Positions 1 to 64,000 of a stretch of 64,000 bases of DNA are shown here, in pieces. The position numbers and the translations under genes were made by a program. The DNA is from Nonomuraea angiospora (GTDB taxonomy: Bacteria; Actinomycetota; Actinomycetes; Streptosporangiales; Streptosporangiaceae). The notes under the pieces were generated by a model. The model made no database searches. It had not been told where the DNA came from and saw only the letters and a program-made list of their open reading frames with translations. Positions within the stretch are counted from its first letter, which is position 1; each line of letters opens with the position of its first letter. The stretch lies in the NCBI RefSeq assembly GCF_014873145.1, contig NZ_JADBEK010000001.1, forward strand, positions 248,001-312,000, in the 5' to 3' direction.

Positions 1-1093
1 CCGCCGCCACGATCGCCGTCCACAGCACCAGGCTGGCCAGCACCGTGCGCTTGGTGCCGAAGCCGCGGGCCAGCCGGCCCAGCAGCAGCGCGCCGAAGAA
101 CGCCACGAACTGCACCATCAGGATGGCTGTGATCTGCACCGTCTTGTCCAGCTTGAGGGCCTCGGAGGCGAAGGCCGCGCTGTTGCCGATCACCGTCTGC
201 ACGCCGTCGTTGTAGACCAGGTACGCCACCAGGAACAGCAGCGTCAGCGGATAGCGGCGCAGCTCGGCCAGGGTGCGGCCGAGCTGGCGGAAGCTGCCGC
301 CGACCGAGCGCAGCGCCGTGGTCTCGTGGACGGGCACGGGACGGTTGCGCAGCCGCAGCAGCGGGATGATCGTGAAGATCGCCCACCACAGACCGGCCGA
401 CATCATGCTGATGCGCACCGCCATGCCCTCGGCGACCCCGAGGCTCTCATGCTGCGTGTAGAGGACGAGGTTGAGGGCCAGCAGCAGGCCGCCGCCCAGG
501 TAGCCGATGGCCCAGCCGCGCGAGGACACCTTGTCGCGCTCGGCGGCGGTGGAGATCTGCGGCAGGAACGAGTCGTAGACCACGACCGAGGAGCCGTAGG
601 CCAGGTTGGCCAGGATGAACAGCACCCCGCCGAGCATGTAGCGGTCGCCCTCGACGAAGTACAGGGCCATCGTGGCCAGCGCCCCGACGTAGGCGAAGCC
701 GCCGAGCATCTCCCGCTTGCGCCCGGTGTGGTCGGCCAGCGCGCCCACCACGGGCAGCACCACGATCTGCAGGAACACCGCGATCGTCAGCGTCAGCCCG
801 AAGAACGCGGCCGGCCTGATGTCGGCGCCGAGCACGTCGACGAACCCCAGGCCCTTGTTGGTCTCGACCAGCCTGTCGAAGTCGGCCACGCACGTGTCGG
901 AGGCGATGCTCGGGAAGTCCTTGGCGCAGGCCGCGGTCTTGGCGACCGGGATGAGGTACGGGCCGAGGAAGACCGAGATGATCGTGGTGTAGAAGGCGGA
1001 GTTGGCCCAGTCGTAGAAGTACCAGCCGCGCTGCTCGCGCTTGCGCGCGGCGGGGGAGTCGTCGAGGGCCGCGGGGGGTGCGGGTACGGGCAT
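1..1093 (-). CDS. UMF1/Atg22-like MFS transporter (C-terminus beyond window)
   Basis: About 364 residues are visible on the minus strand; the frame stays open to the window edge, so the C-terminus is missing. After a charged N-terminus the protein carries WYFYDWANSAF (residues 24-34), the hallmark of the UMF1 branch of the major facilitator superfamily, followed by alternating hydrophobic segments and the MFS loop 2-3 signature around GALADHTGRKRE. The family is thought to export small solutes such as amino acids; the substrate cannot be read from sequence. The ATG at 1093 has GGAG upstream. It is probably a separate unit from the next gene, which also reads leftwards. Confidence 0.88.
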   Translation of the reverse strand, partial: MPVPAPPAALDDSPAARKREQRGWYFYDWANSAFYTTIISVFLGPYLIPVAKTAACAKDFPSIASDTCVADFDRLVETNKGLGFVDVLGADIRPAAFFGLTLTIAVFLQIVVLPVVGALADHTGRKREMLGGFAYVGALATMALYFVEGDRYMLGGVLFILANLAYGSSVVVYDSFLPQISTAAERDKVSSRGWAIGYLGGGLLLALNLVLYTQHESLGVAEGMAVRISMMSAGLWWAIFTIIPLLRLRNRPVPVHETTALRSVGGSFRQLGRTLAELRRYPLTLLFLVAYLVYNDGVQTVIGNSAAFASEALKLDKTVQITAILMVQFVAFFGALLLGRLARGFGTKRTVLASLVLWTAIVAA

Positions 1094-1224
1094 GGTGTCG
1101 AGTCGCTCCTATGCGGCCGGGCGGCCCGGCCTGCAGGCTTATGGGGCTTTCTTGGCTTCTTGAGGCTGGTACGCCGTGCGCTCGATGCTCGCTCGTGCCG
1201 CGGAGCCCAGCCGGTATGGCCGGG

Positions 1225-2025
1225 TTACGCGGCCAGACTGCCGGGATGCCATTGGCCGCGGCGCTCCAGGACGGTGCGCAGGCCGGAGACGTTGTCGGTC
1301 ATGAGGCCGTCCACGCCGAGGTCGAGCAGGTGTTCCATGCGTACGGGGTCGTTGACGGTCCACACGTGCACCTGCATGCCGATGGCGTGCGCCGTACGTA
1401 CGAGACTCCGGGTGGTCACCCGCAGCCCGCGGAAGCCCACCGGCACCTGCGCGCACGGGACGCCGGCGCGCGACAGGCGGGCCAGCAGGCGGCCGTAGCC
1501 GGAGGTGGACGCGGCGGCGCGCAGCGCGGCGACGCCGCGCGGGCCGAGCGCCGAGCACACCTCCCTGCCCATCGCCGCCCTGGCCAGCGTCAGCCGCTCG
1601 TCGGAGAAGGAGGTCAGGCAGATGCGGTCATAGGAGTTGGTACGCCGGATCGCCTCGGCCAGCGGCGCGATGGCGGCGGCCTCCTTGACGTCGATGTTGA
1701 AGCGGATCTCGGACCAGGTGCCCAGCAGCTCCTCCAGCAGCGGGATCTCGTGAACCCCGCCGATGCGGGCCTGCCTGACCGCCCGGTAGGGCAGCTCCGA
1801 GATGCGGCCCCGCTGGTCGGTCACCCGGTCGAGCGTGTGATCGTGGAAGGCGAGCAGCACGCCGTCGGAGGTGGCGTGCGCGTCGGTCTCCAGGTAGGTG
1901 TAGCCGAGCCCGACCGCCCGCTCGAAGGCCGCGACGGAGTTTTCCGCGCCCTCGGCGGCGCCTCCGCGATGCGCGAAGGCCAGCGGGCCCGGATGGTCGA
2001 GAAAGGCGAATCGACGGCTCAGCAC
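1225..2025 (-). CDS. Glycerophosphodiester phosphodiesterase
   Basis: A 266-residue cytoplasmic GDPD-family TIM barrel that would cleave glycerophosphodiesters to glycerol 3-phosphate and an alcohol. The family motifs are all visible: HRGG (19-22), ENS (28-30), the ETD metal ligands (46-48) and HDHTLDR (from 61), with a C-terminal VHVWTVND strand and GVDGLMTDN. There is no signal peptide. The frame is open far upstream, but residues before the HRGG domain overlap the next gene and look out of frame, so I chose the GTG at 2025, which follows an AGGA-like site. It lies 35 bp downstream of the RNA-methyltransferase pair, in the same direction. Confidence 0.85.
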   Translation of the reverse strand: MLSRRFAFLDHPGPLAFAHRGGAAEGAENSVAAFERAVGLGYTYLETDAHATSDGVLLAFHDHTLDRVTDQRGRISELPYRAVRQARIGGVHEIPLLEELLGTWSEIRFNIDVKEAAAIAPLAEAIRRTNSYDRICLTSFSDERLTLARAAMGREVCSALGPRGVAALRAAASTSGYGRLLARLSRAGVPCAQVPVGFRGLRVTTRSLVRTAHAIGMQVHVWTVNDPVRMEHLLDLGVDGLMTDNVSGLRTVLERRGQWHPGSLAA

Positions 2026-2060
2026 GTCCTGAGTATGCCTTCCGTGGGTGAACGGTTCGG

Positions 2061-2600
2061 TTACGGTTCGAGGAGATTCTCCCACTCCTGGCGGCGGGCC
2101 TCGGACAGCGCGATGGCGGCGGCCACCGCCACGTTGAACGACCCGACCCGCCCGACCTGCGGGATGTAGCAGACGCCGTCCACGGCGTCGAGCAGCGCGG
2201 GGGAGCAGCCGTGGTCCTCGCTGCCGACCACCAGGCACACGTCGCGGCCCAGGCCGGCGCGGTGCAGCGGCAGGGCCTCGGCGGTCAGCTCGATGGCGTG
2301 CACGGTGTAGCCCTCCGCCTTGGCGGCCTTGACCGCCTCGGTGGCCGGGATCGGCTCGTGCCACTTGACCAGGCGTTCGGTGCCGAGCGCGGTCTTGCCC
2401 GCCTTGGGGTTGGTCGGCGGGGTGGCGTTGCCGGCGAGCCAGATCTCGTCCACGCCGAACGCGGCGGCGCTGCGGAAGATCGAGCCGATGTTGAACGGGC
2501 CGGTGACCGACTCGATGATCATGGCGAGGCGGTTCTGGGTGTTCCTGCGCCAGGTGCGGTTGAGCCGCTTGACGTCGGTGGGGCGCAGTTGCCTTCTCAT
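2061..2600 (-). CDS. TrmH/SpoU-family RNA 2'-O-methyltransferase
   Basis: A 179-residue SPOUT methyltransferase predicted to 2'-O-methylate tRNA or rRNA with S-adenosylmethionine. The three family motifs are in order: NIGSIFRSAAAFG (motif 1), GSEDHGC (motif 2) and IPQVGRVGSFNVAVAAAIAL (motif 3, which forms the trefoil knot). The length matches the short TrmH type without an N-terminal substrate domain. The chosen ATG at 2600 overlaps the stop of the upstream methyltransferase gene as ATGA, so the two are translationally coupled. The target nucleotide cannot be predicted. Confidence 0.88.
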   Translation of the reverse strand: MRRQLRPTDVKRLNRTWRRNTQNRLAMIIESVTGPFNIGSIFRSAAAFGVDEIWLAGNATPPTNPKAGKTALGTERLVKWHEPIPATEAVKAAKAEGYTVHAIELTAEALPLHRAGLGRDVCLVVGSEDHGCSPALLDAVDGVCYIPQVGRVGSFNVAVAAAIALSEARRQEWENLLEP

Positions 2601-3187
2601 CGGGTCACCTTCAGGATGCGGTAGGCGGCCCGGCTGGCCTCGCGGGAGGCCTGCCAGCCCTGCTCGCCGAGCCAGCGCTGCAGGGAGTCCGAGCCGAGGT
2701 GTTTCTGGACGACCAGGTAGGCGACGCCGTCGGGAGTGAGCCGCGTCAGCCACCTGGTGAGCATGTCGTGCAGGGCCTGCTTTCCAATGCGGATCGCAGG
2801 ATTAGACCAGATTGCCCGAAATTTCACGTCATCTGGTACTTCATCGATATGTGCTGACCGTACTTTGTAAAGGCCTGCGGCTTTGGCATTCCTGGCGGTC
2901 AGGTCCACGCTGCGCCGGTTCACGTCGACGGCCCATACGGTCGCCTCGGGCGCCCGGGAGGCCATGGTCAGCGCGATCGGCCCGTACCCGCAGCCCAGGT
3001 CGAGCAGATCGCCCTCCTGCGGCGGCGGCGGGACGCTCTCCAGCAGGATGCGCGTGCCCACGTCGACCCGTTCCGGCGAGAACACGCCGCTGTCGGTCTC
3101 CAGCCGCAGGTGCAGATCGGGCAGGACCAGGTCGACGGAGCCCGGCTTGCTCGCCGCGTTCGGCTGTTCGGAGAAGTAGTGGGCCAC
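2597..3187 (-). CDS. RsmC-like class I SAM methyltransferase
   Basis: A 196-residue methyltransferase of the small MTS domain (RsmC/RlmG type). The SAM-binding motif I is LLDLGCGYGPIA, and the post-motif catalytic site reads SNPAIRIGK, where rRNA guanine-N2 methyltransferases usually have NPPI/F+R.GK. One Pro is therefore Ala, a variation common in actinobacterial members. The start is GTG at 3187, with no clear ribosome-binding site. It forms a two-gene operon with the TrmH-type gene (4-nt overlap), which fits a shared role in RNA modification. Confidence 0.85.
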   Translation of the reverse strand: MAHYFSEQPNAASKPGSVDLVLPDLHLRLETDSGVFSPERVDVGTRILLESVPPPPQEGDLLDLGCGYGPIALTMASRAPEATVWAVDVNRRSVDLTARNAKAAGLYKVRSAHIDEVPDDVKFRAIWSNPAIRIGKQALHDMLTRWLTRLTPDGVAYLVVQKHLGSDSLQRWLGEQGWQASREASRAAYRILKVTR

Positions 3188-3439
3188 GTCGCAAAACGTT
3201 ACCGGACCGGCCCGGATCCCCGACCCGCGCGACCGGCCGCGCCGCTGGGCAGCCGAACGCGTCGCGGATGACCGCGGGGTGCGGAGCTCAGGGGAAAGCC
3301 CAAGCGCCGCCGTCCCGTCCGGTGGCCACAGGCGAGACGAGGGCCGGGACGGGCGAGGGACCGGAGTGCCAGGGCTTCGGGGGAGACGCGGGCGTAGCGG
3401 GCGAGGTTTGTGTCAGAGGGCTGCACTATCGTCACGATC

Positions 3440-5386
3440 ATGGTGGAAGATCGCATCGACATAGAGACGTTGCTTCAACATCCCGGCTCACCGAACAGCC
3501 GTGATCTGCGACGTTACGTGTCACCTGACGGTCCCGACCTGCGATACGCCCGGGTCCTCATGGGGGAGATCGAGGCTCTGCGCGGGCAGCCCCGCGAAAC
3601 CTGGCCCAGTCCCTACGCGCTGACTGAGCCGTTGCGTCACCTGGGCGCCGAGCTGGAGTACCCGGGCTGGTACGAGCTTGCGCGGCTGGTCTATCTCGAA
3701 GCGATCGACGTCTACCGAGCGGCCGGCACCGAGGCTCCCGCCGACGACTTCCTGGACGATTACCGCCGCACGCTGGGCTCTCTGGGCAGCGTTCTCGTGG
3801 AGCTGAAGCGCTACGAGGAAGTGTTGCCGATCAAGCAGGAGGAGCAGGCGGTGAGCCTGCGCCTGACGGCCGTGGACGCTTCCGCTCTCGACCTGGCGGA
3901 CGATGCGCGAACCACGTCCATCGGCATCCTGGCGCGGCTCGGGCGGCACGACGAAGCGCTGGACTCGGCGGCCGAAGCGGTCCGCGAGATCCGGCAGCAA
4001 CCAGACAACAGGCCCGGCCGGCCCAAAGGCCGAACCTTGGCGTACGCGCTCGCCCGATACGCCGACTGTCTCACCAGTGTCGGCCGTTTCGACGAAGCGG
4101 TCGACGCCGCAGCTGAGGCGGAGAACATCTGGCGCCGTTACGACGACGCCGGTGATGAGCCGGACTGGCTCGTCACGCGCCGGCTTGACGAAGCGTTGGG
4201 GCAGCTGGGCGGCGCCTTGGCACAGGTCGGGCGGTACGAGGAGGCGTACGCGGCCTTCGTCGAGCGCGTGGAGAGGGGCAGGCGGTCGATCGATTGGGAC
4301 GATGACTTTGCCGGGTCGCGCAACCTGGCCATCACGCTGAACGGCGCCGCCATCGCCCTGAGACGGTTGGGCCGGTATCGCGAAGCGCTGGCCGCCGCCG
4401 AGGAAGCCGTACGTCTCGATCGCGCCCTCGCGGCGCGGGCGTTGGATCGCCAGCACCGGTTCGAGCGGCTGTTTCCCGCCTGGGAGGAGGTTCTCGACGG
4501 AGGCGATCAGCCGATGGGCAAGGAGCTTTTCGAGGACGGCGGGCTGAGTGAAGTCAAGGATCTGTTCGATGACGACGAACTCGACGAGGACTTCATCGAG
4601 GAGATCGAGTTCGATGAAGAGAGCCGGGACAACCACGCGGCCGAGTTCCGGGCGAAGGTCCGGGAGGCCGAGCTGAGCGTGTGCGTCAGCCTCTACAACC
4701 TGGGCGTTTACCTGCATGACCTGAATCGGGTCGAGGAGGCGCTGGCGGCGGATTCCGAGGCGGTGGAGATCGCCCGCCGCCACCAAGATGCCGCCCCGCA
4801 ACTCGCGCTGGCGTTGAACAACACATCGTGCGTCCTGGCGGACCTGAACCGTCAGGAGGAGGCGGTCGAGGCCGCGCGGGAAGCCGTCACCCTGCTCACC
4901 ACGCTCGCGACCGCCGACCCCGAAGCGCACGAGCCGGCGCTCGCGCTCGCGCTGCACACGTTGTCCGTGTCGGCGCCGGATCTCGAGGAGGCGCTGAGTG
5001 CCTCGCTGCGGTGCCTGGCCATCTACCAGCGCCTGTACCGGCTCGATCCGCATCGGCGGGCAGGAGATCTTGCCCATGCGATGACCGATCACGGCCTCGT
5101 ACGATCACGGCGAGGCGAACACGCCGAGGCGCTGGCGGCCGCGGCGGAGTCGGTGGAGACGTACCGGCGGCTGGTCGCGCGGCATCCGGCTCGCTACAGC
5201 GGCGGGCACGCGCGCGCGTTGCTGAACCTCGCCGAGGTCCACTCGGCCGCCGACGGCGCGCATGCGCGAGCGCGCGCGCTGGCGGAAGAGGCGGTCGGGC
5301 TGTACGAGTTGCTGGCCGCGGACCTGCCCGAGGCTCATGAGCACCGTCTGGCCCACGCCCGCGCGGTCCTGCGCCGCCTGATGTAG
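3440..5386 (+). CDS. Tetratricopeptide-repeat protein
   Basis: A 648-residue soluble protein made almost entirely of degenerate 34-residue TPR-type helices, with repeated A-x-x-x-G-R-x-x-E-A-L patterns such as RLGRYREALAAAEEAV and NLGVYLHDLNRVEEALAADSEAV. A strongly acidic linker (DDDELDEDFIEEIEFDEE, near residue 380) splits the repeats in two. No catalytic or DNA-binding domain is visible, so it is probably a protein-interaction scaffold. Start choice: ATG 3440 rather than GTG 3410, because an AT-rich CACTAT lies 11 bp before 3440 and there is no ribosome-binding site, which suggests a leaderless message. Confidence 0.75.
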   Translation: MVEDRIDIETLLQHPGSPNSRDLRRYVSPDGPDLRYARVLMGEIEALRGQPRETWPSPYALTEPLRHLGAELEYPGWYELARLVYLEAIDVYRAAGTEAPADDFLDDYRRTLGSLGSVLVELKRYEEVLPIKQEEQAVSLRLTAVDASALDLADDARTTSIGILARLGRHDEALDSAAEAVREIRQQPDNRPGRPKGRTLAYALARYADCLTSVGRFDEAVDAAAEAENIWRRYDDAGDEPDWLVTRRLDEALGQLGGALAQVGRYEEAYAAFVERVERGRRSIDWDDDFAGSRNLAITLNGAAIALRRLGRYREALAAAEEAVRLDRALAARALDRQHRFERLFPAWEEVLDGGDQPMGKELFEDGGLSEVKDLFDDDELDEDFIEEIEFDEESRDNHAAEFRAKVREAELSVCVSLYNLGVYLHDLNRVEEALAADSEAVEIARRHQDAAPQLALALNNTSCVLADLNRQEEAVEAAREAVTLLTTLATADPEAHEPALALALHTLSVSAPDLEEALSASLRCLAIYQRLYRLDPHRRAGDLAHAMTDHGLVRSRRGEHAEALAAAAESVETYRRLVARHPARYSGGHARALLNLAEVHSAADGAHARARALAEEAVGLYELLAADLPEAHEHRLAHARAVLRRLM

Positions 5387-5536
5387 GCAGCGTCCTCCGG
5401 CTGCTTTCAGGACGCTCTGCGCCGGCAAGGCGCACTGCGCGCACGGGATTTTGGACTTCGCGCAGTCAGCTTCGGGAAGTCGACAGCGGGCCAGGCGCCC
5501 GTGGTGCGGGCGGGGCTGGTCGGTGGCGGGTGCGGG

Positions 5537-6433
5537 TCAGGCGTCCGTGGTGCGGGTCTGGTCGCTCTCCCGGGCGGGTTCCGTCTGTTCGAGTGTGGAG
5601 GCCCAGCTGGCGAGGAGGGTGAGCGCGTCGTGGGCCGCGGTGCCGGGTTCGGCGCTGAAGGCGGTGAGGGTCAGGCCGGGGTCGGCGGGCAGGGGCATGG
5701 CCTCGAAGGGGAGGCTGAGGTCGCCGACGACGGGGTGGTGGAAGTTCTTGACGCCGGTGTGGTGCAGGCGGACGTTGTGGGCGGCCCACAGGGCGCGGAA
5801 TTCCTCGCTGCGGGTGGCGAGCTCGCCGACGAGGTCGGTCAGCGCCCGGTCGTAGGGGTCGCGGCCTGCTTCCGTACGCAGGAGGGCCACGGTCGTCTGG
5901 GCGGATTCGTCCCAGTCAGGGTAGAAGTCGTGGGCGCGGGGGTTGAGGAAGCGGAACCGGGCGAGGTTGACGGGCCGGACCGGGTCGTCGAAGACGGGCG
6001 CGTAGAGGGCCCGGCCGAGCCGGTTGGCGGCCACGATGTCCAGGCGTCCGTTGCGGACGTAGGCGGCGGCGTCGGTCATGGAGTCCAGGAGGCGCTGGAT
6101 GCCGGGCCGGATCTGCTGCTGGGTGGGGCGACGGCGGGTGCGGGGGCCGGCGTTGGCGGTCCGGGCCAGGTCGAACAGGTGGGCGCGTTCGGCTTCGTCG
6201 AGCTTCAGCGCGCGGGAGAGGGATTCCAGGACGCTTTCGGAGACGCCGCTCAGGTTGCCCCGCTCCAGGCGGGCGTAGTATTCGGCGCTGACGCCGGCGA
6301 GCATGGCGACCTCTTCGCGGCGCAGCCCCGGCACACGCCGGTGGCCGCCGTAGGCGGGCAGGCCGGCCTGCCGCGGGGTGATCTTGGCTCGCCGCGAGAT
6401 CAGGAACTCGCGGACCTCACTGCGGTTGTCCAT
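5537..6433 (-). CDS. MmyB-like XRE transcriptional regulator (first copy)
   Basis: A 298-residue regulator: an N-terminal helix-turn-helix (RVPGLRREEVAMLAGVSAEYYARLERG) followed by the MmyB ligand-binding PAS-like domain, recognisable by VRNGRLDIVAANRLGRALYAPV, ARFRFLNP and NVRLHHTGVKNFHHPVVGDLSL. The family usually represses or activates a divergent oxidoreductase or transporter. Here the divergent unit is the MFS/aldo-keto reductase/DUF2255 operon across a 262-bp gap, its likely target. A paralogue of the same architecture lies at 12.6-13.5 kb. Confidence 0.9.
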   Translation of the reverse strand: MDNRSEVREFLISRRAKITPRQAGLPAYGGHRRVPGLRREEVAMLAGVSAEYYARLERGNLSGVSESVLESLSRALKLDEAERAHLFDLARTANAGPRTRRRPTQQQIRPGIQRLLDSMTDAAAYVRNGRLDIVAANRLGRALYAPVFDDPVRPVNLARFRFLNPRAHDFYPDWDESAQTTVALLRTEAGRDPYDRALTDLVGELATRSEEFRALWAAHNVRLHHTGVKNFHHPVVGDLSLPFEAMPLPADPGLTLTAFSAEPGTAAHDALTLLASWASTLEQTEPARESDQTRTTDA

Positions 6434-6695
6434 GTCTTCGCAGGGTAGGCCGGATCTCGGCGCTGTGGGGTGTTCTGCCAGTACAGGGAACGACAGGGAC
6501 TCCCTCGCCACGCCCACCTGCGGTTTCCTGGTTGATGCCCAGGTCCTGAGTTGCGGCTGCCCGCCCTGGGCCGCCTTTGCGTCAGGCCGCGAGACGTACC
6601 GCGCCATGAACGTACGGCGCGCCCGTCACGATGCGGCCACATCCCAGAGCAGCCCGTCCGTCTGCCCGCTCCGCGTTGCGAAGAGACCACCGCTG

Positions 6696-9129
<2,434 letters not shown>

Positions 9130-9176
9130 CCTGCCGCCATGATTCCCGGCACCATCACAAGGAAAGGACATCCGTC

Positions 9177-9557
9177 ATGGCTTCATGGACCAGCGAGGAG
9201 CTCGCCCGGATCGGCACCGCGGAGGAGCTGGAGATCGCGCCCGTCCGCGACGACGGCACGCCGCGCGCACCGGTGCCCATCTGGGTCGTCCGCGACGGCG
9301 ACGATCTTTACATCCGCTCCTACCGGGGCACCGACGGGGCCTGGTACCGGACCGCCCGGGCCGGCCACCGTGCCCACATCGCCGCCGGCGGCATCGACAA
9401 GGACGTCACCCTGGCCGAGGAGAACGATTCCGGCGTCAACGACCGGATCGATGAGGCGTACCGCGCCAAATACCACCGCTACGGCAGCACCTACGTCATC
9501 CCCATGGTCGCAGCCCAGGCCCGAGCCACCACCCTCAAGCTCCTGCCGCGACCATGA
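9177..9557 (+). CDS. DUF2255 family protein
   Basis: A 126-residue protein with the DUF2255 pattern: an N-terminal WTSEELARIGTAEELEIAPVR, then VPIWVVRDGDDLYIRSYRG and a C-terminal YGSTYVIPMV. The strand order resembles the FMN/F420-binding split-barrel fold, but no cofactor site can be proved here. The start at 9177 follows GGAAAGGA; an in-frame upstream GTG would lie inside the end of the aldo/keto reductase gene. It is the last gene of the efflux/reductase operon, 47 bp after the reductase stop. Confidence 0.8.
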   Translation: MASWTSEELARIGTAEELEIAPVRDDGTPRAPVPIWVVRDGDDLYIRSYRGTDGAWYRTARAGHRAHIAAGGIDKDVTLAEENDSGVNDRIDEAYRAKYHRYGSTYVIPMVAAQARATTLKLLPRP

Positions 9558-9588
9558 CCGCCGTCGTGGCGGCGCGATTTGAGAAGCC

Positions 9589-9683
9589 CGAGCTGTGCCC
9601 GTGAAGGCGAGCCGCTCGCGCAGCAGGTCCAGCAGCGACGTGCGGTTGTCCACCGTCAGCCGGTGGCGCCGCCCGTTGACGTC
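9589..9683 (-). pseudogene. Fragment of xanthine dehydrogenase/aldehyde oxidase [2Fe-2S] subunit
   Basis: In the otherwise empty gap between DUF2255 and the Bcr/CflA pump, the minus strand reads DVNGRRHRLTVDNRTSLL and continues DLLRERLAFTGTAR. This matches the first ferredoxin-like strand and helix of the iron-sulfur subunit of molybdenum hydroxylases (YagT/CoxS type), just before the first cysteine cluster. The similarity then stops and no Cys motif follows, so it is an isolated remnant. A short tandem of ATCAGCGCCTTCG follows at 9745-9779. Confidence 0.6.
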
Positions 9684-9842
9684 ACCGACGGCGCGCTGCT
9701 GTGACCGCCGGCCGCCACGGCCTGCCCGCTCGCCGCGCCGGCCGGTCAGCGCCTTCGATCAGCGCCTTCGATCAGCGCCGGAGAAGGGCGGCGACCGGCA
9801 CGGGCGTGTCGCTCGAGCGAGCGCGCGCCGCCGCGGCGACGT

Positions 9843-11096
9843 TCAGGCGGGGCGGGACGCCGGGGCCCGGCGCATGAGCAGGAACGCGGTCAGGGCGAGG
9901 GCGGCGCAGCCGACCTCGACGGCGGCCATGGACACGGCGGTACGCGGGCCGCCCAGGCCGGCGAGGGGCGCGGTGAGGGCGCCGGTGAGGAACTGCGCGG
10001 CGCCGATCAGGGCGGAGGCGGATCCGGCGGCGTCGCCGCTGCTGCCCATGGCCAGCGCGGTGACGTTGGGGGCGATGACGCCGATGAAGAACATCATGGC
10101 GAACTGGCTGGCCGCCACGGCTGCCAGGCCGCCGCCGAGCAGGGGCGTGACCAGGGCCAGCAGGGCCAGCACGGTGGCCAGGACGCCGGTCAGGCCGACG
10201 GCGACCGCACGGTCCAGGGGGATGCGGCCGACGACGAGCCGGCTGTTGAGGTGGGCGGCCAGGATCAGCGCGGCGGCGTTGCAGCCGAAGATCAGGCTGA
10301 AGGTCTGGGCGGAGGCGCCGAAGGTGTCCTGGACGACGAAGGGGAAGCCCGCCACGTAGACGAACAGCGTGCCGGAGATCAGCCCGTACGCGATCAGAGC
10401 GCCGGCGAAGCGGCGGTCGCCCAGCAGGGCGCGCATGGGGCGCAGGGTGTCGGTGAGCCCGCCGGTGTGGCGGCGGTTCGCGGGCAAGGTCTCGGGGATG
10501 GCCCAGGCCGACAGGACGGCCAGGGCAAGACCGGCGGCGGCCAGGACGGCGAAGACGCCGCGCCAGTCGGTCAGGCGCAGCAACTGGCCGCCGAGGACCG
10601 GGCCGAGGACCGGCGCGACACCGCTGATCATCGCCAGGGTCGACAGGGCCCGCGCCAGCCGGCCGTCGCTGTGCAGGTCGGTCAGCACGGCGCGAGCGAT
10701 GACGATCCCCGCGGCCGCGGCCAGCCCCTGGGCGAGGCGGGCGGCGATCAGCAGGGCGGCGGTGGGGGCCAGCGCGCACGCCAGCGTGGCCGCCGCGTAG
10801 CAGGCCAGGCCGGCCAGGAGCGGGCGGCGGCGGCCCCAGCGGTCGCTGAGCGGCCCGATCAGCAGCTGGCCCAGCGCCAGGCCGGCCAGGCAGGCGGTGA
10901 CGCTGAGCTGGGTCACGGAAGCCCGCGCGCGCAGCTCGGCGGTCACCGCGGGCAGGGCGGGAAGGTACAGGTCCATCGACAGCGGGCCGAGGCCGGTCAG
11001 CGCGCTGAGCAGCAGCATGACGGCCCGCCGGGTGCGACGCGGCTGCGCGGGTACGGCCGTGCGGTTCGAGGCAGGGGTGGTGGAGCTCATCGTCAT
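9843..11096 (-). CDS. Bcr/CflA family drug-resistance MFS transporter
   Basis: A 417-residue, 12-helix MFS exporter. After a basic N-terminus comes LTGLGPLSMDLYLPALP, the signature of the Bcr/CflA branch, then GPLSDRWGRRRPLL (motif A) and SGVAPVLGPVLGGQLLRLTDWR (motif C region). The family exports bicyclomycin, chloramphenicol and similar compounds; the substrate here is unknown. Two ATGs (11096 and 11090) are possible and neither has a clear ribosome-binding site. It follows the dehydrogenase gene at 11183-12205 in the same direction across an 86-bp gap. Confidence 0.87.
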   Translation of the reverse strand: MTMSSTTPASNRTAVPAQPRRTRRAVMLLLSALTGLGPLSMDLYLPALPAVTAELRARASVTQLSVTACLAGLALGQLLIGPLSDRWGRRRPLLAGLACYAAATLACALAPTAALLIAARLAQGLAAAAGIVIARAVLTDLHSDGRLARALSTLAMISGVAPVLGPVLGGQLLRLTDWRGVFAVLAAAGLALAVLSAWAIPETLPANRRHTGGLTDTLRPMRALLGDRRFAGALIAYGLISGTLFVYVAGFPFVVQDTFGASAQTFSLIFGCNAAALILAAHLNSRLVVGRIPLDRAVAVGLTGVLATVLALLALVTPLLGGGLAAVAASQFAMMFFIGVIAPNVTALAMGSSGDAAGSASALIGAAQFLTGALTAPLAGLGGPRTAVSMAAVEVGCAALALTAFLLMRRAPASRPA

Positions 11097-11182
11097 CTCA
11101 GGACGTCATCCGGCGGAGGTGGCGGTGGCAGGGGCCCTCCGGCGGCTCGCCGGGGCGGGCTGCCGGAGGAGGACGCCTCGGC

Positions 11183-12205
11183 TCACGGCCGCAGGAGGGT
11201 CTTGATGGCGCGGCGTTCGTCCATCGCCTTGTAACCTTCGGCCGCCTGCTCCAGGGGCAGGGTGAGGTCGAAGACCTTGCCGGGGTCGATGGCGCGGTCG
11301 TAGATCAGCCCGATCAGCTCGGGCAGGTACTGGCGCACCGGGGCCGGGCCGCCGTGCAGGTGCACGTGCGAGAAGAACAGCTCCTCGCCGGGCAGCGCGA
11401 CGTCGTGGGCGACGCCGACGTAGCCGACGTGCCCGCCGGGGCGGGTGGAGCGGATGGCCTGCATCATCGACTCCTGGGTGCCGACCGCCTCGATCACCGA
11501 GTGCGCGCCCAGACCACCGGTCAGCTCCTTGACGCGGGCCACCCCCTCATCGCCACGCTCCGTGACCAGGTCCGTGGCGCCGAACTCCAGAGCCAGCTTC
11601 TGCCGGGGCTCGTGCCGGCTCATCGCGATGATCCGCTCCGCGCCGAGCTGCCTGGCGGCCAGTACGGCGAGCAGGCCCACCGCGCCGTCGCCGACCACGG
11701 CCACCGTCTTGCCCGGCCCCGCCTCGGCGGCCACGGCGCCGAACCAGCCGGTGCCCAGCACGTCGGAGGCGGCCAGCAGGCCCGGGATCAGGTCCGGGTC
11801 CGGCATGCCGGGGGTGGCCACGAGGGTGCCGTCGGCCAGTGCGATCCGCGCGTACTGGGCCTGCGCGCCGGTGGCGGCGGCGAACTCCCGGCGGACGCAG
11901 GACGTCTGGTATCCGGCGCGGCAGATCTCGCAGGTGTTGTCGGAGGCGAAGAACGAGCCGACCACGAACTGGCCCGGCCTGACCGTGCGGACCTCGCTGC
12001 CGACCTCCTCGACGATGCCGACGTACTCGTGGCCCATCGGGGTGGGCTGCTTCACCTCTTCGATGCCGCGGTAGGGCCACAGGTCCGAGCCGCACACGCA
12101 GGTGGCGGCCAGGCGGATGACCGCGTCGGTGGGCTGCTCGATCCTCGGGTCCGGGCGGTCCTCGACGCGGACGTCGCCCGGGGCGTACAGAACTGTTCCA
12201 CGCAT
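11183..12205 (-). CDS. Zinc-dependent alcohol dehydrogenase-like oxidoreductase
   Basis: A 340-residue medium-chain dehydrogenase. Catalytic-zinc ligands are in CVCGSDLW and GHE; the nucleotide fold has VAVVGDGAVGLLAV. The structural-zinc lobe reads SDNTCEICRAGYQTSC: the first of the four usual Cys is Asp, leaving three, which I take to be a subfamily trait rather than a mutation. AAGGAG stands 9 bp before the ATG. It diverges from the second MmyB-like regulator, with four 23-bp repeats between them, and is probably under its control. Confidence 0.9.
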   Translation of the reverse strand: MRGTVLYAPGDVRVEDRPDPRIEQPTDAVIRLAATCVCGSDLWPYRGIEEVKQPTPMGHEYVGIVEEVGSEVRTVRPGQFVVGSFFASDNTCEICRAGYQTSCVRREFAAATGAQAQYARIALADGTLVATPGMPDPDLIPGLLAASDVLGTGWFGAVAAEAGPGKTVAVVGDGAVGLLAVLAARQLGAERIIAMSRHEPRQKLALEFGATDLVTERGDEGVARVKELTGGLGAHSVIEAVGTQESMMQAIRSTRPGGHVGYVGVAHDVALPGEELFFSHVHLHGGPAPVRQYLPELIGLIYDRAIDPGKVFDLTLPLEQAAEGYKAMDERRAIKTLLRP

Positions 12206-12374
12206 GGGTGGATCTCCTTGCTATGACGTGCTGCGCTTGCTCAGGTCGTGAGGTGGACGCCGTCGCCGGCTCGTGGCCGGGCGCCCCGTGCCCGAGCCGT
12301 CCCGGGCGTCGCCGGGGCGGGAAGCTCGCGTGATCACTCTCGTGCGGCTCAGGTGGGCACAGGCGTCCCCCATC

Positions 12375-12464
12375 GGGAACGGCGCAACGCCCCCTCGGGG
12401 AACGGCGGGACGCCCCCTCGGGGAACGGCGCAACGTCCCCTCGGGAACGACGGAATGCCATCAC
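12375..12464. repeat. Four 23-bp tandem repeats between dehydrogenase and MmyB-like regulator
   Basis: GGGAAC recurs at 12375, 12398, 12421 and 12443, that is every 23, 23 and 22 bp, about two helical turns. The first two copies carry the hyphenated dyad GGCG-NNN-CGCC inside; the third has one change (CGTC) and the fourth is decayed. The array sits in the divergent intergenic space, so it looks like a multi-site operator for the adjacent MmyB-like protein. The role is inferred from position and symmetry only. Confidence 0.6.
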
Positions 12465-12569
12465 TTCTCATGGCAACGTCCAGGAAACCGGCTGTATGGC
12501 GCGGGCGGGAGGTCGCGTTTATCGGGGGGACAACCTCTACCCCCCTTCCGCCTCCGGCCGCTGCCTACA

Positions 12570-13490
12570 GTGAGAGACGTGCACGACAATCGAGACGAGA
12601 TCCGCGCCTTCCTCGCCAGCCGGCGCGCCAGAATCACACCGGAGCAGGCCGGCTTGGCCCCCGGCGGGCGCCGCCGGGTGCCCGGCCTGCGCCGCGAGGA
12701 AGTCGCCGTCCTGGCCGGCGTGAGCACCGACTGGTACACCCGTCTCGAAAAAGGCCACATCAGCGGCGTCTCCGACGACGTCCTGAACGCCGTCGCCCGA
12801 GCCCTGCAGCTCGACGAGGCCGAACGTGCCCACCTGTTCGACCTGGCCCGCGCCGCCGGCCCTGGGCACCGCCCCCGCCGCCCAGCCCGCAAGGTCCGGC
12901 CCGGGCTGCAGCGGATGCTGGACGCCATGAGCGACGCCCCCGCGATCATCCGCAACGGCCGCATGGACATCCTGGCGGCCAATCACCTCGGCCGCGCCAT
13001 GTACTGGCCGGTCTACCAGAGCCCGCGCCCCGCAGCCGCCTCCGCCCAGCCGCCCAACATCGCCCGCTTCCAGTTCCTCGATCCCGCCGGGCCCGACTTC
13101 TTCCCCGACTGGGAGACCTCCGCCGACATCACCGTCGCCCTGCTGCGCACCGAGGCCGGCCGCGACCCCTTCGACAAGGGCCTCACCGACCTGATCGGCG
13201 AGCTGTGCACCCGCAGCGCCGACTTCCGCACCCGCTGGGCCCAGCACAACGTCCGCCTGCACCACACCGGCGCCAAGACCTTCCACCACCCCGCCGTCGG
13301 CGACCTCACCCTCGACTACGAGTCCATGGACCTGCACGCCGACCCCGGCCTGAGCCTGACCGTCTACACCGCCGCCCCCGACACGCCCTCCCATGACGCC
13401 CTGCGCCTCCTGGCGAGCTGGGCCGCCACCCTCGCCGACCACACCGAGCACCCGCAGGACACCGGCCCTCCGCCCATCAACCGCAGCTGA
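12570..13490 (+). CDS. MmyB-like XRE transcriptional regulator (second copy)
   Basis: A 306-residue paralogue of the regulator at 5.5-6.4 kb: helix-turn-helix (RVPGLRREEVAVLAGVSTDWYTRLEKG), then the MmyB ligand-binding domain with IIRNGRMDILAANHLGRAMYW, ARFQFLDP and VRLHHTGAKTFHHPAVGDLTL. The frame is open from 12273, but upstream residues come from the repeat array. In-frame GTGs at 12570 and 12579 are the likely starts; TACAGT at 12565-12570 could be a -10 box giving a leaderless message from 12579. It diverges from the Zn-dehydrogenase gene. Confidence 0.87.
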   Translation: MRDVHDNRDEIRAFLASRRARITPEQAGLAPGGRRRVPGLRREEVAVLAGVSTDWYTRLEKGHISGVSDDVLNAVARALQLDEAERAHLFDLARAAGPGHRPRRPARKVRPGLQRMLDAMSDAPAIIRNGRMDILAANHLGRAMYWPVYQSPRPAAASAQPPNIARFQFLDPAGPDFFPDWETSADITVALLRTEAGRDPFDKGLTDLIGELCTRSADFRTRWAQHNVRLHHTGAKTFHHPAVGDLTLDYESMDLHADPGLSLTVYTAAPDTPSHDALRLLASWAATLADHTEHPQDTGPPPINRS

Positions 13491-14029
13491 CGCGTAGTTC
13501 CTCGAAGACCCCGCACTACCCTGCCGCGCCGCCACCGGCTTTGCTGCGCCGCCAATGGTCCCGCCGCGCCGCCACTGACCTTGGCCCCTGCTTCAGGCTC
13601 CGGCTCTCGGCCCCGCTCCCGCAAACCGCCCTCGGCCCCGCTCCCGCAAACCGCCCTCGGCCCCGCTCCCGCAAACCGCCCTCGGCCCCGCTCCCGCTGC
13701 GCGGCCACCGGCTTTGTCGTGCGGCCACCGGCTTTGTCGTGCGGCCACCCGCCTCGCCGCGCCGTCACCGGACTTGGCCCCTGCTTCAGGCTCCGGCTCC
13801 CGGTCCCGGTCCCGCAAACCGCTCCCGGTCCCGCAAGCCGCCCCTGGCGCTGCTTTCTGCACCGGCCCCCGCGACCGGCCCCGGCCCCCGCTTATGGCCC
13901 CCGACCCCGGCCCCCGCGACCGGCCCCGGGCCCGCTCCCGGCTGGGGACCCCGCGGTCCCGGCTCCCGCCTTTGGCTTTCGGTTCCTGGCTGGGGCGTCC
14001 GCGGCGGGGGCGGGGCCCGCGGGGCGGGG
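13491..14029. repeat. Repeat-rich, C-rich non-coding spacer
   Basis: This 539-bp stretch between two convergent genes has no credible gene. It holds a 25-bp unit beginning CTCGGCCCCGCTCCCGCAAA at 13606, 13631, 13656 and (partial) 13681; a 20-bp unit GCGGCCACCGGCTTTGTCGT twice from 13700; and a 26-bp direct repeat starting TTGGCCCCTGCTTCAGGCTC at about 13580 and again at about 13774. The whole stretch is strongly C-biased on the plus strand. It may serve as a bidirectional terminator; no single clear terminator stem stands out. Confidence 0.75.
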
Positions 14030-14647
14030 TTAGCGGGCGGGGGCCAGGGTGCGCTTTCTGGAGGCGAAGATGTCGTCCACCAGCCTGTACGTGCGCGCCT
14101 GCTCGGCCGTGAAGATCCGATCCCGCTCGATGTCCTTCCTGATCTCCAGGATCCCCCGCCCCGTGTGCCGGGACAGGATCTCCTCCTGCTGGTCGCGCAT
14201 GCGAAGGATCTCCCTGGCGTGGATCTCCAGGTCGCTGCCCTGCCCGCGGCCGCCCTCCGTGTGGGGCTGGTGCAGCAGGACGCGGGCGTGCGGCAGGGCG
14301 GCGCGTTTGCCGGGCGAGCCCGCCGCCAGCAGGACCGCCGCCGCCGAGGCCGCCTCGCCGATGCAGACGGTCTGGATCTCCGGCCGGATGAACTGCATGG
14401 TGTCGTAGATGGCCGTCATGGCGGTGAACGAGCCGCCGGGGGAGTTGATGTAGAGGCTGACGTCCTGGTCCGGATCGAGGGACTCGAGGGTGAGCAGCTG
14501 AGCCATCACGTCGTTGGCCACGGTGTCGTCGATGGGGGCGCCGATGAAGACGATCCGGTCCTCGAAGAGCTTGTTGTACGGATTCATCTCCTTGATGCCG
14601 TACGACGTGCGCTCGGTGAACGAGGGCAGCACATAGCGGCCGCTCAT
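14030..14647 (-). CDS. clpP: ATP-dependent Clp protease proteolytic subunit (second of pair)
   Basis: A 205-residue serine protease subunit. The catalytic Ser lies in [14 protein letters not shown], His in [10 protein letters not shown], and Asp in the [11 protein letters not shown] region; LYINSPGGS is the family signature. The usual Met after the catalytic Ser is Ala and the HQP loop is more polar than normal, as in accessory actinomycete ClpPs. It starts 1 bp after the stop of the upstream clpP and must be coupled to it. Neither clpX nor tig is nearby, which argues for the accessory (clpP3/clpP4-like) rather than the housekeeping pair. Confidence 0.93.
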
Positions 14648-14648
14648 A

Positions 14649-15212
14649 TCAGTTCATCCCTTCTGCGATGTGGTCGACGATGCCGTAGTCCAGCGCCTCC
14701 TGGGCGGTGAACCAGCGGTCGCGGTCGGAGTCGGCCTGGATGCGCTCCAGCGGCTGGCCCGTGTGATGGGCGATGATCTCGGCCATCCGGCGCTTGGTGT
14801 AGAGCATGTTGTCGGCCTGGATCTGGATGTCGCTGGCCGAGCCGCCGATGCCGCCGAGCGGCTGGTGCATGACGACGCGGGAGTTGGGCAGGGCGTAGCG
14901 CTTGCCCTTGGCGCCCGCCGTCAGCAGCACCTGCCCCATGGACGCGGCGAACCCCATCGCCACCGTCGCCACGTCGCACGGAATGAACTGCATCATGTCG
15001 TAGAGCGCCATCCCGGCGGTCACGGACCCGCCCGGCGAATTGATGTAAAGCGTTATGTCGCGGTGTGGGTCTTCGGCCGCCAGCAATAGGAGCTCCCCGC
15101 AGAGCCGGTTGCAAATCTCGTCGTCGACCTCCTGGCCGAGGACGACGATCCGCTCTTTCAGCAGGCGCTGGCTGAGCTGGTCTGGCCAGGCCGCACGCTG
15201 GGTCTCCGTCAT
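14649..15212 (-). CDS. clpP: ATP-dependent Clp protease proteolytic subunit (first of pair)
   Basis: A 187-residue ClpP with an intact triad: Ser in [19 protein letters not shown], His in VVMHQPLGG and Asp in [27 protein letters not shown] is the N-terminal signature. The reading frame is open far upstream, but ATG 15212 ([12 protein letters not shown]) is preceded by AAAGGCG and gives the family length. It forms a two-gene operon with the next clpP; the products likely assemble as a mixed heptamer-pair core. It diverges from the two-component system across a 144-bp region. Confidence 0.93.
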
Positions 15213-15343
15213 GACCGGTCGCCTTTCTGTGCTGGGTATTCCGAGAAAAACGCTAGACCCGGCGGGTGTGAATTCTGGAATTATTTCGCTGGCGGCGCAT
15301 TTCTCTAAGGGCGCATTCCACCGAGAGCGAATAACCATCGACA

Positions 15344-15359
15344 TACAATCGCGGATGTG
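15344..15359 (+). promoter_or_regulatory. -10 box for a leaderless histidine kinase message
   Basis: TACAAT at 15344-15349 lies 7 bp before the GTG start at 15357, the spacing expected when transcription begins on the start codon. There is no ribosome-binding site in this space and the -35 region is weak. This supports GTG 15357 as the start. Confidence 0.55.
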
Positions 15360-16730
15360 AGAAGGAACCTGCCCCGCCGATGGGCGTGCCTCATCCTGGG
15401 CGGCGCGCTGCTGATGCCGTACATGATGGCCGGGGTCCTGATCGCGGCCCAGTGGCAGGGCCAGAGCGCCAACCTGCTGCTGCCCATCCAGATCGGCGTG
15501 TTCGTGGCGGTGCTGCCGGTGGTGGCCGTCACGGGGCTGTTCCTGCCGATCAGGGCGCTGGAGGTGAACGCGGCGCAGGGGCTGCTCGGGGCGCACGTCG
15601 AGACCCCGCCCAGGCAGGCGGGCCGCACCTGGCAGGAGCGGCGCCGCACCGCCGCCTGGTTCACCCTGCACCTGGCGATCGGCGGGCTGCTCAGCGGCTC
15701 CACGCTGGCCATCGTGCCGTTCACTCTGGTCACCCTCGCGCTGCCGTTCGCGGGGCGGGCGACCCCGGTCATCGGCGTCGTCGTGGAGCCGGGATGGGCC
15801 GCGGTGCTGTGGCCGCTGGGCGGGCTGGCGCTGCTGGGGGTGCTGGTGGCGACGGTGGCGGGCGCGGGGGAGCTGCTGGCCAGGCTGGCTCCCGTCCTGC
15901 TCGGCCCCACCCCGTCCGAACGCCTGGCCGCCGCCGAAGACCATGCCCGTACGCTCGCCGAACGCAACCGGCTGGCCCGCGAGCTGCACGACTCGGTCGG
16001 GCACGCGCTCAGCGTCGTCACCCTGCAGGCCGCCGCCGCGGGGCGGGTCCTCGACCGCGACCCGGAGACCGCCAGAAAGGCCCTGGCCGCGATCGAGCAG
16101 TCGGCCCGCACCGCCCTGGAGGACCTCGACCACGTCCTGGGCGTGCTCCGCGAAGACGACCGGGCTGATGCCCAGACTGATGCCCGGATCGATGCCCGGA
16201 CCGATGCCCCGGCCGATGACCGCGCGGATGACCGAGCCGATGGCGGAGCCGATGACCGCGCGGATCACTGGGCCGATGCCTGGGCCGATGACCGGGCGGG
16301 TGGCTCTCGGAATGGTGTCGGCCCTGAGAACGTTGGCGGTCCGGCCGGGCGGAGCAGGGCGCCGCAGGCCACGCTGGCCGACCTCGACGAGCTCGTCGCC
16401 GCCTCGGGCGCTCAGGTGCGGCAGGAGGTGGGCGACCTGTCCGCCGTGCCCGCCGTGGTCTCCCGGGAGGCGTACCGCATCCTCCAGGAGGCGCTCACCA
16501 ACGCCATCAAGCACGGCCACGGCCCCGTACGCCTGGCCGCCGCCGTACAGGACGACGACCTGAGGCTCGAGGTCACCAACCCGGGACGGGGGGACGGTGG
16601 CCGTCCTGGAGGCAGGGGCGTGACGGGGATGCGCGAGCGCGTCCGGCTGCTGCGCGGCGAACTGGACGCGGGCCCCACGGAGGCCGGATGGAGAGTCACG
16701 GTGCGTCTGCCGCTACGGTCGAGCCCATGA
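15357..16730 (+). CDS. Two-component sensor histidine kinase (HisKA_3 type)
   Basis: A 457-residue membrane kinase: about four hydrophobic helices in the first 180 residues, then the dimerisation/phosphoacceptor motif RNRLARELHDSVGHALS with His211, and a C-terminal HATPase domain (ILQEALTNAIKHG; GGRGVTGMRERVRLL). Between the two catalytic domains (about residues 268-316) is an unusual Asp/Arg/Ala repeat, built from DADARTDA- and DDRADDRAD-like units and encoded by an imperfect 12-bp tandem repeat. It overlaps the response-regulator gene as ATGA. The signal is unknown. Confidence 0.9.
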   Translation: MRRNLPRRWACLILGGALLMPYMMAGVLIAAQWQGQSANLLLPIQIGVFVAVLPVVAVTGLFLPIRALEVNAAQGLLGAHVETPPRQAGRTWQERRRTAAWFTLHLAIGGLLSGSTLAIVPFTLVTLALPFAGRATPVIGVVVEPGWAAVLWPLGGLALLGVLVATVAGAGELLARLAPVLLGPTPSERLAAAEDHARTLAERNRLARELHDSVGHALSVVTLQAAAAGRVLDRDPETARKALAAIEQSARTALEDLDHVLGVLREDDRADAQTDARIDARTDAPADDRADDRADGGADDRADHWADAWADDRAGGSRNGVGPENVGGPAGRSRAPQATLADLDELVAASGAQVRQEVGDLSAVPAVVSREAYRILQEALTNAIKHGHGPVRLAAAVQDDDLRLEVTNPGRGDGGRPGGRGVTGMRERVRLLRGELDAGPTEAGWRVTVRLPLRSSP

Positions 16731-17371
16731 CGCTCAGAGTCGTGATCGCCGACGACGAGGACCTCATCCGCGCCGGACTGCGGATCATCATCGACGCCGA
16801 GCCGGACCTTACCGTGGTCGGGGAGGCCGCGGACGGTGCCGCCGTCCTGCCCCTGGTCCGCCGTGAGCGGCCTGACGTCGTCCTCATGGACGTACGCATG
16901 CCCGCGCTCGACGGCATCCAGGCCACCGAGCGCCTGCTGGCCCTGGACGCGCCGCCGAAGGTGCTGGTGGTGACCACGTTCGAGAACGACGATTACGTCT
17001 ATGACGCGCTGCGGGCCGGGGCCAGCGGGTTCCTGCTCAAGCGCACCAGGCCGGACGATCTGATCAAGGCGGTCAAGCTGGTCGCGGCGGGGGAGTCGCT
17101 GCTGTTCCCGGCCGCGATCCGGGCGCTGGCCGGGCGGCGGCCCCAGGGCTCGGGACGGGTGGCCGGGATCGACCGGTTGACCGGCCGCGAGGGTGATGTG
17201 CTGCGGCTGATGACCAAGGGGCTGTCCAACCACGAGATCGCCGCCGAGCTGGTCGTCAGCCAGGAGACGGTCAAGACGCACGTGGGGAACGTGCTGGCCA
17301 AGCTGGGCGCCCGGGACCGGACCCAGGCCGTGATCGCCGCCTACGAGTCGGGCTTCGTCTCACCGCGCTGA
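16727..17371 (+). CDS. NarL/LuxR-family response regulator
   Basis: A 214-residue regulator with receiver domain (Asp9-Asp10 acidic pocket, phosphoacceptor Asp55 in VLMDVRMPALDG, Lys in FLLKRTRPDDL) and a C-terminal LuxR helix-turn-helix (LTGREGDVLRLMTKGLSNHE, then AAELVVSQETVKTHVGNVLAKL). The start at 16727 gives a 4-nt overlap with the kinase stop, so the two are co-translated partners. A frame extension to 16688 would overlap the kinase and is less likely. Confidence 0.93.
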   Translation: MTLRVVIADDEDLIRAGLRIIIDAEPDLTVVGEAADGAAVLPLVRRERPDVVLMDVRMPALDGIQATERLLALDAPPKVLVVTTFENDDYVYDALRAGASGFLLKRTRPDDLIKAVKLVAAGESLLFPAAIRALAGRRPQGSGRVAGIDRLTGREGDVLRLMTKGLSNHEIAAELVVSQETVKTHVGNVLAKLGARDRTQAVIAAYESGFVSPR

Positions 17372-17399
17372 GAGGGCGTCCCCCGGAGGGCCCCGCCTC

Positions 17400-17704
17400 T
17401 CGGGCGGTGACGTCGCTCTCCCGCCGTCAGAGGCGGGGGTCCTTCGGCGTGAGGGGTGGTGTGCGGCGGCTGGTTGCTCTCCCGCCGTCAGCGGCTGGGG
17501 TCCTTCGGGGTGAGGGGTGGTGTGCGGCGGCTGGTTGCTCTCCCGCCGTCAGCGGCTGGGGTCCTTCGGGGTGAGGGGTGGTGTGCGGCGACTGGTTGCT
17601 CTCCCGCCGTCAGGGGCTGGGGTCCTTCGGGTGGGGGGCAGGGTGCGGTGGGCTGGCCGCTCTCCCGCCGCGAGGGGCTGGGGTTCTCCGGGGGAGACGG
17701 GGCG
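17400..17704. repeat. Five tandem copies of a 61-bp repeat
   Basis: CTCTCCCGCCG recurs exactly every 61 bp (17416, 17477, 17538, 17599, 17660); the middle units are almost identical, the outer ones diverged. Each central copy contains GCCG-TCAG-CGGC, a short stem, followed by CTGGGGTCCTTCGG. The array fills the gap between the convergent response regulator and DUF2268 genes. The open frames across it simply follow the repeat and are not credible genes. It looks like a minisatellite of hairpin units. Confidence 0.8.
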
Positions 17705-17780
17705 GCGCGAAGCGGGGCGGCGGGTCAGGGGTGAGAAGGGGCGGGGTGGGTGGGGCAGGGGCGAAGCGGGGGGCGGCGGG

Positions 17781-18641
17781 TCAGGGGTGGATGGCGGCGC
17801 GGCGCAGGAGTTCGGCCGCGGGCAGCACGGTCGCCTCCGCGGCCGTGAGGCCGGTGGCGGCCAGGGCCTGGTCGACCAGGTGCAGTCCCACCGCGTACCC
17901 CGCCATGTCGGGGATGCCACGCGGCTCCTGCCCGAACATGCGCGCCACGCTGTCCCCGATCACGTACGCCGACGTGTGCTGCATCCCGGCCAGCCAGAAG
18001 TCCGCCATGATCAGCTCGTACGCCCGCTCATAAGCCTCCCCCTCCACCATGGACGACCACGGCCCCATGGCCTCGGCCCCCGACAGCTCCCGTACGAACG
18101 CCTCGGCCAGCCCCTCGGCCACCACGTGCTCGCCCACGGTCACGGTCATCGGGTTCCACTCGACGTTGGTGTAGCGGACGTTGTGGTGGAACTCGTGCAC
18201 CGCCAGGTGCCCGATCCGGCCGATCACCTCGTCCGACGGCCAGGCCAGCAGGTAGAGCAGGCCGGGCGAGCCCCCCATGCCGTAGTAGCCGCCGCCCACC
18301 TTCATCAGGTGCTCGTTGTCCGGATTGCCCAGCATGAACATGACCTGCACCGACTCCCGCTGCTTGGCGTCACACAGCCGGTCGGAGGCGCGCTCCAGCT
18401 CCCGCCGCACCTGCCCGAGCACGTCGGCGTCGATCATGCGCTGGACGGCGGGCAGGTAGCGCGGGTCGTCGGCGTCGACGCGGAAGCCGCCGCCCTGGTG
18501 GTGGATGTCGACGATGTCGCCGGGCATCGGGATGGCCGGCATCGGCGCCAGGATGTCCCGCAGCGCGCCGGGCCGCCGCTCGACCGGCTCGCGCAGCAGG
18601 TCGGCCATCGCCGTGAGGGTGTCGTGAACGATGAATTCCAT
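17781..18641 (-). CDS. DUF2268 putative zinc protease
   Basis: A 286-residue protein with the zinc-metallopeptidase motif HEFHH (149-153) in GHLAVHEFHHNVRYTNVEW, matching the DUF2268 family (predicted Zn-dependent proteases related to YjaZ). A downstream E in GLAEAFVRELSG (gluzincin-like third ligand position) fits. No signal peptide, so probably cytosolic. The substrate is unknown. The ATG at 18641 gives a family-typical length. It is isolated from its neighbours by the 61-bp repeat array on one side and 39 bp on the other. Confidence 0.85.
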   Translation of the reverse strand: MEFIVHDTLTAMADLLREPVERRPGALRDILAPMPAIPMPGDIVDIHHQGGGFRVDADDPRYLPAVQRMIDADVLGQVRRELERASDRLCDAKQRESVQVMFMLGNPDNEHLMKVGGGYYGMGGSPGLLYLLAWPSDEVIGRIGHLAVHEFHHNVRYTNVEWNPMTVTVGEHVVAEGLAEAFVRELSGAEAMGPWSSMVEGEAYERAYELIMADFWLAGMQHTSAYVIGDSVARMFGQEPRGIPDMAGYAVGLHLVDQALAATGLTAAEATVLPAAELLRRAAIHP

Positions 18642-18680
18642 GCCGGGGAAGCTAAAGCCTCCTGTTACGTCAGGCTCAAA

Positions 18681-19457
18681 CTAGTGGAACAGCGGGGACT
18701 CCTCGCCCATCTCCTCGCCCGGTGTCTGACCGGGCGTGACCTGCCCGCTCTCCGACGGGGAGGGCGACGTCGACGGCGAGGGCCGCGGCTCGGGGCTGGC
18801 CGGCGTCGGCGGCGGCGTCGGCACGAACACCGTCGGCGGCAGCTGCCGGGGCTGCGGCTCGCTGTCGCGCCGGCCCAGCAACAGCAGCAGCAGGATCGCC
18901 GTCACCAGCATCAGCAGCAGCACCAGCGCCAGCGCGGCCATCATGACCCGCTTGCGGGTCTCGGTGAGCGGCCGGCGCTGCCGTGCCGGCCCCGCCAGTG
19001 CCGGCGCGCGGTCGGTCAGCCAGTACGGCACGAAGTCGGGCCCGTGCGCCTCGCCGATGAACGTCCCGCCCACCATGACGGGATCGAGGAACCGCTCGGC
19101 CCCGGGCCGGCCGGGCACGTACGGGACCGCCGCCCAGGGCGCGTGCCCGCCGTCGAAGGCGAGCACCTCGGGCGTGTCGTCCAGCACCGCGCCCCGCGAC
19201 CGCCCGGAACGTCCGAGCCAGCCGCGCAATCCGGACCGTTCGCCCCTGGCCTCCCTGACCGCGGTCACGAACCGGTCACGGGCGGCGGCGTCGAGCGCGG
19301 CTCCTCGGGTGAGCACGGCGAGCGACACCGCGCGCCCGTCGGGTCCCTGCCCGAGGTACACGAAGCCGGCCGGGGCAGTGTGCAGGCGGGCCTGGACCAC
19401 GAAGGGTCCCAGCCGGGGTGGATCGCCGTACTGCAGGGGACTTGCCACGTTTGCCAT
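18681..19457 (-). CDS. Membrane-anchored protein with kinase N-lobe-like domain
   Basis: A 258-residue protein of unknown function. The first 40 residues (RLGPFVVQARLHTAPAGFVY, then LGQGPDGRAVSLAVL) resemble the glycine-rich-loop and beta-3 strands of actinobacterial Ser/Thr kinases, but the Gly loop is broken and no catalytic HRD or DFG motif follows, so it cannot be an active kinase. A transmembrane helix (VMMAALALVLLLMLVTAILL) is followed by an extracellular Pro/Ser/Thr-rich tail. ATG 19457 is chosen over 19514, which would run into the divergent moxR promoter. Confidence 0.6.
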   Translation of the reverse strand: MANVASPLQYGDPPRLGPFVVQARLHTAPAGFVYLGQGPDGRAVSLAVLTRGAALDAAARDRFVTAVREARGERSGLRGWLGRSGRSRGAVLDDTPEVLAFDGGHAPWAAVPYVPGRPGAERFLDPVMVGGTFIGEAHGPDFVPYWLTDRAPALAGPARQRRPLTETRKRVMMAALALVLLLMLVTAILLLLLLGRRDSEPQPRQLPPTVFVPTPPPTPASPEPRPSPSTSPSPSESGQVTPGQTPGEEMGEESPLFH

Positions 19458-19512
19458 GAAAGCACAGACGTGGCGTCGTGCACGTTTGCGGCGCGTTTGG
19501 TGGAATGGCGTC

Positions 19513-20514
19513 ATGAGCGTCGCCGAAGAGTTGCCAGGCGGAAACGACGCGGCACTGCTGCGTCAAAGTCTCGACGAGGTCCGGCGTGTCATCGTCGGCC
19601 AGGACCACATGGTCGAAAGACTGATCGTGGCCCTGCTGGCCCGAGGGCACTGCCTGCTCGAAGGAGTCCCAGGCGTCGCCAAGACCCTCGCCGCCTCCAC
19701 CCTGGCCACTGTCGTGGGCGGCACGTTCGCCCGGATCCAGTTCACCCCCGACCTCGTGCCGAGCGACATCGTCGGCACCCGCGTCTTCCACCCCTCCAAC
19801 GAGAAGTTCGATGTCGAGCTCGGCCCCGTGTTCGTCAACTTCCTGCTGGCCGACGAGATCAACCGCGCCCCCGCCAAGGTCCAGTCCGCGCTGCTGGAGG
19901 TGATGGCCGAGCGGCAGGTCACCCTCGCCGGCGTCACCCACCCGCTGCCCAGGCCGTTCATCGTGCTCGCCACCCAGAACCCGATCGAGTCCGAGGGCGT
20001 CTATCCGCTGCCGGAGGTGCAGCGCGACCGGTTCCTGTTCCGGGTGCGGGTGCCGCACCCCAGCGCGCACGAGGAGCTGGAGATCCTCCACCGGATGAGC
20101 GTCAAGCCGCCGGTCCCCGAGCGGGTGCTCGACCCCGACAAGCTGCTGGCCCTGCAGGAGGCGGCCGAGCAGGTCTCGGTGCACCAGCTCGTCGCCGACT
20201 ACGTGGTGCGGCTGGTCATGTCCACCCGCAGCCCCGCCGACTACGGCCTGTCCGACCTGATCGACACCATCGAGATCGGCGTCAGCCCCCGGGCCACGCT
20301 GGGCCTGGTCTCGGCCGGGCGGGCGCTCGCCCTGCTGCGCGGCCGCGACTACCTGCTGCCCGACGACGTACGCGACGTGGCGGTGGACGTCATGTCGCAC
20401 CGGCTCATGCTCACCTTCGACGCCCTGGCCGACGGCGTCGACCCGGAGCAGGTCGTCAAACAGATCCTGCAGGCCGTGCCCCCGCCCCTCGTCGTCTGGA
20501 ACCAGAACCGGTGA
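19513..20514 (+). CDS. MoxR-family AAA ATPase
   Basis: A 333-residue AAA+ ATPase: Walker A in LLEGVPGVAKT, Walker B in NFLLADEINRAP, sensor 1 in VLATQNPIE, and an arginine-rich VQRDRFLFRV. MoxR ATPases act as chaperones that mature metalloproteins or cell-envelope complexes together with DUF58 and VWA partners, which follow here within 7 bp and by overlap. The long upstream open frame runs antisense to the kinase-like gene; ATG 19513 is the family start. Confidence 0.93.
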   Translation: MSVAEELPGGNDAALLRQSLDEVRRVIVGQDHMVERLIVALLARGHCLLEGVPGVAKTLAASTLATVVGGTFARIQFTPDLVPSDIVGTRVFHPSNEKFDVELGPVFVNFLLADEINRAPAKVQSALLEVMAERQVTLAGVTHPLPRPFIVLATQNPIESEGVYPLPEVQRDRFLFRVRVPHPSAHEELEILHRMSVKPPVPERVLDPDKLLALQEAAEQVSVHQLVADYVVRLVMSTRSPADYGLSDLIDTIEIGVSPRATLGLVSAGRALALLRGRDYLLPDDVRDVAVDVMSHRLMLTFDALADGVDPEQVVKQILQAVPPPLVVWNQNR

Positions 20515-20521
20515 GCGGCCT

Positions 20522-21454
20522 GTGAACACGGCGGAACAGGCGCTCAGGCGGCTGGAGCTGACGGTCACCCGCCGGCTGGACGGGCTGCTGCACGGCGCCC
20601 ACCAGGGGCTGCTGCCGGGCCCGGGCAGCGAGGCCGGCGACAGCCGCGTGTACGTGCCAGGCGAGGACGACGTGCGCCGCATGGACTGGGCGGTCACCGC
20701 GCGCACGACAGTCCCGCACGTACGCGATCTGATCGCCGACCGCGAGCTGGAGACCTGGGCGCTGGCCGACCTGTCGCCCAGCATGGACTTCGGCACCGCC
20801 GACACCGACAAACGCGACCTGGTCGTCGCGGCGGTAGGGGCGATCGGGTTCCTGTCGAGCAGGATGGGCGACAGGTTCGGCGCGCTGGTGCTGCACGACG
20901 AGTACGTGCACCGCATGCCCGCGCGCACCGGACGCCCGGCACTCTACGGGCTGCTGCACTCGCTCATGGACGCCCCGCGCGGCCGGATCGTGCCCGACGC
21001 GCCCGATCTGGCCGAGGGCATCGAGGTGCTGTCGGCCAGCCGGCGGCGGCGCGGCGTGCGGCTGATCGTCTCCGACTTCCTCGACGCCCGCCCCAGCCTC
21101 GACCCCGACGCCGAACGCCCCTGGGAGCGCCCCATCAGGCGGCTGGCGGCCCGTCACCAGGTGCTGGCGGTCGAGGTGATCGACCCGCGCGAGCTGGAAC
21201 TGCCCGACGTGGGGCGGGTCGCGTTCACCGACCCCGAGAGCGGGAAAGTACGCGAGGTGCATCTTTCACCCAAGGTTCGGCAAGCGTACGCGGAGGCGGC
21301 CGCCCTGCAGCGCGAGGGCACCCGCGTGGCGCTGCGCCGCGCCGGCATCGCGCACCTCGTGCTGCGCACCGACCGGGACTGGGTGTTCGACATCGCGCAG
21401 TTCGTCCTCCGCCAGCGCCGCATGAGCCATCTCGCCCACAGGAGACCTACGTGA
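20522..21454 (+). CDS. DUF58 domain protein
   Basis: A 310-residue protein with the DUF58 core: [23 protein letters not shown], where R.Y..GD..R.IDW is the family signature, followed by a VWA-like fold ([19 protein letters not shown]). It starts at GTG 20522, 7 bp after moxR, and its end overlaps the VWA gene as GTGA. The partners are likely to act as one complex on an unknown envelope or metalloprotein target. Confidence 0.9.
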
Positions 21455-22398
21455 CTTTTCTGGCCCCCGGCTGGCTGTGGCTGTTCCTGCTGGTGGGGCT
21501 GCTGGTGGCCGGGTACATCGCCTCGATGTTCGCCCGGCGCCGCTACACCGTGCGCTTCACGAACCTGGCCCTGCTCGACCTCGTCGCCCCCGCCGGCCCC
21601 GGCTGGCGCCGCCACGTCGGCCCCGCGCTGTTCCTCCTCATGATGGCGCTCCTGGTCGTCGGCGCCGCCAAACCCGCCGACCAGGTACGCGTGCCGCGCG
21701 ACCGCGCCACCATCATGATCGCGCTGGACGTGTCGCTGTCCATGGACGCCGACGACGTCCAGCCCGACCGGATCAACGCCGCCAAGGCCGCGGCGCAGGC
21801 GTTCGTCAGGGAGCTGCCGGACCGCTTCAACGTCGGCGTGGTGTCCTTCGCCCGCTCCGCCAACGTCGTCATCTCGCCCACCACCGACCACCAGGCCGTG
21901 GTCACCGCCATCGGCACCCTCACCACCCGGCCGGGCACCGCGATCGGCGAGGCGGTCTTCAACTCGCTCGACTCGCTGCGCTCGTTCGACCAGCAGGCCG
22001 CCACCGACCCGCCGCCGGCCGCGGTCGTGCTGCTGTCCGACGGCGACAACACCTCGGGCAGGTCCGTGAACGAGGCCATCGACGCCGCCCAGCAGGCCCG
22101 CGTGCCGGTCTCCACGATCGCGTACGGCACCCAGGAGGGCACCGTCAACATCGACGGCCGCCCGGTGAACGTGCCGGTCAACAAGCAGACCCTGCAGTCG
22201 CTGTCCGACGGGACCAGCGGCCGGGCCTACACGGCCGAGTCCGGCAGCGAGCTGCGCGAGGTCTACGAGCAGATCGGCACCTCGCTCGGCTACAAGCTGG
22301 TCAACCAGGAGATCACCCAGTGGTTCATCGTGGCCGCGATCCTGGCCGGGCTGCTGGTGGCGGGCGCGGCGGTGCTGTTCGGCTCCCGGATCCCCTGA
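21451..22398 (+). CDS. VWA domain membrane protein (BatA-like)
   Basis: A 315-residue protein: two N-terminal membrane segments ([19 protein letters not shown] and [15 protein letters not shown]), a von Willebrand A domain with the MIDAS motif [12 protein letters not shown] and a later [10 protein letters not shown], and a C-terminal helix ([19 protein letters not shown]). This is the aerotolerance BatA-type layout. The GTG start overlaps the DUF58 gene stop by 4 nt. It is the last gene of the moxR operon. Confidence 0.9.
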
Positions 22399-22476
22399 CG
22401 TCACCCCTGCCTCGAGGCCGCCTGCTGTGCGACTTGTACACTCTTGAGGTTTCTTGGGGGAAATCGGGGGAGTGGC

Positions 22477-23241
22477 GTGCCGCTGGAGCAGGTCCTGGTG
22501 TTGCTGGTCGCGGCGGCAGCGGCGGGGTGGGTCGACGCCGTCGTGGGCGGGGGCGGGCTGGTGCAGCTCCCCGCGATCTTGATGACCGGGCTGCCCACGG
22601 TCGAGGCGATGGCCACCAACAAGCTGTCGTCGGTCTTCGGCACCACCTCCGCGGCCGTCGCGTACGCGCGCTCCACCAAGATCGACCGGCAGGTGGCGCT
22701 CCCCGGCGCCGGGCTGGCCGTGCTGAGCGCCGGGCTCGGGGCGTCGGCGGCGGCGGCGATCTCGGCCGAGGTGCTGCGGCCCGTCGTCATGGTGGTGCTG
22801 CTCGGGGTGGCCGCGTTCGTGACGCTGCGGCCCGCGCTCGGGGCCGTGCCGGTGCCGCACCTGCGGACCCGCGGCCGGGTGCTGGCCGCGGTGGCGGTGG
22901 CCGGGGTGGGGATCGCCTTCTACGACGGCATCATGGGGCCGGGCACGGGGACGTTCCTCATCGTCGCCTTCACCACCATCCTCGGGCTGGACTTCGTCTC
23001 GGCCTCCGCGTCCGCCAAGATCATCAACGTGGGGACGAACCTCGGGGCGCTGCTGGTCTTCGGGTTCCAGGGGCACCTGAACTGGGGCCTCGGGCTCGGC
23101 ATGGCCGTGTGCAACGTGGCCGGCGCCCAGCTCGGCGCGCGGATGGCGCTCAAGCGGGGCACCGGCTTCGTGCGGATCGTGCTGCTGTGCGTGGTGGTGG
23201 CCCTGGTGGCCAGGCTGGCGTGGCAGCAGTTCGCCGCCTGA
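22477..23241 (+). CDS. TSUP (TauE/SafE) family membrane transporter
   Basis: A 254-residue membrane protein with the internal duplication typical of sulfite/sulfonate exporters: AGWVDAVVGGGGLVQLPAIL in the first half and AFYDGIMGPGTGTFLIVAF in the second. About eight hydrophobic helices are visible. It begins at GTG 22477, after a GGGGGAG site. The family moves sulfur-containing or organic anions, but the substrate is unknown. It stands alone between the moxR operon and the convergent NmrA-like gene. Confidence 0.87.
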   Translation: MPLEQVLVLLVAAAAAGWVDAVVGGGGLVQLPAILMTGLPTVEAMATNKLSSVFGTTSAAVAYARSTKIDRQVALPGAGLAVLSAGLGASAAAAISAEVLRPVVMVVLLGVAAFVTLRPALGAVPVPHLRTRGRVLAAVAVAGVGIAFYDGIMGPGTGTFLIVAFTTILGLDFVSASASAKIINVGTNLGALLVFGFQGHLNWGLGLGMAVCNVAGAQLGARMALKRGTGFVRIVLLCVVVALVARLAWQQFAA

Positions 23242-23245
23242 CGGG

Positions 23246-24082
23246 TCAGGCCAGGAGGGAGCGGACGTACTCGCCGATCGGCTGGGTGGGGCGGCCGATG
23301 AGGTCGCGCAGCGTGCCGGGGGTCTGGGAGAGCCAGCCGCGGGCGATGTTGACGTCCACGTCCGCCATGATCTCCGCGAACGGCGCCGGCAGGCCCGCCC
23401 CGGCCAGCACGACCGCGTACTCGTCCTTCGGCAGGTCCTGGTAGACGACCTCCTTGCCGGTGACCGCGGCGATCTCGGCGGCCAGGTCGGCCCGGGTCCA
23501 GCTCGTGTCGCCGGACAGCTCGTACACCTTGCCGTCGTGGCCCTCGCCGGTCAGCACGGCGGCCGCGGCGGCGGCGTAGTCGGCGCGGGAGGCGGAGGCG
23601 ACCCGGCCGTCGCCGGCGGCGCCGTGCACGGCGCCGAGCTGCGGGGCGGCCGTGATCGCCGGCGCGTAGACCTCGTTGTACCAGTTGTTGCGCAGGATCG
23701 TGTACGTCACCCCGGACGCCTTGATGTACTCCTCGGTCGCCCGGTGGTCGGCGGCGAGGAGGGCCTCGGTGGTGTCGGCGGCGGGCGCGCTGGTGTAGAC
23801 GAGCGTGGCGCCGGCCTCCTTGGCGGCGTCCACGACGGTCGAGTGCTGCTGCAGGCGGTTGGGGTCCAGGCCGGAGATGAGCAGCACCTTGGTGGCGCCC
23901 CGCAGCGCGCTCCTGACGGTCTCGGGCCGGTCGTAGTCGGCCTGGCGCACCTCGACGCCGAGGTCGGCGCCCTTCTCCGGGGTGCGCGCGGCGGCGACGA
24001 TCCGCTCGGCGGGGACGCGCTTCCTGAGCTCCTCGACCACCAGCCGGCCCAGCTGCCCGGTGGCCCCGGTCACCACGATCAT
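23246..24082 (-). CDS. NmrA-like NAD(P)-dependent oxidoreductase (QorB-type)
   Basis: A 278-residue atypical short-chain dehydrogenase: the nucleotide motif VTGATGQLGRLVVEEL at the N-terminus, LLISGLDPNRLQQHSTVVDA and TILRNNWYNE are typical of the NAD(P)H:quinone oxidoreductase QorB/YtfG group. I chose ATG 24082, which follows GGGAGA by 6 bp, over the codon at 24094. It diverges from the HxlR regulator across 78 bp, which contains a GTACTT/AAGTAC inverted repeat. A quinone- or aldehyde-responsive pair is likely. Confidence 0.88.
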   Translation of the reverse strand: MIVVTGATGQLGRLVVEELRKRVPAERIVAAARTPEKGADLGVEVRQADYDRPETVRSALRGATKVLLISGLDPNRLQQHSTVVDAAKEAGATLVYTSAPAADTTEALLAADHRATEEYIKASGVTYTILRNNWYNEVYAPAITAAPQLGAVHGAAGDGRVASASRADYAAAAAAVLTGEGHDGKVYELSGDTSWTRADLAAEIAAVTGKEVVYQDLPKDEYAVVLAGAGLPAPFAEIMADVDVNIARGWLSQTPGTLRDLIGRPTQPIGEYVRSLLA

Positions 24083-24115
24083 GATTTCTCCCATTCAGTA
24101 CCAGCGCTTTGGTTA

Positions 24116-24136
24116 GTACTTTCTATCAGGAAGTAC
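24116..24136. promoter_or_regulatory. Inverted repeat, likely HxlR operator
   Basis: GTACTT, nine bases, AAGTAC: a perfect 6-bp inverted repeat in the 78-bp divergent space between the NmrA-like and HxlR genes. The spacing suits a winged-helix dimer of the HxlR family, whose members often bind TAC-containing dyads upstream of a divergent oxidoreductase. Confidence 0.6.
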
Positions 24137-24160
24137 CCGCGAACGCGTACGCTGGTTTCC

Positions 24161-24532
24161 ATGGAGGAGTTCGAAGAGCTGGTGGCCGATGTCTTCTCGC
24201 GCCGGTGCACCTCGCGCTCGGTGCTGGAGACGATCACCGGCCGCTGGGCGATCCTGGCGCTGGTGGCCCTGTACGAGGGGCCCTACCGCTTCAACGCGCT
24301 GCGCCGCCGGGTCGACGGGGTGAGCGAGAAGATGTTGTCCCAGACCCTCCACGCGCTCGAACGCGACGGCATGGTGCTGCGCGTGGCCGAGACCTCGATC
24401 CCGCCCAAGGTCGAGTACAGCCTGACCGAGCTGGGCCGGGAGGCCGCCGAGCGGCTCGTCCCCCTCCTGGAGTGGGTGGAGGAGCGCATGCCCCAGGTGG
24501 TGTCCTCCCGGGAGGAGTACGCCGCCCGCTGA
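24161..24532 (+). CDS. HxlR-family winged-helix regulator
   Basis: A 123-residue regulator with the HxlR pattern: RCTSRSVLETITGRWAILAL at the N-terminus (the Cys position is conserved in redox-sensing members), RFNALRRRVDGVSEKMLSQT as recognition helix, and PPKVEYSLTELGREA in the wing. ATG 24161 is chosen; the frame is open upstream only because it crosses the divergent gene antisense. It probably represses the NmrA-like gene and itself through the inverted repeat just upstream. Confidence 0.9.
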   Translation: MEEFEELVADVFSRRCTSRSVLETITGRWAILALVALYEGPYRFNALRRRVDGVSEKMLSQTLHALERDGMVLRVAETSIPPKVEYSLTELGREAAERLVPLLEWVEERMPQVVSSREEYAAR

Positions 24533-24571
24533 ACGCCCGCTCGCCCGCGGGCGGCTTTCCTACGGCTTTCC

Positions 24572-24586
24572 TACAATGGGGCCATG
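24572..24586 (+). promoter_or_regulatory. -10 box for leaderless WYL regulator
   Basis: TACAAT at 24572-24577 lies 6 bp before ATG 24584, so the transcript probably begins on the start codon. No ribosome-binding site is present. Confidence 0.5.
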
Positions 24587-25555
24587 CGTGCCAGCCGCCT
24601 GCTCTCGCTGCTCCTGCTCCTGCAGTCGCGCGGCCGCATGACCGCGCCGGAGCTGGCCGAGGAGCTGGAGGTGTCGGTCCGCACGGTCTACCGCGACGTG
24701 GAGGCGCTGTCGGCGGCCGGCGTGCCGGTCTACGCGGACCGGGGGCCCGCGGGCGGCTACCAGCTGCTCGACGGCTACCGCACCCGGCTCAACGGGCTGA
24801 CCAGCGAGGAGGCCTCCTCGCTGTTCCTGGCGGGGCTGCCCGGCCCGGCGGCCGAGCTGGGGCTGGCCGAGGTGGCCGCCACCGCGGAGCTGAAGCTGCT
24901 GGCCGCGCTGCCGCCCGAGCCGCGCTCGCACGCCTCGCGGATGCGCGAGCGGTTCCTGCTCGACGTGCCGAGCTGGTACCGCTCGGCCGACGACGTGCCA
25001 CATCTGAGCGAGGTGGCCGAGGCGGTGTGGGACCAGCGGCCGCTGCACATGACCTACCGGCGCTGGGGGCAGCAGGAGGTCGACCGGGTGATCCACCCGT
25101 ACGGGCTGGTGCTCAAGGGCGGCTCGTGGTACATGGTGGCCGCGCCGCCGGGCGGCAGCGCCCGCACCTACAGGGTGGCGCGGATCCTGACCGTGGAGAC
25201 GCTGCCCGGCCGCTTCGCCTGGCCCGAGGGGTTCGACCTGGGCGAGTTCTGGCAGGGCTACGCCAAGGAGTTCCGCGAGCGGATGTACACCGCCGAGGCC
25301 GTCATCAGGCTCGCCCCCGGCCGGGAGGAGCTGCTGGCGTACACGATGGGGTCCGACGTGGTGGGCGCCGCGCTGGCCGCGGCCGGCGAGCCCGATCCGG
25401 AGGGCTGGCTGACGCTGACGGTGCCGATCGAGTCGATCACGCACGCGCGCTGGCTGCTGCTGCGGATGGGGGCGGACGTCGAGGTGCTGGGGCCGCCGGA
25501 GCTGCGGGCGCTGATGGGCGAGGCGGTCGCCGAGCTGCGCAAGCTGTACGAGTAG
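24584..25555 (+). CDS. YafY-type HTH/WYL-domain transcriptional regulator
   Basis: A 323-residue regulator: N-terminal DeoR-like helix-turn-helix (MTAPELAEELEVSVRTVYRD with the ADRGPAGGYQL wing), then a WYL domain (HMTYRRWGQQ, HPYGLVLKGGSWYMVA) and a C-terminal WCX extension. WYL domains bind small ligands or nucleic acid. It sits directly before the LysE and hydrolase genes (39-bp gap) and may control them, but the sequence does not prove this. Confidence 0.9.
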   Translation: MRASRLLSLLLLLQSRGRMTAPELAEELEVSVRTVYRDVEALSAAGVPVYADRGPAGGYQLLDGYRTRLNGLTSEEASSLFLAGLPGPAAELGLAEVAATAELKLLAALPPEPRSHASRMRERFLLDVPSWYRSADDVPHLSEVAEAVWDQRPLHMTYRRWGQQEVDRVIHPYGLVLKGGSWYMVAAPPGGSARTYRVARILTVETLPGRFAWPEGFDLGEFWQGYAKEFRERMYTAEAVIRLAPGREELLAYTMGSDVVGAALAAAGEPDPEGWLTLTVPIESITHARWLLLRMGADVEVLGPPELRALMGEAVAELRKLYE

Positions 25556-25594
25556 GCCGATAACCAGGCGACTTCCCGGCGCGGTTCTGGGAAC

Positions 25595-26227
25595 ATGCCG
25601 CGCATGTATCTTCTCGCTTTCGTGGGCGCGTGCGTCCTGGTGGCCATGGCGCCAGGGGTCAGCACGGCCATCATCCTGCGCCAGACGCTGCGCGCGGGCC
25701 GCGGCTCCGGCATGGCCGCCACGCTGGGCAACGAGACCGGCATCCTGCTGTGGGGGCTGGCGGCCGCCTTCGGCCTGTCGGCGCTGCTGGTGGCCTCGCA
25801 GCTGGCCTATGACGTGATGCGCGTGGCCGGCGCCGTGGTGCTGGTCGTGATGGGCGCCCAGGCGCTGTGGCAGGCCCGCAAGGGCGCCCCCGCGACTGGC
25901 ATGGAGGCCGAGGAGGCGGTGGTGCCGGGCCGGCGCGGACCGTACCTGGCGGGCCTCGGGACCTGCCTGGCCAACCCGAAGGCGGCGGTGTTCGCGATGT
26001 CGTTCCTGCCGCAGTTCGTCAGGCCCGGTCAGAACGTGCCGGTCACGCTCGCGACGCTGGCCGTCGTGTGGGTGCTGGTCGACCTGGCCTGGTACGGGCT
26101 GCTCATCTGGACGGTGGCCAGGGCCAAGGCGGTGCTGGGGCGGCCCGCGGTGCGCCGGCGGCTGGAGCAGATCTCCGGCGTGGTGCTGATCGGGCTGGGC
26201 GTGCGGCTGGCGGTGGAGTCACGATGA
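25595..26227 (+). CDS. LysE family amino-acid/metabolite exporter
   Basis: A 210-residue membrane protein with six hydrophobic segments and the LysE/RhtB N-terminal signature VAMAPGVSTAIILRQTLRAG, plus LGTCLANPKAAVFAMSFLPQFV. It would export an amino acid or a similar metabolite. ATGs at 25595 and 25604 are both possible; neither has a ribosome-binding site. Its stop overlaps the start of the following hydrolase gene (ATGA), so the two form an operon. Confidence 0.88.
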   Translation: MPRMYLLAFVGACVLVAMAPGVSTAIILRQTLRAGRGSGMAATLGNETGILLWGLAAAFGLSALLVASQLAYDVMRVAGAVVLVVMGAQALWQARKGAPATGMEAEEAVVPGRRGPYLAGLGTCLANPKAAVFAMSFLPQFVRPGQNVPVTLATLAVVWVLVDLAWYGLLIWTVARAKAVLGRPAVRRRLEQISGVVLIGLGVRLAVESR

Positions 26228-26958
26228 CGATCTGGCACGCCGAGCGGGGCACGGGCGAGCCCGTCGTGCTGCTGCATTCGACGGCGACCGACTCGCGCAT
26301 GTGGGACGCGCAGGTGGAGGCGCTGTCCGAGCGCTTCCGGGTGATCACGGTGGACTTCCGGGGGTACGGGCGCAGCCCCTACCGGTCGGACGGCCCGTAC
26401 AGCGACAGTGACGACGTGGCGCGGCTGCTGGCCGCGCTGGAGGTGAGCCGGGCGGCGCTGGTCGGCTCGTCGGGCGGGGGCCGGGTCGCGCTGGAGCTGG
26501 CGGCGGCCGGGCTCGCCGGCCGGCTGGTGCTGCTCAACCCTCTCTCCGACCTGGCGCCCACACCGGACCTGCGGGCCTACTGGGACGAGGAAGGGCGCCT
26601 GCTGGAGGCGGGCGACGTCGAGGGCGCGGCGGAGCTGAACGCGCGCACCCTGCTCGGGCCCGAGGCGTCGCGGGAGGCGTTCGGGCGCGTGGTGGAGATG
26701 CAGCGGCACGCGTTCGAGGTGCAGCTGGCCGCCGATCCGGAGCCGTCGCAGGTCGAGAAGGAGTTCTCGCCGGCGGAGATCGACGTGCCGGCGCTGGTCG
26801 TGGCCGGCGCGCGCGACCTGCCCTACTTCCAGGAGAGCGCCCGCCACCTGGCCGGCGAGCTGCCCCGGGCGCGGCTGGTCGAGCTGGAGTGGGCCGGGCA
26901 CCTGCCCGCCCTCGAACGTCCCGAGGAGATCAACCGGCTGCTCCTGGACTACCTTTAG
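26224..26958 (+). CDS. Alpha/beta hydrolase
   Basis: A 244-residue alpha/beta hydrolase. The oxyanion/HG region is VVLLHSTATDSRMW, the nucleophile elbow is LVGSSGGGRVAL, the acid is Asp in VVAGARDLPYF and the base His in LEWAGHLPALE. The layout is closest to 3-oxoadipate enol-lactonase-like or general carboxylester hydrolases. It starts inside the exporter stop and is followed after 3 bp by a tiny HTH gene. Confidence 0.87.
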   Translation: MTIWHAERGTGEPVVLLHSTATDSRMWDAQVEALSERFRVITVDFRGYGRSPYRSDGPYSDSDDVARLLAALEVSRAALVGSSGGGRVALELAAAGLAGRLVLLNPLSDLAPTPDLRAYWDEEGRLLEAGDVEGAAELNARTLLGPEASREAFGRVVEMQRHAFEVQLAADPEPSQVEKEFSPAEIDVPALVVAGARDLPYFQESARHLAGELPRARLVELEWAGHLPALERPEEINRLLLDYL

Positions 26959-26961
26959 GGC

Positions 26962-27174
26962 ATGACGAACGACCTGGCGACCCTCCTTCGGCAGGCGCAG
27001 GACGACGACCCGCTGCTGGCCCTGCACGCCACGACCGCCCTGCGCCGCGAGATCGAGCGTCTGGAGGCGGTCCAGGTGCGGCGGGCCAGGGTGGCGGGGC
27101 TGGCCTGGGCGCAGATCGCCGACGCGATCGGGGTGAGCAAGCAGGCCGTGCACAAGAAGTACGGCCGCCGCTAG
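26962..27174 (+). CDS. Small helix-turn-helix protein
   Basis: A 70-residue protein that is nearly all helix. The C-terminal half, RVAGLAWAQIADAIGVSKQAVHKKYG, is a clear helix-turn-helix of the sigma-region-4-like type. It begins at 26962, 3 bp after the hydrolase stop, and ends 4 bp inside the convergent SRPBCC gene end. It may be a transcription factor for its operon; nothing else can be said. Confidence 0.8.
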   Translation: MTNDLATLLRQAQDDDPLLALHATTALRREIERLEAVQVRRARVAGLAWAQIADAIGVSKQAVHKKYGRR

Positions 27175-27593
27175 CCCGCCCACCTGTCCGCGAACCAGCC
27201 CAGCACGATGTTCCAGGAGTAGCCGCGCCGGATGCGCCCGGCCACGTCCGGGGGCAGCGTGTCCAGGCCGCGGTGCTCCAGCAGCACCTCGGTGCCGCCC
27301 TCGACCGGGCTGAAGGCCACCTCGATCTCCATCCGGCCGCCCTCGTTGAGCAGGTCGGCCCAGACGAGGCGGCGCGGCGGCTCCCAGGCGAGGATCCTGC
27401 CGGTGTCGACGTGGCCGCCGTCGGACCACAGCTCGCGCAGGAAGCCGTCCTCGAAGCGGATGGCGACCGCGCGGGCCGGGTCGACCCAGCTGTGGCGGCC
27501 GCGCACGTACCAGCTGTCGATCTCGTCGGTGAAGATCCGGAACGCGGTCGCCGGGTCGACGGGGACGGTGACGCTGGCCTGGACGGAGTTCAC
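27171..27593 (-). CDS. SRPBCC/AHSA1 domain protein
   Basis: A 140-residue START-like domain: SVQASVTVPVDPATAFRIFT opens the fold, followed by a beta-rich middle (FEDGFLRELWSDGGHVDTG; MEIEVAFSPVEGGTEVLLEH) and a long C-terminal helix ending WNIVLGWFADRW. The family binds hydrophobic ligands. Its GTG start overlaps the ArsR stop (GTGA), the standard ArsR-SRPBCC operon. The function is unknown. Confidence 0.87.
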   Translation of the reverse strand: MNSVQASVTVPVDPATAFRIFTDEIDSWYVRGRHSWVDPARAVAIRFEDGFLRELWSDGGHVDTGRILAWEPPRRLVWADLLNEGGRMEIEVAFSPVEGGTEVLLEHRGLDTLPPDVAGRIRRGYSWNIVLGWFADRWAG

Positions 27594-27925
27594 CGGCCGC
27601 GCTCCACGTGGTCCTTGAACGAGCCGAGCTGCTCGGCCCAGAACGCCTGCACCTGGTCCAGCCAGCCCTGCAGCGCCGCGAACGGCTCCTGGCGCAGCGT
27701 GTAGAGGCGCAGGCGGGCGTCGGCGCCGCCCGCCTCCGCCTGTACGAGACCGCCCGCCCGCAGCACGCGCAGGTGCCTGCTGAGGGCGGGGGCGCTCATC
27801 TGGACGGCCTGCGCCAGCTCGCCGGCCGGTCGCGGGCCCTCGCGCAGCAGGTCGATGACCTTGCGCCGGGTGGGATCGGCGAGCGCGGCCAGCGTCGCGT
27901 CGATTTCGTTAACGTTGGTGTTAAT
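27590..27925 (-). CDS. ArsR-family winged-helix regulator (non-canonical start)
   Basis: About 111 residues. The N-terminus NEIDATLAALADPTRRKVID, the helix MSAPALSRHLRVLRAGGLVQ and the wing are typical ArsR. However, no ATG, GTG or TTG occurs between an in-frame TAA and the first conserved residue; the first in-frame ATG is in the middle of the DNA-binding helix. I therefore mark the ATT at 27925 as the probable start. It is autoregulated if the dyads just upstream are its operators, and is co-transcribed with the SRPBCC gene. Confidence 0.7.
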   Translation of the reverse strand: MNTNVNEIDATLAALADPTRRKVIDLLREGPRPAGELAQAVQMSAPALSRHLRVLRAGGLVQAEAGGADARLRLYTLRQEPFAALQGWLDQVQAFWAEQLGSFKDHVERGR

Positions 27926-27978
27926 TGTTGCCTGCTTCCGTTAGGCTGTTAACCCTTAACGCTAGAGGCAATTATTGC
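27909..27978. promoter_or_regulatory. Cluster of three AT-rich dyads, likely ArsR operators
   Basis: Three perfect inverted repeats lie between the ArsR and VOC genes: TTAAC-N6-GTTAA at 27909-27924, GTTAA-CCC-TTAAC at 27948-27960, and GCAAT-T-ATTGC at 27968-27978. Their AT content is unusual for this chromosome. The first overlaps the start of the ArsR gene itself. Confidence 0.6.
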
Positions 27979-27990
27979 GGAGGTCTGCAC

Positions 27991-28332
27991 ATGAGTGTCG
28001 AGCTGGGTTACTACACGCTGTCCGTGGCGGACCTGGACCGGGCGGCCGTCTTCTACGGGGCGCTGTTCGGCTGGGAGTTCAGGCGCGAGCACGAGACGTA
28101 CCTGCACGTCACGAACACGGCCGTGGCGATGGGCCTCGTCGCGCGCGGGCCCTCCTCGCAGCCGAACCTCTACTACCACGTCACCGACATCGACGCGGCC
28201 GTCAAGCGGGTGCGGGAGCTGGGCGGCGACACCGGCGAGCTGTACGACAGCAAGTCGGGGCGCGGCTGCACGTTCACCGACGACCAGGGCACGGAGATCA
28301 GCCTCTGGCAGCCGGCCCCCGGGTTCGAGTAG
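27991..28332 (+). CDS. VOC/glyoxalase-like protein
   Basis: A 113-residue single-domain vicinal-oxygen-chelate protein (LGYYTLSVADLDRAAVFYGA, LYYHVTDIDAAVKRVREL, FTDDQGTEISLWQP). GGAGG stands 7 bp before the ATG. Metal ligands at the usual His/Glu positions are only partly kept, so it may bind rather than convert its ligand. It diverges from the ArsR/SRPBCC pair and shares its control region. Confidence 0.87.
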   Translation: MSVELGYYTLSVADLDRAAVFYGALFGWEFRREHETYLHVTNTAVAMGLVARGPSSQPNLYYHVTDIDAAVKRVRELGGDTGELYDSKSGRGCTFTDDQGTEISLWQPAPGFE

Positions 28333-28342
28333 GCCGGGTCTC

Positions 28343-29221
28343 CTAGTCGGGGGCCTTGACGGTGGCGATGCCGAGGGTGCTGGTCATCGGCAGCAGCCCG
28401 GCCTCGAAGACCGCGCCGAGGAACGGCGAGGCCAGCCGGGCCAGCCGCTCGGCGCGCTCCTCGCCGAGCAGCCGCCACGGCTCCGCGGCCAGCCGGTCGG
28501 TCATCCGCTCGACCTGGTCGCGCAGCTCCCGCCCCCGCTCGGTGGCCTGCCCGTCCGGGCCGACCAGCCCGCGGGCGGCCAGCCGCTCCTGGGCCGCGTC
28601 CCACTCCTGCTCGCTCCAGCCGCGCCCGGCGAAGTTCGCCGCGGGGGCGGCGCCGATCGCGGCGAACGACACCAGCGCCTCGCACCCGTCCAGCTCCGCG
28701 GCCTGCAGCGCCGCCAGGTGACCGTCGCCGCGGTGCTCGCGCAGCACGGTGGCGGCCTGCCAGAGCACCAGGTGCGGCTCATCGGGCCAGGGCAGGTCCA
28801 GGTTGGCCGCGGCGAGGGGCCGCCCGGCCACGCCCACGCTCTCGGCGGCCCGCCTGGCCAGCTCCGCCGCCTCCACCGCCGCGTCCGCCGTCACCTTGTC
28901 GCCCAGCAGGGCGCGGTACGTGCGGTCAACGGCGGTCATCCGGGCCTCGAGTACCCGCTCGGGCGAGGCGACCTCCCACACGGCGGGCACGTGCTCGGCG
29001 ATCATCCGCGGGCTGAAGCTGTAGTACGCGGCCGTGGCCAGCCTGCTGCCGGCCCGCCCGAGCGGGGCCGTGCGGTAGGCGAAATAGCTCGGCCAGCGCG
29101 ACTCCACGTCATGACCGAGCGCGCCCGCCTCCTCGAACCCCTGGGGCGAGAAGTACAGCACCGCGTGGATCGGCTCAAGCTGGTGCCACATGCGGCGGGC
29201 AAGTCTGGACGCTGCGCTCAT
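28343..29221 (-). CDS. SCO6745-family protein
   Basis: A 292-residue all-alpha protein with the actinobacterial SCO6745-family pattern: WPSYFAYRTAPLGRAG, then YYSFSPRMIAEHVPAVWEVA near the N-terminus and a C-terminal helical half (GWSEQEWDAAQERLAARG), which resembles a winged-helix. Function unknown; I recognise the family but know of no assigned activity. ATG 29221 or GTG 29224 may start it. It diverges from the CGNR gene with only 27 bp between start codons. Confidence 0.75.
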   Translation of the reverse strand: MSAASRLARRMWHQLEPIHAVLYFSPQGFEEAGALGHDVESRWPSYFAYRTAPLGRAGSRLATAAYYSFSPRMIAEHVPAVWEVASPERVLEARMTAVDRTYRALLGDKVTADAAVEAAELARRAAESVGVAGRPLAAANLDLPWPDEPHLVLWQAATVLREHRGDGHLAALQAAELDGCEALVSFAAIGAAPAANFAGRGWSEQEWDAAQERLAARGLVGPDGQATERGRELRDQVERMTDRLAAEPWRLLGEERAERLARLASPFLGAVFEAGLLPMTSTLGIATVKAPD

Positions 29222-29248
29222 CACAATCCCTCACTGTCTAGCTAAACT

Positions 29249-29824
29249 ATGCCAGTGACGATAGAGGCTTGGCGCATCACTGGTCAATCGCAAATAGACA
29301 GTTATGTTGGGAGGTGGGCGGAGCTGGCCGTCCTCCTGGTGAACGAGCTGGCCGTCACCCAGGCCCGCGGCCGTCCCGCGGACCCGCCCGCCGACCGCCG
29401 GGCCGCGCTGGAGGCGGCGTTCGCCCAGCAGGGCTGGACCCCCGGCCGCGCGCTGACCGGCGCGGACGCCGACCGGCTCGCGGACGTCGCCGCCGAGCTC
29501 CACCCGGCCTTCAGCGGCGACGTCGCCGCACTCAACGCGGCCCTGGTGCGCCACGCGGCCGTGCCCAACCTGCACGGCGACCCGCCCGCCCTGGCCTTCC
29601 ACGGCCCCGGGGCGGACCTGGTCGACGCCTGGGCCGCCGACGCCGGCACGGCCCTGGCCATGGTGATCGGCGTCGGCCAGGGCCGGCGGCTGCGGACCTG
29701 CGAGGCGGGCGGGTGCGAGCTGGTCTTCTTCGACGTCACCAGGAACGCCTCGCGCAGGTTCTGCGGCCTGCCCTGCCAGAACCGCGCCAAGGCCAGCGCC
29801 TACCGCGCCCGCCGCCGCACCTGA
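29249..29824 (+). CDS. CGNR zinc-finger (ABATE-type) protein
   Basis: A 191-residue regulator-like protein: an ABATE-type N-terminal domain and a C-terminal zinc finger, TCEAGGCELVFFDVTRNASR followed by RFCGLPCQNRAKA. The hallmark CGNR tetrapeptide is CQNR here, but all four putative zinc-ligating Cys remain. Such proteins are thought to be stress-related transcription factors. There is no ribosome-binding site, and the start is only 27 bp from the divergent SCO6745 start. Confidence 0.82.
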   Translation: MPVTIEAWRITGQSQIDSYVGRWAELAVLLVNELAVTQARGRPADPPADRRAALEAAFAQQGWTPGRALTGADADRLADVAAELHPAFSGDVAALNAALVRHAAVPNLHGDPPALAFHGPGADLVDAWAADAGTALAMVIGVGQGRRLRTCEAGGCELVFFDVTRNASRRFCGLPCQNRAKASAYRARRRT

Positions 29825-29899
29825 TCCCGGACCCCGGGCACGCGCTCCGCGTTCTGCCGGTGCCGGGTTCTGTCGGTGCCCGCGGGCATGATGGCGGCC

Positions 29900-30370
29900 A
29901 TGGCTTCTTGGCAGGAGTTCGAGCATCAGGCGGCGGGGCTGGCGGGGGTGGCGCGGCCGCTGATGGAGGCGTACCGGCACAAGGTGCTGGCCACGTTGCG
30001 CAAGGACGGCTCGCCCCGGGTCAGCGGCATCGAGACCAGCTTCCGGGACGGCGAGCTGTGGACCGGGTCGATGCCGGGGGCGGTCAAGGCGTCCGACCTG
30101 CGCCGCGACCCGCGGATGGCGATCCACGTCACCACCAGCGCCCCCGAGGGGGACGACCCGTCGTCGTGGGAGGGCGACGTGAAGCTGGCCGGGCGGGCTG
30201 TGGAGATCACCGATCGGGAGGTGCTGGCGTCGTTCGGGCCGCCGGGCGAGGAGTCGCACCTGTTCCGGATCGAGCTGACGGAGGTGGTGTGGACGCGGGT
30301 CGAGGGCGACGAGCTCGTCATGGACTCCTGGCGCGAAGGGGTCGGGCTGCGCCAGATCCGCCGCAAGTGA
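29900..30370 (+). CDS. Pyridoxamine 5'-phosphate oxidase-related FMN-binding protein
   Basis: A 156-residue split-barrel protein: LATLRKDGSPRVSGIETSFR, GELWTGSMPGAVKASDLRRD and RMAIHV are the flavin-binding pattern of PPOX-like proteins (FMN or F420). The length fits. Start: ATG 29900 (MASWQEFEHQA), though ATGs at 29888 and 29891 are in frame. It converges with the SDR gene. Confidence 0.85.
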   Translation: MASWQEFEHQAAGLAGVARPLMEAYRHKVLATLRKDGSPRVSGIETSFRDGELWTGSMPGAVKASDLRRDPRMAIHVTTSAPEGDDPSSWEGDVKLAGRAVEITDREVLASFGPPGEESHLFRIELTEVVWTRVEGDELVMDSWREGVGLRQIRRK

Positions 30371-30442
30371 AGACCCCGGAGGCACCTCAGCCGCCCTGAG
30401 CGGTTGCCCGGGCGGCCCGCACGGGACCGTCCCCGGGCGGGG

Positions 30443-31204
30443 CTAGTGGACGGAGAAGCCGCCGTCCACGAAGAGCATCTGCCCGGTGACGAACGCGGAG
30501 GCGTCCCCGGCCAGGAAGACGGCCGCGCCCGCGAAGTCCGCGGGCACGCCGTTGCGGCCGACCATGTGGCGGGCGGCGAGCGCCTCGACGCGGCCCGGGA
30601 TGGCCTGGGCGGGTTCGGTCAGCGGGGTCAGCACGAAGCCGGGGATGATCGTGTTGACGCACACCCCGCGGCCCGACCACGCCTCGGCCTGGGAGCGGGT
30701 CAGGCCGGCGATGGCGGCCTTGGCCGTGCCGTACGCGCCGCTGTCGCCGAAGGCGCTGATGGACTGCTGGGAGCCGAGGTTGATGATGCGGCCCCAGCCG
30801 CGCGCGGCCATCCTCGGGCCGAAGTGCTGGCCGAGGAGGTAGGGGGCGGTGAGGTTGACGGCGATGGTGCGCTCGTAGTCCTCGACGGTGAGCTCGGCCA
30901 TGGGCTTGCGGATGTTGTTGCCGGCGTCGTTGACGAGGATGTCGACCTCGCCCGCCGTGGCGTACACGCGCTGGACGTCCTCCCGGACGGCGAGGTCGGC
31001 GCTGATCCGGGAGGCGGTGACGCCGTGCTCGCGCAGGCGCGTGACGGCCTGGTCGAGCTCGCTCTCCCTGCGGGCGACCAGCACGACCTCGGCTCCGGCC
31101 CGGCCGATCGCCTCGGCGATGGCGTACCCGATGCCGGAGCTGCCGCCGGTCACCAGGGCGCGCCGGCCGTCGAGGGAGAACAGCTCCCGCAGATAGTCAG
31201 ACAT
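30443..31204 (-). CDS. Short-chain dehydrogenase/reductase
   Basis: A 253-residue classical SDR: cofactor motif VTGGSSGIGYAIAEAI, NDAGNN, catalytic Ser in NLGSQQS, Tyr-Lys in AYGTAKAAIAGLTRS, and a C-terminal GQMLFVDGGFSVH. It resembles gluconate 5-dehydrogenase/3-oxoacyl-reductase types, but the substrate is undetermined. ATG 31204 begins MSDYLRELFSL. It stands alone in its direction. Confidence 0.92.
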   Translation of the reverse strand: MSDYLRELFSLDGRRALVTGGSSGIGYAIAEAIGRAGAEVVLVARRESELDQAVTRLREHGVTASRISADLAVREDVQRVYATAGEVDILVNDAGNNIRKPMAELTVEDYERTIAVNLTAPYLLGQHFGPRMAARGWGRIINLGSQQSISAFGDSGAYGTAKAAIAGLTRSQAEAWSGRGVCVNTIIPGFVLTPLTEPAQAIPGRVEALAARHMVGRNGVPADFAGAAVFLAGDASAFVTGQMLFVDGGFSVH

Positions 31205-31511
31205 GGTCGGACAAGCTAGCACCCCGAGGCGGGCGGGACGTCGCCTGAGGTCAGCGTGGCGGGTGTCAGGACGGGCTAAGGTTCCGATCATGCTCAGTCG
31301 CGAGAGCGGGGCGGTGGCGGGGTACCACAAGAAGCAGTACACCGCCAACGGGCGGCCGCGTGAGCGCGGCGTCGAGAGGGTCGAGGCGGGGCGTGCTGCG
31401 GGGCCTGGCCCGTCCGGTGCGGCCAAGGCTGAGCCGGCCGATTGGCGGGCGGGGCGGGATGGGGGAGAATGTGAGGTCGTTCACTGATCGGGAAGAGCCC
31501 TCGGGTGCGTC
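31205..31511. other. Spacer upstream of LanC-like gene
   Basis: This 307-bp stretch holds no convincing gene. A 65-codon open frame (31290-31487) follows TAAGGT by 7 bp and could be leaderless, but its product is an Arg/Gly/Ala-rich peptide with one Cys and no recognisable family. A second, 18-codon frame overlaps the LanC-like start as ATGA. Neither looks like a lanthipeptide precursor. Confidence 0.4.
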
Positions 31512-32822
31512 ATGAGCCTGGATCCGACCCGCGCGTCCGCCGCAGCCCCGCTGAGCGCCGCGATCGGGGCCGCGCGGTGGATCAGGACGGCGGCCGCGGG
31601 TGACGCGCGGGCGCGGCACTGGGTCGCCAACCCTGACCCGCGGGGCCGCTCCGCGCTGACGCCCGAGCCCGCCTCCCTGTACGGCGGCGCGGCCGGCATC
31701 GTGCTGTTCTTCCTGGAGCTGGCCGGCGCGACCGGGCGGGAGGAGTACCTGGAGGATGCCCGGGCGGGCGTGCGCTACCTGGTCGAGGCCGCGCCCGGCG
31801 TCGGCGACGTGACGTTCCACCACGGGCTGGGCGGGATCGCGGTCGCGCTGTGCGAGGCCGGGTGGGTGCTCGGCGACGGCGTGGCCGAGGAGGCGGCCGT
31901 GGCGGCGCTGGACCGGGTGGCGCGGGCGGCGCGGCCGATGGACGGCGGTCCCGGCTGGTCGGGGGACCCGGCGCAGCGGGGTGACGGCGGTGTCGTGCTG
32001 GCGCTGCTGCACGGCGCCGCGATGCTGAGGGTGCCGTCGTACGCGGAGCTGGCGGCCGAGGCGGGGCTGCGGGCGGCGGGGCTGGCGGTGCCGGGGCACC
32101 GCTTCGGCGACTGCGAGGGCCTGCCGGCGGACGCGGTCACGCCGGGGTTCCTGGCCGGTACGGCGGGGACGGCGTTCCTGCTGGCCCGCCTGTACGGGGT
32201 GAGCGGGGATGCCCGGTTCCTGGAGGCGGCGCGAAGAGGCGCGGACTTCGTGCGTTCGGTCAGCGCGCTGAGCGGCCGGCGCGCGCTGGTGCCGCACCAT
32301 CTGCCGCAGGGGCGGGGGCTGCACTATCTGGGGTTCTGCTCCGGCTCGGCGGGGGTGGCGCGGATGTTCGTGGAGCTGTACCGGGCCGGAGGGGATCCGG
32401 CCGACCTGGAGTGGGCCGAGCGGCTGGCCACGGGGATCGTGACGAGCGGCGTGCCGGGCCGGCGGGTGCCCGGGCTGTGGGACACGGCCTGCCAGTGCTG
32501 CGGGCTGGCGGGGCTGGTGGAGCTGTTCGTCGGGTTGTGGGCGGTGACGGGGCGGGAGGCGTACCTGAGCTTCGCCCGGACGCTGGGCCGGCACCTGGCG
32601 GGCAGGGCGAGCGGCGACGGCGGGGGGCTGCGGTGGTATCAGGCCTTCGAGCGGGTACGCCCCGGCGTGGTGAGCGCGGACACCGGGTACATGGCGGGCG
32701 CGGCCGGCATCGGCGCGGCGCTGCTGCACCTGGAGGCGGCGGGGCGGGGGCGGCGGGTGATCCTGCTGCCGGACAACCCGTTCCCGGCGATCCTGGCACC
32801 TTCCGGCATGCTGCCGGAATAA
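31512..32822 (+). CDS. LanC-like cyclase with Cys-Cys zinc site
   Basis: A 436-residue alpha/alpha-toroid of the lanthionine synthetase C family: LYGGAAGIVLFFLELAGATG, FHHGLGGIAVALCEAG, FCSGSAGVARMFVELY and WDTACQCCGLAGLVELFVGL mark successive repeats. Zinc would be held by Cys276, Cys329 and Cys330; the third position is His in classical LanC (CHG), Cys here (CCG). CCG sites are known from relaxed-specificity LanM enzymes. No LanB, LanM kinase or precursor gene is adjacent, so the substrate may be elsewhere or the protein may act on other thiols. The ATG overlaps an 18-codon frame. Confidence 0.85.
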   Translation: MSLDPTRASAAAPLSAAIGAARWIRTAAAGDARARHWVANPDPRGRSALTPEPASLYGGAAGIVLFFLELAGATGREEYLEDARAGVRYLVEAAPGVGDVTFHHGLGGIAVALCEAGWVLGDGVAEEAAVAALDRVARAARPMDGGPGWSGDPAQRGDGGVVLALLHGAAMLRVPSYAELAAEAGLRAAGLAVPGHRFGDCEGLPADAVTPGFLAGTAGTAFLLARLYGVSGDARFLEAARRGADFVRSVSALSGRRALVPHHLPQGRGLHYLGFCSGSAGVARMFVELYRAGGDPADLEWAERLATGIVTSGVPGRRVPGLWDTACQCCGLAGLVELFVGLWAVTGREAYLSFARTLGRHLAGRASGDGGGLRWYQAFERVRPGVVSADTGYMAGAAGIGAALLHLEAAGRGRRVILLPDNPFPAILAPSGMLPE

Positions 32823-32867
32823 CGCGATAAGGAGATTGCGCGCACGCGCGCGCGGCGTTAAGCTCGA

Positions 32868-32884
32868 TTGCCCAATTCAGGCAA
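32868..32884. promoter_or_regulatory. TTGCC/GGCAA inverted repeat upstream of HelD
   Basis: TTGCC, seven bases, GGCAA: a perfect 5-bp dyad 37 bp before the HelD start. It does not match the rifamycin-associated element I remember from helR promoters, so its role is open. Confidence 0.35.
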
Positions 32885-32921
32885 AGGCTTCACAATCCTC
32901 CATTCAGGAGTATATCAGCGA

Positions 32922-35207
32922 ATGGCTAATCGTCAAGATGGTCTTGCGGAAGCCCTTGACAGCGAACAGCGCACTGTGTCGTGGCTGTACGGCATGCTCG
33001 ACGTCGCCAGGGAGCGGGCCCAGGCGGCGCTGCGGGAGGTGTACGCCAGGGCCGGCGGCACCCGCCAGGCGATGGTCGAACGCGAGGCGATGGCCTCGGA
33101 GCAGGCCAGGAGGCTGGCCCAGCTGAACGCGGTCGAGCGGGGCCTGTGCTTCGGCCGCATCGACGACGGCGCGGGGCGGAGCACGTACGTCGGCAGGATC
33201 GGGCTGCGCGACGAGGAGCACGAGTCGGTCCTCATCGACTGGCGGGCGCCGGCGGCGCGGCCGTTCTACGTGGCCACGGCCACCGACCCGGGCGGGCTGG
33301 TGCGCCGCAGGCACCTGCACCTGAAGGACCGCACGGTGGTCGGCATCGACGACGAGGTGTTCGACCTGGAGGGGATGAGCGACGGCGACCGGCGCACGCT
33401 CGTCGGCGAGGCGGCCCTGCTGGCGGCGCTGCGCCGGGGCAGGACGGGCCGGATGGGCGACGTGGTGGCCACCATCCAGACCGAGCAGGACCGGGTGATC
33501 CGCGCCTCGCTGCAGGGCGCGCTGGTCGTGCAGGGCGGCCCGGGCACCGGCAAGACCGTGGCGGCGCTGCACCGGGCGGCGTACCTGCTCTACACCCACC
33601 GCTCCACGCTCGAGCGGCGCGGCGTGCTGGTGGTGGGCCCCAACTCGATGTTCCTGCGCTACATCAGCCAGGTGCTGCCGGCGCTGGGGGAGACGCAGGT
33701 GGTGATGACCACGGTCGGGGAGATGTTCCCGGGGGTGCGGGCGAGCGCGGCCGACGGGCCGGCGACGGCGGTGGTCAAGGGCGACCCGCGGATGGCCGAC
33801 GTGGTCGCCCGCGCGCTGGAGCTGCGCCAGCGCGCGCCCGAGGGCGACCTGGTGGTGGAGCTGGACGGGCTCAACCTGCGGGTGCCGCACGCGACGTGCG
33901 TGCGGCTGCGCGACCGGGCGCGGGCGGTGCGGCTGCCGCACAACATGGCGCGCAAGCTGTACGTCACCGAGCTGCTCAAGGAGCTGGCCAAGGCCGAGGC
34001 GCGGGCGCTGGAGGAGTCGCTGCACATCGAGGAGCTGGTCATCGAGGGCGAACCGGAGCTCGCGCAGCCGCTCGACCTGGAGGGCGACCTGGACGAGCTG
34101 GACCTGGAGCTGGCCTCGCGGCGGCTGTGGGGCGAGCCGGGGATCAGGCGGGCGGTGGACGACCTGTGGCCGGAGCTGACGCCGCAGCGGCTGATCTCGG
34201 AGATGCTGGCCTCGCCGGAGACGCTGTGGTCGGTGGCGCCGTCGGGGCTGGACTGGCAGGAGCTGGTCCGTCCGGTGGACGCGCCGTGGACGGACGGGGA
34301 CGTGCCGCTGCTGGACGAGGCGGCCGAGCTGCTGGGCGAGGACGACTCGGAGCGCCGGGTGGCCTCCAGGCGGGCGTCGCAGGAGCGGGCGTCGGAGGAG
34401 CTGTACGCGCTGGAGGTGCTGCAGACCACGGGGGTGCTGGAGGAGGGCATCTTCGACCGGGCCGACGTACTGGCCGGGCGGCACGCCGACGACGGACTCG
34501 GGCTGACGACGGCCGACCGGGCCGCGGTGGACCGGACGTGGGCGTACGGGCACGTGATCGTGGACGAGGCGCAGGAGCTGTCGGCGATGGCCTGGCGGAT
34601 GATCATGCGCCGGGTGCCGGCGAAGTCGCTGACCGTCGTCGGCGACCTGGCCCAGACGGGGTCGGCGGCCGGGGCGCGGTCGTGGGGCGAGGTGCTGGAC
34701 CCGTACCTCGAGGGGCGCTGGCGCGAGGAGCGGCTGCTGGTCAACTACCGTACGCCGGTGGAGATCATGACGGTGGCGGCGGACGTGCTGCGGGCCTTCG
34801 CGCCCGAGCAGGAGCCGCCCGAGTCGGTGCGCGAGGGCGGCTCACGGCCGCGCGCGGTGCGCCTGCCGGTGGCCGGGCTGCCCGCGCTGGTGGACGGGGA
34901 GCTGGCCTCGATCGGCGAGGGCCGGGTGGGCGTGGTGACCTCGGACGCGCGGCACGCGGAGGTGGCCCGGCTGTTCCCGGAGGGTGACCTGGACGCGCCG
35001 GTGGCGGTGCTGACGGTGGGGCAGGCCAAGGGGCTGGAGTTCGACGCGGTCGTGGTGGTGGATCCGGCGGGGATCATGGGGCAGTCGCCGATGGGGGGTC
35101 AGGACCTGTACGTGGCGGTGACGCGGGCCACCCGGCGGCTGACGGTGGTGTACGAGGGGGAGCTGCCGGAGGTGCTGTCCGGCCTGACTTCCGAATCTAC
35201 AACGTAA
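32922..35207 (+). CDS. HelD-family RNA polymerase-remodelling helicase
   Basis: A 761-residue UvrD-like ATPase: N-terminal coiled coil (ERAQAALREVYARAGGTRQA) that would enter the RNAP secondary channel, Walker A in VVQGGPGTGKTVAALHRAAY, motif II VIVDEAQELS, motif III VVGDLAQTGS, and C-terminal VGQAKGLEFDAVVVVDP with LYVAVTRATRRLTVVYEG. Actinobacterial HelD proteins rescue stalled polymerase and some (HelR) protect from rifamycins. An AGGAG lies 11 bp before ATG 32922; an upstream TTG (32868) is less likely. It converges on the MarR gene with a 6-bp gap. Confidence 0.9.
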   Translation: MANRQDGLAEALDSEQRTVSWLYGMLDVARERAQAALREVYARAGGTRQAMVEREAMASEQARRLAQLNAVERGLCFGRIDDGAGRSTYVGRIGLRDEEHESVLIDWRAPAARPFYVATATDPGGLVRRRHLHLKDRTVVGIDDEVFDLEGMSDGDRRTLVGEAALLAALRRGRTGRMGDVVATIQTEQDRVIRASLQGALVVQGGPGTGKTVAALHRAAYLLYTHRSTLERRGVLVVGPNSMFLRYISQVLPALGETQVVMTTVGEMFPGVRASAADGPATAVVKGDPRMADVVARALELRQRAPEGDLVVELDGLNLRVPHATCVRLRDRARAVRLPHNMARKLYVTELLKELAKAEARALEESLHIEELVIEGEPELAQPLDLEGDLDELDLELASRRLWGEPGIRRAVDDLWPELTPQRLISEMLASPETLWSVAPSGLDWQELVRPVDAPWTDGDVPLLDEAAELLGEDDSERRVASRRASQERASEELYALEVLQTTGVLEEGIFDRADVLAGRHADDGLGLTTADRAAVDRTWAYGHVIVDEAQELSAMAWRMIMRRVPAKSLTVVGDLAQTGSAAGARSWGEVLDPYLEGRWREERLLVNYRTPVEIMTVAADVLRAFAPEQEPPESVREGGSRPRAVRLPVAGLPALVDGELASIGEGRVGVVTSDARHAEVARLFPEGDLDAPVAVLTVGQAKGLEFDAVVVVDPAGIMGQSPMGGQDLYVAVTRATRRLTVVYEGELPEVLSGLTSESTT

Positions 35208-35213
35208 AGGCCG

Positions 35214-35660
35214 TCATTCGTTGTAGAGCTTGTCGGCCACCGCGCGGATGGTCCGCGTGATGTGGTCGAGGGAGCGTAGGGTCTCGGTGTCGAGGTGGTC
35301 CAGGATGCGGCGATAGTGCTCGAGCCCGGAGTTGTGGATCTCCTCGATCAGGGCGGTGCCGGCGGGGGAGAGCTCGGCGCGGCGGACCCGGCGGTCGTGG
35401 GGGTCCTCGTGGCGGGTGACGAGGCCGTGGGCGACGAGCCGGTCGACGAGCCCGGTGACGGTGCCGAGACTGACGCCGAGGTGGTGGGCGAGCTCCTGGC
35501 CGGAGGCGGAGCCGTTGAAGGCCAGGAGCATGATGACGTGGAGTTGTCGCATGGTCAGGTTGGAGGTGAACAGCGGGGACTGATGCTGGGCGAACAGCCG
35601 CCCCATGCCACGCTGTGTTTCGCTGATTCGACGGATCAGGTCTTCGCGTTCGTCGCTCAC
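35214..35660 (-). CDS. MarR-family regulator of the RND pump
   Basis: A 148-residue winged-helix regulator: NLTMRQLHVIMLLAFNGSAS, ELAHHLGVSLGTVTGLVDRL as recognition helix, and the wing RHEDPHDRRVRRAELSPAG with the conserved DxRxxR. GTG 35660 follows AGAGG by 5 bp; GTG 35666 and an upstream open frame are alternatives. It diverges from the RND gene, with a 22-bp inverted repeat between them, and is probably its repressor. Confidence 0.88.
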   Translation of the reverse strand: MSDEREDLIRRISETQRGMGRLFAQHQSPLFTSNLTMRQLHVIMLLAFNGSASGQELAHHLGVSLGTVTGLVDRLVAHGLVTRHEDPHDRRVRRAELSPAGTALIEEIHNSGLEHYRRILDHLDTETLRSLDHITRTIRAVADKLYNE

Positions 35661-35673
35661 ACTCACCTCTCGC

Positions 35674-35695
35674 TTCCTGAGAAGGTTATCAGGAA
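35674..35695. promoter_or_regulatory. Inverted repeat, likely MarR operator
   Basis: TTCCTGA, eight bases, TCAGGAA: a perfect 7-bp dyad just upstream of the MarR start and in the region of the divergent RND promoter. Spacing and symmetry fit a MarR dimer. Confidence 0.6.
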
Positions 35696-35765
35696 AGCTC
35701 AATCTGTCTAAATATTCGTTCGAGGCGAAGTGTTAGTCTGGGGCGAACTCTTGGAGGGGACGCCT

Positions 35766-38700
35766 ATGACCGCATTCGCCCGGTTGAGCTTGGTCAATCG
35801 CAGTCTTGTGATATTGGTCGCGCTCGTGCTCAGCGCGTTCGGCGCGTTCACGATTCCGCAGTTGAAACAGCAGTTGCTACCGTCGTTGAGCTTCCCCGGC
35901 GCGTTCGTGGTCGCGGCGTACCCCGGTGCCTCGCCCGAGATCGTCGAGGACCAGGTGACGAAGCCGATCGAGGACTCCTTCCAGGGCCTGGCCGGGATGG
36001 AGCAGATGACCTCGACGTCGAAGGAGGGCCTGGCGCAGATCCAGGTGGCCTTCGAGTACGGCACGGACGTCGAGTCCTCGCTGAACAAGATGCAGCAGGC
36101 CATCACCCGGGTCTCCCTCCCGGACGGGGTGGATCCGCAGGTCGTGGCGGGCAACACCGACGACATCCCGGTGGTGGTGCTCGCGGTGGGCGACGGCGGC
36201 GACGAGCGCGCGATGGCCGACAAGCTGCGCCGGATCATGGTGCCGGAGCTGCAGAGCGTGGAGGGCGTACGGGAGGCGTCGGTCACCGGCACCCGCGACG
36301 AGGTCGTCACGATCGAGCCGGACACCAAGAAGATGACGAAGGCCGGCGTGTCGGCCTCGCAGATCCCCGACGTACTGAAGGCGAACGGCACGCCGATCCC
36401 GGCGGGCTCGCTGACCGCTGACGGCAAGTCGCTCACGGTGCAGGTCGGCACGCGGGTCGACTCGGTGGCCAAGCTGAAGGACCTGTACCTGACCCCGGCC
36501 CAGCCGGCGGCCACCCAGCAGCAGCCGAGCCAGGCCCAGGCCCGCCCGCAGACCGGGCAGCCCGGCCGGCCGGGCCAGTCCCCGGCGGCCCTCGCGCAGC
36601 AGCAGGCGCCCAAGCCCAAGCCGCTCAAGCCGGTCAAGCTGGGCGACGTCGCCGAGATCAAGCAGGGGCTGGCCGACGCGACGACCATCACCCGTACGGA
36701 CGGCAAGACGAGCCTCGGCGTGTCGGTGACGATGGTGCCCGACGGCAACGCGGTGTCGATCTCGCACGACATCCGCGAGAAGCTGCCCGAGCTGACCAGG
36801 TCGCTGGGCGACAGCTCGGACACGGCGGTGTCGGTGGTGTTCGACCAGGCGCCGTACGTGGAGGAGTCGATCCGGAGCCTGACCACCGAGGGACTGCTGG
36901 GCCTGGCGTTCGCGGTGCTGGTCATCCTGGTGTTCCTGCTGTCGGTGCGTTCGACGCTGGTGACGGCGGTGTCGATCCCGCTGTCGGTGGTGATCGCGCT
37001 GATCGTGCTGTGGGCGGGCGACTATTCGCTGAACATGCTGACCCTGGGCGCGCTGACGATCGCGGTGGGCCGGGTGGTCGACGACTCGATCGTGGTGCTG
37101 GAGAACATCAAGCGACATCTCGGGTACGGCGAGGCCAAGCTGCAGGCGATCCTGACGGCGGTGCGCGAGGTGTCGGGCGCGGTGACGGCCTCGACGCTGA
37201 CGACGGTGGCGGTGTTCGCGCCGATCGCGATCGTGGGCGGCATGGTGGGCGAGCTGTTCCGCCCGTTCGCGATCACGGTGGCGGTGGCGCTGCTGGCTTC
37301 GCTGGTCGTGTCGCTGACGGTGGTGCCGGTGCTGGCGTACTGGTTCCTCAAGGCGCCGAGCCTGACGCCGGAGCAGGCGCGCAAGCAGCGCGAGGAGGCC
37401 GAGGCCAAGGAGCTGCGCTCGCCGCTGCAGCGGGCCTACCTGCCGGTGCTGCGGTTCGCGACCCGGTTCAAGCTGGTGACGATCCTCATCGGCGTGGCGG
37501 TGTTCATCGGCACGATGGGGCTGGCCGGCGGGCTGCAGACGAACTTCCTGGACTCCTCGGGCCAGAACACGATCTCCCTGTCGCAGAAGATGCCGGTCGG
37601 TACGGACCTGGCGACCACGGACAAGGCGGCCCAGCAGGTCGAGGGCGTGCTGAAGGACCTGGACGGCGTGGAGACGTACCAGGTGAACGTGGGCGGCGGC
37701 AACGCCATGCAGGGCGGCGCGGTCGGCGGCGGCGCGGACCGGGTGTCGTACTCGGTGACGGTCAAGGACAGCGCCGACCCCGACAAGGTGCAGCAGGAGC
37801 TGCGCGAGCGGATCGACGGCCTGTCGGGCGTCGGCGAGGTCACGGTGGGCGGCGCGGGCGGGGGCGGGTTCTCCTCCGACACGATCGACGTGATCGTGCA
37901 GGCGCCCGACGCCGAGACGCTGCGCACGGCGACCGACACGGTCAAGACCGCGATGGGCGAGGTGTCGGGGCTCACCGAGGTGGCCTCCAACATGGAGACC
38001 AGCGCGCCGCGGGTCGAGGTCGTCGTGGACCGGCAGGAGGCCGCGGAGCGGGGCCTGTCGGAGGCCCAGGTCGGGCAGGCGGTGGCGCAGGCCTTCCGCG
38101 GCGCGCCGCTGGGGCAGATCACCCTGGACGGTCGCTCCAGCGACCTGGTGCTGCGCGGCGCGGACGCGCCGGACGACATCAAGGCGATCAAGGACCTGAA
38201 GCTGCCGACGGCGGCGGGCATGGTGAAGCTGTCGACGGTCGCGGACGTCAAGGAGGTGGCCGGGCCGACGCAGGTGACGCGGATCGACGGCGAGCGTTCG
38301 GCCACGGTGTCGGCCAAGGCGGCCGACGCCGGCAACCTGGGCGCCGTGACGCAGGCGCTGACGACCAAGCTGAACGGCCTGTCGCTGGCCGCGGGCGCCA
38401 CCTATGAGATCGGCGGCGTGTCGGCCCAGCAGTCGGACGCGTTCTCCGACCTGGGGATGGCGATGCTCGCGGCGATCGCGATCGTCTTCCTGATCATGGT
38501 GGCGACGTTCCGCAGCTTCGTCCAGCCGCTGATCCTGCTGGTGTCGATCCCGTTCGCGGCCACGGGCGCGATCGGGCTGCTGGTGGCCACCGACACCGCC
38601 CTGGGCGTGCCGGCGCTGATCGGCATGCTGATGCTGATCGGCATCGTGGTGACCAACGCCATCGTGCTCATCGACCTGATCAACCAGTATCGCGAGCAGG

Positions 38701-38999
38701 GCATGGGCGTGGTGGAAGCGGTCATCGAGGGCGGCCGGCGCAGGCTGCGGCCGATCCTGATGACGGCGGTGGCCACCATCTGTGCCCTGACGCCGATGGC
38801 GCTGGGGGTGACCGGCTCCGGCGGGTTCATCTCGCAGCCGCTGGCGATCGTGGTGATCGGTGGCCTGATCAGCTCGACGCTGCTGACCCTGGTGCTGGTG
38901 CCGACGCTGTACACGATGGTGGAGCGGGCGAAGGAGCGGATGCGGCGCAAGCCGGCCGAGCCCAAGCACGAGGCGAAGGTCCTCACCCCGACCTCCTGA
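35766..38999 (+). CDS. HAE1-type RND efflux pump
   Basis: A 1077-residue RND transporter: helix 1 (SLVNRSLVILVALVLSAFGA), porter domains, helix 4 with the proton-relay pair in GRVVDDSIVVLENIKRHLG, and a second half ending in a helix bundle (GIVVTNAIVLIDLINQYREQ). An odd Gln/Pro-rich insertion (about residues 245-295, QQQPSQAQARPQTGQP) interrupts the first porter lobe. There is no adaptor protein or outer-membrane channel nearby, as usual in monoderm actinobacteria. GGAGG lies 8 bp before the ATG. Likely repressed by the divergent MarR protein. Confidence 0.92.
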   Translation: MTAFARLSLVNRSLVILVALVLSAFGAFTIPQLKQQLLPSLSFPGAFVVAAYPGASPEIVEDQVTKPIEDSFQGLAGMEQMTSTSKEGLAQIQVAFEYGTDVESSLNKMQQAITRVSLPDGVDPQVVAGNTDDIPVVVLAVGDGGDERAMADKLRRIMVPELQSVEGVREASVTGTRDEVVTIEPDTKKMTKAGVSASQIPDVLKANGTPIPAGSLTADGKSLTVQVGTRVDSVAKLKDLYLTPAQPAATQQQPSQAQARPQTGQPGRPGQSPAALAQQQAPKPKPLKPVKLGDVAEIKQGLADATTITRTDGKTSLGVSVTMVPDGNAVSISHDIREKLPELTRSLGDSSDTAVSVVFDQAPYVEESIRSLTTEGLLGLAFAVLVILVFLLSVRSTLVTAVSIPLSVVIALIVLWAGDYSLNMLTLGALTIAVGRVVDDSIVVLENIKRHLGYGEAKLQAILTAVREVSGAVTASTLTTVAVFAPIAIVGGMVGELFRPFAITVAVALLASLVVSLTVVPVLAYWFLKAPSLTPEQARKQREEAEAKELRSPLQRAYLPVLRFATRFKLVTILIGVAVFIGTMGLAGGLQTNFLDSSGQNTISLSQKMPVGTDLATTDKAAQQVEGVLKDLDGVETYQVNVGGGNAMQGGAVGGGADRVSYSVTVKDSADPDKVQQELRERIDGLSGVGEVTVGGAGGGGFSSDTIDVIVQAPDAETLRTATDTVKTAMGEVSGLTEVASNMETSAPRVEVVVDRQEAAERGLSEAQVGQAVAQAFRGAPLGQITLDGRSSDLVLRGADAPDDIKAIKDLKLPTAAGMVKLSTVADVKEVAGPTQVTRIDGERSATVSAKAADAGNLGAVTQALTTKLNGLSLAAGATYEIGGVSAQQSDAFSDLGMAMLAAIAIVFLIMVATFRSFVQPLILLVSIPFAATGAIGLLVATDTALGVPALIGMLMLIGIVVTNAIVLIDLINQYREQGMGVVEAVIEGGRRRLRPILMTAVATICALTPMALGVTGSGGFISQPLAIVVIGGLISSTLLTLVLVPTLYTMVERAKERMRRKPAEPKHEAKVLTPTS

Positions 39000-39013
39000 C
39001 GGAGGCAGCGCAC

Positions 39014-39049
39014 TTTGCCCGGCGGGGCCGCCACACCCCGCCGGGCAAA
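39014..39049 (+). terminator. Strong hairpin terminator after RND gene
   Basis: TTTGCCCGGCGGGG, eight bases, CCCCGCCGGGCAAA: a perfect 14-bp stem 15 bp after the RND stop. No U-tract follows, the usual I-shaped actinomycete form. It also marks the left border of the degraded accessory region. Confidence 0.85.
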
Positions 39050-39244
39050 TGGGCGTATGGAGGAACCTCCAGCGCACGATCATGGCGGCCATCTCTCAGG
39101 TGGAGAAGGGCGTGGCCAGAGCGATCCTCGTGTGGAAGTACTGGGTTCGCGGCGAGCCCGCTGCAGATCCATGACCCGGAGTGCATGTGCGGGAGGGCGT
39201 CCCGCTGCCGGCACAAGGTGTTCCTGCCGGGTGGGCACACGGGC
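39050..39244. other. Decayed phage-like DNA before the lysis remnants
   Basis: A 30-codon open frame from 39082 (MAAISQVEKGVARAILVWKY) looks like the end of a phage structural gene, but it is too short to name. Nothing else is visible. Confidence 0.3.
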
Positions 39245-39543
39245 CCGCATCAGCGACGTGCCGTGGAAGCAGGACGTCAAGCTGAGGGACGCGGAAGCAC
39301 ACAGCACCGCGTTCCGTTTCGCCGACCCGCCCGCGCGCATGGTTGCCGTGCAAGCCATCGCCTTGTGGGGCGAATTCGTCTACCTGTGGACGCGGCTGGG
39401 CTGTCGACGTCGACCCCCTCTACGGGCCGCAGTCCACGGCCGTGTGCAAGCTGTTCCAGAAAAAGGTCGGCCTTGAGCCGACCGGCGTCATCGATGAGGA
39501 GACCTGGGACATCACCTGGTCGTGGACGCCGCCCGCAGCCTGA
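39245..39543 (+). pseudogene. Frameshifted peptidoglycan-binding domain protein
   Basis: One frame reads ISDVPWKQDVKLRDAEAHST and on to AVQAIALWGEFVYLWTRL; then the frame shifts near 39395 and continues AVDVDPLYGPQSTAVCKLFQ, GLEPTGVIDEETW. The second part is a PG_binding_1 domain (YGP.T..AV..FQ...GL..tGv.d..TW), normally the cell-wall-binding part of a phage or cellular lysin. With the holin remnant just downstream it looks like a decayed lysis cassette. Confidence 0.6.
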
Positions 39544-39631
39544 CCTGCAACCCCGCCTGAACGACACAACGGCGTCTGCCTGGCCTGGGTGGGCGCTTTC
39601 GCATGTCCGCACCCTTGCTGGAAGGAAACCC

Positions 39632-39887
39632 ATGCACGGAGACCGCATCACCTATGGCAAGCCCAGAGTGGAGCGGAAGGTCACCGCGTCCACCGAGGGC
39701 TCCTAACTTGGCCTGCTCGCGGTCCTGACTGTCCTGCAGACCGTCAAAGCCGACCTCGACCTCATCGCGTTCCTGCCTGACTGGCTGGAGACGCCAGGGA
39801 TCCCGCTCTGGCCTGATCACCTACGTGTCCGGGTACGTGGCCAACAAGCACACCGTCCGCCCGGGCCTGCCGCTGGACCAGCTGTAA
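39632..39887 (+). pseudogene. Broken holin-like gene
   Basis: After a GGAAGGA site, ATG 39632 begins MHGDRITYGKPRVERKVTAS and stops at TAA 39704. Without that stop the frame continues LGLLAVLTVLQTVKADLDLI-AFLPDWLETP; after a frameshift near 39808 it goes on SGLITYVSGYVANKHTVRPG and ends LDQL. Size, one or two hydrophobic helices and the place after a PG-binding gene suggest a small phage holin. Both a nonsense change and a frameshift disable it. Confidence 0.55.
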
Positions 39888-39936
39888 GCGCAGGCGCCGA
39901 AACAGCCGAGTAGCTAGCCCCCACTGTCCCCATTTT

Positions 39937-40016
39937 GGGGACGCTGTTGGCGAAGTAGATCGAACGGGAAAGGCCCCGTGATCAGCATCGGCGCATTCGA
40001 GGGGTCGTCGCAACAC
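39937..40016. repeat. Left copy of IS-end/hairpin sequence
   Basis: GCTGTTGGCGAAGTAGATC at 39943-39961 recurs near 46143-46160 in the opposite orientation, and GGGAAAGGCCCCGTGATCA (39966-39984) plus GGTCGTCGCAACAC (40003-40016) recurs inverted at 44120-44172. The last part matches the DNA just upstream of the IS30 transposase remnant, so this is probably a detached IS30-type end pointing rightwards. Confidence 0.65.
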
Positions 40017-40169
40017 AGGTGATCAGTTGCTGGCGGCAGCCAGCATAGCGAGATGGTTTTCGCTGAGCGTCCTTCCGGGGTCGGCCAGTCCGCCCCCCGG
40101 GAAGAACGCCCGCCACTCAGCGTCACGGTTCTCGTGACCGAATGCGCAGAGGGCGCTCCATGTCCGGAT

Positions 40170-40375
40170 TCTCTTCACAGCCCGGACGCCACGTGACGCA
40201 GCACCCTTCGCAGATTTCGATCTCGTTGCCGTGTGCGTCCGTCCACACGTGAGCAGCAAGGGAACTTCAGCCCCGTTGTCGTCGGGATCGCGCCAGTGCG
40301 GCTCACACCACTCTGGCCCTCCACTCGGGTCCGTGTCACCGGCCGCAAAGTAGCTCCAAGGCGATGTGGGTGGCT
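40170..40375 (-). pseudogene. Frameshifted hypothetical protein remnant
   Basis: On the minus strand one frame reads WSYFAAGDTDPSGGPEWCEP and HWRDPDDNGAEVPLLL; a second frame continues AHVWTDAHGNEIEICEGCCV, TWRPGCEENPD. The composition looks coding in both, joined by a frameshift near 40260. No family is recognised. Confidence 0.35.
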
Positions 40376-40378
40376 GGT

Positions 40379-41029
40379 CTAGCGGTTGAGTCCGAAGAGC
40401 TCTCTCGCGGCTTGGACAGCGTCGGGTTTTCCTCGCACGTGGAGGCGGCCGGTGGAGACGGCGGTGAGTGACGCGGCGGGATCGCGCCCGATCTCGGCGA
40501 GCGTCGCGGCATCGGTGAAGGTCAGGACGGCATCGGGATCGTCGGCGTAGCCGGGGCAGGTGTGCAGCGCGCCGTCGGCGATGCGGGCGTGTATGGCGTC
40601 GGCGCCTACTCTGAACTCGATGGTGAGGGACAGGGCCTGGGCCCGCTCTGGCTGGAACATCGCCCGCAGCGACGGCGTGATCCAGTGGATCTGGAAGGCG
40701 TCGTCGTCCTGCTCCCCGAGCAGGCGCATGCCGAACCGGGCCAGCTCGGTCATCGCCGGTTGCAGATCCCGGCCGAGGGGCGTCAGCTCGTACACCTTCG
40801 ACGCGGCAGGCGCCGGGAGCGTGCGCCGGCTGACGATTCCGGCTTCTTCCAGGATTTTCAGGCGGGTGGCGAGCATGTCGGTGGAGATGCCTGCGAGCCC
40901 GGCGAGCAGATCGACGTAACGTCTCGGCCCGTTGAGCAGCTCCCGGACGACCAGCAGGGACCACCGCTCACCGACCACGTCGAGTGTCTTGGCCACTGCG
41001 CAGTAGTGGCCGTAGGTCCGCGATGCCAT
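40379..41029 (-). CDS. HxlR-family regulator with SCP2-like C-terminal domain
   Basis: A 216-residue protein: N-terminal HxlR winged helix (CAVAKTLDVVGERWSLLVVR, GISTDMLATRLKILEEAGIV), then a lipid-binding SCP2-like domain (DAVLTFTDAATLAEIGRD, GRLHVRGKPDAVQAARELFG). This two-domain form is common in actinobacteria. It diverges from the DUF3237/SnoaL/LLM operon; its binding sites are probably the dyads at 41060-41100. Confidence 0.88.
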   Translation of the reverse strand: MASRTYGHYCAVAKTLDVVGERWSLLVVRELLNGPRRYVDLLAGLAGISTDMLATRLKILEEAGIVSRRTLPAPAASKVYELTPLGRDLQPAMTELARFGMRLLGEQDDDAFQIHWITPSLRAMFQPERAQALSLTIEFRVGADAIHARIADGALHTCPGYADDPDAVLTFTDAATLAEIGRDPAASLTAVSTGRLHVRGKPDAVQAARELFGLNR

Positions 41030-41059
41030 GACGGGAGCCTATCGCAGATCTCACCAAAT

Positions 41060-41100
41060 CAAAGCTTCCGCTTTGAAAGTCAGATTTAGGACTTGACTTT
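41060..41100. promoter_or_regulatory. Two dyads, likely HxlR operators
   Basis: CAAAGC-ttcc-GCTTTG (41060-41075) is followed at once by AAAGTC-N13-GACTTT (41076-41100). Both lie in the divergent space between the HxlR-SCP2 and DUF3237 genes in an AT-rich patch. Confidence 0.5.
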
Positions 41101-41180
41101 TCCAAGCGATCACCTGAAGGTGGTGCAGCGGCAGGCGCCCGACAAGACCTGCCCCCCCGAACGGCCTGGGAGGACACCTC

Positions 41181-41663
41181 ATGACTCTCGTCGACGCTGA
41201 CCCAGCAATCACCGCGGTCGCGGTCGAGCACCTGTGCGACTTCGCCATCACGTTCCAGACCATGCAGACCTTCTCCACGCCACTGGGCACGCGCATGATC
41301 GCGGTCGTCGACCACGGAACCGTCGAGGGACCGCGACTGCATGGCGAGTTCCTGCCCGGCGGCGGCGACTGGATCATGGTCGGCTCCGACCGCGTCGCCC
41401 GCCTCGATGTCCGGGCAACGCTCCGCACCCATGACGACGAGCTGGTGTTCGTCACCGTCACCGGTCGCGCCACACTCTCGGACGAGGCGATCGGCCGACT
41501 TTGGGCCGGCGAGACCATCGCCTGGAACGAGATGCACGCACGGTCCGCGCCCCTGTTCGAGACCGGCGCGAACCGCTACGCGTGGCTGAACTCCACCGTC
41601 GCCATCGCCGTCAACGAGCTGTCCCTCAAACACGTCAACTACCGCGTCTACAGCATCCAGTAA
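41181..41663 (+). CDS. DUF3237 family protein
   Basis: A 160-residue beta-barrel protein: GPRLHGEFLPGGGDWIMVGS, RLDVRATLRTHDDELVFVTV and RYAWLNSTVAIAV are the DUF3237 pattern. Function unknown; in similar operons it accompanies small-molecule catabolic genes. AGGA lies 7 bp before the ATG. First gene of a three-gene operon opposite the HxlR-SCP2 regulator. Confidence 0.83.
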   Translation: MTLVDADPAITAVAVEHLCDFAITFQTMQTFSTPLGTRMIAVVDHGTVEGPRLHGEFLPGGGDWIMVGSDRVARLDVRATLRTHDDELVFVTVTGRATLSDEAIGRLWAGETIAWNEMHARSAPLFETGANRYAWLNSTVAIAVNELSLKHVNYRVYSIQ

Positions 41664-41691
41664 TCCGGCCAGCGATAGGAAGCAGAGCGCC

Positions 41692-42135
41692 ATGCCCACC
41701 GCCACACCACCCTCACCTGACGTCAGAGCACTCTTCGACACCTACGCCGCGACCTTCGCCAGCCACGACGTGGACGCGATCGTCGCGCTGCACTCGCCCG
41801 GAACCCAGTTCTGGCTGCACAACGGCGAGCAGCCGATCCACGGCCGATCCGCGGTCCGCGACACCTTCGCCGCCATGTTCGCCCAGTGGCCAGAGATGGG
41901 GTTCGACATCTACCGGGTCATCGTCGGTGACCGCCACTGGGTTCTCGACTGGGCACTCACCGCCGTTCTCACCGACCCGGACGGCAATCGACGCCCGATC
42001 CGCTTCGACTGCCTCGACGTGGTCACGCTCGACGACAACGGACTGGTCGAACGCAAGGACACCTTCATCGACCTTCCCCAGGCCCAGACCGCGCTCACCG
42101 CCGCAGCGGCGGCCGGATCCAGGGACCACTCATGA
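41692..42135 (+). CDS. SnoaL-like/NTF2-fold protein
   Basis: A 147-residue cone-shaped alpha+beta protein: VRALFDTYAATFASHDVDAI, LHSPGTQFWLHNGEQPIHGR, and a beta-rich second half ending LDDNGLVERKDTFIDL. SnoaL-like domains isomerise or hydrolyse polar ketides, or simply bind small molecules. The stop overlaps the next start as ATGA. Confidence 0.85.
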   Translation: MPTATPPSPDVRALFDTYAATFASHDVDAIVALHSPGTQFWLHNGEQPIHGRSAVRDTFAAMFAQWPEMGFDIYRVIVGDRHWVLDWALTAVLTDPDGNRRPIRFDCLDVVTLDDNGLVERKDTFIDLPQAQTALTAAAAAGSRDHS

Positions 42136-42928
42136 CACCGAAAATCGGAGTGTTCCTGCCCGCCCGAGAAGCGCTCCTCAGCGGCACCCCCATCGCCGAG
42201 GTGCTCGACTTTGCGAAACAGGCGGAGAACGCCGGGTTCGACTCGGTGTGGACGGGTGATTCATTGCTCGCCACACCCGTTTCGGCCTGCCCGCCAACCG
42301 CGCCGAATTCGAGGCCGTCGGCGCCGCCTTCGACCAACGCGTCGGCCGGCTCCTGGAAACCGCTGAAATCTGGCGACAACTGTGGACCGGCGCCCGAGTC
42401 ACCTTCACCGGCCGATACTGGACCCTCCGCGACATCGCCATCGAACCCACACCCCAGCAAGCCGGTGGCCCGCCGCTGTGGCTGGCCACTGGCACGACCG
42501 CCGGAGCCCGCCGGGCCGGCGAACGATTCGACGGCCTGCTGCCCTACCCGCCGACCGCCGAGCAGTACCGCGAGCTGACCACCACCGCGTATGCCGCCGC
42601 AAGCAAAGCCGCCCGCGACAGCGCCCACATCACACCCGCGCTGATGGTCACGATCGCCATCAACGACGACCCCGAACAAGCCCGCAAGGAGCTGGACCAC
42701 TACGTCCGAACCTTCTACGGCTACCCGTTGGACGCCGTATCGCTCCTGCAGGCCTGCTACGCCGGCCCGCTCGACGGCTGCGTCGAATGGCTGCGGTCCT
42801 ACTGGAACGCCGGCGCACGCCACATCCTCCTGCGCGTAGGAAGCCTAGACGCCGCCACACAACTGGGCACCGCCACCGGGGTACTCGACAACATCCACAG
42901 TGGCGGCTTCCAGGTTGCAGAGACCTGA
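42132..42928 (+). pseudogene. LLM-class flavin oxidoreductase with internal deletion
   Basis: The gene begins normally (IGVFLPAREALLSGTPIAEV and ENAGFDSVWTGDSLLA), then near 42275 jumps out of frame to FGLPANRAEFEAVGAAFDQR and onwards to VLDNIHSGGFQVAET. Around 45 residues that normally carry the strand leading to GGR/GxGxG are missing, as is the frame. The C-terminal part (42276-42928) is otherwise intact (LWLATGTTAGARRAGERFDG). It is the broken third gene of the HxlR-controlled operon. Confidence 0.75.
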
Positions 42929-43014
42929 GAGGGCGTCCAAAAAGCGAAGTTCATGATTGATTGACGGTTATGAGTCTCGCCAGGTCGGACGCGGTAGCTC
43001 TACCTTCATGCAGG

Positions 43015-44101
43015 TCAGCCGCAGGCTGTGAGGAGTTCCGCGAGACGCTCGGCCGGGGTGTCTAGGTGTTCTCGTTGGAACCGCGCTGCCACGGGCCGGC
43101 CGGGTCGCAGAAGTAGACGGGCATGTCGGCGGCGACGGAGAACTCGTGGTGGCGGCCCATCTTGCTGCCCTGGTCCCAGGTGAGGGAACGCCGGAGGTGG
43201 GCCGGTAGCTTCGCGATGGTGTCCAGCAGGGCATCGCGCATGCCAACCGCGCTGTGGTCATGCCGCAGGTGAACAAGCGTAACGTAGCGCGTGCTGCGCT
43301 CGACCAGGGTCCCGATGGCGGACAACTGGTTCTTGCCGATGATGAGGTCGCCTTCCCAGTGGCCGGGAACGGCGCGGTCGTCGGCCTCAGCGAGCCGCTC
43401 GCTGAGCATGACCATGGACGCGCTGTAGCGGGGCTGGCGCTTGTGGGCCAGGCGGTGCGGCTTGCGCATCGCGCGACCCGTGCGCAAAGCCTTGGTCAGC
43501 TCGCGGCGCCGCTCGCCGAGGCCCTGAACGTAGAGCGCTTGGTAGATGGTCTCGTGGCACACATGCATCTGCGGCCGGTCAGGGAAGCTCCTGCGCAGGC
43601 TCTGGGAGATCTGCTCGGGACTCCAGCGTTTATGCAGGTGGTCCTGAATGTATGCCCGAAGCTCGGGACTCTGGCCGATCTTGCCCGGCTTAGGCCGCGG
43701 CCGCCGGGCGTCCGCGCGAGCCTGCGCCGCGTATGGCCGTTGCGGCGGACCTCTCTGCTGATTGTGGAAGGGCTCCGTCCGAGCGTGACTGCGATGGACC
43801 GGATCGATGCGCCCTCGCGCACCAGATCGGCGATGGTGAGGCGCTCCTCCTGGGATAAGTAGCGAGAACGCGGAGAGGCCTCGGCCGCCGGCGCACGACG
43901 CGCTGGCGGCCGAGGCCTCTTCTTTCGTCCTTCCGGTCTTCCGTTGCGCCACCCCTGCCCAGTTCGCCGGTTGACGCCGACGATGCGACACGCTTCCTTA
44001 CTGCTCACGCCCTGCCGCACGAGAGCAAGGTGGTGCTCGCGCTCCTTGGTCAGCTTCTTGCGTCCCTGAGGAGATCGAATCTCCCGGATCTCGAAGTCCA
44101 T
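43015..44101 (-). pseudogene. IS30-family transposase, broken
   Basis: N-terminal HTH and IS30 motif (LTKEREHHLALVRQGVSSKE; SPSTISREVRRNG) in one frame; after a frameshift and small loss near 43735 the catalytic domain continues in another: RWSPEQISQSLRRSFPD, PGHWEGDLIIGKNQLSAIGT, LTWDQGSKMGRHH and GSNENT, giving the D, D and E of the DDE triad. Directly after NENT a deletion joins the last codons (TPAERLAELLTACG). The element cannot transpose by itself. Its 5' end lies close to the GTGTTGCGACGACC repeat. Confidence 0.85.
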
Positions 44102-44119
44102 CGCATCCCATGAGGTGGG

Positions 44120-44173
44120 GTGTTGCGACGACCACTAGAACGGAAGATCAGTGATCACGGGGCCTTTCCCGTG
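44120..44173. repeat. Right copy of IS-end/hairpin sequence
   Basis: GTGTTGCGACGACC (44120-44133) and GATCACGGGGCCTTTCCCGT (44153-44172) are the inverted partners of the sequences at 40003-40016 and 39964-39984. The second contains the stem CACGGG-N6-CCCGTG (44156-44173). Together the two copies frame the 4.1-kb segment with the HxlR operon and the IS30 remnant. Confidence 0.65.
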
Positions 44174-44253
44174 TTAGGAGCTGTATGCCGAGCCAGTTTC
44201 ACCGCTGAAAGCAACAGAATGAGGGCAGGGCTCGGAACGAGGATGGTTTGCAT

Positions 44254-44814
44254 CTAGCAGCTGCGGTTGGCAGGGACTTCAAAGATGAGTCCGAGACCGT
44301 CCTCTTCGTCCCAGTGTTCTCCGACCTGGACGAAGCCGAAGCCCGCGATCGTGGCCAGGGATGCCACATTATCGGGACTAATCGTCGCCCGTACGGTCTT
44401 GACCGCCGGTTCGGCCGCGGCCCGACGCAGCAACTCGATCAGGATGGCTCGGCCATACCCCTGACGACGGAAGTCGGGAGCTACCGAGTAGCCGATCTCT
44501 ACCATGCCCGCCTCATCGGGCGGTCCGTGAAAGCCGGCATGACCGATGACGACACCTTCAGGCCCGGTTACCGCCTGCCGCATCATCCACGATGCGTGAC
44601 CAGGATCGGCGGCCATCTGGTCGATCCGAACCCGCCACAGCCACCGTGCTCTGTCTGTCACAAAGTACTCGGTCAGAGCCACCCCAGCCGTATTGCTGGC
44701 TGTGGGCAGATCCCCATCGAGCAGAGCGGACATCGCGGTGCTCGACAACTCGACAAAGCGCACATGCTTCGGACTGGTGGGGAACGACGTCTGGCGATCG
44801 GCTTCATCTGTCAC
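44254..44814 (-). CDS. GNAT-family N-acetyltransferase
   Basis: A 186-residue acetyltransferase with the acetyl-CoA motif APDFRRQGYGRAILIELLRR (Q/RxxGxG/A) and ATISPDNVASLATIAGFGFV after it. N-terminal part reads RFVELSSTAMSALLDGD. The start is uncertain: GTG 44814 (used) or GTG 44850; neither has a good ribosome-binding site. It is an intact gene between two IS remnants. Confidence 0.82.
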   Translation of the reverse strand: MTDEADRQTSFPTSPKHVRFVELSSTAMSALLDGDLPTASNTAGVALTEYFVTDRARWLWRVRIDQMAADPGHASWMMRQAVTGPEGVVIGHAGFHGPPDEAGMVEIGYSVAPDFRRQGYGRAILIELLRRAAAEPAVKTVRATISPDNVASLATIAGFGFVQVGEHWDEEDGLGLIFEVPANRSC

Positions 44815-45010
44815 CGTGAGATGGTCGCAGAGTGTCCGACAGACGTCCACGAAGTTTGGAGTGATTGATCAACCGAACTTGCTTACGACGGCATCCACCA
44901 CCATGAGCACCAACCCGCTGAAAAGATCACGCCGGGCACCGATTCTCCTGGTTTGCGGCGCTCGCCGTAAGAGTGAACGGCTGCACTTCTTCTACGCGCC
45001 GACCATTCGG

Positions 45011-46062
45011 TCACGCCGCAGGGCGTAAGGCGGCGAAGTGCGAAGTGCGGGTTGGAGCCAGCCGCGTTCCGGTGAGCCATGCGTCGAGTCTGGTGAGGTT
45101 CATCGCTGCGGCGATGAGGAGGTGCTGGAGATGGGTCTTGGCGGTCTCGCGGTAGCGGGATCTGCGCAGGCCAAAGCCTTTGACGCCTTGGGCGATGGTG
45201 CCCTCCACGCCTGCCCTGTGGGCGTAGCGTTGCTGCCATTCGTCGGTGCTTTGTCTCTGTCGTGCGTGGCAGGGCTTCGTGCTCCTCCTGCGGGCGCAGG
45301 GTGATGCGTCGCCCTTTGGCTCCGCGGGTGCACAGGTCCCGGCTGGGACAGGCCTTGCAGTCACGCATGGAAAAGCGCACGCGGAAGACACACCATTCCC
45401 ATCGACACCAATCTCGTGGCCGAGCAGGATGCGCTCCGCTTTGTTCTTCGGCAGTCGATAGTCCTCGACGCGGGCCTCGTAGCGCTCGAACCATCCAGGT
45501 TCGGCCTGGGCCAGCAGCCAGTCGGGTGCTGCGGCGGCCAGCGCGTTGAGCGCGGCGCGCACCGTCTCATGCACCTGCTCCAGCCGATTCATCGTGCGCA
45601 TCGCCATGAGCACGTGAGTGGAGTCGGTCCGCTGCCGACCTCCAGCTCGAAGCAGCCCGGCGGTCACGGCACGCTCCAAGATCGTGTCGAGCAGGCTCTG
45701 TTCAAGCGATTCTGCGATCAGGCGATCCCGGAACTCGCTGAGCACCGAGTAGTCAAAGCCGGTGTCGGTCAGCTCTAACCCGAGCGCATACTTCCAGTCG
45801 ATCCGGGCTCGCACGGCCTCGGCCGCCTGCCGGTCGGACAGTCAGTCCCTCGCCGAACTGCAGGATCGACACCAGCGCCAGCCGAGCCGGGGACAGCGCC
45901 GGGCGGCCACGGGTGGAGAACGCCGCGGCGAAGGTCTCGTCATGGAACAGGACATTCGATGCATGTCGGGATATGGATCGCCAGACTGCCCTTCGGGAAT
46001 GCCGCCCGAGCCACCGCCAGGGTGGCCGCCGGGATCTGATCTGGATCAGTCGAACGCGGCGA
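45011..46062 (-). pseudogene. IS1182-family transposase, heavily degraded
   Basis: Pieces in several frames: PAATLAVARAAFPKGSLAI, then FHDETFAAAFSTRGRPALSP with LALVSILQFGEGLT, then RARIDWKYALGLELTDTGFD and YSVLSEFRDRLIAESLEQSL, then (after a large internal loss) VRFSMRDCKACPSRDLCTRG, and finally EWQQRYAHRAGVEGTIAQGV to the C-terminus. Order and spacing match an IS1182 transposase with at least three frameshifts and a missing centre. No function remains. Confidence 0.85.
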
Positions 46063-46097
46063 CACCCACGACTCCATCCGCGAGCAAGAACGACCAT

Positions 46098-46167
46098 AGC
46101 GGCCTCGTGATCACAGACGTGATCACGAGGCCGCTGCCTTTTGATCTACTTCGCCAACAGTGTCCCC
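46098..46167. repeat. 16-bp perfect hairpin and third copy of IS-flank sequence
   Basis: AGCGGCCTCGTGATCA (46098-46113), six bases, TGATCACGAGGCCGCT (46120-46135): a perfect 16-bp palindromic stem. It is followed by GATCTACTTCGCCAACAG (46143-46160) and GTCCCC, an inverted match to the left copy at 39937-39961. It could act as a terminator or as a palindromic insertion target. Confidence 0.65.
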
Positions 46168-46330
46168 GCCAGGTAGATGGGGCGCTCTGCCGTTGGTGGT
46201 CCCTACGTGGATCGCCGATCAAGTAGCTTCCGGCGGTCATCGCCACCACGACGACGCGAGCGTCAGAGGCGGCCATGCGCCTTGAGTTCCTGGGACGATT
46301 CGGTACTCGGTTCTTTGCCGCCCGAGGCGG

Positions 46331-46516
46331 TCAGTGGCGGGTACTGGTCTTGCGCCAGGTGAAGCCGCCTGGCAGGTTGATCGACAGCGTACGGCGGCCG
46401 TCGGCTGTGCGGGTCACCCGGAACAGCCGGTTGCCCCAGCTGTGGCCGACACCGCGGCGGGACAGGTTCAGCCGGAAGGGACCGAATTTGATCGACTTGC
46501 GGTAGCTCCAGCCCAT
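46331..46516 (-). CDS. DUF4236 family small protein
   Basis: A 61-residue protein reading GWSYRKSIKFGPFRLNLSRR, GVGHSWGNRLFRVTRTADGR: the short beta-rich DUF4236 domain (F/Y-R-K-S-I-x-GP-RLN-S-x-x-G). ATG 46516 has GGAGGAAAG 4 bp upstream, a good site; the longer open frame is not needed. Function unknown; such domains are common in phage-like or accessory regions. Confidence 0.8.
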   Translation of the reverse strand: MGWSYRKSIKFGPFRLNLSRRGVGHSWGNRLFRVTRTADGRRTLSINLPGGFTWRKTSTRH

Positions 46517-46628
46517 ATCGCTTTCCTCCATCGGTCTCGCATGCAGCCCTCCAGCTACCCGATCAAAGCGCGATATATCGACTTTGGTAATAGTTCGGCA
46601 AATGGAGTGGGTGCGCCTCGGCCATGAC

Positions 46629-46750
46629 GGCATACGGATGTGGGGCTTCGGTCGGGTCCCCAGCCGACCCAGGCGTCGGCCGCACGAGAGCGGCCGGAAG
46701 GAGTTGAACCTCTAACTGCGTGGTAACCGATCAGATTCGACCCGTGCCTT
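46629..46750 (-). ncRNA. Structured RNA module, decayed copy (module D)
   Basis: On the minus strand the module reads GGCACGG, GTCGAA, TCTGATCGGT (46726-46735), TA, a 66-nt insert, then ACCCGACCGAAG (46646-46657), CCCCACAT and CCGTATGCC. Both helices are weaker than in the array at 48.5-48.9 kb, but the loop GTCGAA and CAYATCCGT are kept. The insert has a T-arm (GAGG TTCAACT CCTT), a perfect 7-bp acceptor pair CGGCCGC/GCGGCCG in permuted order, and a D-like arm, but no anticodon arm. It directly follows a broken gene at 46755-47496. Confidence 0.6.
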
Positions 46751-46754
46751 CTGA

Positions 46755-47496
46755 TCACCTGCTGGAGGGCGTGATGGTCAGCTCGCCGAGCCGGTTCAGG
46801 AATACGTCGACGTCGGGGCGGCGTTCGGCCGTGACCAAGACGCTGCGGATGATCTCGTGCATGACGTGGCCTTGTTCCTGGCCCAGGGCGATGCCAGCAC
46901 GATCCATGAGCGGATGTGGGGGTGGTGCCTCCGATGTGCCACCAGGCGATGTCCCGGGTAGCGGCGGGGGGAAAGGCGCGGGCTGGGTAGCTCAGATATC
47001 GGTGGGGGCGGCCGGGTTTGAGGTGACGACGAGGGCGGAACTGATCTGCCGGATCGGTGCTGGCTGGACGGGATGCGATGAGGGCGGGGATGAGCTGGTC
47101 GAGGAGGGGCACGCAAGGTGGTGGAATGGCGGCCAAGGGGTCCGGTCAGCGGAGTGGGATCGGCGCGCGGCGTGATGTAGACGGCGCGGATCGGCCACAG
47201 GCCCAGGGGAGGACGGCCAGTTCGGCCAGGCCGTGGGCGGCGCGGGTCCCCAAAGCGGTCAGTGTCGTGTGCCATGCGGTGGATGGGGCGGAGGCCGGGC
47301 AGGTGCGCAGGTAGGTGGCGGCGTCCTGTGGGCTGAGTGCGGTGGGGACGATGACGGCGGCGGCGGTCAGCGGCCGTCCTGCGTCTTCCACGGCGGTGGT
47401 GAACTCGGCGGTGCGGCTGGTGAGGATGGCCTGATCATCGGCGTCGAGGGAGGCGGTCCGTGCGGTGATCGCGGCTGTGCGCGCGGTCTGGTCCAT
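46755..47496 (-). pseudogene. Broken hypothetical gene upstream of RNA module D
   Basis: ATG 47496 begins MDQTARTAAITARTASLDAD and reads into AAAVIVPTALSPQDAATYLR; after at least two frameshifts the last part is ALGQEQGHVMHEIIRSVLVT, ERRPDVDVFLNRLGELTITP. The C-terminal piece resembles the decayed frame at 48.99-49.19 kb (GQDRGDPLHDIIRIARGVAQ, TEIATLLDRLDELISMPS), which likewise lies just upstream of an RNA module. No known family is recognised. Confidence 0.45.
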
Positions 47497-47577
47497 CTCG
47501 TCCAGGCCGTCCACCGGGCAAATGGCCGCACGGCGGCTCGATCTCGCCAGAGTGGAGAGAGGGCGGGGGGCGTGCTG

Positions 47578-47691
47578 ATGTCCGCCACCACTGCGGTCGG
47601 CAAGTTCACCCGCGGCATGCTGATGGAGCTTGCGACCTTCGAGAGTGACGGGGCGCGTGAGCCGCGGGCGGAGACCTCCCAGGCGACCTGA
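47578..47691 (+). pseudogene. Serine recombinase fragment
   Basis: A 37-codon frame, SATTAVGKFTRGMLMELATF-ESDGARE, matches the end of the resolvase catalytic domain (D-T-x-x-G-[RK]-F-x-R-x-M-L-x-x-[LA]-A-x-x-E). The upstream catalytic part and downstream DNA-binding parts are gone. It suggests a lost integrase of a mobile element. Confidence 0.45.
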
Positions 47692-47928
47692 GCTCCCATG
47701 TTCTGCTGATCTGGTCGACACCGATGCCGAGCCGTCGCGCATTCCGTTCGTCCGGGACATGGGAGAGCGCCGGCCGTTCGTCGCCCTCGGCTTGCTTGGG
47801 CTGGTCAGTGAGCCGGAACACCGCTTGGGCGAACTGGCGGTGCTGCCACAGAGGGGCGAGAGAATGTCTCGCCGAAATCAGTACGTGAAATCGTGACAAG
47901 CGTGTGCGGCATGCTGGAACCTGGGTAG
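47692..47928. other. No recognised gene
   Basis: Open frames exist on the minus strand here, but none with a known family; one may be more recombinase or element debris. No promoter or repeat stands out. Confidence 0.4.
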
Positions 47929-48492
47929 GTGGCCACCTTCATTGCCATTGCGGGCCTTATGTTTGCCGCAGGCAGCTTTGTATACGATGCATTGGCCTAC
48001 CACCGCAAAGATCGAAAAGGTCCGACGAACACGGCGGCACAACCGTCTGACCTCACCCCGCCCTCTTACTCCACAGAGCCGCCGCTGAGCGGTCATGCAC
48101 AGCCGCCAGCGCAAGGCATCCCTTGGCCCGAGGCTGCGTATCCGCTGCGGCGGTCATCCGGGCCTCAACCGTTGAGGCGCATTAAGCAACCGCCACGGTG
48201 GGTGTTTGTCGGCGCCTGGATCCTGGCCGGGTTGATCATAGTTGGCGAGGTGGTGGGCTCCGTGAATCGGGGTCACGATCTTGGCTGGCTCGGCCTCTCG
48301 GCCGCCGGCGTCTGCCTTGCCGTCGCCGTCCCCTTGGTCATTCGTCTCGGCAGAACTGCTGACGACGACTACATCGCTCCGCTGGTCGGGGTTCTGTTCT
48401 GGGTGCTTGTTGCGCTCAGCATCGCGTCTTTTTTCCCAGAATGGACGCTTCTGGAGTTCACCTGGGAGGGGGGACATATCCGAATTCCGTAA
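47929..48492 (+). CDS. Hypothetical membrane protein
   Basis: A 187-residue protein of unknown family. A first hydrophobic segment (FIAIAGLMFAAGSFVYDAL) is followed by a Pro/Ser-rich hydrophilic loop of about 60 residues, then three membrane helices (WVFVGAWILAGLIIVGEVV; LGLSAAGVCLAVAVPLVIRL; YIAPLVGVLFWVLVALSIAS). The GTG at 47929 is the likely start, although its ribosome-binding site is weak. It ends 28 bp before the RNA module array on the other strand. Confidence 0.6.
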   Translation: MATFIAIAGLMFAAGSFVYDALAYHRKDRKGPTNTAAQPSDLTPPSYSTEPPLSGHAQPPAQGIPWPEAAYPLRRSSGPQPLRRIKQPPRWVFVGAWILAGLIIVGEVVGSVNRGHDLGWLGLSAAGVCLAVAVPLVIRLGRTADDDYIAPLVGVLFWVLVALSIASFFPEWTLLEFTWEGGHIRIP

Positions 48493-48519
48493 GTAGGGCA
48501 GGCCGCGATGCGGGATGAT

Positions 48520-48662
48520 CGTCAGCTTTGCCGGAGGACGGATATGGGGCTCCGGCCGGGTGCCCAGCCGATCTGGGCGCCGGCCGCACGGGAGAGCGGC
48601 CGGAAGGAATCGAACCTCAGGTAACCGACCAGATTCGACCCGTGCCACCGGCAAAGCTGACG
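48520..48662 (-). ncRNA. Structured RNA module C (armless tRNA-like insert)
   Basis: Outer helix P1: CGTCAGCTTTGCCGG (48648-48662) pairs perfectly with CCGGCAAAGCTGACG (48520-48534), and continues to ACGG/CCGT. Then loop GTCGAA, P2 strand TCTGGTCGGT (48624-48633), TA, a 60-nt insert (48562-48621), P2' ACCCGGCCGGA (48551-48561), GCCCCATAT and P1'. The insert has a T-arm (GAGG TTCGATT CCTT), a 7-bp permuted acceptor pair CGGCCGC/GCGGCCG and a D-like stem GCCC/GGGC, but nothing like an anticodon arm. The P1 stem of over 20 bp strongly indicates a folded RNA. Confidence 0.75.
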
Positions 48663-48675
48663 AGGGGACCGGTGG

Positions 48676-48827
48676 GGTCCGGAGAAGGCACGGATATGAG
48701 ATGTTCACCGGTATTAGGTGCTCTGCCAACTGAGCTACCGGAACATCGTCCCGGGCAGGACTCGAACCTGCGACAGCCCCATTATCAGTGGTAACCGATG
48801 AACTTCGACCCGTACCCTCACCGGACC
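48676..48827 (-). ncRNA. Structured RNA module B carrying the permuted tRNA
   Basis: P1: GGTCCGGTGAGGGTACGG (48810-48827) pairs with CCGTGCCTTCTCCGGACC (48676-48693), 18 positions with one T/T mismatch and two G-T pairs. Loop GTCGAA (48804-48809). P2: GTTCATCGGT (48794-48803) pairs with ACCGGTGAAC (48703-48712), 10 bp. Opposite loop ATCTCATAT (48694-48702). Between the P2 strands lie TA, the permuted tRNA-Ile, and TAAT. The helices hold the two tRNA junctions side by side, as expected if the RNA is cut there and the halves are joined. Confidence 0.8.
48717..48791 (-). tRNA. Circularly permuted tRNA-Ile (anticodon GAU)
   Basis: Minus-strand order: 3' half first (48791-48747), two-base linker AT, then 5' half (48744-48717). 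Rejoined, it is canonical: acceptor GTTCCGG/CCGGGAC (7 pairs, one G-T), TA at 8-9, D stem GCTC/GAGC with loop AGTTGGCA, A26, anticodon stem CCCCA/TGGGG (first CC from the 5' half, CCA from the 3' half), loop CTGATAA with anticodon GAU, variable CTGTC, T stem GCAGG/CCTGC with loop TTCGAGT, discriminator G: 73 nt exactly. CCA is not encoded. The anticodon stem becomes complete only after joining across the flanking helix, which is strong evidence that the permutation is real and processed. Confidence 0.82.
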
Positions 48828-48852
48828 ATACCGGCGGCCGCAGAGCTGGGAA

Positions 48853-48932
48853 CGAGTACGGATATGAGAAGCGGCACCGGATGTGATCTTTTTTGCAGAA
48901 AGAGATAACCGATGCCATTCGACCCGTACTCG
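48853..48932 (-). ncRNA. Structured RNA module A (short insert)
   Basis: P1 CGAGTACGG (48924-48932) pairs perfectly with CCGTACTCG (48853-48861). Loop GTCGAA, P2 GGCATCGG (48909-48916) pairs perfectly with CCGGTGCC (48873-48880), opposite loop GCTTCTCATAT. The insert between the P2 strands (48881-48908) is only 28 nt, with TCTTT/AAAGA able to form a small hairpin. It shares both conserved loops with modules B and C, so the module is independent of tRNA content. Confidence 0.72.
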
Positions 48933-48984
48933 CACCAGGCCCGACGGAGGTGAGGGACCAGCGAGGTAAGACGCTAGCGAAGTC

Positions 48985-49200
48985 GTCAGCGGATCTCGAT
49001 CGATTTTCATGCGATCGTGGCCATCCGCCGGAGGGCATGCTGATCAGTTCGTCGAGCCGGTCCAGGAGCGTGGCGATCTCGGTCCGGCGGGCTGGGCGAC
49101 GCCCCGCGCGATGCGGATGATGTCGTGCAGTGGGTCGCCACGGTCCTGGCCGGGCCGATGAGTCCGGTCTTGTGGAGCCGTAGTGGCCGGTGAGCACTTT
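48985..49200 (-). pseudogene. Decayed copy of the gene found at 46755-47496
   Basis: Two frames read GQDRGDPLHDIIRIARGVAQPA and TEIATLLDRLDELISMPSGG, matching in order the C-terminus of the broken gene at 46.8-46.9 kb (GQEQGHVMHEIIR... DVDVFLNRLGELTITPS). A frameshift separates the parts and the N-terminus is gone. As at the other locus, it lies directly upstream (in minus orientation) of an RNA module. Confidence 0.4.
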
Positions 49201-49248
49201 GCTGAGGACGGCCGCGGCCGTGAATGATGATCGCTAAGGTTGGGCGTC

Positions 49249-49902
49249 ATGGCGCTGCTGTCTCACCTTGACCGTTTCAACAAGCGGCATCCGTGGAGCC
49301 ACAACGACCACTACGGCGGCTGGGTCGCCGGACAGGTGGCCGCGTCCGGGGCCGGTCACGTCCTTGACGTCGGGTGCGGAACGGGCAACCTCGCCGCCCT
49401 GCTCCGTCGCCGCGCCGCCACCGTCACCGGGCTCGAACCCGACCCCGCGACCGCCCGCGCCGCGGCGGAGCGCTTCGCCGACGACCCTGCGGTCACCATC
49501 GTCCAGACCGATTTCGCCGGGCGCGACCCGCGGCGGCGCTGGGACGCCGTCACTCTCGTCGCTGTCCTGCACCATCTGCCGCTGGTGCCCACGCTGCGCG
49601 AACTGCGCGGCTGCCTGGCCCCGGGCGGGCGTCTCGTGGTCGTCGGCTGTTACCGCGAGGCGGGACCCGCCGATCTGCTCGCAGCGCTGCCTGCCATGGT
49701 GGCCAACCCGATCATGGGGCTGGTCAGGCACCCTGCCCGCGCCGACGTGCCGCCCCTGCACATGACGGCGCCCACCGCCGAGGCGCAGGAGACGCTGGCC
49801 GACATCAGGGCCGCGGCCGCGCAGGAGTTGCCCGGCGCTCGGGTCCGGCGTCGCCTGTTCTGGCGGTACACCCTGGTCTATGACGCCCCCGCCGAGGTCT
49901 GA
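49249..49902 (+). CDS. Class I SAM-dependent methyltransferase
   Basis: A 217-residue small-molecule methyltransferase with motif I HVLDVGCGTGNLAALL, acidic motif GLEPD, and AVTLVAVLHHLPLVPTLREL typical of the Methyltransf_11/25 group. ATG 49249 follows TAAGGT (49235-49240) by 8 bp, so the message is probably leaderless. It converges on the SARP regulator and closes the accessory region on this side. Confidence 0.88.
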   Translation: MALLSHLDRFNKRHPWSHNDHYGGWVAGQVAASGAGHVLDVGCGTGNLAALLRRRAATVTGLEPDPATARAAAERFADDPAVTIVQTDFAGRDPRRRWDAVTLVAVLHHLPLVPTLRELRGCLAPGGRLVVVGCYREAGPADLLAALPAMVANPIMGLVRHPARADVPPLHMTAPTAEAQETLADIRAAAAQELPGARVRRRLFWRYTLVYDAPAEV

Positions 49903-49917
49903 CGGCTTGGGGCGTAC

Positions 49918-52095
49918 TCAGCGGAGGAGAGCGAGGTGCTGGGAGACCGGCCCCAGGGTGAGGAGGCCGCTGCCTGCTCCGGCCAGCTCCGCCGCCGCGG
50001 GTGCGAGCGCGGCGCGGGCGCGCGCCATCGTCTCCCTGTCGCCCACTGCGGCGGCGGCTCGCGCCACCAGGCACCACATGGCCTCCAGGAGCAGGTCGCG
50101 CGGCGGGTCGGGTACGTCGCGCAGCTTCGCCGCGGCCTCGCGGCGGTGTCCGAGCCTGAGCAGGACCAGCGGGCGGGTCCACGGCTCGTAGGGGCCGAAG
50201 TCGGCGCTGTCGTCGGCCGATGTGGGCGAGTTGTGGCGCAGGCGCAGGCACAGGAGGGCGAGCGGTAGGAGGCCGTGTTCCAGGCCGGGCATGCCGGCGC
50301 CGTCCAGCCGGGCGGCGGCGGACCGGTAGGCCGCCTCGGCCTCCTGCGGCGGGGCCTGGCCGGTCGCGTCGAGGCGCAGTGCCCGATACCACTGGGTGAA
50401 CACGCCCACCAGCGGCAGCTCGTGCCGCGCGGCCAGGTGATCGGCGGCGGCCGCGTGGGTGTCGGCTCCGGCGAAGTCCGCGAGCGCGCTGCGGGCTTGG
50501 AGGCGGATGAGGTGGCCGAGGACCTCGTAGGTGGCAAGGCCGTGCCGGGCCGACAGCGCGATCAGCTCGGCGCCGATGGCGTCCCGGCGGGGCGCCAGGC
50601 CCGTACGGTGGAACGTCTGCATGAAGACGCCGTTGAGCGCGAACGCCAGCAGGCCCGGGTCGTCGAGGCGGCGGGCGAGCAGCTCCGCCTCCCTGGCGGC
50701 GACGGGGCCTCGGGGCGCGTTCGCGCCGCGGGATTCCAGCGCGATGGTGGCCAGCAGGCGGGCGCGCACCGCGTCACGAGGCCCCAGCGGGGAACGTGCC
50801 CCATTAGTGGGGGCGGCAGCGGTGCCCTGTGAGGACGCAGTCGCATGCTCGGGGACGGCAGCCGTGCCCGCCGGGGGAGCGGCCATGCCCGGTGGGAGGG
50901 AGGGAGCTGAGTTGGGGATGCTCGGTGGCCGGGTGGTGGCGGTATCCGGTGGGAGGGCCGTTGGGGTGTCCGGTGGGGCGGTGGTGGCGGCGTCTGGTGG
51001 GAGGGGGATGGGAGTGCTCGGTGGGAGGGCGGCGAGGGTGCGTTCGGCGGCTGCGATCACGTGGCTCGCCTGCTCGGGGTCGTCGAGCCGGGTCCAGATC
51101 GCGGGTACGTCGTAGGCGCCGATGACGCGGGCCGTCAGCTCCACGTCCCCCAGTTCCTCGGCCGCCGCGATGGCCGCCACCCGGTGTTCGCGGGCCGCCC
51201 GCAGGCCGCCGCCGCCCGTCACCGCGAGGTCGCGCATCAGCCCCACCGTCGACTCCAGCCGGGCGCGCGCACCCGATGGCACGCTGCGGTCGTAGGCGGC
51301 GGCGGCCCGCGCCCACACCGTGTCCGCCGGGCCTGGACTGCCGGGGGCGAGGTGAGGGGCGTGGTGGAGGATGTCCGCCTCCAGGCGGCTCAGCCCGGGG
51401 CCGGGGTCCACGCCCAGGTGCTCGACCAGCAGCTCGCGCGCCCGGCGCAGCACCGCGAGCGCGTCGCCCTGGCGGCCGGTACGGTACAGGGCCAGGGCCA
51501 GCAGCCGCCAGCCCTCCTCCCGCCAAGGGTGTTCGGCGACGTGCGCGTCCAGGTCGGGGACCGCCTCCCCGGCCAGTCCCAGGTCCAGGCGGGCCTCGGC
51601 GTGGCGTTCGACGGCGTGCAGGCGTAGCTCCGTCAGCCGGGAGCGTTCGGTTCGGCTCCAGGGCTCGTCGGAGAAGTTGGCGTAGGCGGGCCCGCGCCAC
51701 CACCCCAGCGCCTCCTCGATCCGGGGAAGCACGTCCTCCGGCGGCCCCGTGGCGGTCACCGCCCGTTCGAAGCGCCAGGCGTCCACCGCGTCCGGCTCGG
51801 CGCGCAACGCGTACCCCGGCCCCTCGGTGACCAGCAGCCGGGCCGGCGACCTGGGAGGGCGCTGCGGCTCCAGCGCTCGGCGCAGCGCCGCCACGAACGT
51901 GCGCAGCGCGCCCACCGCGTCCGGCGGCGGGTCCTCCCACAGGTCCGTCACGAGGTGGGCGACCGGTACGACGCGCCGCCGCGCGACGATGAGCCGGGCC
52001 AGCACCGCGCGATGGCGCGGCCCCTTCAAGGCGATCGCGTCCCCCGCGTCGTCCCACGCCGCCACCGGCCCCAGCACGCCGAACGTCACCCGCAC
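49918..52095 (-). CDS. SARP/AfsR-type transcriptional regulator (BTAD)
   Basis: A 725-residue regulator: winged-helix trans_reg_C domain (FGVLGPVAAWDDAGDAIALK, RAVLARLIVARRRVVPVAHL), then the bacterial transcriptional activation domain with helical repeats (LRLHAVERHAEARLDLGLAG, ALALYRTGRQGDALAVLRRA, LGVDPGPGLSRLEADILHH). The second half, after a Pro/Ala/Thr-rich repetitive linker (about residues 350-440), is helical and ends without an NB-ARC ATPase, so it is a mid-sized SARP. SARPs activate secondary-metabolite genes. The GTG start is at 52095. Confidence 0.88.
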   Translation of the reverse strand: MRVTFGVLGPVAAWDDAGDAIALKGPRHRAVLARLIVARRRVVPVAHLVTDLWEDPPPDAVGALRTFVAALRRALEPQRPPRSPARLLVTEGPGYALRAEPDAVDAWRFERAVTATGPPEDVLPRIEEALGWWRGPAYANFSDEPWSRTERSRLTELRLHAVERHAEARLDLGLAGEAVPDLDAHVAEHPWREEGWRLLALALYRTGRQGDALAVLRRARELLVEHLGVDPGPGLSRLEADILHHAPHLAPGSPGPADTVWARAAAAYDRSVPSGARARLESTVGLMRDLAVTGGGGLRAAREHRVAAIAAAEELGDVELTARVIGAYDVPAIWTRLDDPEQASHVIAAAERTLAALPPSTPIPLPPDAATTAPPDTPTALPPDTATTRPPSIPNSAPSLPPGMAAPPAGTAAVPEHATASSQGTAAAPTNGARSPLGPRDAVRARLLATIALESRGANAPRGPVAAREAELLARRLDDPGLLAFALNGVFMQTFHRTGLAPRRDAIGAELIALSARHGLATYEVLGHLIRLQARSALADFAGADTHAAAADHLAARHELPLVGVFTQWYRALRLDATGQAPPQEAEAAYRSAAARLDGAGMPGLEHGLLPLALLCLRLRHNSPTSADDSADFGPYEPWTRPLVLLRLGHRREAAAKLRDVPDPPRDLLLEAMWCLVARAAAAVGDRETMARARAALAPAAAELAGAGSGLLTLGPVSQHLALLR

Positions 52096-52433
52096 TCAGC
52101 CCATCACCCCCTTCTCCGGCCATGCCGACCGACCGATCCGCAGGCCACCGCCGATGCCCCTGCCCTGGTGGGACGCCGCGGGTGCCGAGCGAGCCTCGCC
52201 CCGCGCCCGGCCGCGGCAAGCGGGTGGCCCGGTGCCCGAAGGCGGGCCGTTCCCGGTGACGGCGGCGTCGTGCCAGGCAGGCGGACCTCGCACGCGGTGG
52301 CGCCGCTCCACGCAGGTGCGCTCCAGGGCAGGTGGCCTCAGGTCACGGTAGCGCGCTGATCGGATGCTCATTCACACCCGGCACGCTGGAGCCCTCCCCC
52401 ACCGGAACGAACTGACCGAAAGAGAGCGCCATC
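52096..52433. other. Divergent intergenic region, nothing specific seen
   Basis: 338 bp between the SARP and the alpha/beta hydrolase. GAGAG just before 52434 is the hydrolase ribosome-binding site. No strong dyad, SARP heptamer direct repeat or small gene is evident. Confidence 0.5.
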
Positions 52434-53306
52434 GTGGTCATCGAAGGCTTCACCTATCACCGCGTCCCCGTCGCCGACGGCGTGTCGCTGAGTGCGGCCG
52501 TCGCGGGGGAGGGCAGCCCGATCGTGCTGCTGCACGGCTTCCCGCAGACGCACCTCATGTGGCGGCACGTCGCCGCCGACCTGGCCGCCGACCACACGGT
52601 CATCTGCCCCGACCTGCGGGGGTACGGCGCCAGCGACAAACCCGCCGAGACCGAGCCCGGCACCTACGCCAAGCGGACCATGGCCGCCGACGTCGTGGCG
52701 CTGGCCCGCGCGTTCGGGCACGAGCGGTTCGCCCTGGCCGGGCACGACCGAGGCGCCCTGGTGGCCTTCCGCGCCGGGCTCGACCATCCGGCGGCGATCA
52801 GCCACCTGGCCTGCCTGGACGTGCTGCCGACCGCGGACATGTGGGACGTGATGCGCGGGGCCTCGGCGGCGGTCGGCTTCCACCTCTACCTGATGGCGCA
52901 GCCGCCCGGGCTGCCCGAGGCGATGATCGCGGCCTGCCCGGACGTGTTCTTCGGCCATTTCCTCGACGCCTGGACGGGCGACGCGCAGGCGATCCCCGCC
53001 GAGGTACGTGCCGCGTACCTGGAGGCCTCCCGCGAGGCGATCCCCTCGATCGTGGCCGACTACCGCGCCTCGGCCGGCATCGACGCCGAGCACGACCGGG
53101 CCGATCGGGAGGCGGGCAGGCGCCTGGAGATGCCGGTGACGGTGCTGCAGCAGGACTGGGGCGCCGCCCTCGGCTACGACGCGGCGGCGCTGTGGCGGGC
53201 GTGGGCCCCTCGGCTGCGGCACCTCACCGTCGGTCACGGCCACTTCATGGCCGAGGAGGCGCCTGCCGAGGTCGCCAAAGCCCTGCGGGAGTTGCTCGCC
53301 GGCTGA
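52434..53306 (+). CDS. Alpha/beta hydrolase (haloacetate dehalogenase/epoxide hydrolase type)
   Basis: A 290-residue alpha/beta hydrolase with an Asp nucleophile (LAGHDRGALVAFRAGL), the HG motif IVLLHGFPQTHLMW, RGYGASD and the catalytic His in VGHGHFMAEEAP. This is the DhaA/fluoroacetate dehalogenase and soluble epoxide hydrolase group; which substrate it uses is not clear. The GTG start follows AGAGAG. It is 77 bp before the P450 gene in the same direction, separated by a 32-bp palindrome. Confidence 0.88.
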   Translation: MVIEGFTYHRVPVADGVSLSAAVAGEGSPIVLLHGFPQTHLMWRHVAADLAADHTVICPDLRGYGASDKPAETEPGTYAKRTMAADVVALARAFGHERFALAGHDRGALVAFRAGLDHPAAISHLACLDVLPTADMWDVMRGASAAVGFHLYLMAQPPGLPEAMIAACPDVFFGHFLDAWTGDAQAIPAEVRAAYLEASREAIPSIVADYRASAGIDAEHDRADREAGRRLEMPVTVLQQDWGAALGYDAAALWRAWAPRLRHLTVGHGHFMAEEAPAEVAKALRELLAG

Positions 53307-53324
53307 AGGACCGCTCGCTTCGGA

Positions 53325-53356
53325 CCTGAAAGCGATAGAATTCTATCGTTTTCAGG
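53325..53356. promoter_or_regulatory. 32-bp palindrome, likely TetR operator for the P450 operon
   Basis: CCTGAAA-g-CGATAGAATTCTATCG-t-TTTCAGG: the central 16 bp are a perfect palindrome and the outer 7-bp arms also match, with one mismatched pair. It lies 27 bp before the P450 start. The TetR gene directly downstream of the P450 is the obvious candidate to bind it. Confidence 0.7.
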
Positions 53357-53383
53357 CCACGGTCGATCCCCCGAGGAGCTGGC

Positions 53384-54580
53384 ATGAGCGAGCCTGTAAC
53401 CCTGCCCCTGTACATGCGCCGGAACGCGTTCGACCCGGATCCCGAGCTCGCGGCGGCGCGCGACAGGGACGGTGTCCGGCGGGAGAAGTCGCCGTTCGGC
53501 CTCGACGTCTGGATGGTCAGCCGCTTCGCCGACGTCAGGGAGGTGCTCGGGGACTCCGGGCGCTTCAGCAACGCCCAGCGCAACGTCTTCAGGGCCCCCG
53601 GCATGCCGGAGGTGAGCCCCGAGGAGATCGAGCGGCTGCGGGCGGGCAACCTGCTCGCCTTCGACCCTCCCGAGCACACCCGGCTGCGCCGGATGCTGAC
53701 GCCCGAGTTCACCATGCGCAGGATGCGCCGCCTGGAGCCGCGCATCAGGGACATCGTCACCGAGCACCTCGACGCCATGGAGGCCGCCGGGCCGCCCGCC
53801 GACCTGGTCTCGGCCTTCGCCCTGCCGGTCCCGTCCCTGGTGATCTGCGAGCTGCTCGGCGTCCCGTACGCCGACCGGGGCGACTTCCAGCGCCGTACCG
53901 GGAAGATGCTCGACGTCTCGCTGCCCGTGCGGGAGCGGGCCGCGGCCCAGCTCGAGTCGCGCGCCTACATGGCCGAGCTGGTCGCCCGCACCCGGGCCGA
54001 GCCGGGCGAGGACCTGCTCGGCATGCTCGTACGCGAGCACGGCGACGACCTGAGCACCGACGAGCTGGCCGGCATCGCCTCGCTGCTCCTGCTGGCCGGC
54101 CACGAGACCACCTCCAACATGCTCGGCATCGGCACCCTGGCCCTGCTGCGCCACCCCGGACAGCTGGAGCTCCTCAGGCGGGAGCCCGAGCGGATCAACG
54201 CCGCGGTGGAGGAGCTGCTGCGCTGGCTCAGCATCGTCCACACGGGCACGTTCAAGGTCGCCACGACCGACACCGAGCTGGCCGGGCAGCCGATCGCGGC
54301 GGGTGACCTGGTGATGTGCGCCCTGCCCGCGGCCAACCGCGACCCGGCCTACATCGCCGACCCCGACCGGCTCGACATCGGCCGCGGCGACATGGGGCAC
54401 GTGGCCTTCGGCCATGGCGTGCACCACTGCCTGGGCGCGCCGCTGGCCCGGATGGAGATGCAGATCGCCTTCCCCGCCCTCTTCGAGCGCTTCCCCGGCC
54501 TGCGCGAGGCCGGGGAGCCGGCCGAGTTCCGCGCCTTCAACGTGGTGTACGGGCTGCGCTCGTTCCTGGTGGCCTGGTAA
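53384..54580 (+). CDS. Cytochrome P450
   Basis: A 398-residue soluble bacterial P450: I-helix LLLLAGHETTSNMLGIGTLA, K-helix ExxR in AAVEELLRWLS, and the heme loop AFGHGVHHCLGAPLARMEM with the thiolate Cys349. N-terminal FGLDVWMVSRFADVREVLGD is typical of actinobacterial CYP105/107-like members. Electrons would come from a separate ferredoxin; none is adjacent. GGAG lies 8 bp before the ATG. It heads an operon with the TetR gene. Confidence 0.94.
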   Translation: MSEPVTLPLYMRRNAFDPDPELAAARDRDGVRREKSPFGLDVWMVSRFADVREVLGDSGRFSNAQRNVFRAPGMPEVSPEEIERLRAGNLLAFDPPEHTRLRRMLTPEFTMRRMRRLEPRIRDIVTEHLDAMEAAGPPADLVSAFALPVPSLVICELLGVPYADRGDFQRRTGKMLDVSLPVRERAAAQLESRAYMAELVARTRAEPGEDLLGMLVREHGDDLSTDELAGIASLLLLAGHETTSNMLGIGTLALLRHPGQLELLRREPERINAAVEELLRWLSIVHTGTFKVATTDTELAGQPIAAGDLVMCALPAANRDPAYIADPDRLDIGRGDMGHVAFGHGVHHCLGAPLARMEMQIAFPALFERFPGLREAGEPAEFRAFNVVYGLRSFLVAW

Positions 54581-54602
54581 TCGGCTGCTAACGTGACGGA
54601 TC

Positions 54603-55211
54603 GTGCACGAGCAGGGACAGCGGGCCGACGCGCTGCGTAACTCAGACAAGATCGTCCGGGCCGCGATCGCGGTCCTTCGCGAGAGCGGCCCGGCGCTGTC
54701 CCTCGACGAGATCGCCCGGCGCGCCGGGATCGGGATCGCGACCGTCTACCGGAGGTTCGGCGACCGGGACGGGGTGATCAGGGCCGCGTTCCAGACGTAC
54801 TTCGCCGAGGAGATCGAGCCGCTCGCCCTGGCCGCCCGCGACGCCGACGACGCCGGGAGCGCGCTGACCGAGGCGCTGGCGGCCACCGTGGACACCCTGG
54901 CCGACCATCACGGGCTGCTGCGGGCGGCCCGGGAGTCGGGCGCGTTCACGGTCGACATCGCCGAGCGGTTCATGGGGCCGCTGAGCACCGTGCTGGCCAG
55001 GGCGCAGCGGGAGGGGCGGGTGCGGGCGGACCTGGTGGTGCGCGATCTGGCGGCGATCGTGGTGATGGCCCTGGCGACCGTGCACCCGGGCGACCCCGGG
55101 CACGCCGATCCGCGCCGCTACCTGGCCCTGCTGCTGTCCGGGGTGCGGCCCTCGTCCGGCGAGCTGCCCGCCCCCGCCTGCCCGTCCGTACGCCTCCAGA
55201 AGCCTCACTGA
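54603..55211 (+). CDS. TetR-family regulator
   Basis: A 202-residue regulator with N-terminal helix-turn-helix (SLDEIARRAGIGIATVYRRF, GDRDGVIRAAFQTYFAEEI) and a helical ligand domain. GTG 54603 lies 22 bp after the P450 stop, so the two are co-transcribed. It probably binds the 32-bp palindrome upstream of the P450, closing an autoregulatory loop. Confidence 0.9.
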   Translation: MHEQGQRADALRNSDKIVRAAIAVLRESGPALSLDEIARRAGIGIATVYRRFGDRDGVIRAAFQTYFAEEIEPLALAARDADDAGSALTEALAATVDTLADHHGLLRAARESGAFTVDIAERFMGPLSTVLARAQREGRVRADLVVRDLAAIVVMALATVHPGDPGHADPRRYLALLLSGVRPSSGELPAPACPSVRLQKPH

Positions 55212-55217
55212 GGCGTG

Positions 55218-56468
55218 CTAGGCGTTGGGGCAGCGGGGCGGGGCCGTGCCGTAGGCGTACTGGAGGAAGTCGGTCAGCATGGCGGGCCAGGAGTTCCAGT
55301 CGTGGCCGCCCGTGCCGTAGCAGTAGCGGTGATCGACGCCCAGGCCGGTCAGGGTCTGGTCGAAGACGCTCGCGTACGAGCCGAGTATGGCCTCGTTCAC
55401 CGAGAGGGCCTCGGTGTTGGCCTGGGAGGTGGTGCTGTAGGCGCACTCCGCGGGCGCCGGGCCGTGGCCGTCGCCGAGGATGTACTGGCCCGACGGGTCG
55501 CGCGGCAGTGACTGGCAGCCGCCCGCGTACAGGCCCAGCCTCCCGCTGAAGGGCGCGTACTTGCCCTGCGTCACGAGCACCGCCGGGTTGGCGGCGGGCC
55601 AGTCGAGGTCTCCGGAGGCGCTGGTGGTGTGCGGGCCGAACAGGGTGTCCAGCCGGTAGACGAGCTGTTGCCCCTGGTCGGGCACGGGCAGCCAGCCGTC
55701 GTACTTGTTGACCCGGTACGCCCCCAGGTCCAGCAGGGTGATCGCGGCCCCGGACTGCCACATCGAGTCGGAGACCGTCCGCTGGGCGGGCTTGCCGCGC
55801 AGGTCGATGCCCGGTGAGAAGGCGCCGATGACGGAGAACACGTCGGGGTGCGCGGCGGCGTACTTCAGTGTGCCGAACCCGCCCATCGACAGCCCCGCCA
55901 GGCCTCGCCCCGACCGGCCGGCGATCGTGTTGAAGTTGGCGTCGATCCACGGGATGAGCTGGGAAATATGGTACGTCTCCCACTTCGGCGCGAAATATCC
56001 GTCCGTACGCCCCACCCAGTCGCTGTACCAGCCGGTCATGCCACCGGTCGGCATCACCACGATCCCGTCGTACGGACGGCCGGGCGTGGTGCGGATCAGG
56101 GACACGAGGTCGGTCTTGGTCGTCCACTCGTCGTAGTCGTCGCCGCCCCCGTTGATGAGGTAGAGGGAGCGGTAGCGGGTGCTCCTGGCGGGGTCGTAGC
56201 CGGGAGGCAGGTAGACGCGCACGCTGATCTCGTGGGCGAGCGGGTCGATCGCGGGGGTGCCGCCGGCCGCCTGGAAGATCGCCGTCGAGGTCATGACGAC
56301 GTCGCGCAGCTCGGAGCCGTCGCCCTGGGGATGTCGCTCGACCCGCACGCAGGTGATGCCGTGGCCGTCCGGCTGGGGGAGCGTGGTCGAGCACGTCTCG
56401 GCGTACGCCGTCGTCGCGGGCGCCACGAGCGCCGCGGCGAACAGGAGCACGGCGGCAAATCGTCGCAT
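55218..56468 (-). CDS. Secreted esterase (alpha/beta-fold, PF00756 type)
   Basis: A 416-residue enzyme with a Sec signal peptide (RRFAAVLLFAAALVAPATTAYA). The nucleophile elbow is GLAGLSMGGFGTLKYA; the acid and the base His follow in GVDHRYCYGTGGHDWNSW. VRVYLPPGYDPARSTRYRSL and YLINGG mark the oxyanion side. This is the antigen-85/feruloyl esterase group; the natural substrate is unknown. Several Cys suggest disulfides, which fits export. Confidence 0.88.
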   Translation of the reverse strand: MRRFAAVLLFAAALVAPATTAYAETCSTTLPQPDGHGITCVRVERHPQGDGSELRDVVMTSTAIFQAAGGTPAIDPLAHEISVRVYLPPGYDPARSTRYRSLYLINGGGDDYDEWTTKTDLVSLIRTTPGRPYDGIVVMPTGGMTGWYSDWVGRTDGYFAPKWETYHISQLIPWIDANFNTIAGRSGRGLAGLSMGGFGTLKYAAAHPDVFSVIGAFSPGIDLRGKPAQRTVSDSMWQSGAAITLLDLGAYRVNKYDGWLPVPDQGQQLVYRLDTLFGPHTTSASGDLDWPAANPAVLVTQGKYAPFSGRLGLYAGGCQSLPRDPSGQYILGDGHGPAPAECAYSTTSQANTEALSVNEAILGSYASVFDQTLTGLGVDHRYCYGTGGHDWNSWPAMLTDFLQYAYGTAPPRCPNA

Positions 56469-56536
56469 CGCCTCTCCTCTACGGGACCGCCCCGATCATC
56501 ACCAGGCTTCGGCCGGCTCGTCAACACCCGGCCGCA

Positions 56537-56565
56537 TTGACAGTGAAAACAACCAAGCGCATGCT
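56537..56565 (+). promoter_or_regulatory. Candidate promoter of the FAD oxidoreductase
   Basis: TTGACA (56537-56542), 17 bases, CATGCT (56560-56565). Initiation would fall near 56572, just at ATG 56573, giving a leaderless message. An inverted repeat CAAGC-GCAT-GCTTG overlaps the -10 box and may be an operator. Confidence 0.45.
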
Positions 56566-56572
56566 TGCCGAC

Positions 56573-58330
56573 ATGGTTGAATCCAGCCTCACCCCCCAAG
56601 GGCCGAGCCGTCGCGCCCTGCTCCGCGGAGCCGCCGTCACCGGCGGCGCGCTGGTCGCGGGCGCCGCGCTGGGCAGCGCGCCGGCCCGTGCCGAGGTCGA
56701 GTACGACGTCGTGGTGGTCGGCGCCGGAGCCGCCGGGATGACCGCGGCGCTGACGGCGGCCAAACGCGGGCTGCGCACCGTCGTGGTGGAGAAGGCCCCG
56801 ACGTTCGGCGGCTCGGCCGCCCGATCGGGCGCGGGCATCTGGATCCCGTGCAACGAGGTCATCCTCGCCGCTGGAGTCCAGGACACCCCGGCCAAGGCCG
56901 CCGCCTACCTGGCCCGCGTCGTCGGCGACACCGTGCCGATCGAGCGGCAGCGGGCCTTCCTGTCGGCCGGTCCGGCGATGATCTCGTTCGTGATGCGCAA
57001 CAGCCCGCTGCGCTTCCGGTTCATGGACGGCTACTCCGACTACTATCCGGAGTTCCCCGGCGGCATGCCGAACGGGCGCTCCATCGAGCCCGCCCAGCTC
57101 GACGGCCACATCCTCGGGGCCGAGCTGGCCAATCTGAACGCCCCCTACATCCAGACCCCCGCGGGCCTGGTGGTCTACAGCGCCGACTACAAGTGGCTGA
57201 CGCTCGCCGCCGTCAACCCCAAGGGCCTCGAGGTGAGCTCCGCGTGCCTGTGGCGCGGCACCGAGGCGGCGCTGCGCGGCGAGAAACCGCTGACCATGGG
57301 CCAGTCCCTGGCCGCCGGCCTGCGCGCCGGGCTGCTCTCGGCCGGCGTGCCGGTCCTGCTGAACACCCCGCTGCTCGACCTCAAGGTCGAGTCCGGCCGC
57401 GTCACCGGCGTCGTCACGCCCGGCGGCCTGGTCAAGGCCAAGCGCGGCGTGATCGTCGGCTCGGGCGGGTTCGAGCACAGCGCGGCCATGCGCACGGAGT
57501 TCCAGCGCCAGCCCATCGGCACGAGCTGGACCGTCGGCGCCAAGGAGAACACCGGCGACGGCATCGAGGCCGGCGAGCGGGTCGGCGCCGCGCTGGACCT
57601 GATGGACGACGCCTGGTGGGGCCCGGCCATCCCGCTGCCGGACGAGCCGTACTTCTGCCTGGCCGAGCGCACCCTGCCGGGCTGCGTCCTGGTCAACGGC
57701 AACGGCGCGCGCTTCGTCAACGAGGGCGCCCCCTACAGCGACGTCGTCCACGTCATGTACGACCGCAACAGCGCGTCCGCGCCGCACATCCCCGCCTGGC
57801 TCATCGTCGACCAGAACTACCGCAACAAGTACCTGTTCCGGGACGTCGCGCCGCTGCTGCCGCTGCCCGACGAGTGGTTCAGCAGCGGCGCCGCGTTCAA
57901 GGCGTGGACGATCGAGCAGCTCGCCCAGAAGATCGGCGTCCCGCAGGCGGCGCTGCGCGGCACCATCGACCGTTTCAACGGGTTCGCCGCGACCGGCAAG
58001 GACCTCGACTTCCACCGCGGCGACAGCGCCTACGACCGCTACTACGCCGACCCGCTGGTCAAGCCGAACCCGTGCCTCGCGCCGCTGTGGCTGCCGCCCT
58101 TCTACGCGTTCAAGATCGTCCCGGGGGACCTCGGCACCAAGGGCGGCATGCGCACCGACGCCCGCGCGCGCGTGCTGCGGGCCGACGGGTCGGTCATCCC
58201 CGGCCTGTACGCCGCCGGCAACGCCAGCGGAGCCGTCATGGGCCACAGCTACGCCGGCTCCGGCTCGACCATCGGACCCGCCATGACCTTCGGGTACGTG
58301 GCCGCCAACGACATCGCCGACACGCCTTAA
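56573..58330 (+). CDS. FAD-binding fumarate reductase/ketosteroid dehydrogenase-type flavoprotein
   Basis: A 585-residue flavoprotein with a Tat signal (SRRALLRGAAVTGGALVAGA). The FAD fold begins YDVVVVGAGAAGMTAALTAA with VVVEKAPTFGGSAARSGAG; the C-terminal FAD/catalytic part has GLYAAGNASGAVMGHSYAGS followed by GSTIGPAMTFGYVAA. It resembles 3-oxosteroid 1-dehydrogenase/flavocytochrome c-like enzymes, but heme motifs are absent and the substrate is unknown. ATG 56573 is chosen over an upstream TTG that coincides with the -35 box. The neighbouring LLM oxidoreductase suggests a catabolic role. Confidence 0.88.
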   Translation: MVESSLTPQGPSRRALLRGAAVTGGALVAGAALGSAPARAEVEYDVVVVGAGAAGMTAALTAAKRGLRTVVVEKAPTFGGSAARSGAGIWIPCNEVILAAGVQDTPAKAAAYLARVVGDTVPIERQRAFLSAGPAMISFVMRNSPLRFRFMDGYSDYYPEFPGGMPNGRSIEPAQLDGHILGAELANLNAPYIQTPAGLVVYSADYKWLTLAAVNPKGLEVSSACLWRGTEAALRGEKPLTMGQSLAAGLRAGLLSAGVPVLLNTPLLDLKVESGRVTGVVTPGGLVKAKRGVIVGSGGFEHSAAMRTEFQRQPIGTSWTVGAKENTGDGIEAGERVGAALDLMDDAWWGPAIPLPDEPYFCLAERTLPGCVLVNGNGARFVNEGAPYSDVVHVMYDRNSASAPHIPAWLIVDQNYRNKYLFRDVAPLLPLPDEWFSSGAAFKAWTIEQLAQKIGVPQAALRGTIDRFNGFAATGKDLDFHRGDSAYDRYYADPLVKPNPCLAPLWLPPFYAFKIVPGDLGTKGGMRTDARARVLRADGSVIPGLYAAGNASGAVMGHSYAGSGSTIGPAMTFGYVAANDIADTP

Positions 58331-58371
58331 AACGATTGCCGTACCCCGCCGCGGGCCAGCAGCATGGCGGG

Positions 58372-59229
58372 ATGCACTTCTCGATCAACATTCCGAACTT
58401 CGGCGACTTCGCCGACCCCAGGACCGTCGCCTCGGTGGCCGTCGCCGCGGAACAGGCGGGCTGGGACGCGCTGTTCGTCTGGGATCACGTCGTCCACGTC
58501 AAGAGCAGGCGCCGGGCGTTCGGCGACCCCTGGATGCTGCTGACGGCGGCGGCGCTGGCGACCACCCGGATCAGGCTCGGCACCCTGGTCACCCCGGTCG
58601 CCCGGCGCCGGCCGCAGCAGCTGGCCCGCCAGGTCGCCACGCTCGACGCGCTCAGCGGCGGCCGGGTGATCTTCGGCGCGGGACTGGGCGGGCCGATCGA
58701 GGACGAGTACGGCAGCTTCGGCGAGCCCACCGACCCGGTCGTGCTCGCCGAGCGCCTCGACGAGGGGCTGGAGCTGCTGGCCCGCTACTGGAGCGGCGAG
58801 CCGGTCACCCATCACGGGCGGCACTTCCAGGCCGAGGACGTGGCCCTGCTGCCGCCGACCGTCCAGCAACCCCGCCCGCCGGTCTGGGTCGCCGGGTTCT
58901 GGCCCAACCGCAGGCCGATGCGCCGGGCCGCCCGCTGGGACGGCGCGGTCCCGCTGTTCGGGCCGGGCTCGCACGGCTACGGCCCGCCCGTCGACCAGGT
59001 GCGGGAGCTGGCCGCGTACGTACGTGAGCAGCGCCGCGACGACGGCCCCTTCGAGCTCGTCGTCGGCGGCGTCAGCCCCGCAGACGCCGCCCGGAGCCGC
59101 GACCTGCTCGGCCCGCTCATGGACGCGGGCGCCACCTGGTGGGACGAGCGCCAGCCGATCGACGGCGACGACCTGGACCGGCTCGCGCCCGTGCTGCGCC
59201 GGATCGAGCAGGGCCCGCCCACCCTGTAG
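58372..59229 (+). CDS. LLM-class flavin-dependent oxidoreductase
   Basis: A 285-residue luciferase-like TIM barrel: MHFSINIPNFGDFADPRTVA, AEQAGWDALFVWDHVVHVKS, TTRIRLGTLVTPVARRRPQQ and GGRVIFGAGLGGPIEDEYGS are the characteristic blocks. FMN- or F420-dependent; the exact reaction is not predictable. It begins 42 bp after the FAD flavoprotein and is probably co-transcribed. Confidence 0.88.
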   Translation: MHFSINIPNFGDFADPRTVASVAVAAEQAGWDALFVWDHVVHVKSRRRAFGDPWMLLTAAALATTRIRLGTLVTPVARRRPQQLARQVATLDALSGGRVIFGAGLGGPIEDEYGSFGEPTDPVVLAERLDEGLELLARYWSGEPVTHHGRHFQAEDVALLPPTVQQPRPPVWVAGFWPNRRPMRRAARWDGAVPLFGPGSHGYGPPVDQVRELAAYVREQRRDDGPFELVVGGVSPADAARSRDLLGPLMDAGATWWDERQPIDGDDLDRLAPVLRRIEQGPPTL

Positions 59230-59303
59230 CGAATCGAGGAGTCTCTGCGGTCTGCCATGATTCAAACGCACTTTGTCACCATTGCCCCCTGAGGAGTTCC
59301 CCC

Positions 59304-61142
59304 TTGGACCGCAGACATTTCCTCACGCTGACCGGCGCCGCGGGCCTGGCCGCCGTCGACTTCGCCCGCCCGGCGCTGGCGGCGAGCTACCCGTTCGCCG
59401 ACGCGGGCGTTCCCGAGGAGCTGCACGCCAAGTTGGGGGAGCTGGCGCCGTACGGCGTCACCACCGTCGCGTTCACGCCGTCCGGCGGCTGGGTGATCGT
59501 CACCCAGGACGGCCGCTATTTCGCCCGTGGCGTGCCCGACGCGTGTTTCGCCGAGCTGGGAAAGCTGGTCAAAGCCGGGGCGAAGATCCACTGCGTGGCC
59601 TTCCCCGCGGAGGGCGGCGACCGCTGGGTGATCACGAGTGACAAGGGGATGGCGGCGCGCGGCCTGCCCGAGGCGTGCCACCAGCGGGTCAGCGACTCCT
59701 ACACCGCCGGTCGGCAGGTCGTGCACGTCGCGTTCCCGCCGGCCGGCGGCGACCGCTGGGTGGTGGCCGACACCACGGGCTTCTACGCCCGGGGCGTCGA
59801 CGACGAGTGCTACCAGATGATGCGCAACCTGACGCAGGGCGGGCGCCGCCTGACCCGCGTCGCCTTCCCCAAGGGCGGCGGATGGGTGGCCGTCGCGCAG
59901 GACGAGTTCCACGCGCGCGCCATCGACGACGCCTGCTTCAAGAAGCTGAACGAGCTGGCCGCCGGCGGCTGGCAGCTGCACGACGTCGCCTTCTCCGCGG
60001 CCGGCGGCTGGGTGGCGAGCACGCGCGGCAAGGCGCCGGCGCTGCCCGCCGACCGGGTGCGGCAGGTCGAGAACGCGGTGGGCGGCGCGACCATCTGGCA
60101 GCGGATGAACGCGTGGAAGACGCCCGGCGTGGCCGTCGCGGTGGTGGTCGGCAACAAGATCGCCTGGTCCACCGGGTACGGCTGGCTGGAGGCCGGCAGC
60201 GGCGCCGCCGCGCACCCCGAGACCGCCTTCCAGGCCGCCTCCATCAGCAAGGCCGTGGCCGCGGTCGGCGTCCTGCGCCTGACGCAGACGCTCAAGCTGC
60301 CCCTGACCGGCGACATCCGGCCCCACCTGGGCTGGACCCTGCCGAGCCGCTCCTGCGTCACCTCGACGGCGGTGCCGACCATCGACCGCGTGCTCACGCA
60401 CCGGGCAGGCGTCATCGGCCGCGGATCCACCTCCCCGGCCGACGCCTGCACCGGCTTCGACGCCGGCGGCGGCGGCTTCGCCGGCTATGGCCCCGGCGCG
60501 ACCGTGCCCTCGCTGCTGCAGGTCATGAACGGTGAGGGCAACTCCCCGAAGATCGAGCTCACCACCGCCCCGGGGGCCGGGTTCCACTACTCCGGCGCCG
60601 GGTTCGTGCTGCTGCAGCGGATGGTGGAGCAGAAGAGCGGCCTGTCGCTGGCGTCGTACATGGACAAGGAGGTCTTCGGGCCGCTCGGCATGAAGAACAG
60701 CTCCTACGCGCTGTCGCCGGGCTTCGAGCTGGCCGCCGGCCACACCGCCACCGGCACGGTGATCTCCGGCAAGCGCAACCGCTATCCGGAGTCGGCCGCC
60801 GCCGGCCTCTACACGAACGTCCTCGACCTGTGCCGCCTGGTGTCCTACCTCAACAAGGCGTGGACCGCCTCCGGCGACATCGCCGGGCCCCTCACCAGGG
60901 CCTCGGTCCGCACGCTGCTCACGGCGGGGCCCGAGCCCACCATGGGGCGGGGCTTCTTCATCGCCGGTTCCGGGACGAAGAACTTCTCCTACACCCACGA
61001 CGGCTCCAACTACGGCTTCAAGTCCGTGTTCAAGGGCTATCCGGAGCTCGGCGCCGGATACGCGATCCTGGCCAACGGCAACAACATGGGCCTGGTCAAC
61101 GAGATCGCCGCCGCCGTCCGCTCGGTCTACGGCTGGGCCTGA
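59304..61142 (+). CDS. Serine hydrolase (beta-lactamase class C fold) with N-terminal repeats
   Basis: A 612-residue exported protein. A twin-Arg-like signal peptide (DRRHFLTLTGAAGLAAVDFA) is followed by five repeats of about 45 residues (GGWVIVTQDGRYFARGVPDA; GDRWVITSDKGMAARGLPEA; GDRWVVADTTGFYARGVDDE; GGWVAVAQDEFHARAIDDAC; GGWVAST), which look like blades of a beta-propeller. The C-terminal domain is a class C-type hydrolase: SxxK in AASISKAVAAVG, the Tyr motif in HYSGAGFVLLQRMV. TTG 59304 is the start; AGGAG lies 7 bp upstream. Substrate unknown. Confidence 0.85.
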   Translation: MDRRHFLTLTGAAGLAAVDFARPALAASYPFADAGVPEELHAKLGELAPYGVTTVAFTPSGGWVIVTQDGRYFARGVPDACFAELGKLVKAGAKIHCVAFPAEGGDRWVITSDKGMAARGLPEACHQRVSDSYTAGRQVVHVAFPPAGGDRWVVADTTGFYARGVDDECYQMMRNLTQGGRRLTRVAFPKGGGWVAVAQDEFHARAIDDACFKKLNELAAGGWQLHDVAFSAAGGWVASTRGKAPALPADRVRQVENAVGGATIWQRMNAWKTPGVAVAVVVGNKIAWSTGYGWLEAGSGAAAHPETAFQAASISKAVAAVGVLRLTQTLKLPLTGDIRPHLGWTLPSRSCVTSTAVPTIDRVLTHRAGVIGRGSTSPADACTGFDAGGGGFAGYGPGATVPSLLQVMNGEGNSPKIELTTAPGAGFHYSGAGFVLLQRMVEQKSGLSLASYMDKEVFGPLGMKNSSYALSPGFELAAGHTATGTVISGKRNRYPESAAAGLYTNVLDLCRLVSYLNKAWTASGDIAGPLTRASVRTLLTAGPEPTMGRGFFIAGSGTKNFSYTHDGSNYGFKSVFKGYPELGAGYAILANGNNMGLVNEIAAAVRSVYGWA

Positions 61143-61150
61143 CACGGCCT

Positions 61151-62074
61151 TCATTGACCCTTGGGGCAGGACCGCTTCTTCCCGTCGCTCAGGGTCTCCA
61201 GCCTGATCGAACCGTCGGCCGGCAGGGCGATGGCCCGGGTCCCGGCAGTGGTGGGCCAGCAGACGGACACGACGAAGTATTGCCCACTGGACTCGATCAG
61301 GAGGCGCAGGCCGGTGTACTTGTAGCGGAACTCCGCATTCGGGTCCGTGAGCGGGATCTCCCTGATTCCCGGGTCCTCCAGATTGAGCCGCTGCGGCGCG
61401 TAGACCACCACTGCCACCAGACGTTGTTCCGGGTGTTCCTTCATGTCCTTGGCGTCCGCCTCTCCCGCTCGCCTCGCGCGGTCGTCCACGATCCACAGCA
61501 ACGACAACAGAACGAGGACCACGAGGACCGTGCGCTGGACGACCTGGCCCGTGGAGACCACCGGGCCAGTGCGGGCCATCTTGAACACGTAAAAGCTGTA
61601 GAACAGCAAGGCCGCGCCGAGGTCCAGGAGGATCGACTGGGCCCAGAGCGGCAGCTCCCAGCTTTTCCCCAGCCAATGGCACATGGCCACCAGGAACGCC
61701 ATGATGCTGACGGCTCCGAGCGCAAGGAGTGCCGAGCCGGTCCACCACGTCGCGGTGCGATGCCACGTGGTGAACCGGATCAGCACGTCGTTCGCGAAGG
61801 GCGCCACCAGGATCAGCACAAGGAGCACCAGCAGGGACAGCAGCACCGGCTCGTCGGCCACGTGAACGCTGCGTAGCACGTACTCCTGAAAGGTGAAGCT
61901 CAGCATGCTGGAGTTCACCCCCAGCACCCAATACAGGCTGTTGAGGCGGACCGACCCGAAATACATCAGGACCGATGCGATCAAGGTGGTCGGTGTGACG
62001 ATCTGGGCGAGGAGGCGGGCTACGCGGGCGAGATCCTGGCCCGACCCGCTGCCGTCGCTCCCGGACGGGTCCAT
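61151..62074 (-). CDS. Hypothetical membrane protein
   Basis: A 307-residue protein of unknown family with about five membrane helices in the first 200 residues (LLSLLVLLVLILVAPFANDV; GSALLALGAVSIMAFLVAMC; RTVLVVLVLLSLLWIV and others) and a soluble C-terminal domain ending in a lone Cys near SCPKGQ. The frame runs open through the divergent MFS promoter and beyond, but ATG 62074 (MDPSGSDGSGSGQDL) gives the natural start. It converges on the serine hydrolase gene. Confidence 0.65.
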   Translation of the reverse strand: MDPSGSDGSGSGQDLARVARLLAQIVTPTTLIASVLMYFGSVRLNSLYWVLGVNSSMLSFTFQEYVLRSVHVADEPVLLSLLVLLVLILVAPFANDVLIRFTTWHRTATWWTGSALLALGAVSIMAFLVAMCHWLGKSWELPLWAQSILLDLGAALLFYSFYVFKMARTGPVVSTGQVVQRTVLVVLVLLSLLWIVDDRARRAGEADAKDMKEHPEQRLVAVVVYAPQRLNLEDPGIREIPLTDPNAEFRYKYTGLRLLIESSGQYFVVSVCWPTTAGTRAIALPADGSIRLETLSDGKKRSCPKGQ

Positions 62075-62241
62075 GGTGCTACGCCCGCGACGGCAGGGGA
62101 GCCCCGCCGTCGCCGTCCCGTCGTCGCTCCACTGGGGCCTCCTCCCGATCCGGCGCGGTCTGCTCATACCGCGCCGGGACCCGTCCCACTCCGGAGCGAC
62201 CCGCGGCTGACCAGGACCTGGCGAATCCTTGCCGTCGCGGC

Positions 62242-63816
62242 TCAGGCGTTGGCCGGAGCCTCCTCCTTGACGGGTTCGGGCAGGTCCAGGCTGTCGCGAA
62301 GCTTGGCCGGCTTGAGGAAGGCCGCGGCGACGAGGCCGACGACGGCGATGGCGGCCGAGATGAGGAAGATGTGGCCGGTGGCGTCGCCGTACGCGGACCT
62401 GACGATCACCTTGATCGGCTCGGGCAGCGCGGCGATGTTGAGGCTGCCGCCCGCCGCCTGTCCGCCCGCCGGGATGCCGGCCCTCGTCAGGCCCTCGGCG
62501 ATGTTGGACGCCACCCGGTTGGCCAGGACGGCGCCGAGCACCGAGACGCCGACGGTGCCGCCGAGCGAGCGGAAGAAGGTGATCGCGCCGCTGGCCGCGC
62601 CGATCTCGCGCAGCGGGACGGTGTTCTGGATGACGAGGACGAGGTTCTGCATCGACATGCCCACGCCGACGCCCACGGCCAGCATGTACGCCGAGATCAG
62701 CACCATCGAGGTCTGGTGGTCGATCGTGGCCAGCCCGGCGAAGCCCAGCGTCAGGACCACCAGGCCGGCCAGGATGTACGGCTTGGTCTGGCCGCTCCTG
62801 GAGACCATCCGGCCGCTGATCGTCGAGGAGAGCAGCACGCCGGCCATCATCGGGATGGTCAGCAGGCCCGCGGCGGTCGGGCCGTACCCGCGCCCGATCT
62901 GGAAGTACTGGCCCAGGAATACCGAGCCGCCGAACATCGCCATGCCGACCGCGAGGCTGGCCAGGATGGCCAGGGCGGGGGTGCGCCTGCTGATGACGTG
63001 CAGCGGCACGACCGGCTCCGTGACCCGGGACTCGACCCAGGTGGCCAGAGCGAGCAGGAGCACGCCGCCGCCCGCCATGGCCGCGGTCTGCCAGGACAGC
63101 CAGTCGAACTCGTTGCCGACGAAGGTGACCCAGATGAGCAGGACGCTGACGCCGGCGGCGATGAGGGCGGCGCCCCAGTAGTCGATGCGCACGTCCGAGC
63201 GCCGCACGGTGGCCACGCGCAGGGTCTTGGTCAGCAGCGCGAAGGCGATGACGGTGAACGGCACGGCAATGAAGAAGCACCAGCGCCAGCCCAGCCAGGA
63301 GGTGTCGGCGACGAGGCCGCCGAGCAGCGGGCCGCCGACGGTGGCCACGGCCATGACCGCGCCGAGGTAGCCGTTGTAGCGGCCGCGCTCCTTGGGAGTG
63401 ATCATCGCGGCGATGATCACCTGCGTGAGGATCTGCAGGGCGCCCATGCCCAGGCCCTGGATCGCGCGGAAGGCGATGAGCTGCCCGGTGTTCTGGGCGA
63501 AGCCGCAGGCCAGCGAGCTGACCATGAAGATCACGATGGAGATCTGCAGGAGCAGCTTCTTGTTGAACAGGTCGGCCAGCTTGCCCCAGATGGGGGTCGA
63601 GGCGGTCGAGGCCAGCAGGGAGGCCGTGACCACCCACGTGTACTGCGACTGGCTGCCGTCGAGCGCGCCGATGATCTGGGGGAGCGCGACCGAGACGACC
63701 GTGCCGCTGATCATCGCGACGAACAGGACGAGCAACAGGCCGCTGAGGGCCTCCAGAACCTGGCGGTGGGCCATCGGCTCCGCCGCCGGTGACGGCGCCG
63801 CCGTCTGTGCGCTCAT
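62242..63816 (-). CDS. DHA2-type MFS multidrug efflux transporter
   Basis: A 524-residue 14-helix MFS pump: VALPQIIGALDGSQSQYTWV in helix 1, GKLADLFNKKLLL (motif A), MAVATVGGPLLGGLVADTSW (motif C) and a long C-terminal tail (EPVKEEAPANA). GGAGG lies 7 bp before the ATG. It faces the TetR gene at 63921, its likely regulator, across a 104-bp divergent region. Confidence 0.92.
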   Translation of the reverse strand: MSAQTAAPSPAAEPMAHRQVLEALSGLLLVLFVAMISGTVVSVALPQIIGALDGSQSQYTWVVTASLLASTASTPIWGKLADLFNKKLLLQISIVIFMVSSLACGFAQNTGQLIAFRAIQGLGMGALQILTQVIIAAMITPKERGRYNGYLGAVMAVATVGGPLLGGLVADTSWLGWRWCFFIAVPFTVIAFALLTKTLRVATVRRSDVRIDYWGAALIAAGVSVLLIWVTFVGNEFDWLSWQTAAMAGGGVLLLALATWVESRVTEPVVPLHVISRRTPALAILASLAVGMAMFGGSVFLGQYFQIGRGYGPTAAGLLTIPMMAGVLLSSTISGRMVSRSGQTKPYILAGLVVLTLGFAGLATIDHQTSMVLISAYMLAVGVGVGMSMQNLVLVIQNTVPLREIGAASGAITFFRSLGGTVGVSVLGAVLANRVASNIAEGLTRAGIPAGGQAAGGSLNIAALPEPIKVIVRSAYGDATGHIFLISAAIAVVGLVAAAFLKPAKLRDSLDLPEPVKEEAPANA

Positions 63817-63920
63817 GCGCGAACCTCCAAAAGAGTACGTGGGACCGGGACACCATACATGCTCAATGGGAAACTTTGCGCACTGGGCATCTATTCCCGC
63901 CGGGTAGGCTTGCCCCCGTC

Positions 63921-64000
63921 ATGGACAGCACAATGGGCTTGCGCGAGCGCAAGAAGGCCGAGACCCGCAGGGCGGTGCACGAGGCCACGCTGCGGCTGGC
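63921..64000 (+). CDS. TetR-family regulator (3' end beyond window)
   Basis: Only 26 codons are visible: DSTMGLRERKKAETRRAVHE and ATLRLA. The R-x-R-K-x-E-T-R-x-x-I/V-x-x-A pattern is the first helix of a TetR DNA-binding domain. TAGGCT lies about 10 bp before the ATG and no ribosome-binding site is seen. It diverges from the MFS gene. Confidence 0.75.
   Translation, partial: MDSTMGLRERKKAETRRAVHEATLRL

What the first reader, a model, noticed from the sequence alone, without database searches (positions are those of the whole stretch)
48717..48791. Circularly permuted tRNA-Ile(GAU) gene in a bacterium
Seen directly: on the minus strand the 3' half of a tRNA precedes the 5' half, with only AT between. 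Rejoined, every canonical position fits: acceptor 7/7 pairs, D stem 4/4, anticodon stem 5/5, T stem 5/5, correct loop sizes and invariant bases, 73 nt in total. The anticodon stem 5' strand (CCCCA) exists only if CC of the 5' half joins CCA of the 3' half, exactly where a 10-bp helix brings the ends together. Known: permuted tRNA genes are described in red/green algae and archaea, processed through a circular intermediate. I know of none in bacteria. Inferred: the tRNA is made by cutting at the two junctions and joining.
Basis: partly seen in the sequence, partly recalled or inferred. Interest (0 to 1): 0.95.

Follow-up and report, generated by a model that had tools for sequence, protein, structure and literature searches.

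The report
Permuted tRNA inside a Y RNA
The scrambled tRNA is real, but it looks like the tRNA-imitating part of a known kind of bacterial small RNA (a Y RNA, partner of the Ro60-type protein) rather than a working tRNA gene; what looks new is that this imitation keeps a complete anticodon arm whose anticodon changes freely between species.

Summary
In detail: 48717-48791 (minus strand) holds a tRNA with its 3' half before its 5' half. It is one unit of a small array whose units share a frame (GGGTCGAA ... CGGTTA ... CAYATCCG, two covarying stems). In named relatives such units lie within 300 nt upstream of, and on the strand of, the gene for Rsr, the bacterial Ro60 (TROVE) protein, in 40 of 51 loci. 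Rfam's YrlA model matches the unit at E 2.8e-9, below its curated cut-off. So this is best read as a Y RNA whose tRNA-mimic module is circularly permuted, a fold already known; the cloverleaf can form without cutting or joining. Against a real tRNA-Ile gene: the anticodon is not conserved (GAT here, CAC in the matching locus of Nonomuraea jabiensis, 17 kinds in 51 parsed units), position 34 shows the most inferred changes of any column, the acceptor end is closed by a 3-nt loop, and the host has a normal tRNA-Ile(GAU). Unlike the described YrlA (D, T and acceptor arms), this variant has a full anticodon arm with a conserved loop frame and freely varying anticodon. In this genome the array is an orphan beside an rsr remnant.

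The parts
48683..48819 (-). Y RNA unit B: the unit with the permuted tRNA-Ile(GAU)-like module
   Evidence: model R1 147 bits (this sequence is one of the 17 used to build R1); RF02553 YrlA 48.8 bits, E 2.8e-9 at 48687-48798
48792..48819 (-). 5' strand of the frame: outer stem P1, GTCGAA, inner stem P2, TTA
   Evidence: covariation of P1 and P2 in 47 units
48748..48791 (-). tRNA 3' half: anticodon hairpin CCA-CTGATAA-TGG (anticodon GAT 48786-48784), 42-43, variable loop, T arm, acceptor 3' strand
48745..48747 (-). 3-nt loop closing the acceptor stem; 2-11 nt in 100 parsed related units, exactly TTCG or TCCG in 15
48717..48744 (-). tRNA 5' half: acceptor 5' strand, D arm, A26, C27-C28
48683..48716 (-). 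3' strand of the frame: TAATA, P2, ATCTCATAT, P1
48851..48933 (-). Y RNA unit A: same frame, no tRNA module, small hairpin on top
   Evidence: R1 50.3 bits; fold of 48850-48935 has z-score -6.56
48532..48649 (-). Y RNA unit C: same frame, permuted T + acceptor + D arms, no anticodon arm (the layout described for YrlA)
   Evidence: R1 43.6 bits; outer 19-nt inverted repeat 48519-48537/48645-48663
46625..46751 (-). Y RNA unit D: same layout as unit C
   Evidence: R1 37.8 bits, E 1.3e-6
46208..46282 (-). probable remnant of the C-terminus of an rsr (Ro60/TROVE) gene
   Evidence: tblastn with one of two queries, 25 aa, 68%, E 0.001 (weak); the matching locus L025 of N. jabiensis has a stronger remnant, E 2e-10

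Best explanation
The feature is a bacterial Y RNA of the YrlA kind. The two outer strands pair into the stem that Rsr (bacterial Ro60) is expected to bind; the end of that stem carries a tRNA-mimicking module in circular permutation, because its two ends leave through the anticodon stem and its acceptor end is closed by a short loop. In this actinobacterial variant the module keeps a complete cloverleaf: the frame stem branches off inside the anticodon stem (between positions 28 and 29), leaving a 7-nt anticodon loop. Shown here: array, frame, covarying cloverleaf, linkage to rsr in relatives, free change of positions 34-35. Inferred from the known family: binding to Rsr and use of the tRNA-like end to dock tRNA-handling proteins or PNPase. 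Inferred only: that the varying anticodon loop serves as bait for enzymes or nucleases that recognise anticodon loops. In this genome the array seems to be an orphan of a decayed second rsr locus; the intact rsr with two further Y RNAs lies 2.66 Mb away.
For: The ORF after the array in L012 carries a TROVE domain (PF05731 E 3.7e-7). An rsr match lies in 15 of 20 loci, 78 of 111 (51 close, 26 distant at 23-31% identity, 1 remnant; recount) and 43 of 51 named loci; in 40 of these 43 the last unit is on the same strand within 300 nt upstream of the projected rsr start. RF02553 E 2.8e-9, 3.4e-9 in the whole genome. RNAalifold on 17 linear units predicts both frame stems, the anticodon hairpin, T, acceptor and D arms (not the pairs 27-28/42-43). 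47 units: 97.9% paired, 0/500 shuffles. Anticodon: 9 kinds in 17 units plus one of two bases, 17 kinds in 51. With columns held out of the tree, position 34 changed 22 times (0 of 132 other columns reach this), 35 18 times (1 of 132); on an rsr protein tree of 40 units 18 (0 of 132) and 13 (5 of 132). Host tRNA-Ile(GAU) at G000:C1:7767803. Bacterial Y RNA superposes on tRNA by circular permutation (PMC11472068, passages) and mimics D, T and acceptor arms (PMC8394870, passages).
Against: The RF02553 score is below Rfam's gathering cut-off (48.8 vs 69 bits), and the same genome search rings below cut-off in 7 of 14 control genomes, so that model alone does not prove membership. The window's own array is not beside an intact rsr. 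No transcript or Rsr-binding data exist here. 12 of 100 well-parsed related units carry N-CCA right after the acceptor 3' strand, which a pure mimic would not need. By entropy, 2 of 132 other columns vary as much as position 34 and 12 as much as 35.
Confidence: 0.92

Rival explanations
1. A true circularly permuted tRNA gene: the unit is cut at both junctions, ends are joined (for example by RtcB), RNase P and CCA addition finish it, and it decodes Ile codons.
For: All tRNA positions fit; in 47 units the loop keeps C/U32, U33 in 46, A38 in 46 and A37 in 38 (G in 8); the host has two RtcB genes; 12 of 100 related units encode N-CCA at the 3' end, 12 CCA at that offset against 6 at all other offsets in 61 caps of 5 nt or more.
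Against: The anticodon is not kept even between matching loci of two species (GAT/CAC, window and L025); in a crude comparison the nearest host tRNA body has the isotype of the anticodon in only 3 of 51 units (my count); the window unit has no CCA and only a 3-nt acceptor loop; 15 of 100 related caps read exactly TTCG or TCCG; an ordinary tRNA-Ile(GAU) exists; neither RtcB gene lies beside rsr or the window.
Confidence: 0.05
2. The anticodon arm is a passive leftover of a captured tRNA gene: only its shape matters, and 34-35 drift neutrally.
For: 34-35 change about as fast as the fastest spacer columns, not clearly faster than all of them. Units without an anticodon arm (type C) stand in the same arrays.
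Against: The loop is 7 nt in 47 of the 48 best-scoring units with 32, 33 and 38 nearly fixed, so the loop itself seems selected; the model that ranked them was built from such units, which favours them.
Confidence: 0.4
3. A relic: the window array is left over from a lost rsr locus and is not expressed.
For: Probable rsr remnant at 46208-46282; the only TROVE matches in the genome are at 2.958 Mb; in the alignment to N. jabiensis unit D is only 73-89% identical and unit A has no counterpart.
Against: Units B and C are 93-98% identical per 100 nt to the N. jabiensis locus, like most of the ORF-rich stretch at 49.2-50.7 kb (91-98% in 15 of its 17 windows), while the stretches next to them (47.8-48.5 and 48.9-49.1 kb) are 72-93%; unit B keeps every pair.
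Confidence: 0.3

Closest known systems
Bacterial Y RNA YrlA (Rfam RF02553; S. Typhimurium YrlA, PDB 6CU1)
   Same: Stem of the two ends plus a circularly permuted tRNA-like module with T, acceptor and D arms, linked to rsr; match at E 2.8e-9.
   Different: The described module resembles the D, T and acceptor arms (PMC8394870, passages); here a 7-nt anticodon loop with variable anticodon is present, the frame stem enters inside the anticodon stem, and up to four different units stand in tandem. Whether the primary papers mention anticodon arms could not be checked.
Circularly permuted tRNA genes of algae and archaea
   Same: 3' half before 5' half.
   Different: Those are genes for tRNAs found through the BHB motif (PMC3978253, start of abstract, passages; processing details recalled); here the frame is tied to rsr and the anticodon is not conserved.
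Permuted (two-piece) tmRNA
   Same: Permuted gene of a tRNA-like RNA in bacteria (PMC3978253, passages).
   Different: Other frame, rsr neighbour; ARAGORN found no tmRNA in the window.

Membership tests
Bacterial Y RNA (YrlA kind) | Long stem of the two ends with a conserved internal motif (Rsr-binding stem) | tested here: met
   P1 and P2 covary, GGGTCGAA/CAYATCC nearly invariant; that Rsr binds it is inferred
Bacterial Y RNA (YrlA kind) | Encoded next to rsr (Ro60/TROVE) | tested here: inconclusive
   Met in relatives (40 of 51 named loci within 300 nt) and for the host's other array (L023); for the window array only a probable rsr remnant
Bacterial Y RNA (YrlA kind) | tRNA-like T, acceptor and D arms in circular permutation | tested here: met
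Bacterial Y RNA (YrlA kind) | Score above the Rfam RF02553 cut-off | tested here: not met
   48.8 bits against 69, E 2.8e-9; so it is filed as a variant, not as a typical YrlA
Bacterial Y RNA (YrlA kind) | Binds Rsr and tethers PNPase | not testable with these tools
   needs biochemistry
Circularly permuted tRNA gene | Codes for one isoacceptor kept by selection | tested here: not met
   9 anticodons in 17 units, 17 in 51; position 34 has the most inferred changes of all columns
Circularly permuted tRNA gene | Mature tRNA with CCA made by cutting and joining | not testable with these tools
   No CCA in the window unit; N-CCA in 12 of 100 parsed related units
Circularly permuted tRNA gene | BHB motif at the junction | not tested
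   By eye a 9-bp stem with a TTA/TAATA inner loop; no BHB search was run

The most novel reading that the evidence does not exclude
Actinobacterial Rsr arrays hold a repertoire of Y RNAs that present complete tRNA cloverleaves with diversified anticodons, acting as decoys or sensors for nucleases or enzymes that recognise specific anticodon loops (a counterpart to the rsr-yrlBA-rtcBA operon of Salmonella, which tRNA fragments induce: PMC7790460, passages); a subset with encoded CCA may even be released as tRNAs.
Probability: 0.25. Interest if true: 0.85.

Novelty: new variant of a known kind. Interest (0 to 1): 0.55.

Why it matters
What the tRNA-like end of bacterial Y RNAs is for is open. 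Here nature has run the mutational scan: anticodon loop shape kept, bases 34-35 free. That makes it directly testable whether the module is bait for anticodon-loop nucleases or modification enzymes, or only a handle of tRNA shape. It also warns that 'permuted tRNA genes' found by eye in bacteria should first be checked for a Ro60 neighbour.

Tried and rejected
Considered early and dropped: a new small tRNA intron or ribozyme whose ends are the frame (dropped when the TROVE gene was seen next to the arrays); integron attC-like or transposon hairpins (thought of, not tested).

First tree test put both 34 and 35 above all 132 other columns, but those columns had built the tree. The fairer test with held-out columns and an rsr tree leaves 34 on top by inferred changes and 35 only among the fastest; by entropy 2 and 12 of 132 columns match them. 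No claim of diversifying selection is made. Position 35 had no G in 47 units, but G35 occurs in Spongiactinospora units (CTTGTAA), so this is not a rule.

'G37 goes with G36' held (13 of 13 G36 units with G37; 37 of 38 others with A37), but these have few independent origins, and two of the 47 class-B units break it (L117, L126): kept only as a hint.

Limits of the parser: its motif fits Nonomuraea and kin and misses other frames and many units that R1 finds; 195 regex places (some plainly chance) gave 122 with a T arm, 100 passed the quality filter, and 51 with a clean 7-nt hairpin were analysed after two without U33 were set aside. The body comparison left out the T arm and the acceptor 3' strand and used host tRNAs of G000 only.

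The genus tally (54 of 54) is inflated: many hits cover only model positions 30-105 and look like ordinary neighbouring tRNA genes.

Papers: Y RNA papers and reviews that I know of (10.1261/rna.047241.114, 10.1016/j.str.2018.09.001, PMC4201824, PMC6047535, PMC6281776, PMC10870794) are not held, so whether an anticodon arm or its variability was described there is unknown. Searches made.

Full report
What is there. On the minus strand, 48791-48717 carries a tRNA 3' half, a 3-nt loop and a tRNA 5' half. Rejoined, it is called tRNA-Ile(gat) by ARAGORN; in genomic order ARAGORN and Rfam at curated cut-offs report nothing.

It is a unit of an array. The same frame, GGGTCGAA-(P2)-CGGTTA ... (P2')-CAYATCCG inside an outer stem P1, occurs on the minus strand at 48851-48933 (unit A, no tRNA), 48683-48819 (unit B, the finding), 48532-48649 (unit C, T + acceptor + D arms only) and 46625-46751 (unit D, like C). 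Unit A folds with z = -6.56.

Relatives. A BLASTN of the region matched 23 of 59 genomes (some hits are short and may be ordinary tRNA pieces). A covariance model R1 built from 17 B-type units gave full-length hits of 50 bits or more in at least 33 of 54 genomes of the genus (list cut; 54 of 54 have some hit, but those over positions 30-105 alone look like ordinary neighbouring tRNAs), hits in 112 of 298 genomes and 33 of 68 genera of the family at E <= 1e-10 (at least one of these covers only positions 30-106), and in 11 of 396 genomes of the phylum at E <= 1e-8, one being the host and three having only tRNA-like partial hits. A pattern scan of one genome for each of 84,980 species gave 51 stretches, in Nonomuraea, Herbidospora, Streptosporangium, Sphaerisporangium, Spongiactinospora, Actinomadura, Microtetraspora, Sinosporangium, Thermoactinospora and one unclassified Streptosporangiaceae (the window's own record may be left out). 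The sister genome G010 has the contig length of Nonomuraea jabiensis DSM 45507, so the host is a Nonomuraea (inferred).

The neighbour. In L003, L007, L011, L012 and L014 the array ends just before an ORF on the same strand. The product from L012 carries a TROVE domain: Rsr, the bacterial Ro60; the other four match it by tblastn in overlapping loci (L026, L037, L033, L035). An rsr match lies in 15 of 20 loci, in 78 of 111 loci (51 close, 26 distant at 23-31% identity, one remnant; several loci have only 1.5-2.5 kb of flank) and in 43 of 51 named loci. In 40 of those 43 the last unit lies on the same strand within 300 nt upstream of the projected rsr start, mostly 11-73 nt; L229 and L246 are at 376 and 396 nt, and L235 has only a C-terminal rsr piece and no unit upstream of it. 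The host's intact rsr is at G000:C1:2957.7-2959.3 kb with two units upstream. The window array, 2.66 Mb away, has only a probable rsr C-terminal remnant at 46208-46282 (25 aa, E 0.001); the matching N. jabiensis locus has a clearer one. Against that locus units B and C are 93-98% identical per 100 nt, the stretches next to them 72-93%, unit D 73-89%; unit A has no counterpart there. So B and C may still be under selection; D and A speak less for it.

What it is. The frame plus permuted tRNA module is the layout of bacterial Y RNAs. RF02553 (YrlA) hits unit B with 48.8 bits, E 2.8e-9, below its cut-off of 69; the same model rings below cut-off in 7 of 14 control genomes, so the case rests on rsr linkage and structure more than on that score. 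A review states that YrlA mimics the D, T and acceptor arms and binds Rsr and PNPase (PMC8394870, passages); a structure-comparison paper reports that bacterial Y RNA 6CU1 superposes on tRNAs by circular permutation (PMC11472068, passages). Permuted tRNA folds in bacteria are therefore known, as mimics.

Structure. RNAalifold on the 17 aligned linear sequences predicts the frame stems, the anticodon hairpin, T, acceptor and D arms (it did not predict the two pairs 27-28/42-43). On a MAFFT alignment of 47 units the full structure has 97.9% of cells paired, 22 of 40 pairs with changes on both sides, 0 of 500 shuffles as good; slid versions reach at most 43.7%. The anticodon stem shows double changes in both of its parts, 29-31/39-41 and 27-28/42-43. 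The cloverleaf can thus form without cutting and joining; the frame stem leaves it between positions 28 and 29.

Anticodon. 17 rejoined units give nine anticodons, and one more a two-base one; 51 parsed units give 17. In 47 of the 48 best-scoring units the loop is 7 nt; in those 47 position 33 is U in 46, 38 is A in 46, 32 is C or U, 37 is A in 38 and G in 8. With columns held out of the tree, position 34 changed 22 times (none of 132 other columns reaches it), 35 18 times (one reaches it), 36 nine times (29 reach it); on an rsr protein tree of 40 units 18 (0 of 132), 13 (5 of 132) and 7 (47 of 132); by entropy 2, 12 and 20 of 132 columns equal or exceed 34, 35 and 36. So 34-35 vary like the freest spacers inside a conserved loop. 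The nearest host tRNA body has the isotype of the anticodon in 3 of 51 units (my count, crude comparison). In a second family of the class five units have B-like hairpins with GAT, GTT, CTT, CTT and CAT near a distant rsr-like match (L290, L289, L295, L298, L297, read by eye; the other seven units printed there are built otherwise or were not classified).

Acceptor end. In 100 well-parsed units the cap is 2-11 nt; 15 read exactly TTCG or TCCG; 12 start N-CCA, against 6 CCA at other offsets in 61 caps of 5 nt or more. Six of the 12 are from one genus, g54, which contig lengths identify as Herbidospora. Unit B of the window has GAT, no CCA. Some relatives may thus keep a real tRNA 3' end; this is the main point left for a tRNA role.

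Judgement. A Y RNA with a full, permuted cloverleaf and free anticodon: new variant of a known kind. Whether the anticodon arm was described before could not be checked, because the primary papers are not held.

Noticed in passing
46208-46282 (-): Probable remnant of an rsr (Ro60) C-terminus, about 2.2 kb downstream of units A-C; a clearer remnant exists in the matching N. jabiensis locus L025.
   Followed up: partly
L264, L265, L269, L270, L275, L280, L281 (IMG/VR contigs): Viral contigs, some perhaps true actinophages, carry rsr-like genes at 31-57% identity in the same stretch as permuted-tRNA Y RNA units; L282/L283 carry AT-rich, weaker unit matches without an rsr hit.
   Followed up: partly
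L183, L195 and L204 (host genome; L183 = G000:C1:1179200-1179520): Host tRNA-Leu(aag), (taa) and (caa) of short type without a long variable arm, the first in a cluster with unusual tRNA-Glu and tRNA-Ala genes.
   Followed up: no
L119-L122, L124, L125 (genus g54, Herbidospora): Y RNA units with encoded G-CCA after the acceptor 3' strand and anticodon loops CTCCGGA, CTTCGGA or TTCTGGA with G37.
   Followed up: partly
L095:1670-1812 (+): A Y RNA unit whose D arm and anticodon loop (TTCTGGT) look like the host type of tRNA-Gln(CTG): perhaps a separate tRNA capture.
   Followed up: no
49918-52095 (-), 53384-54580 (+): ORFs that look like a SARP/AfsR-type regulator and a cytochrome P450 beside the array (by eye).
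   Followed up: no
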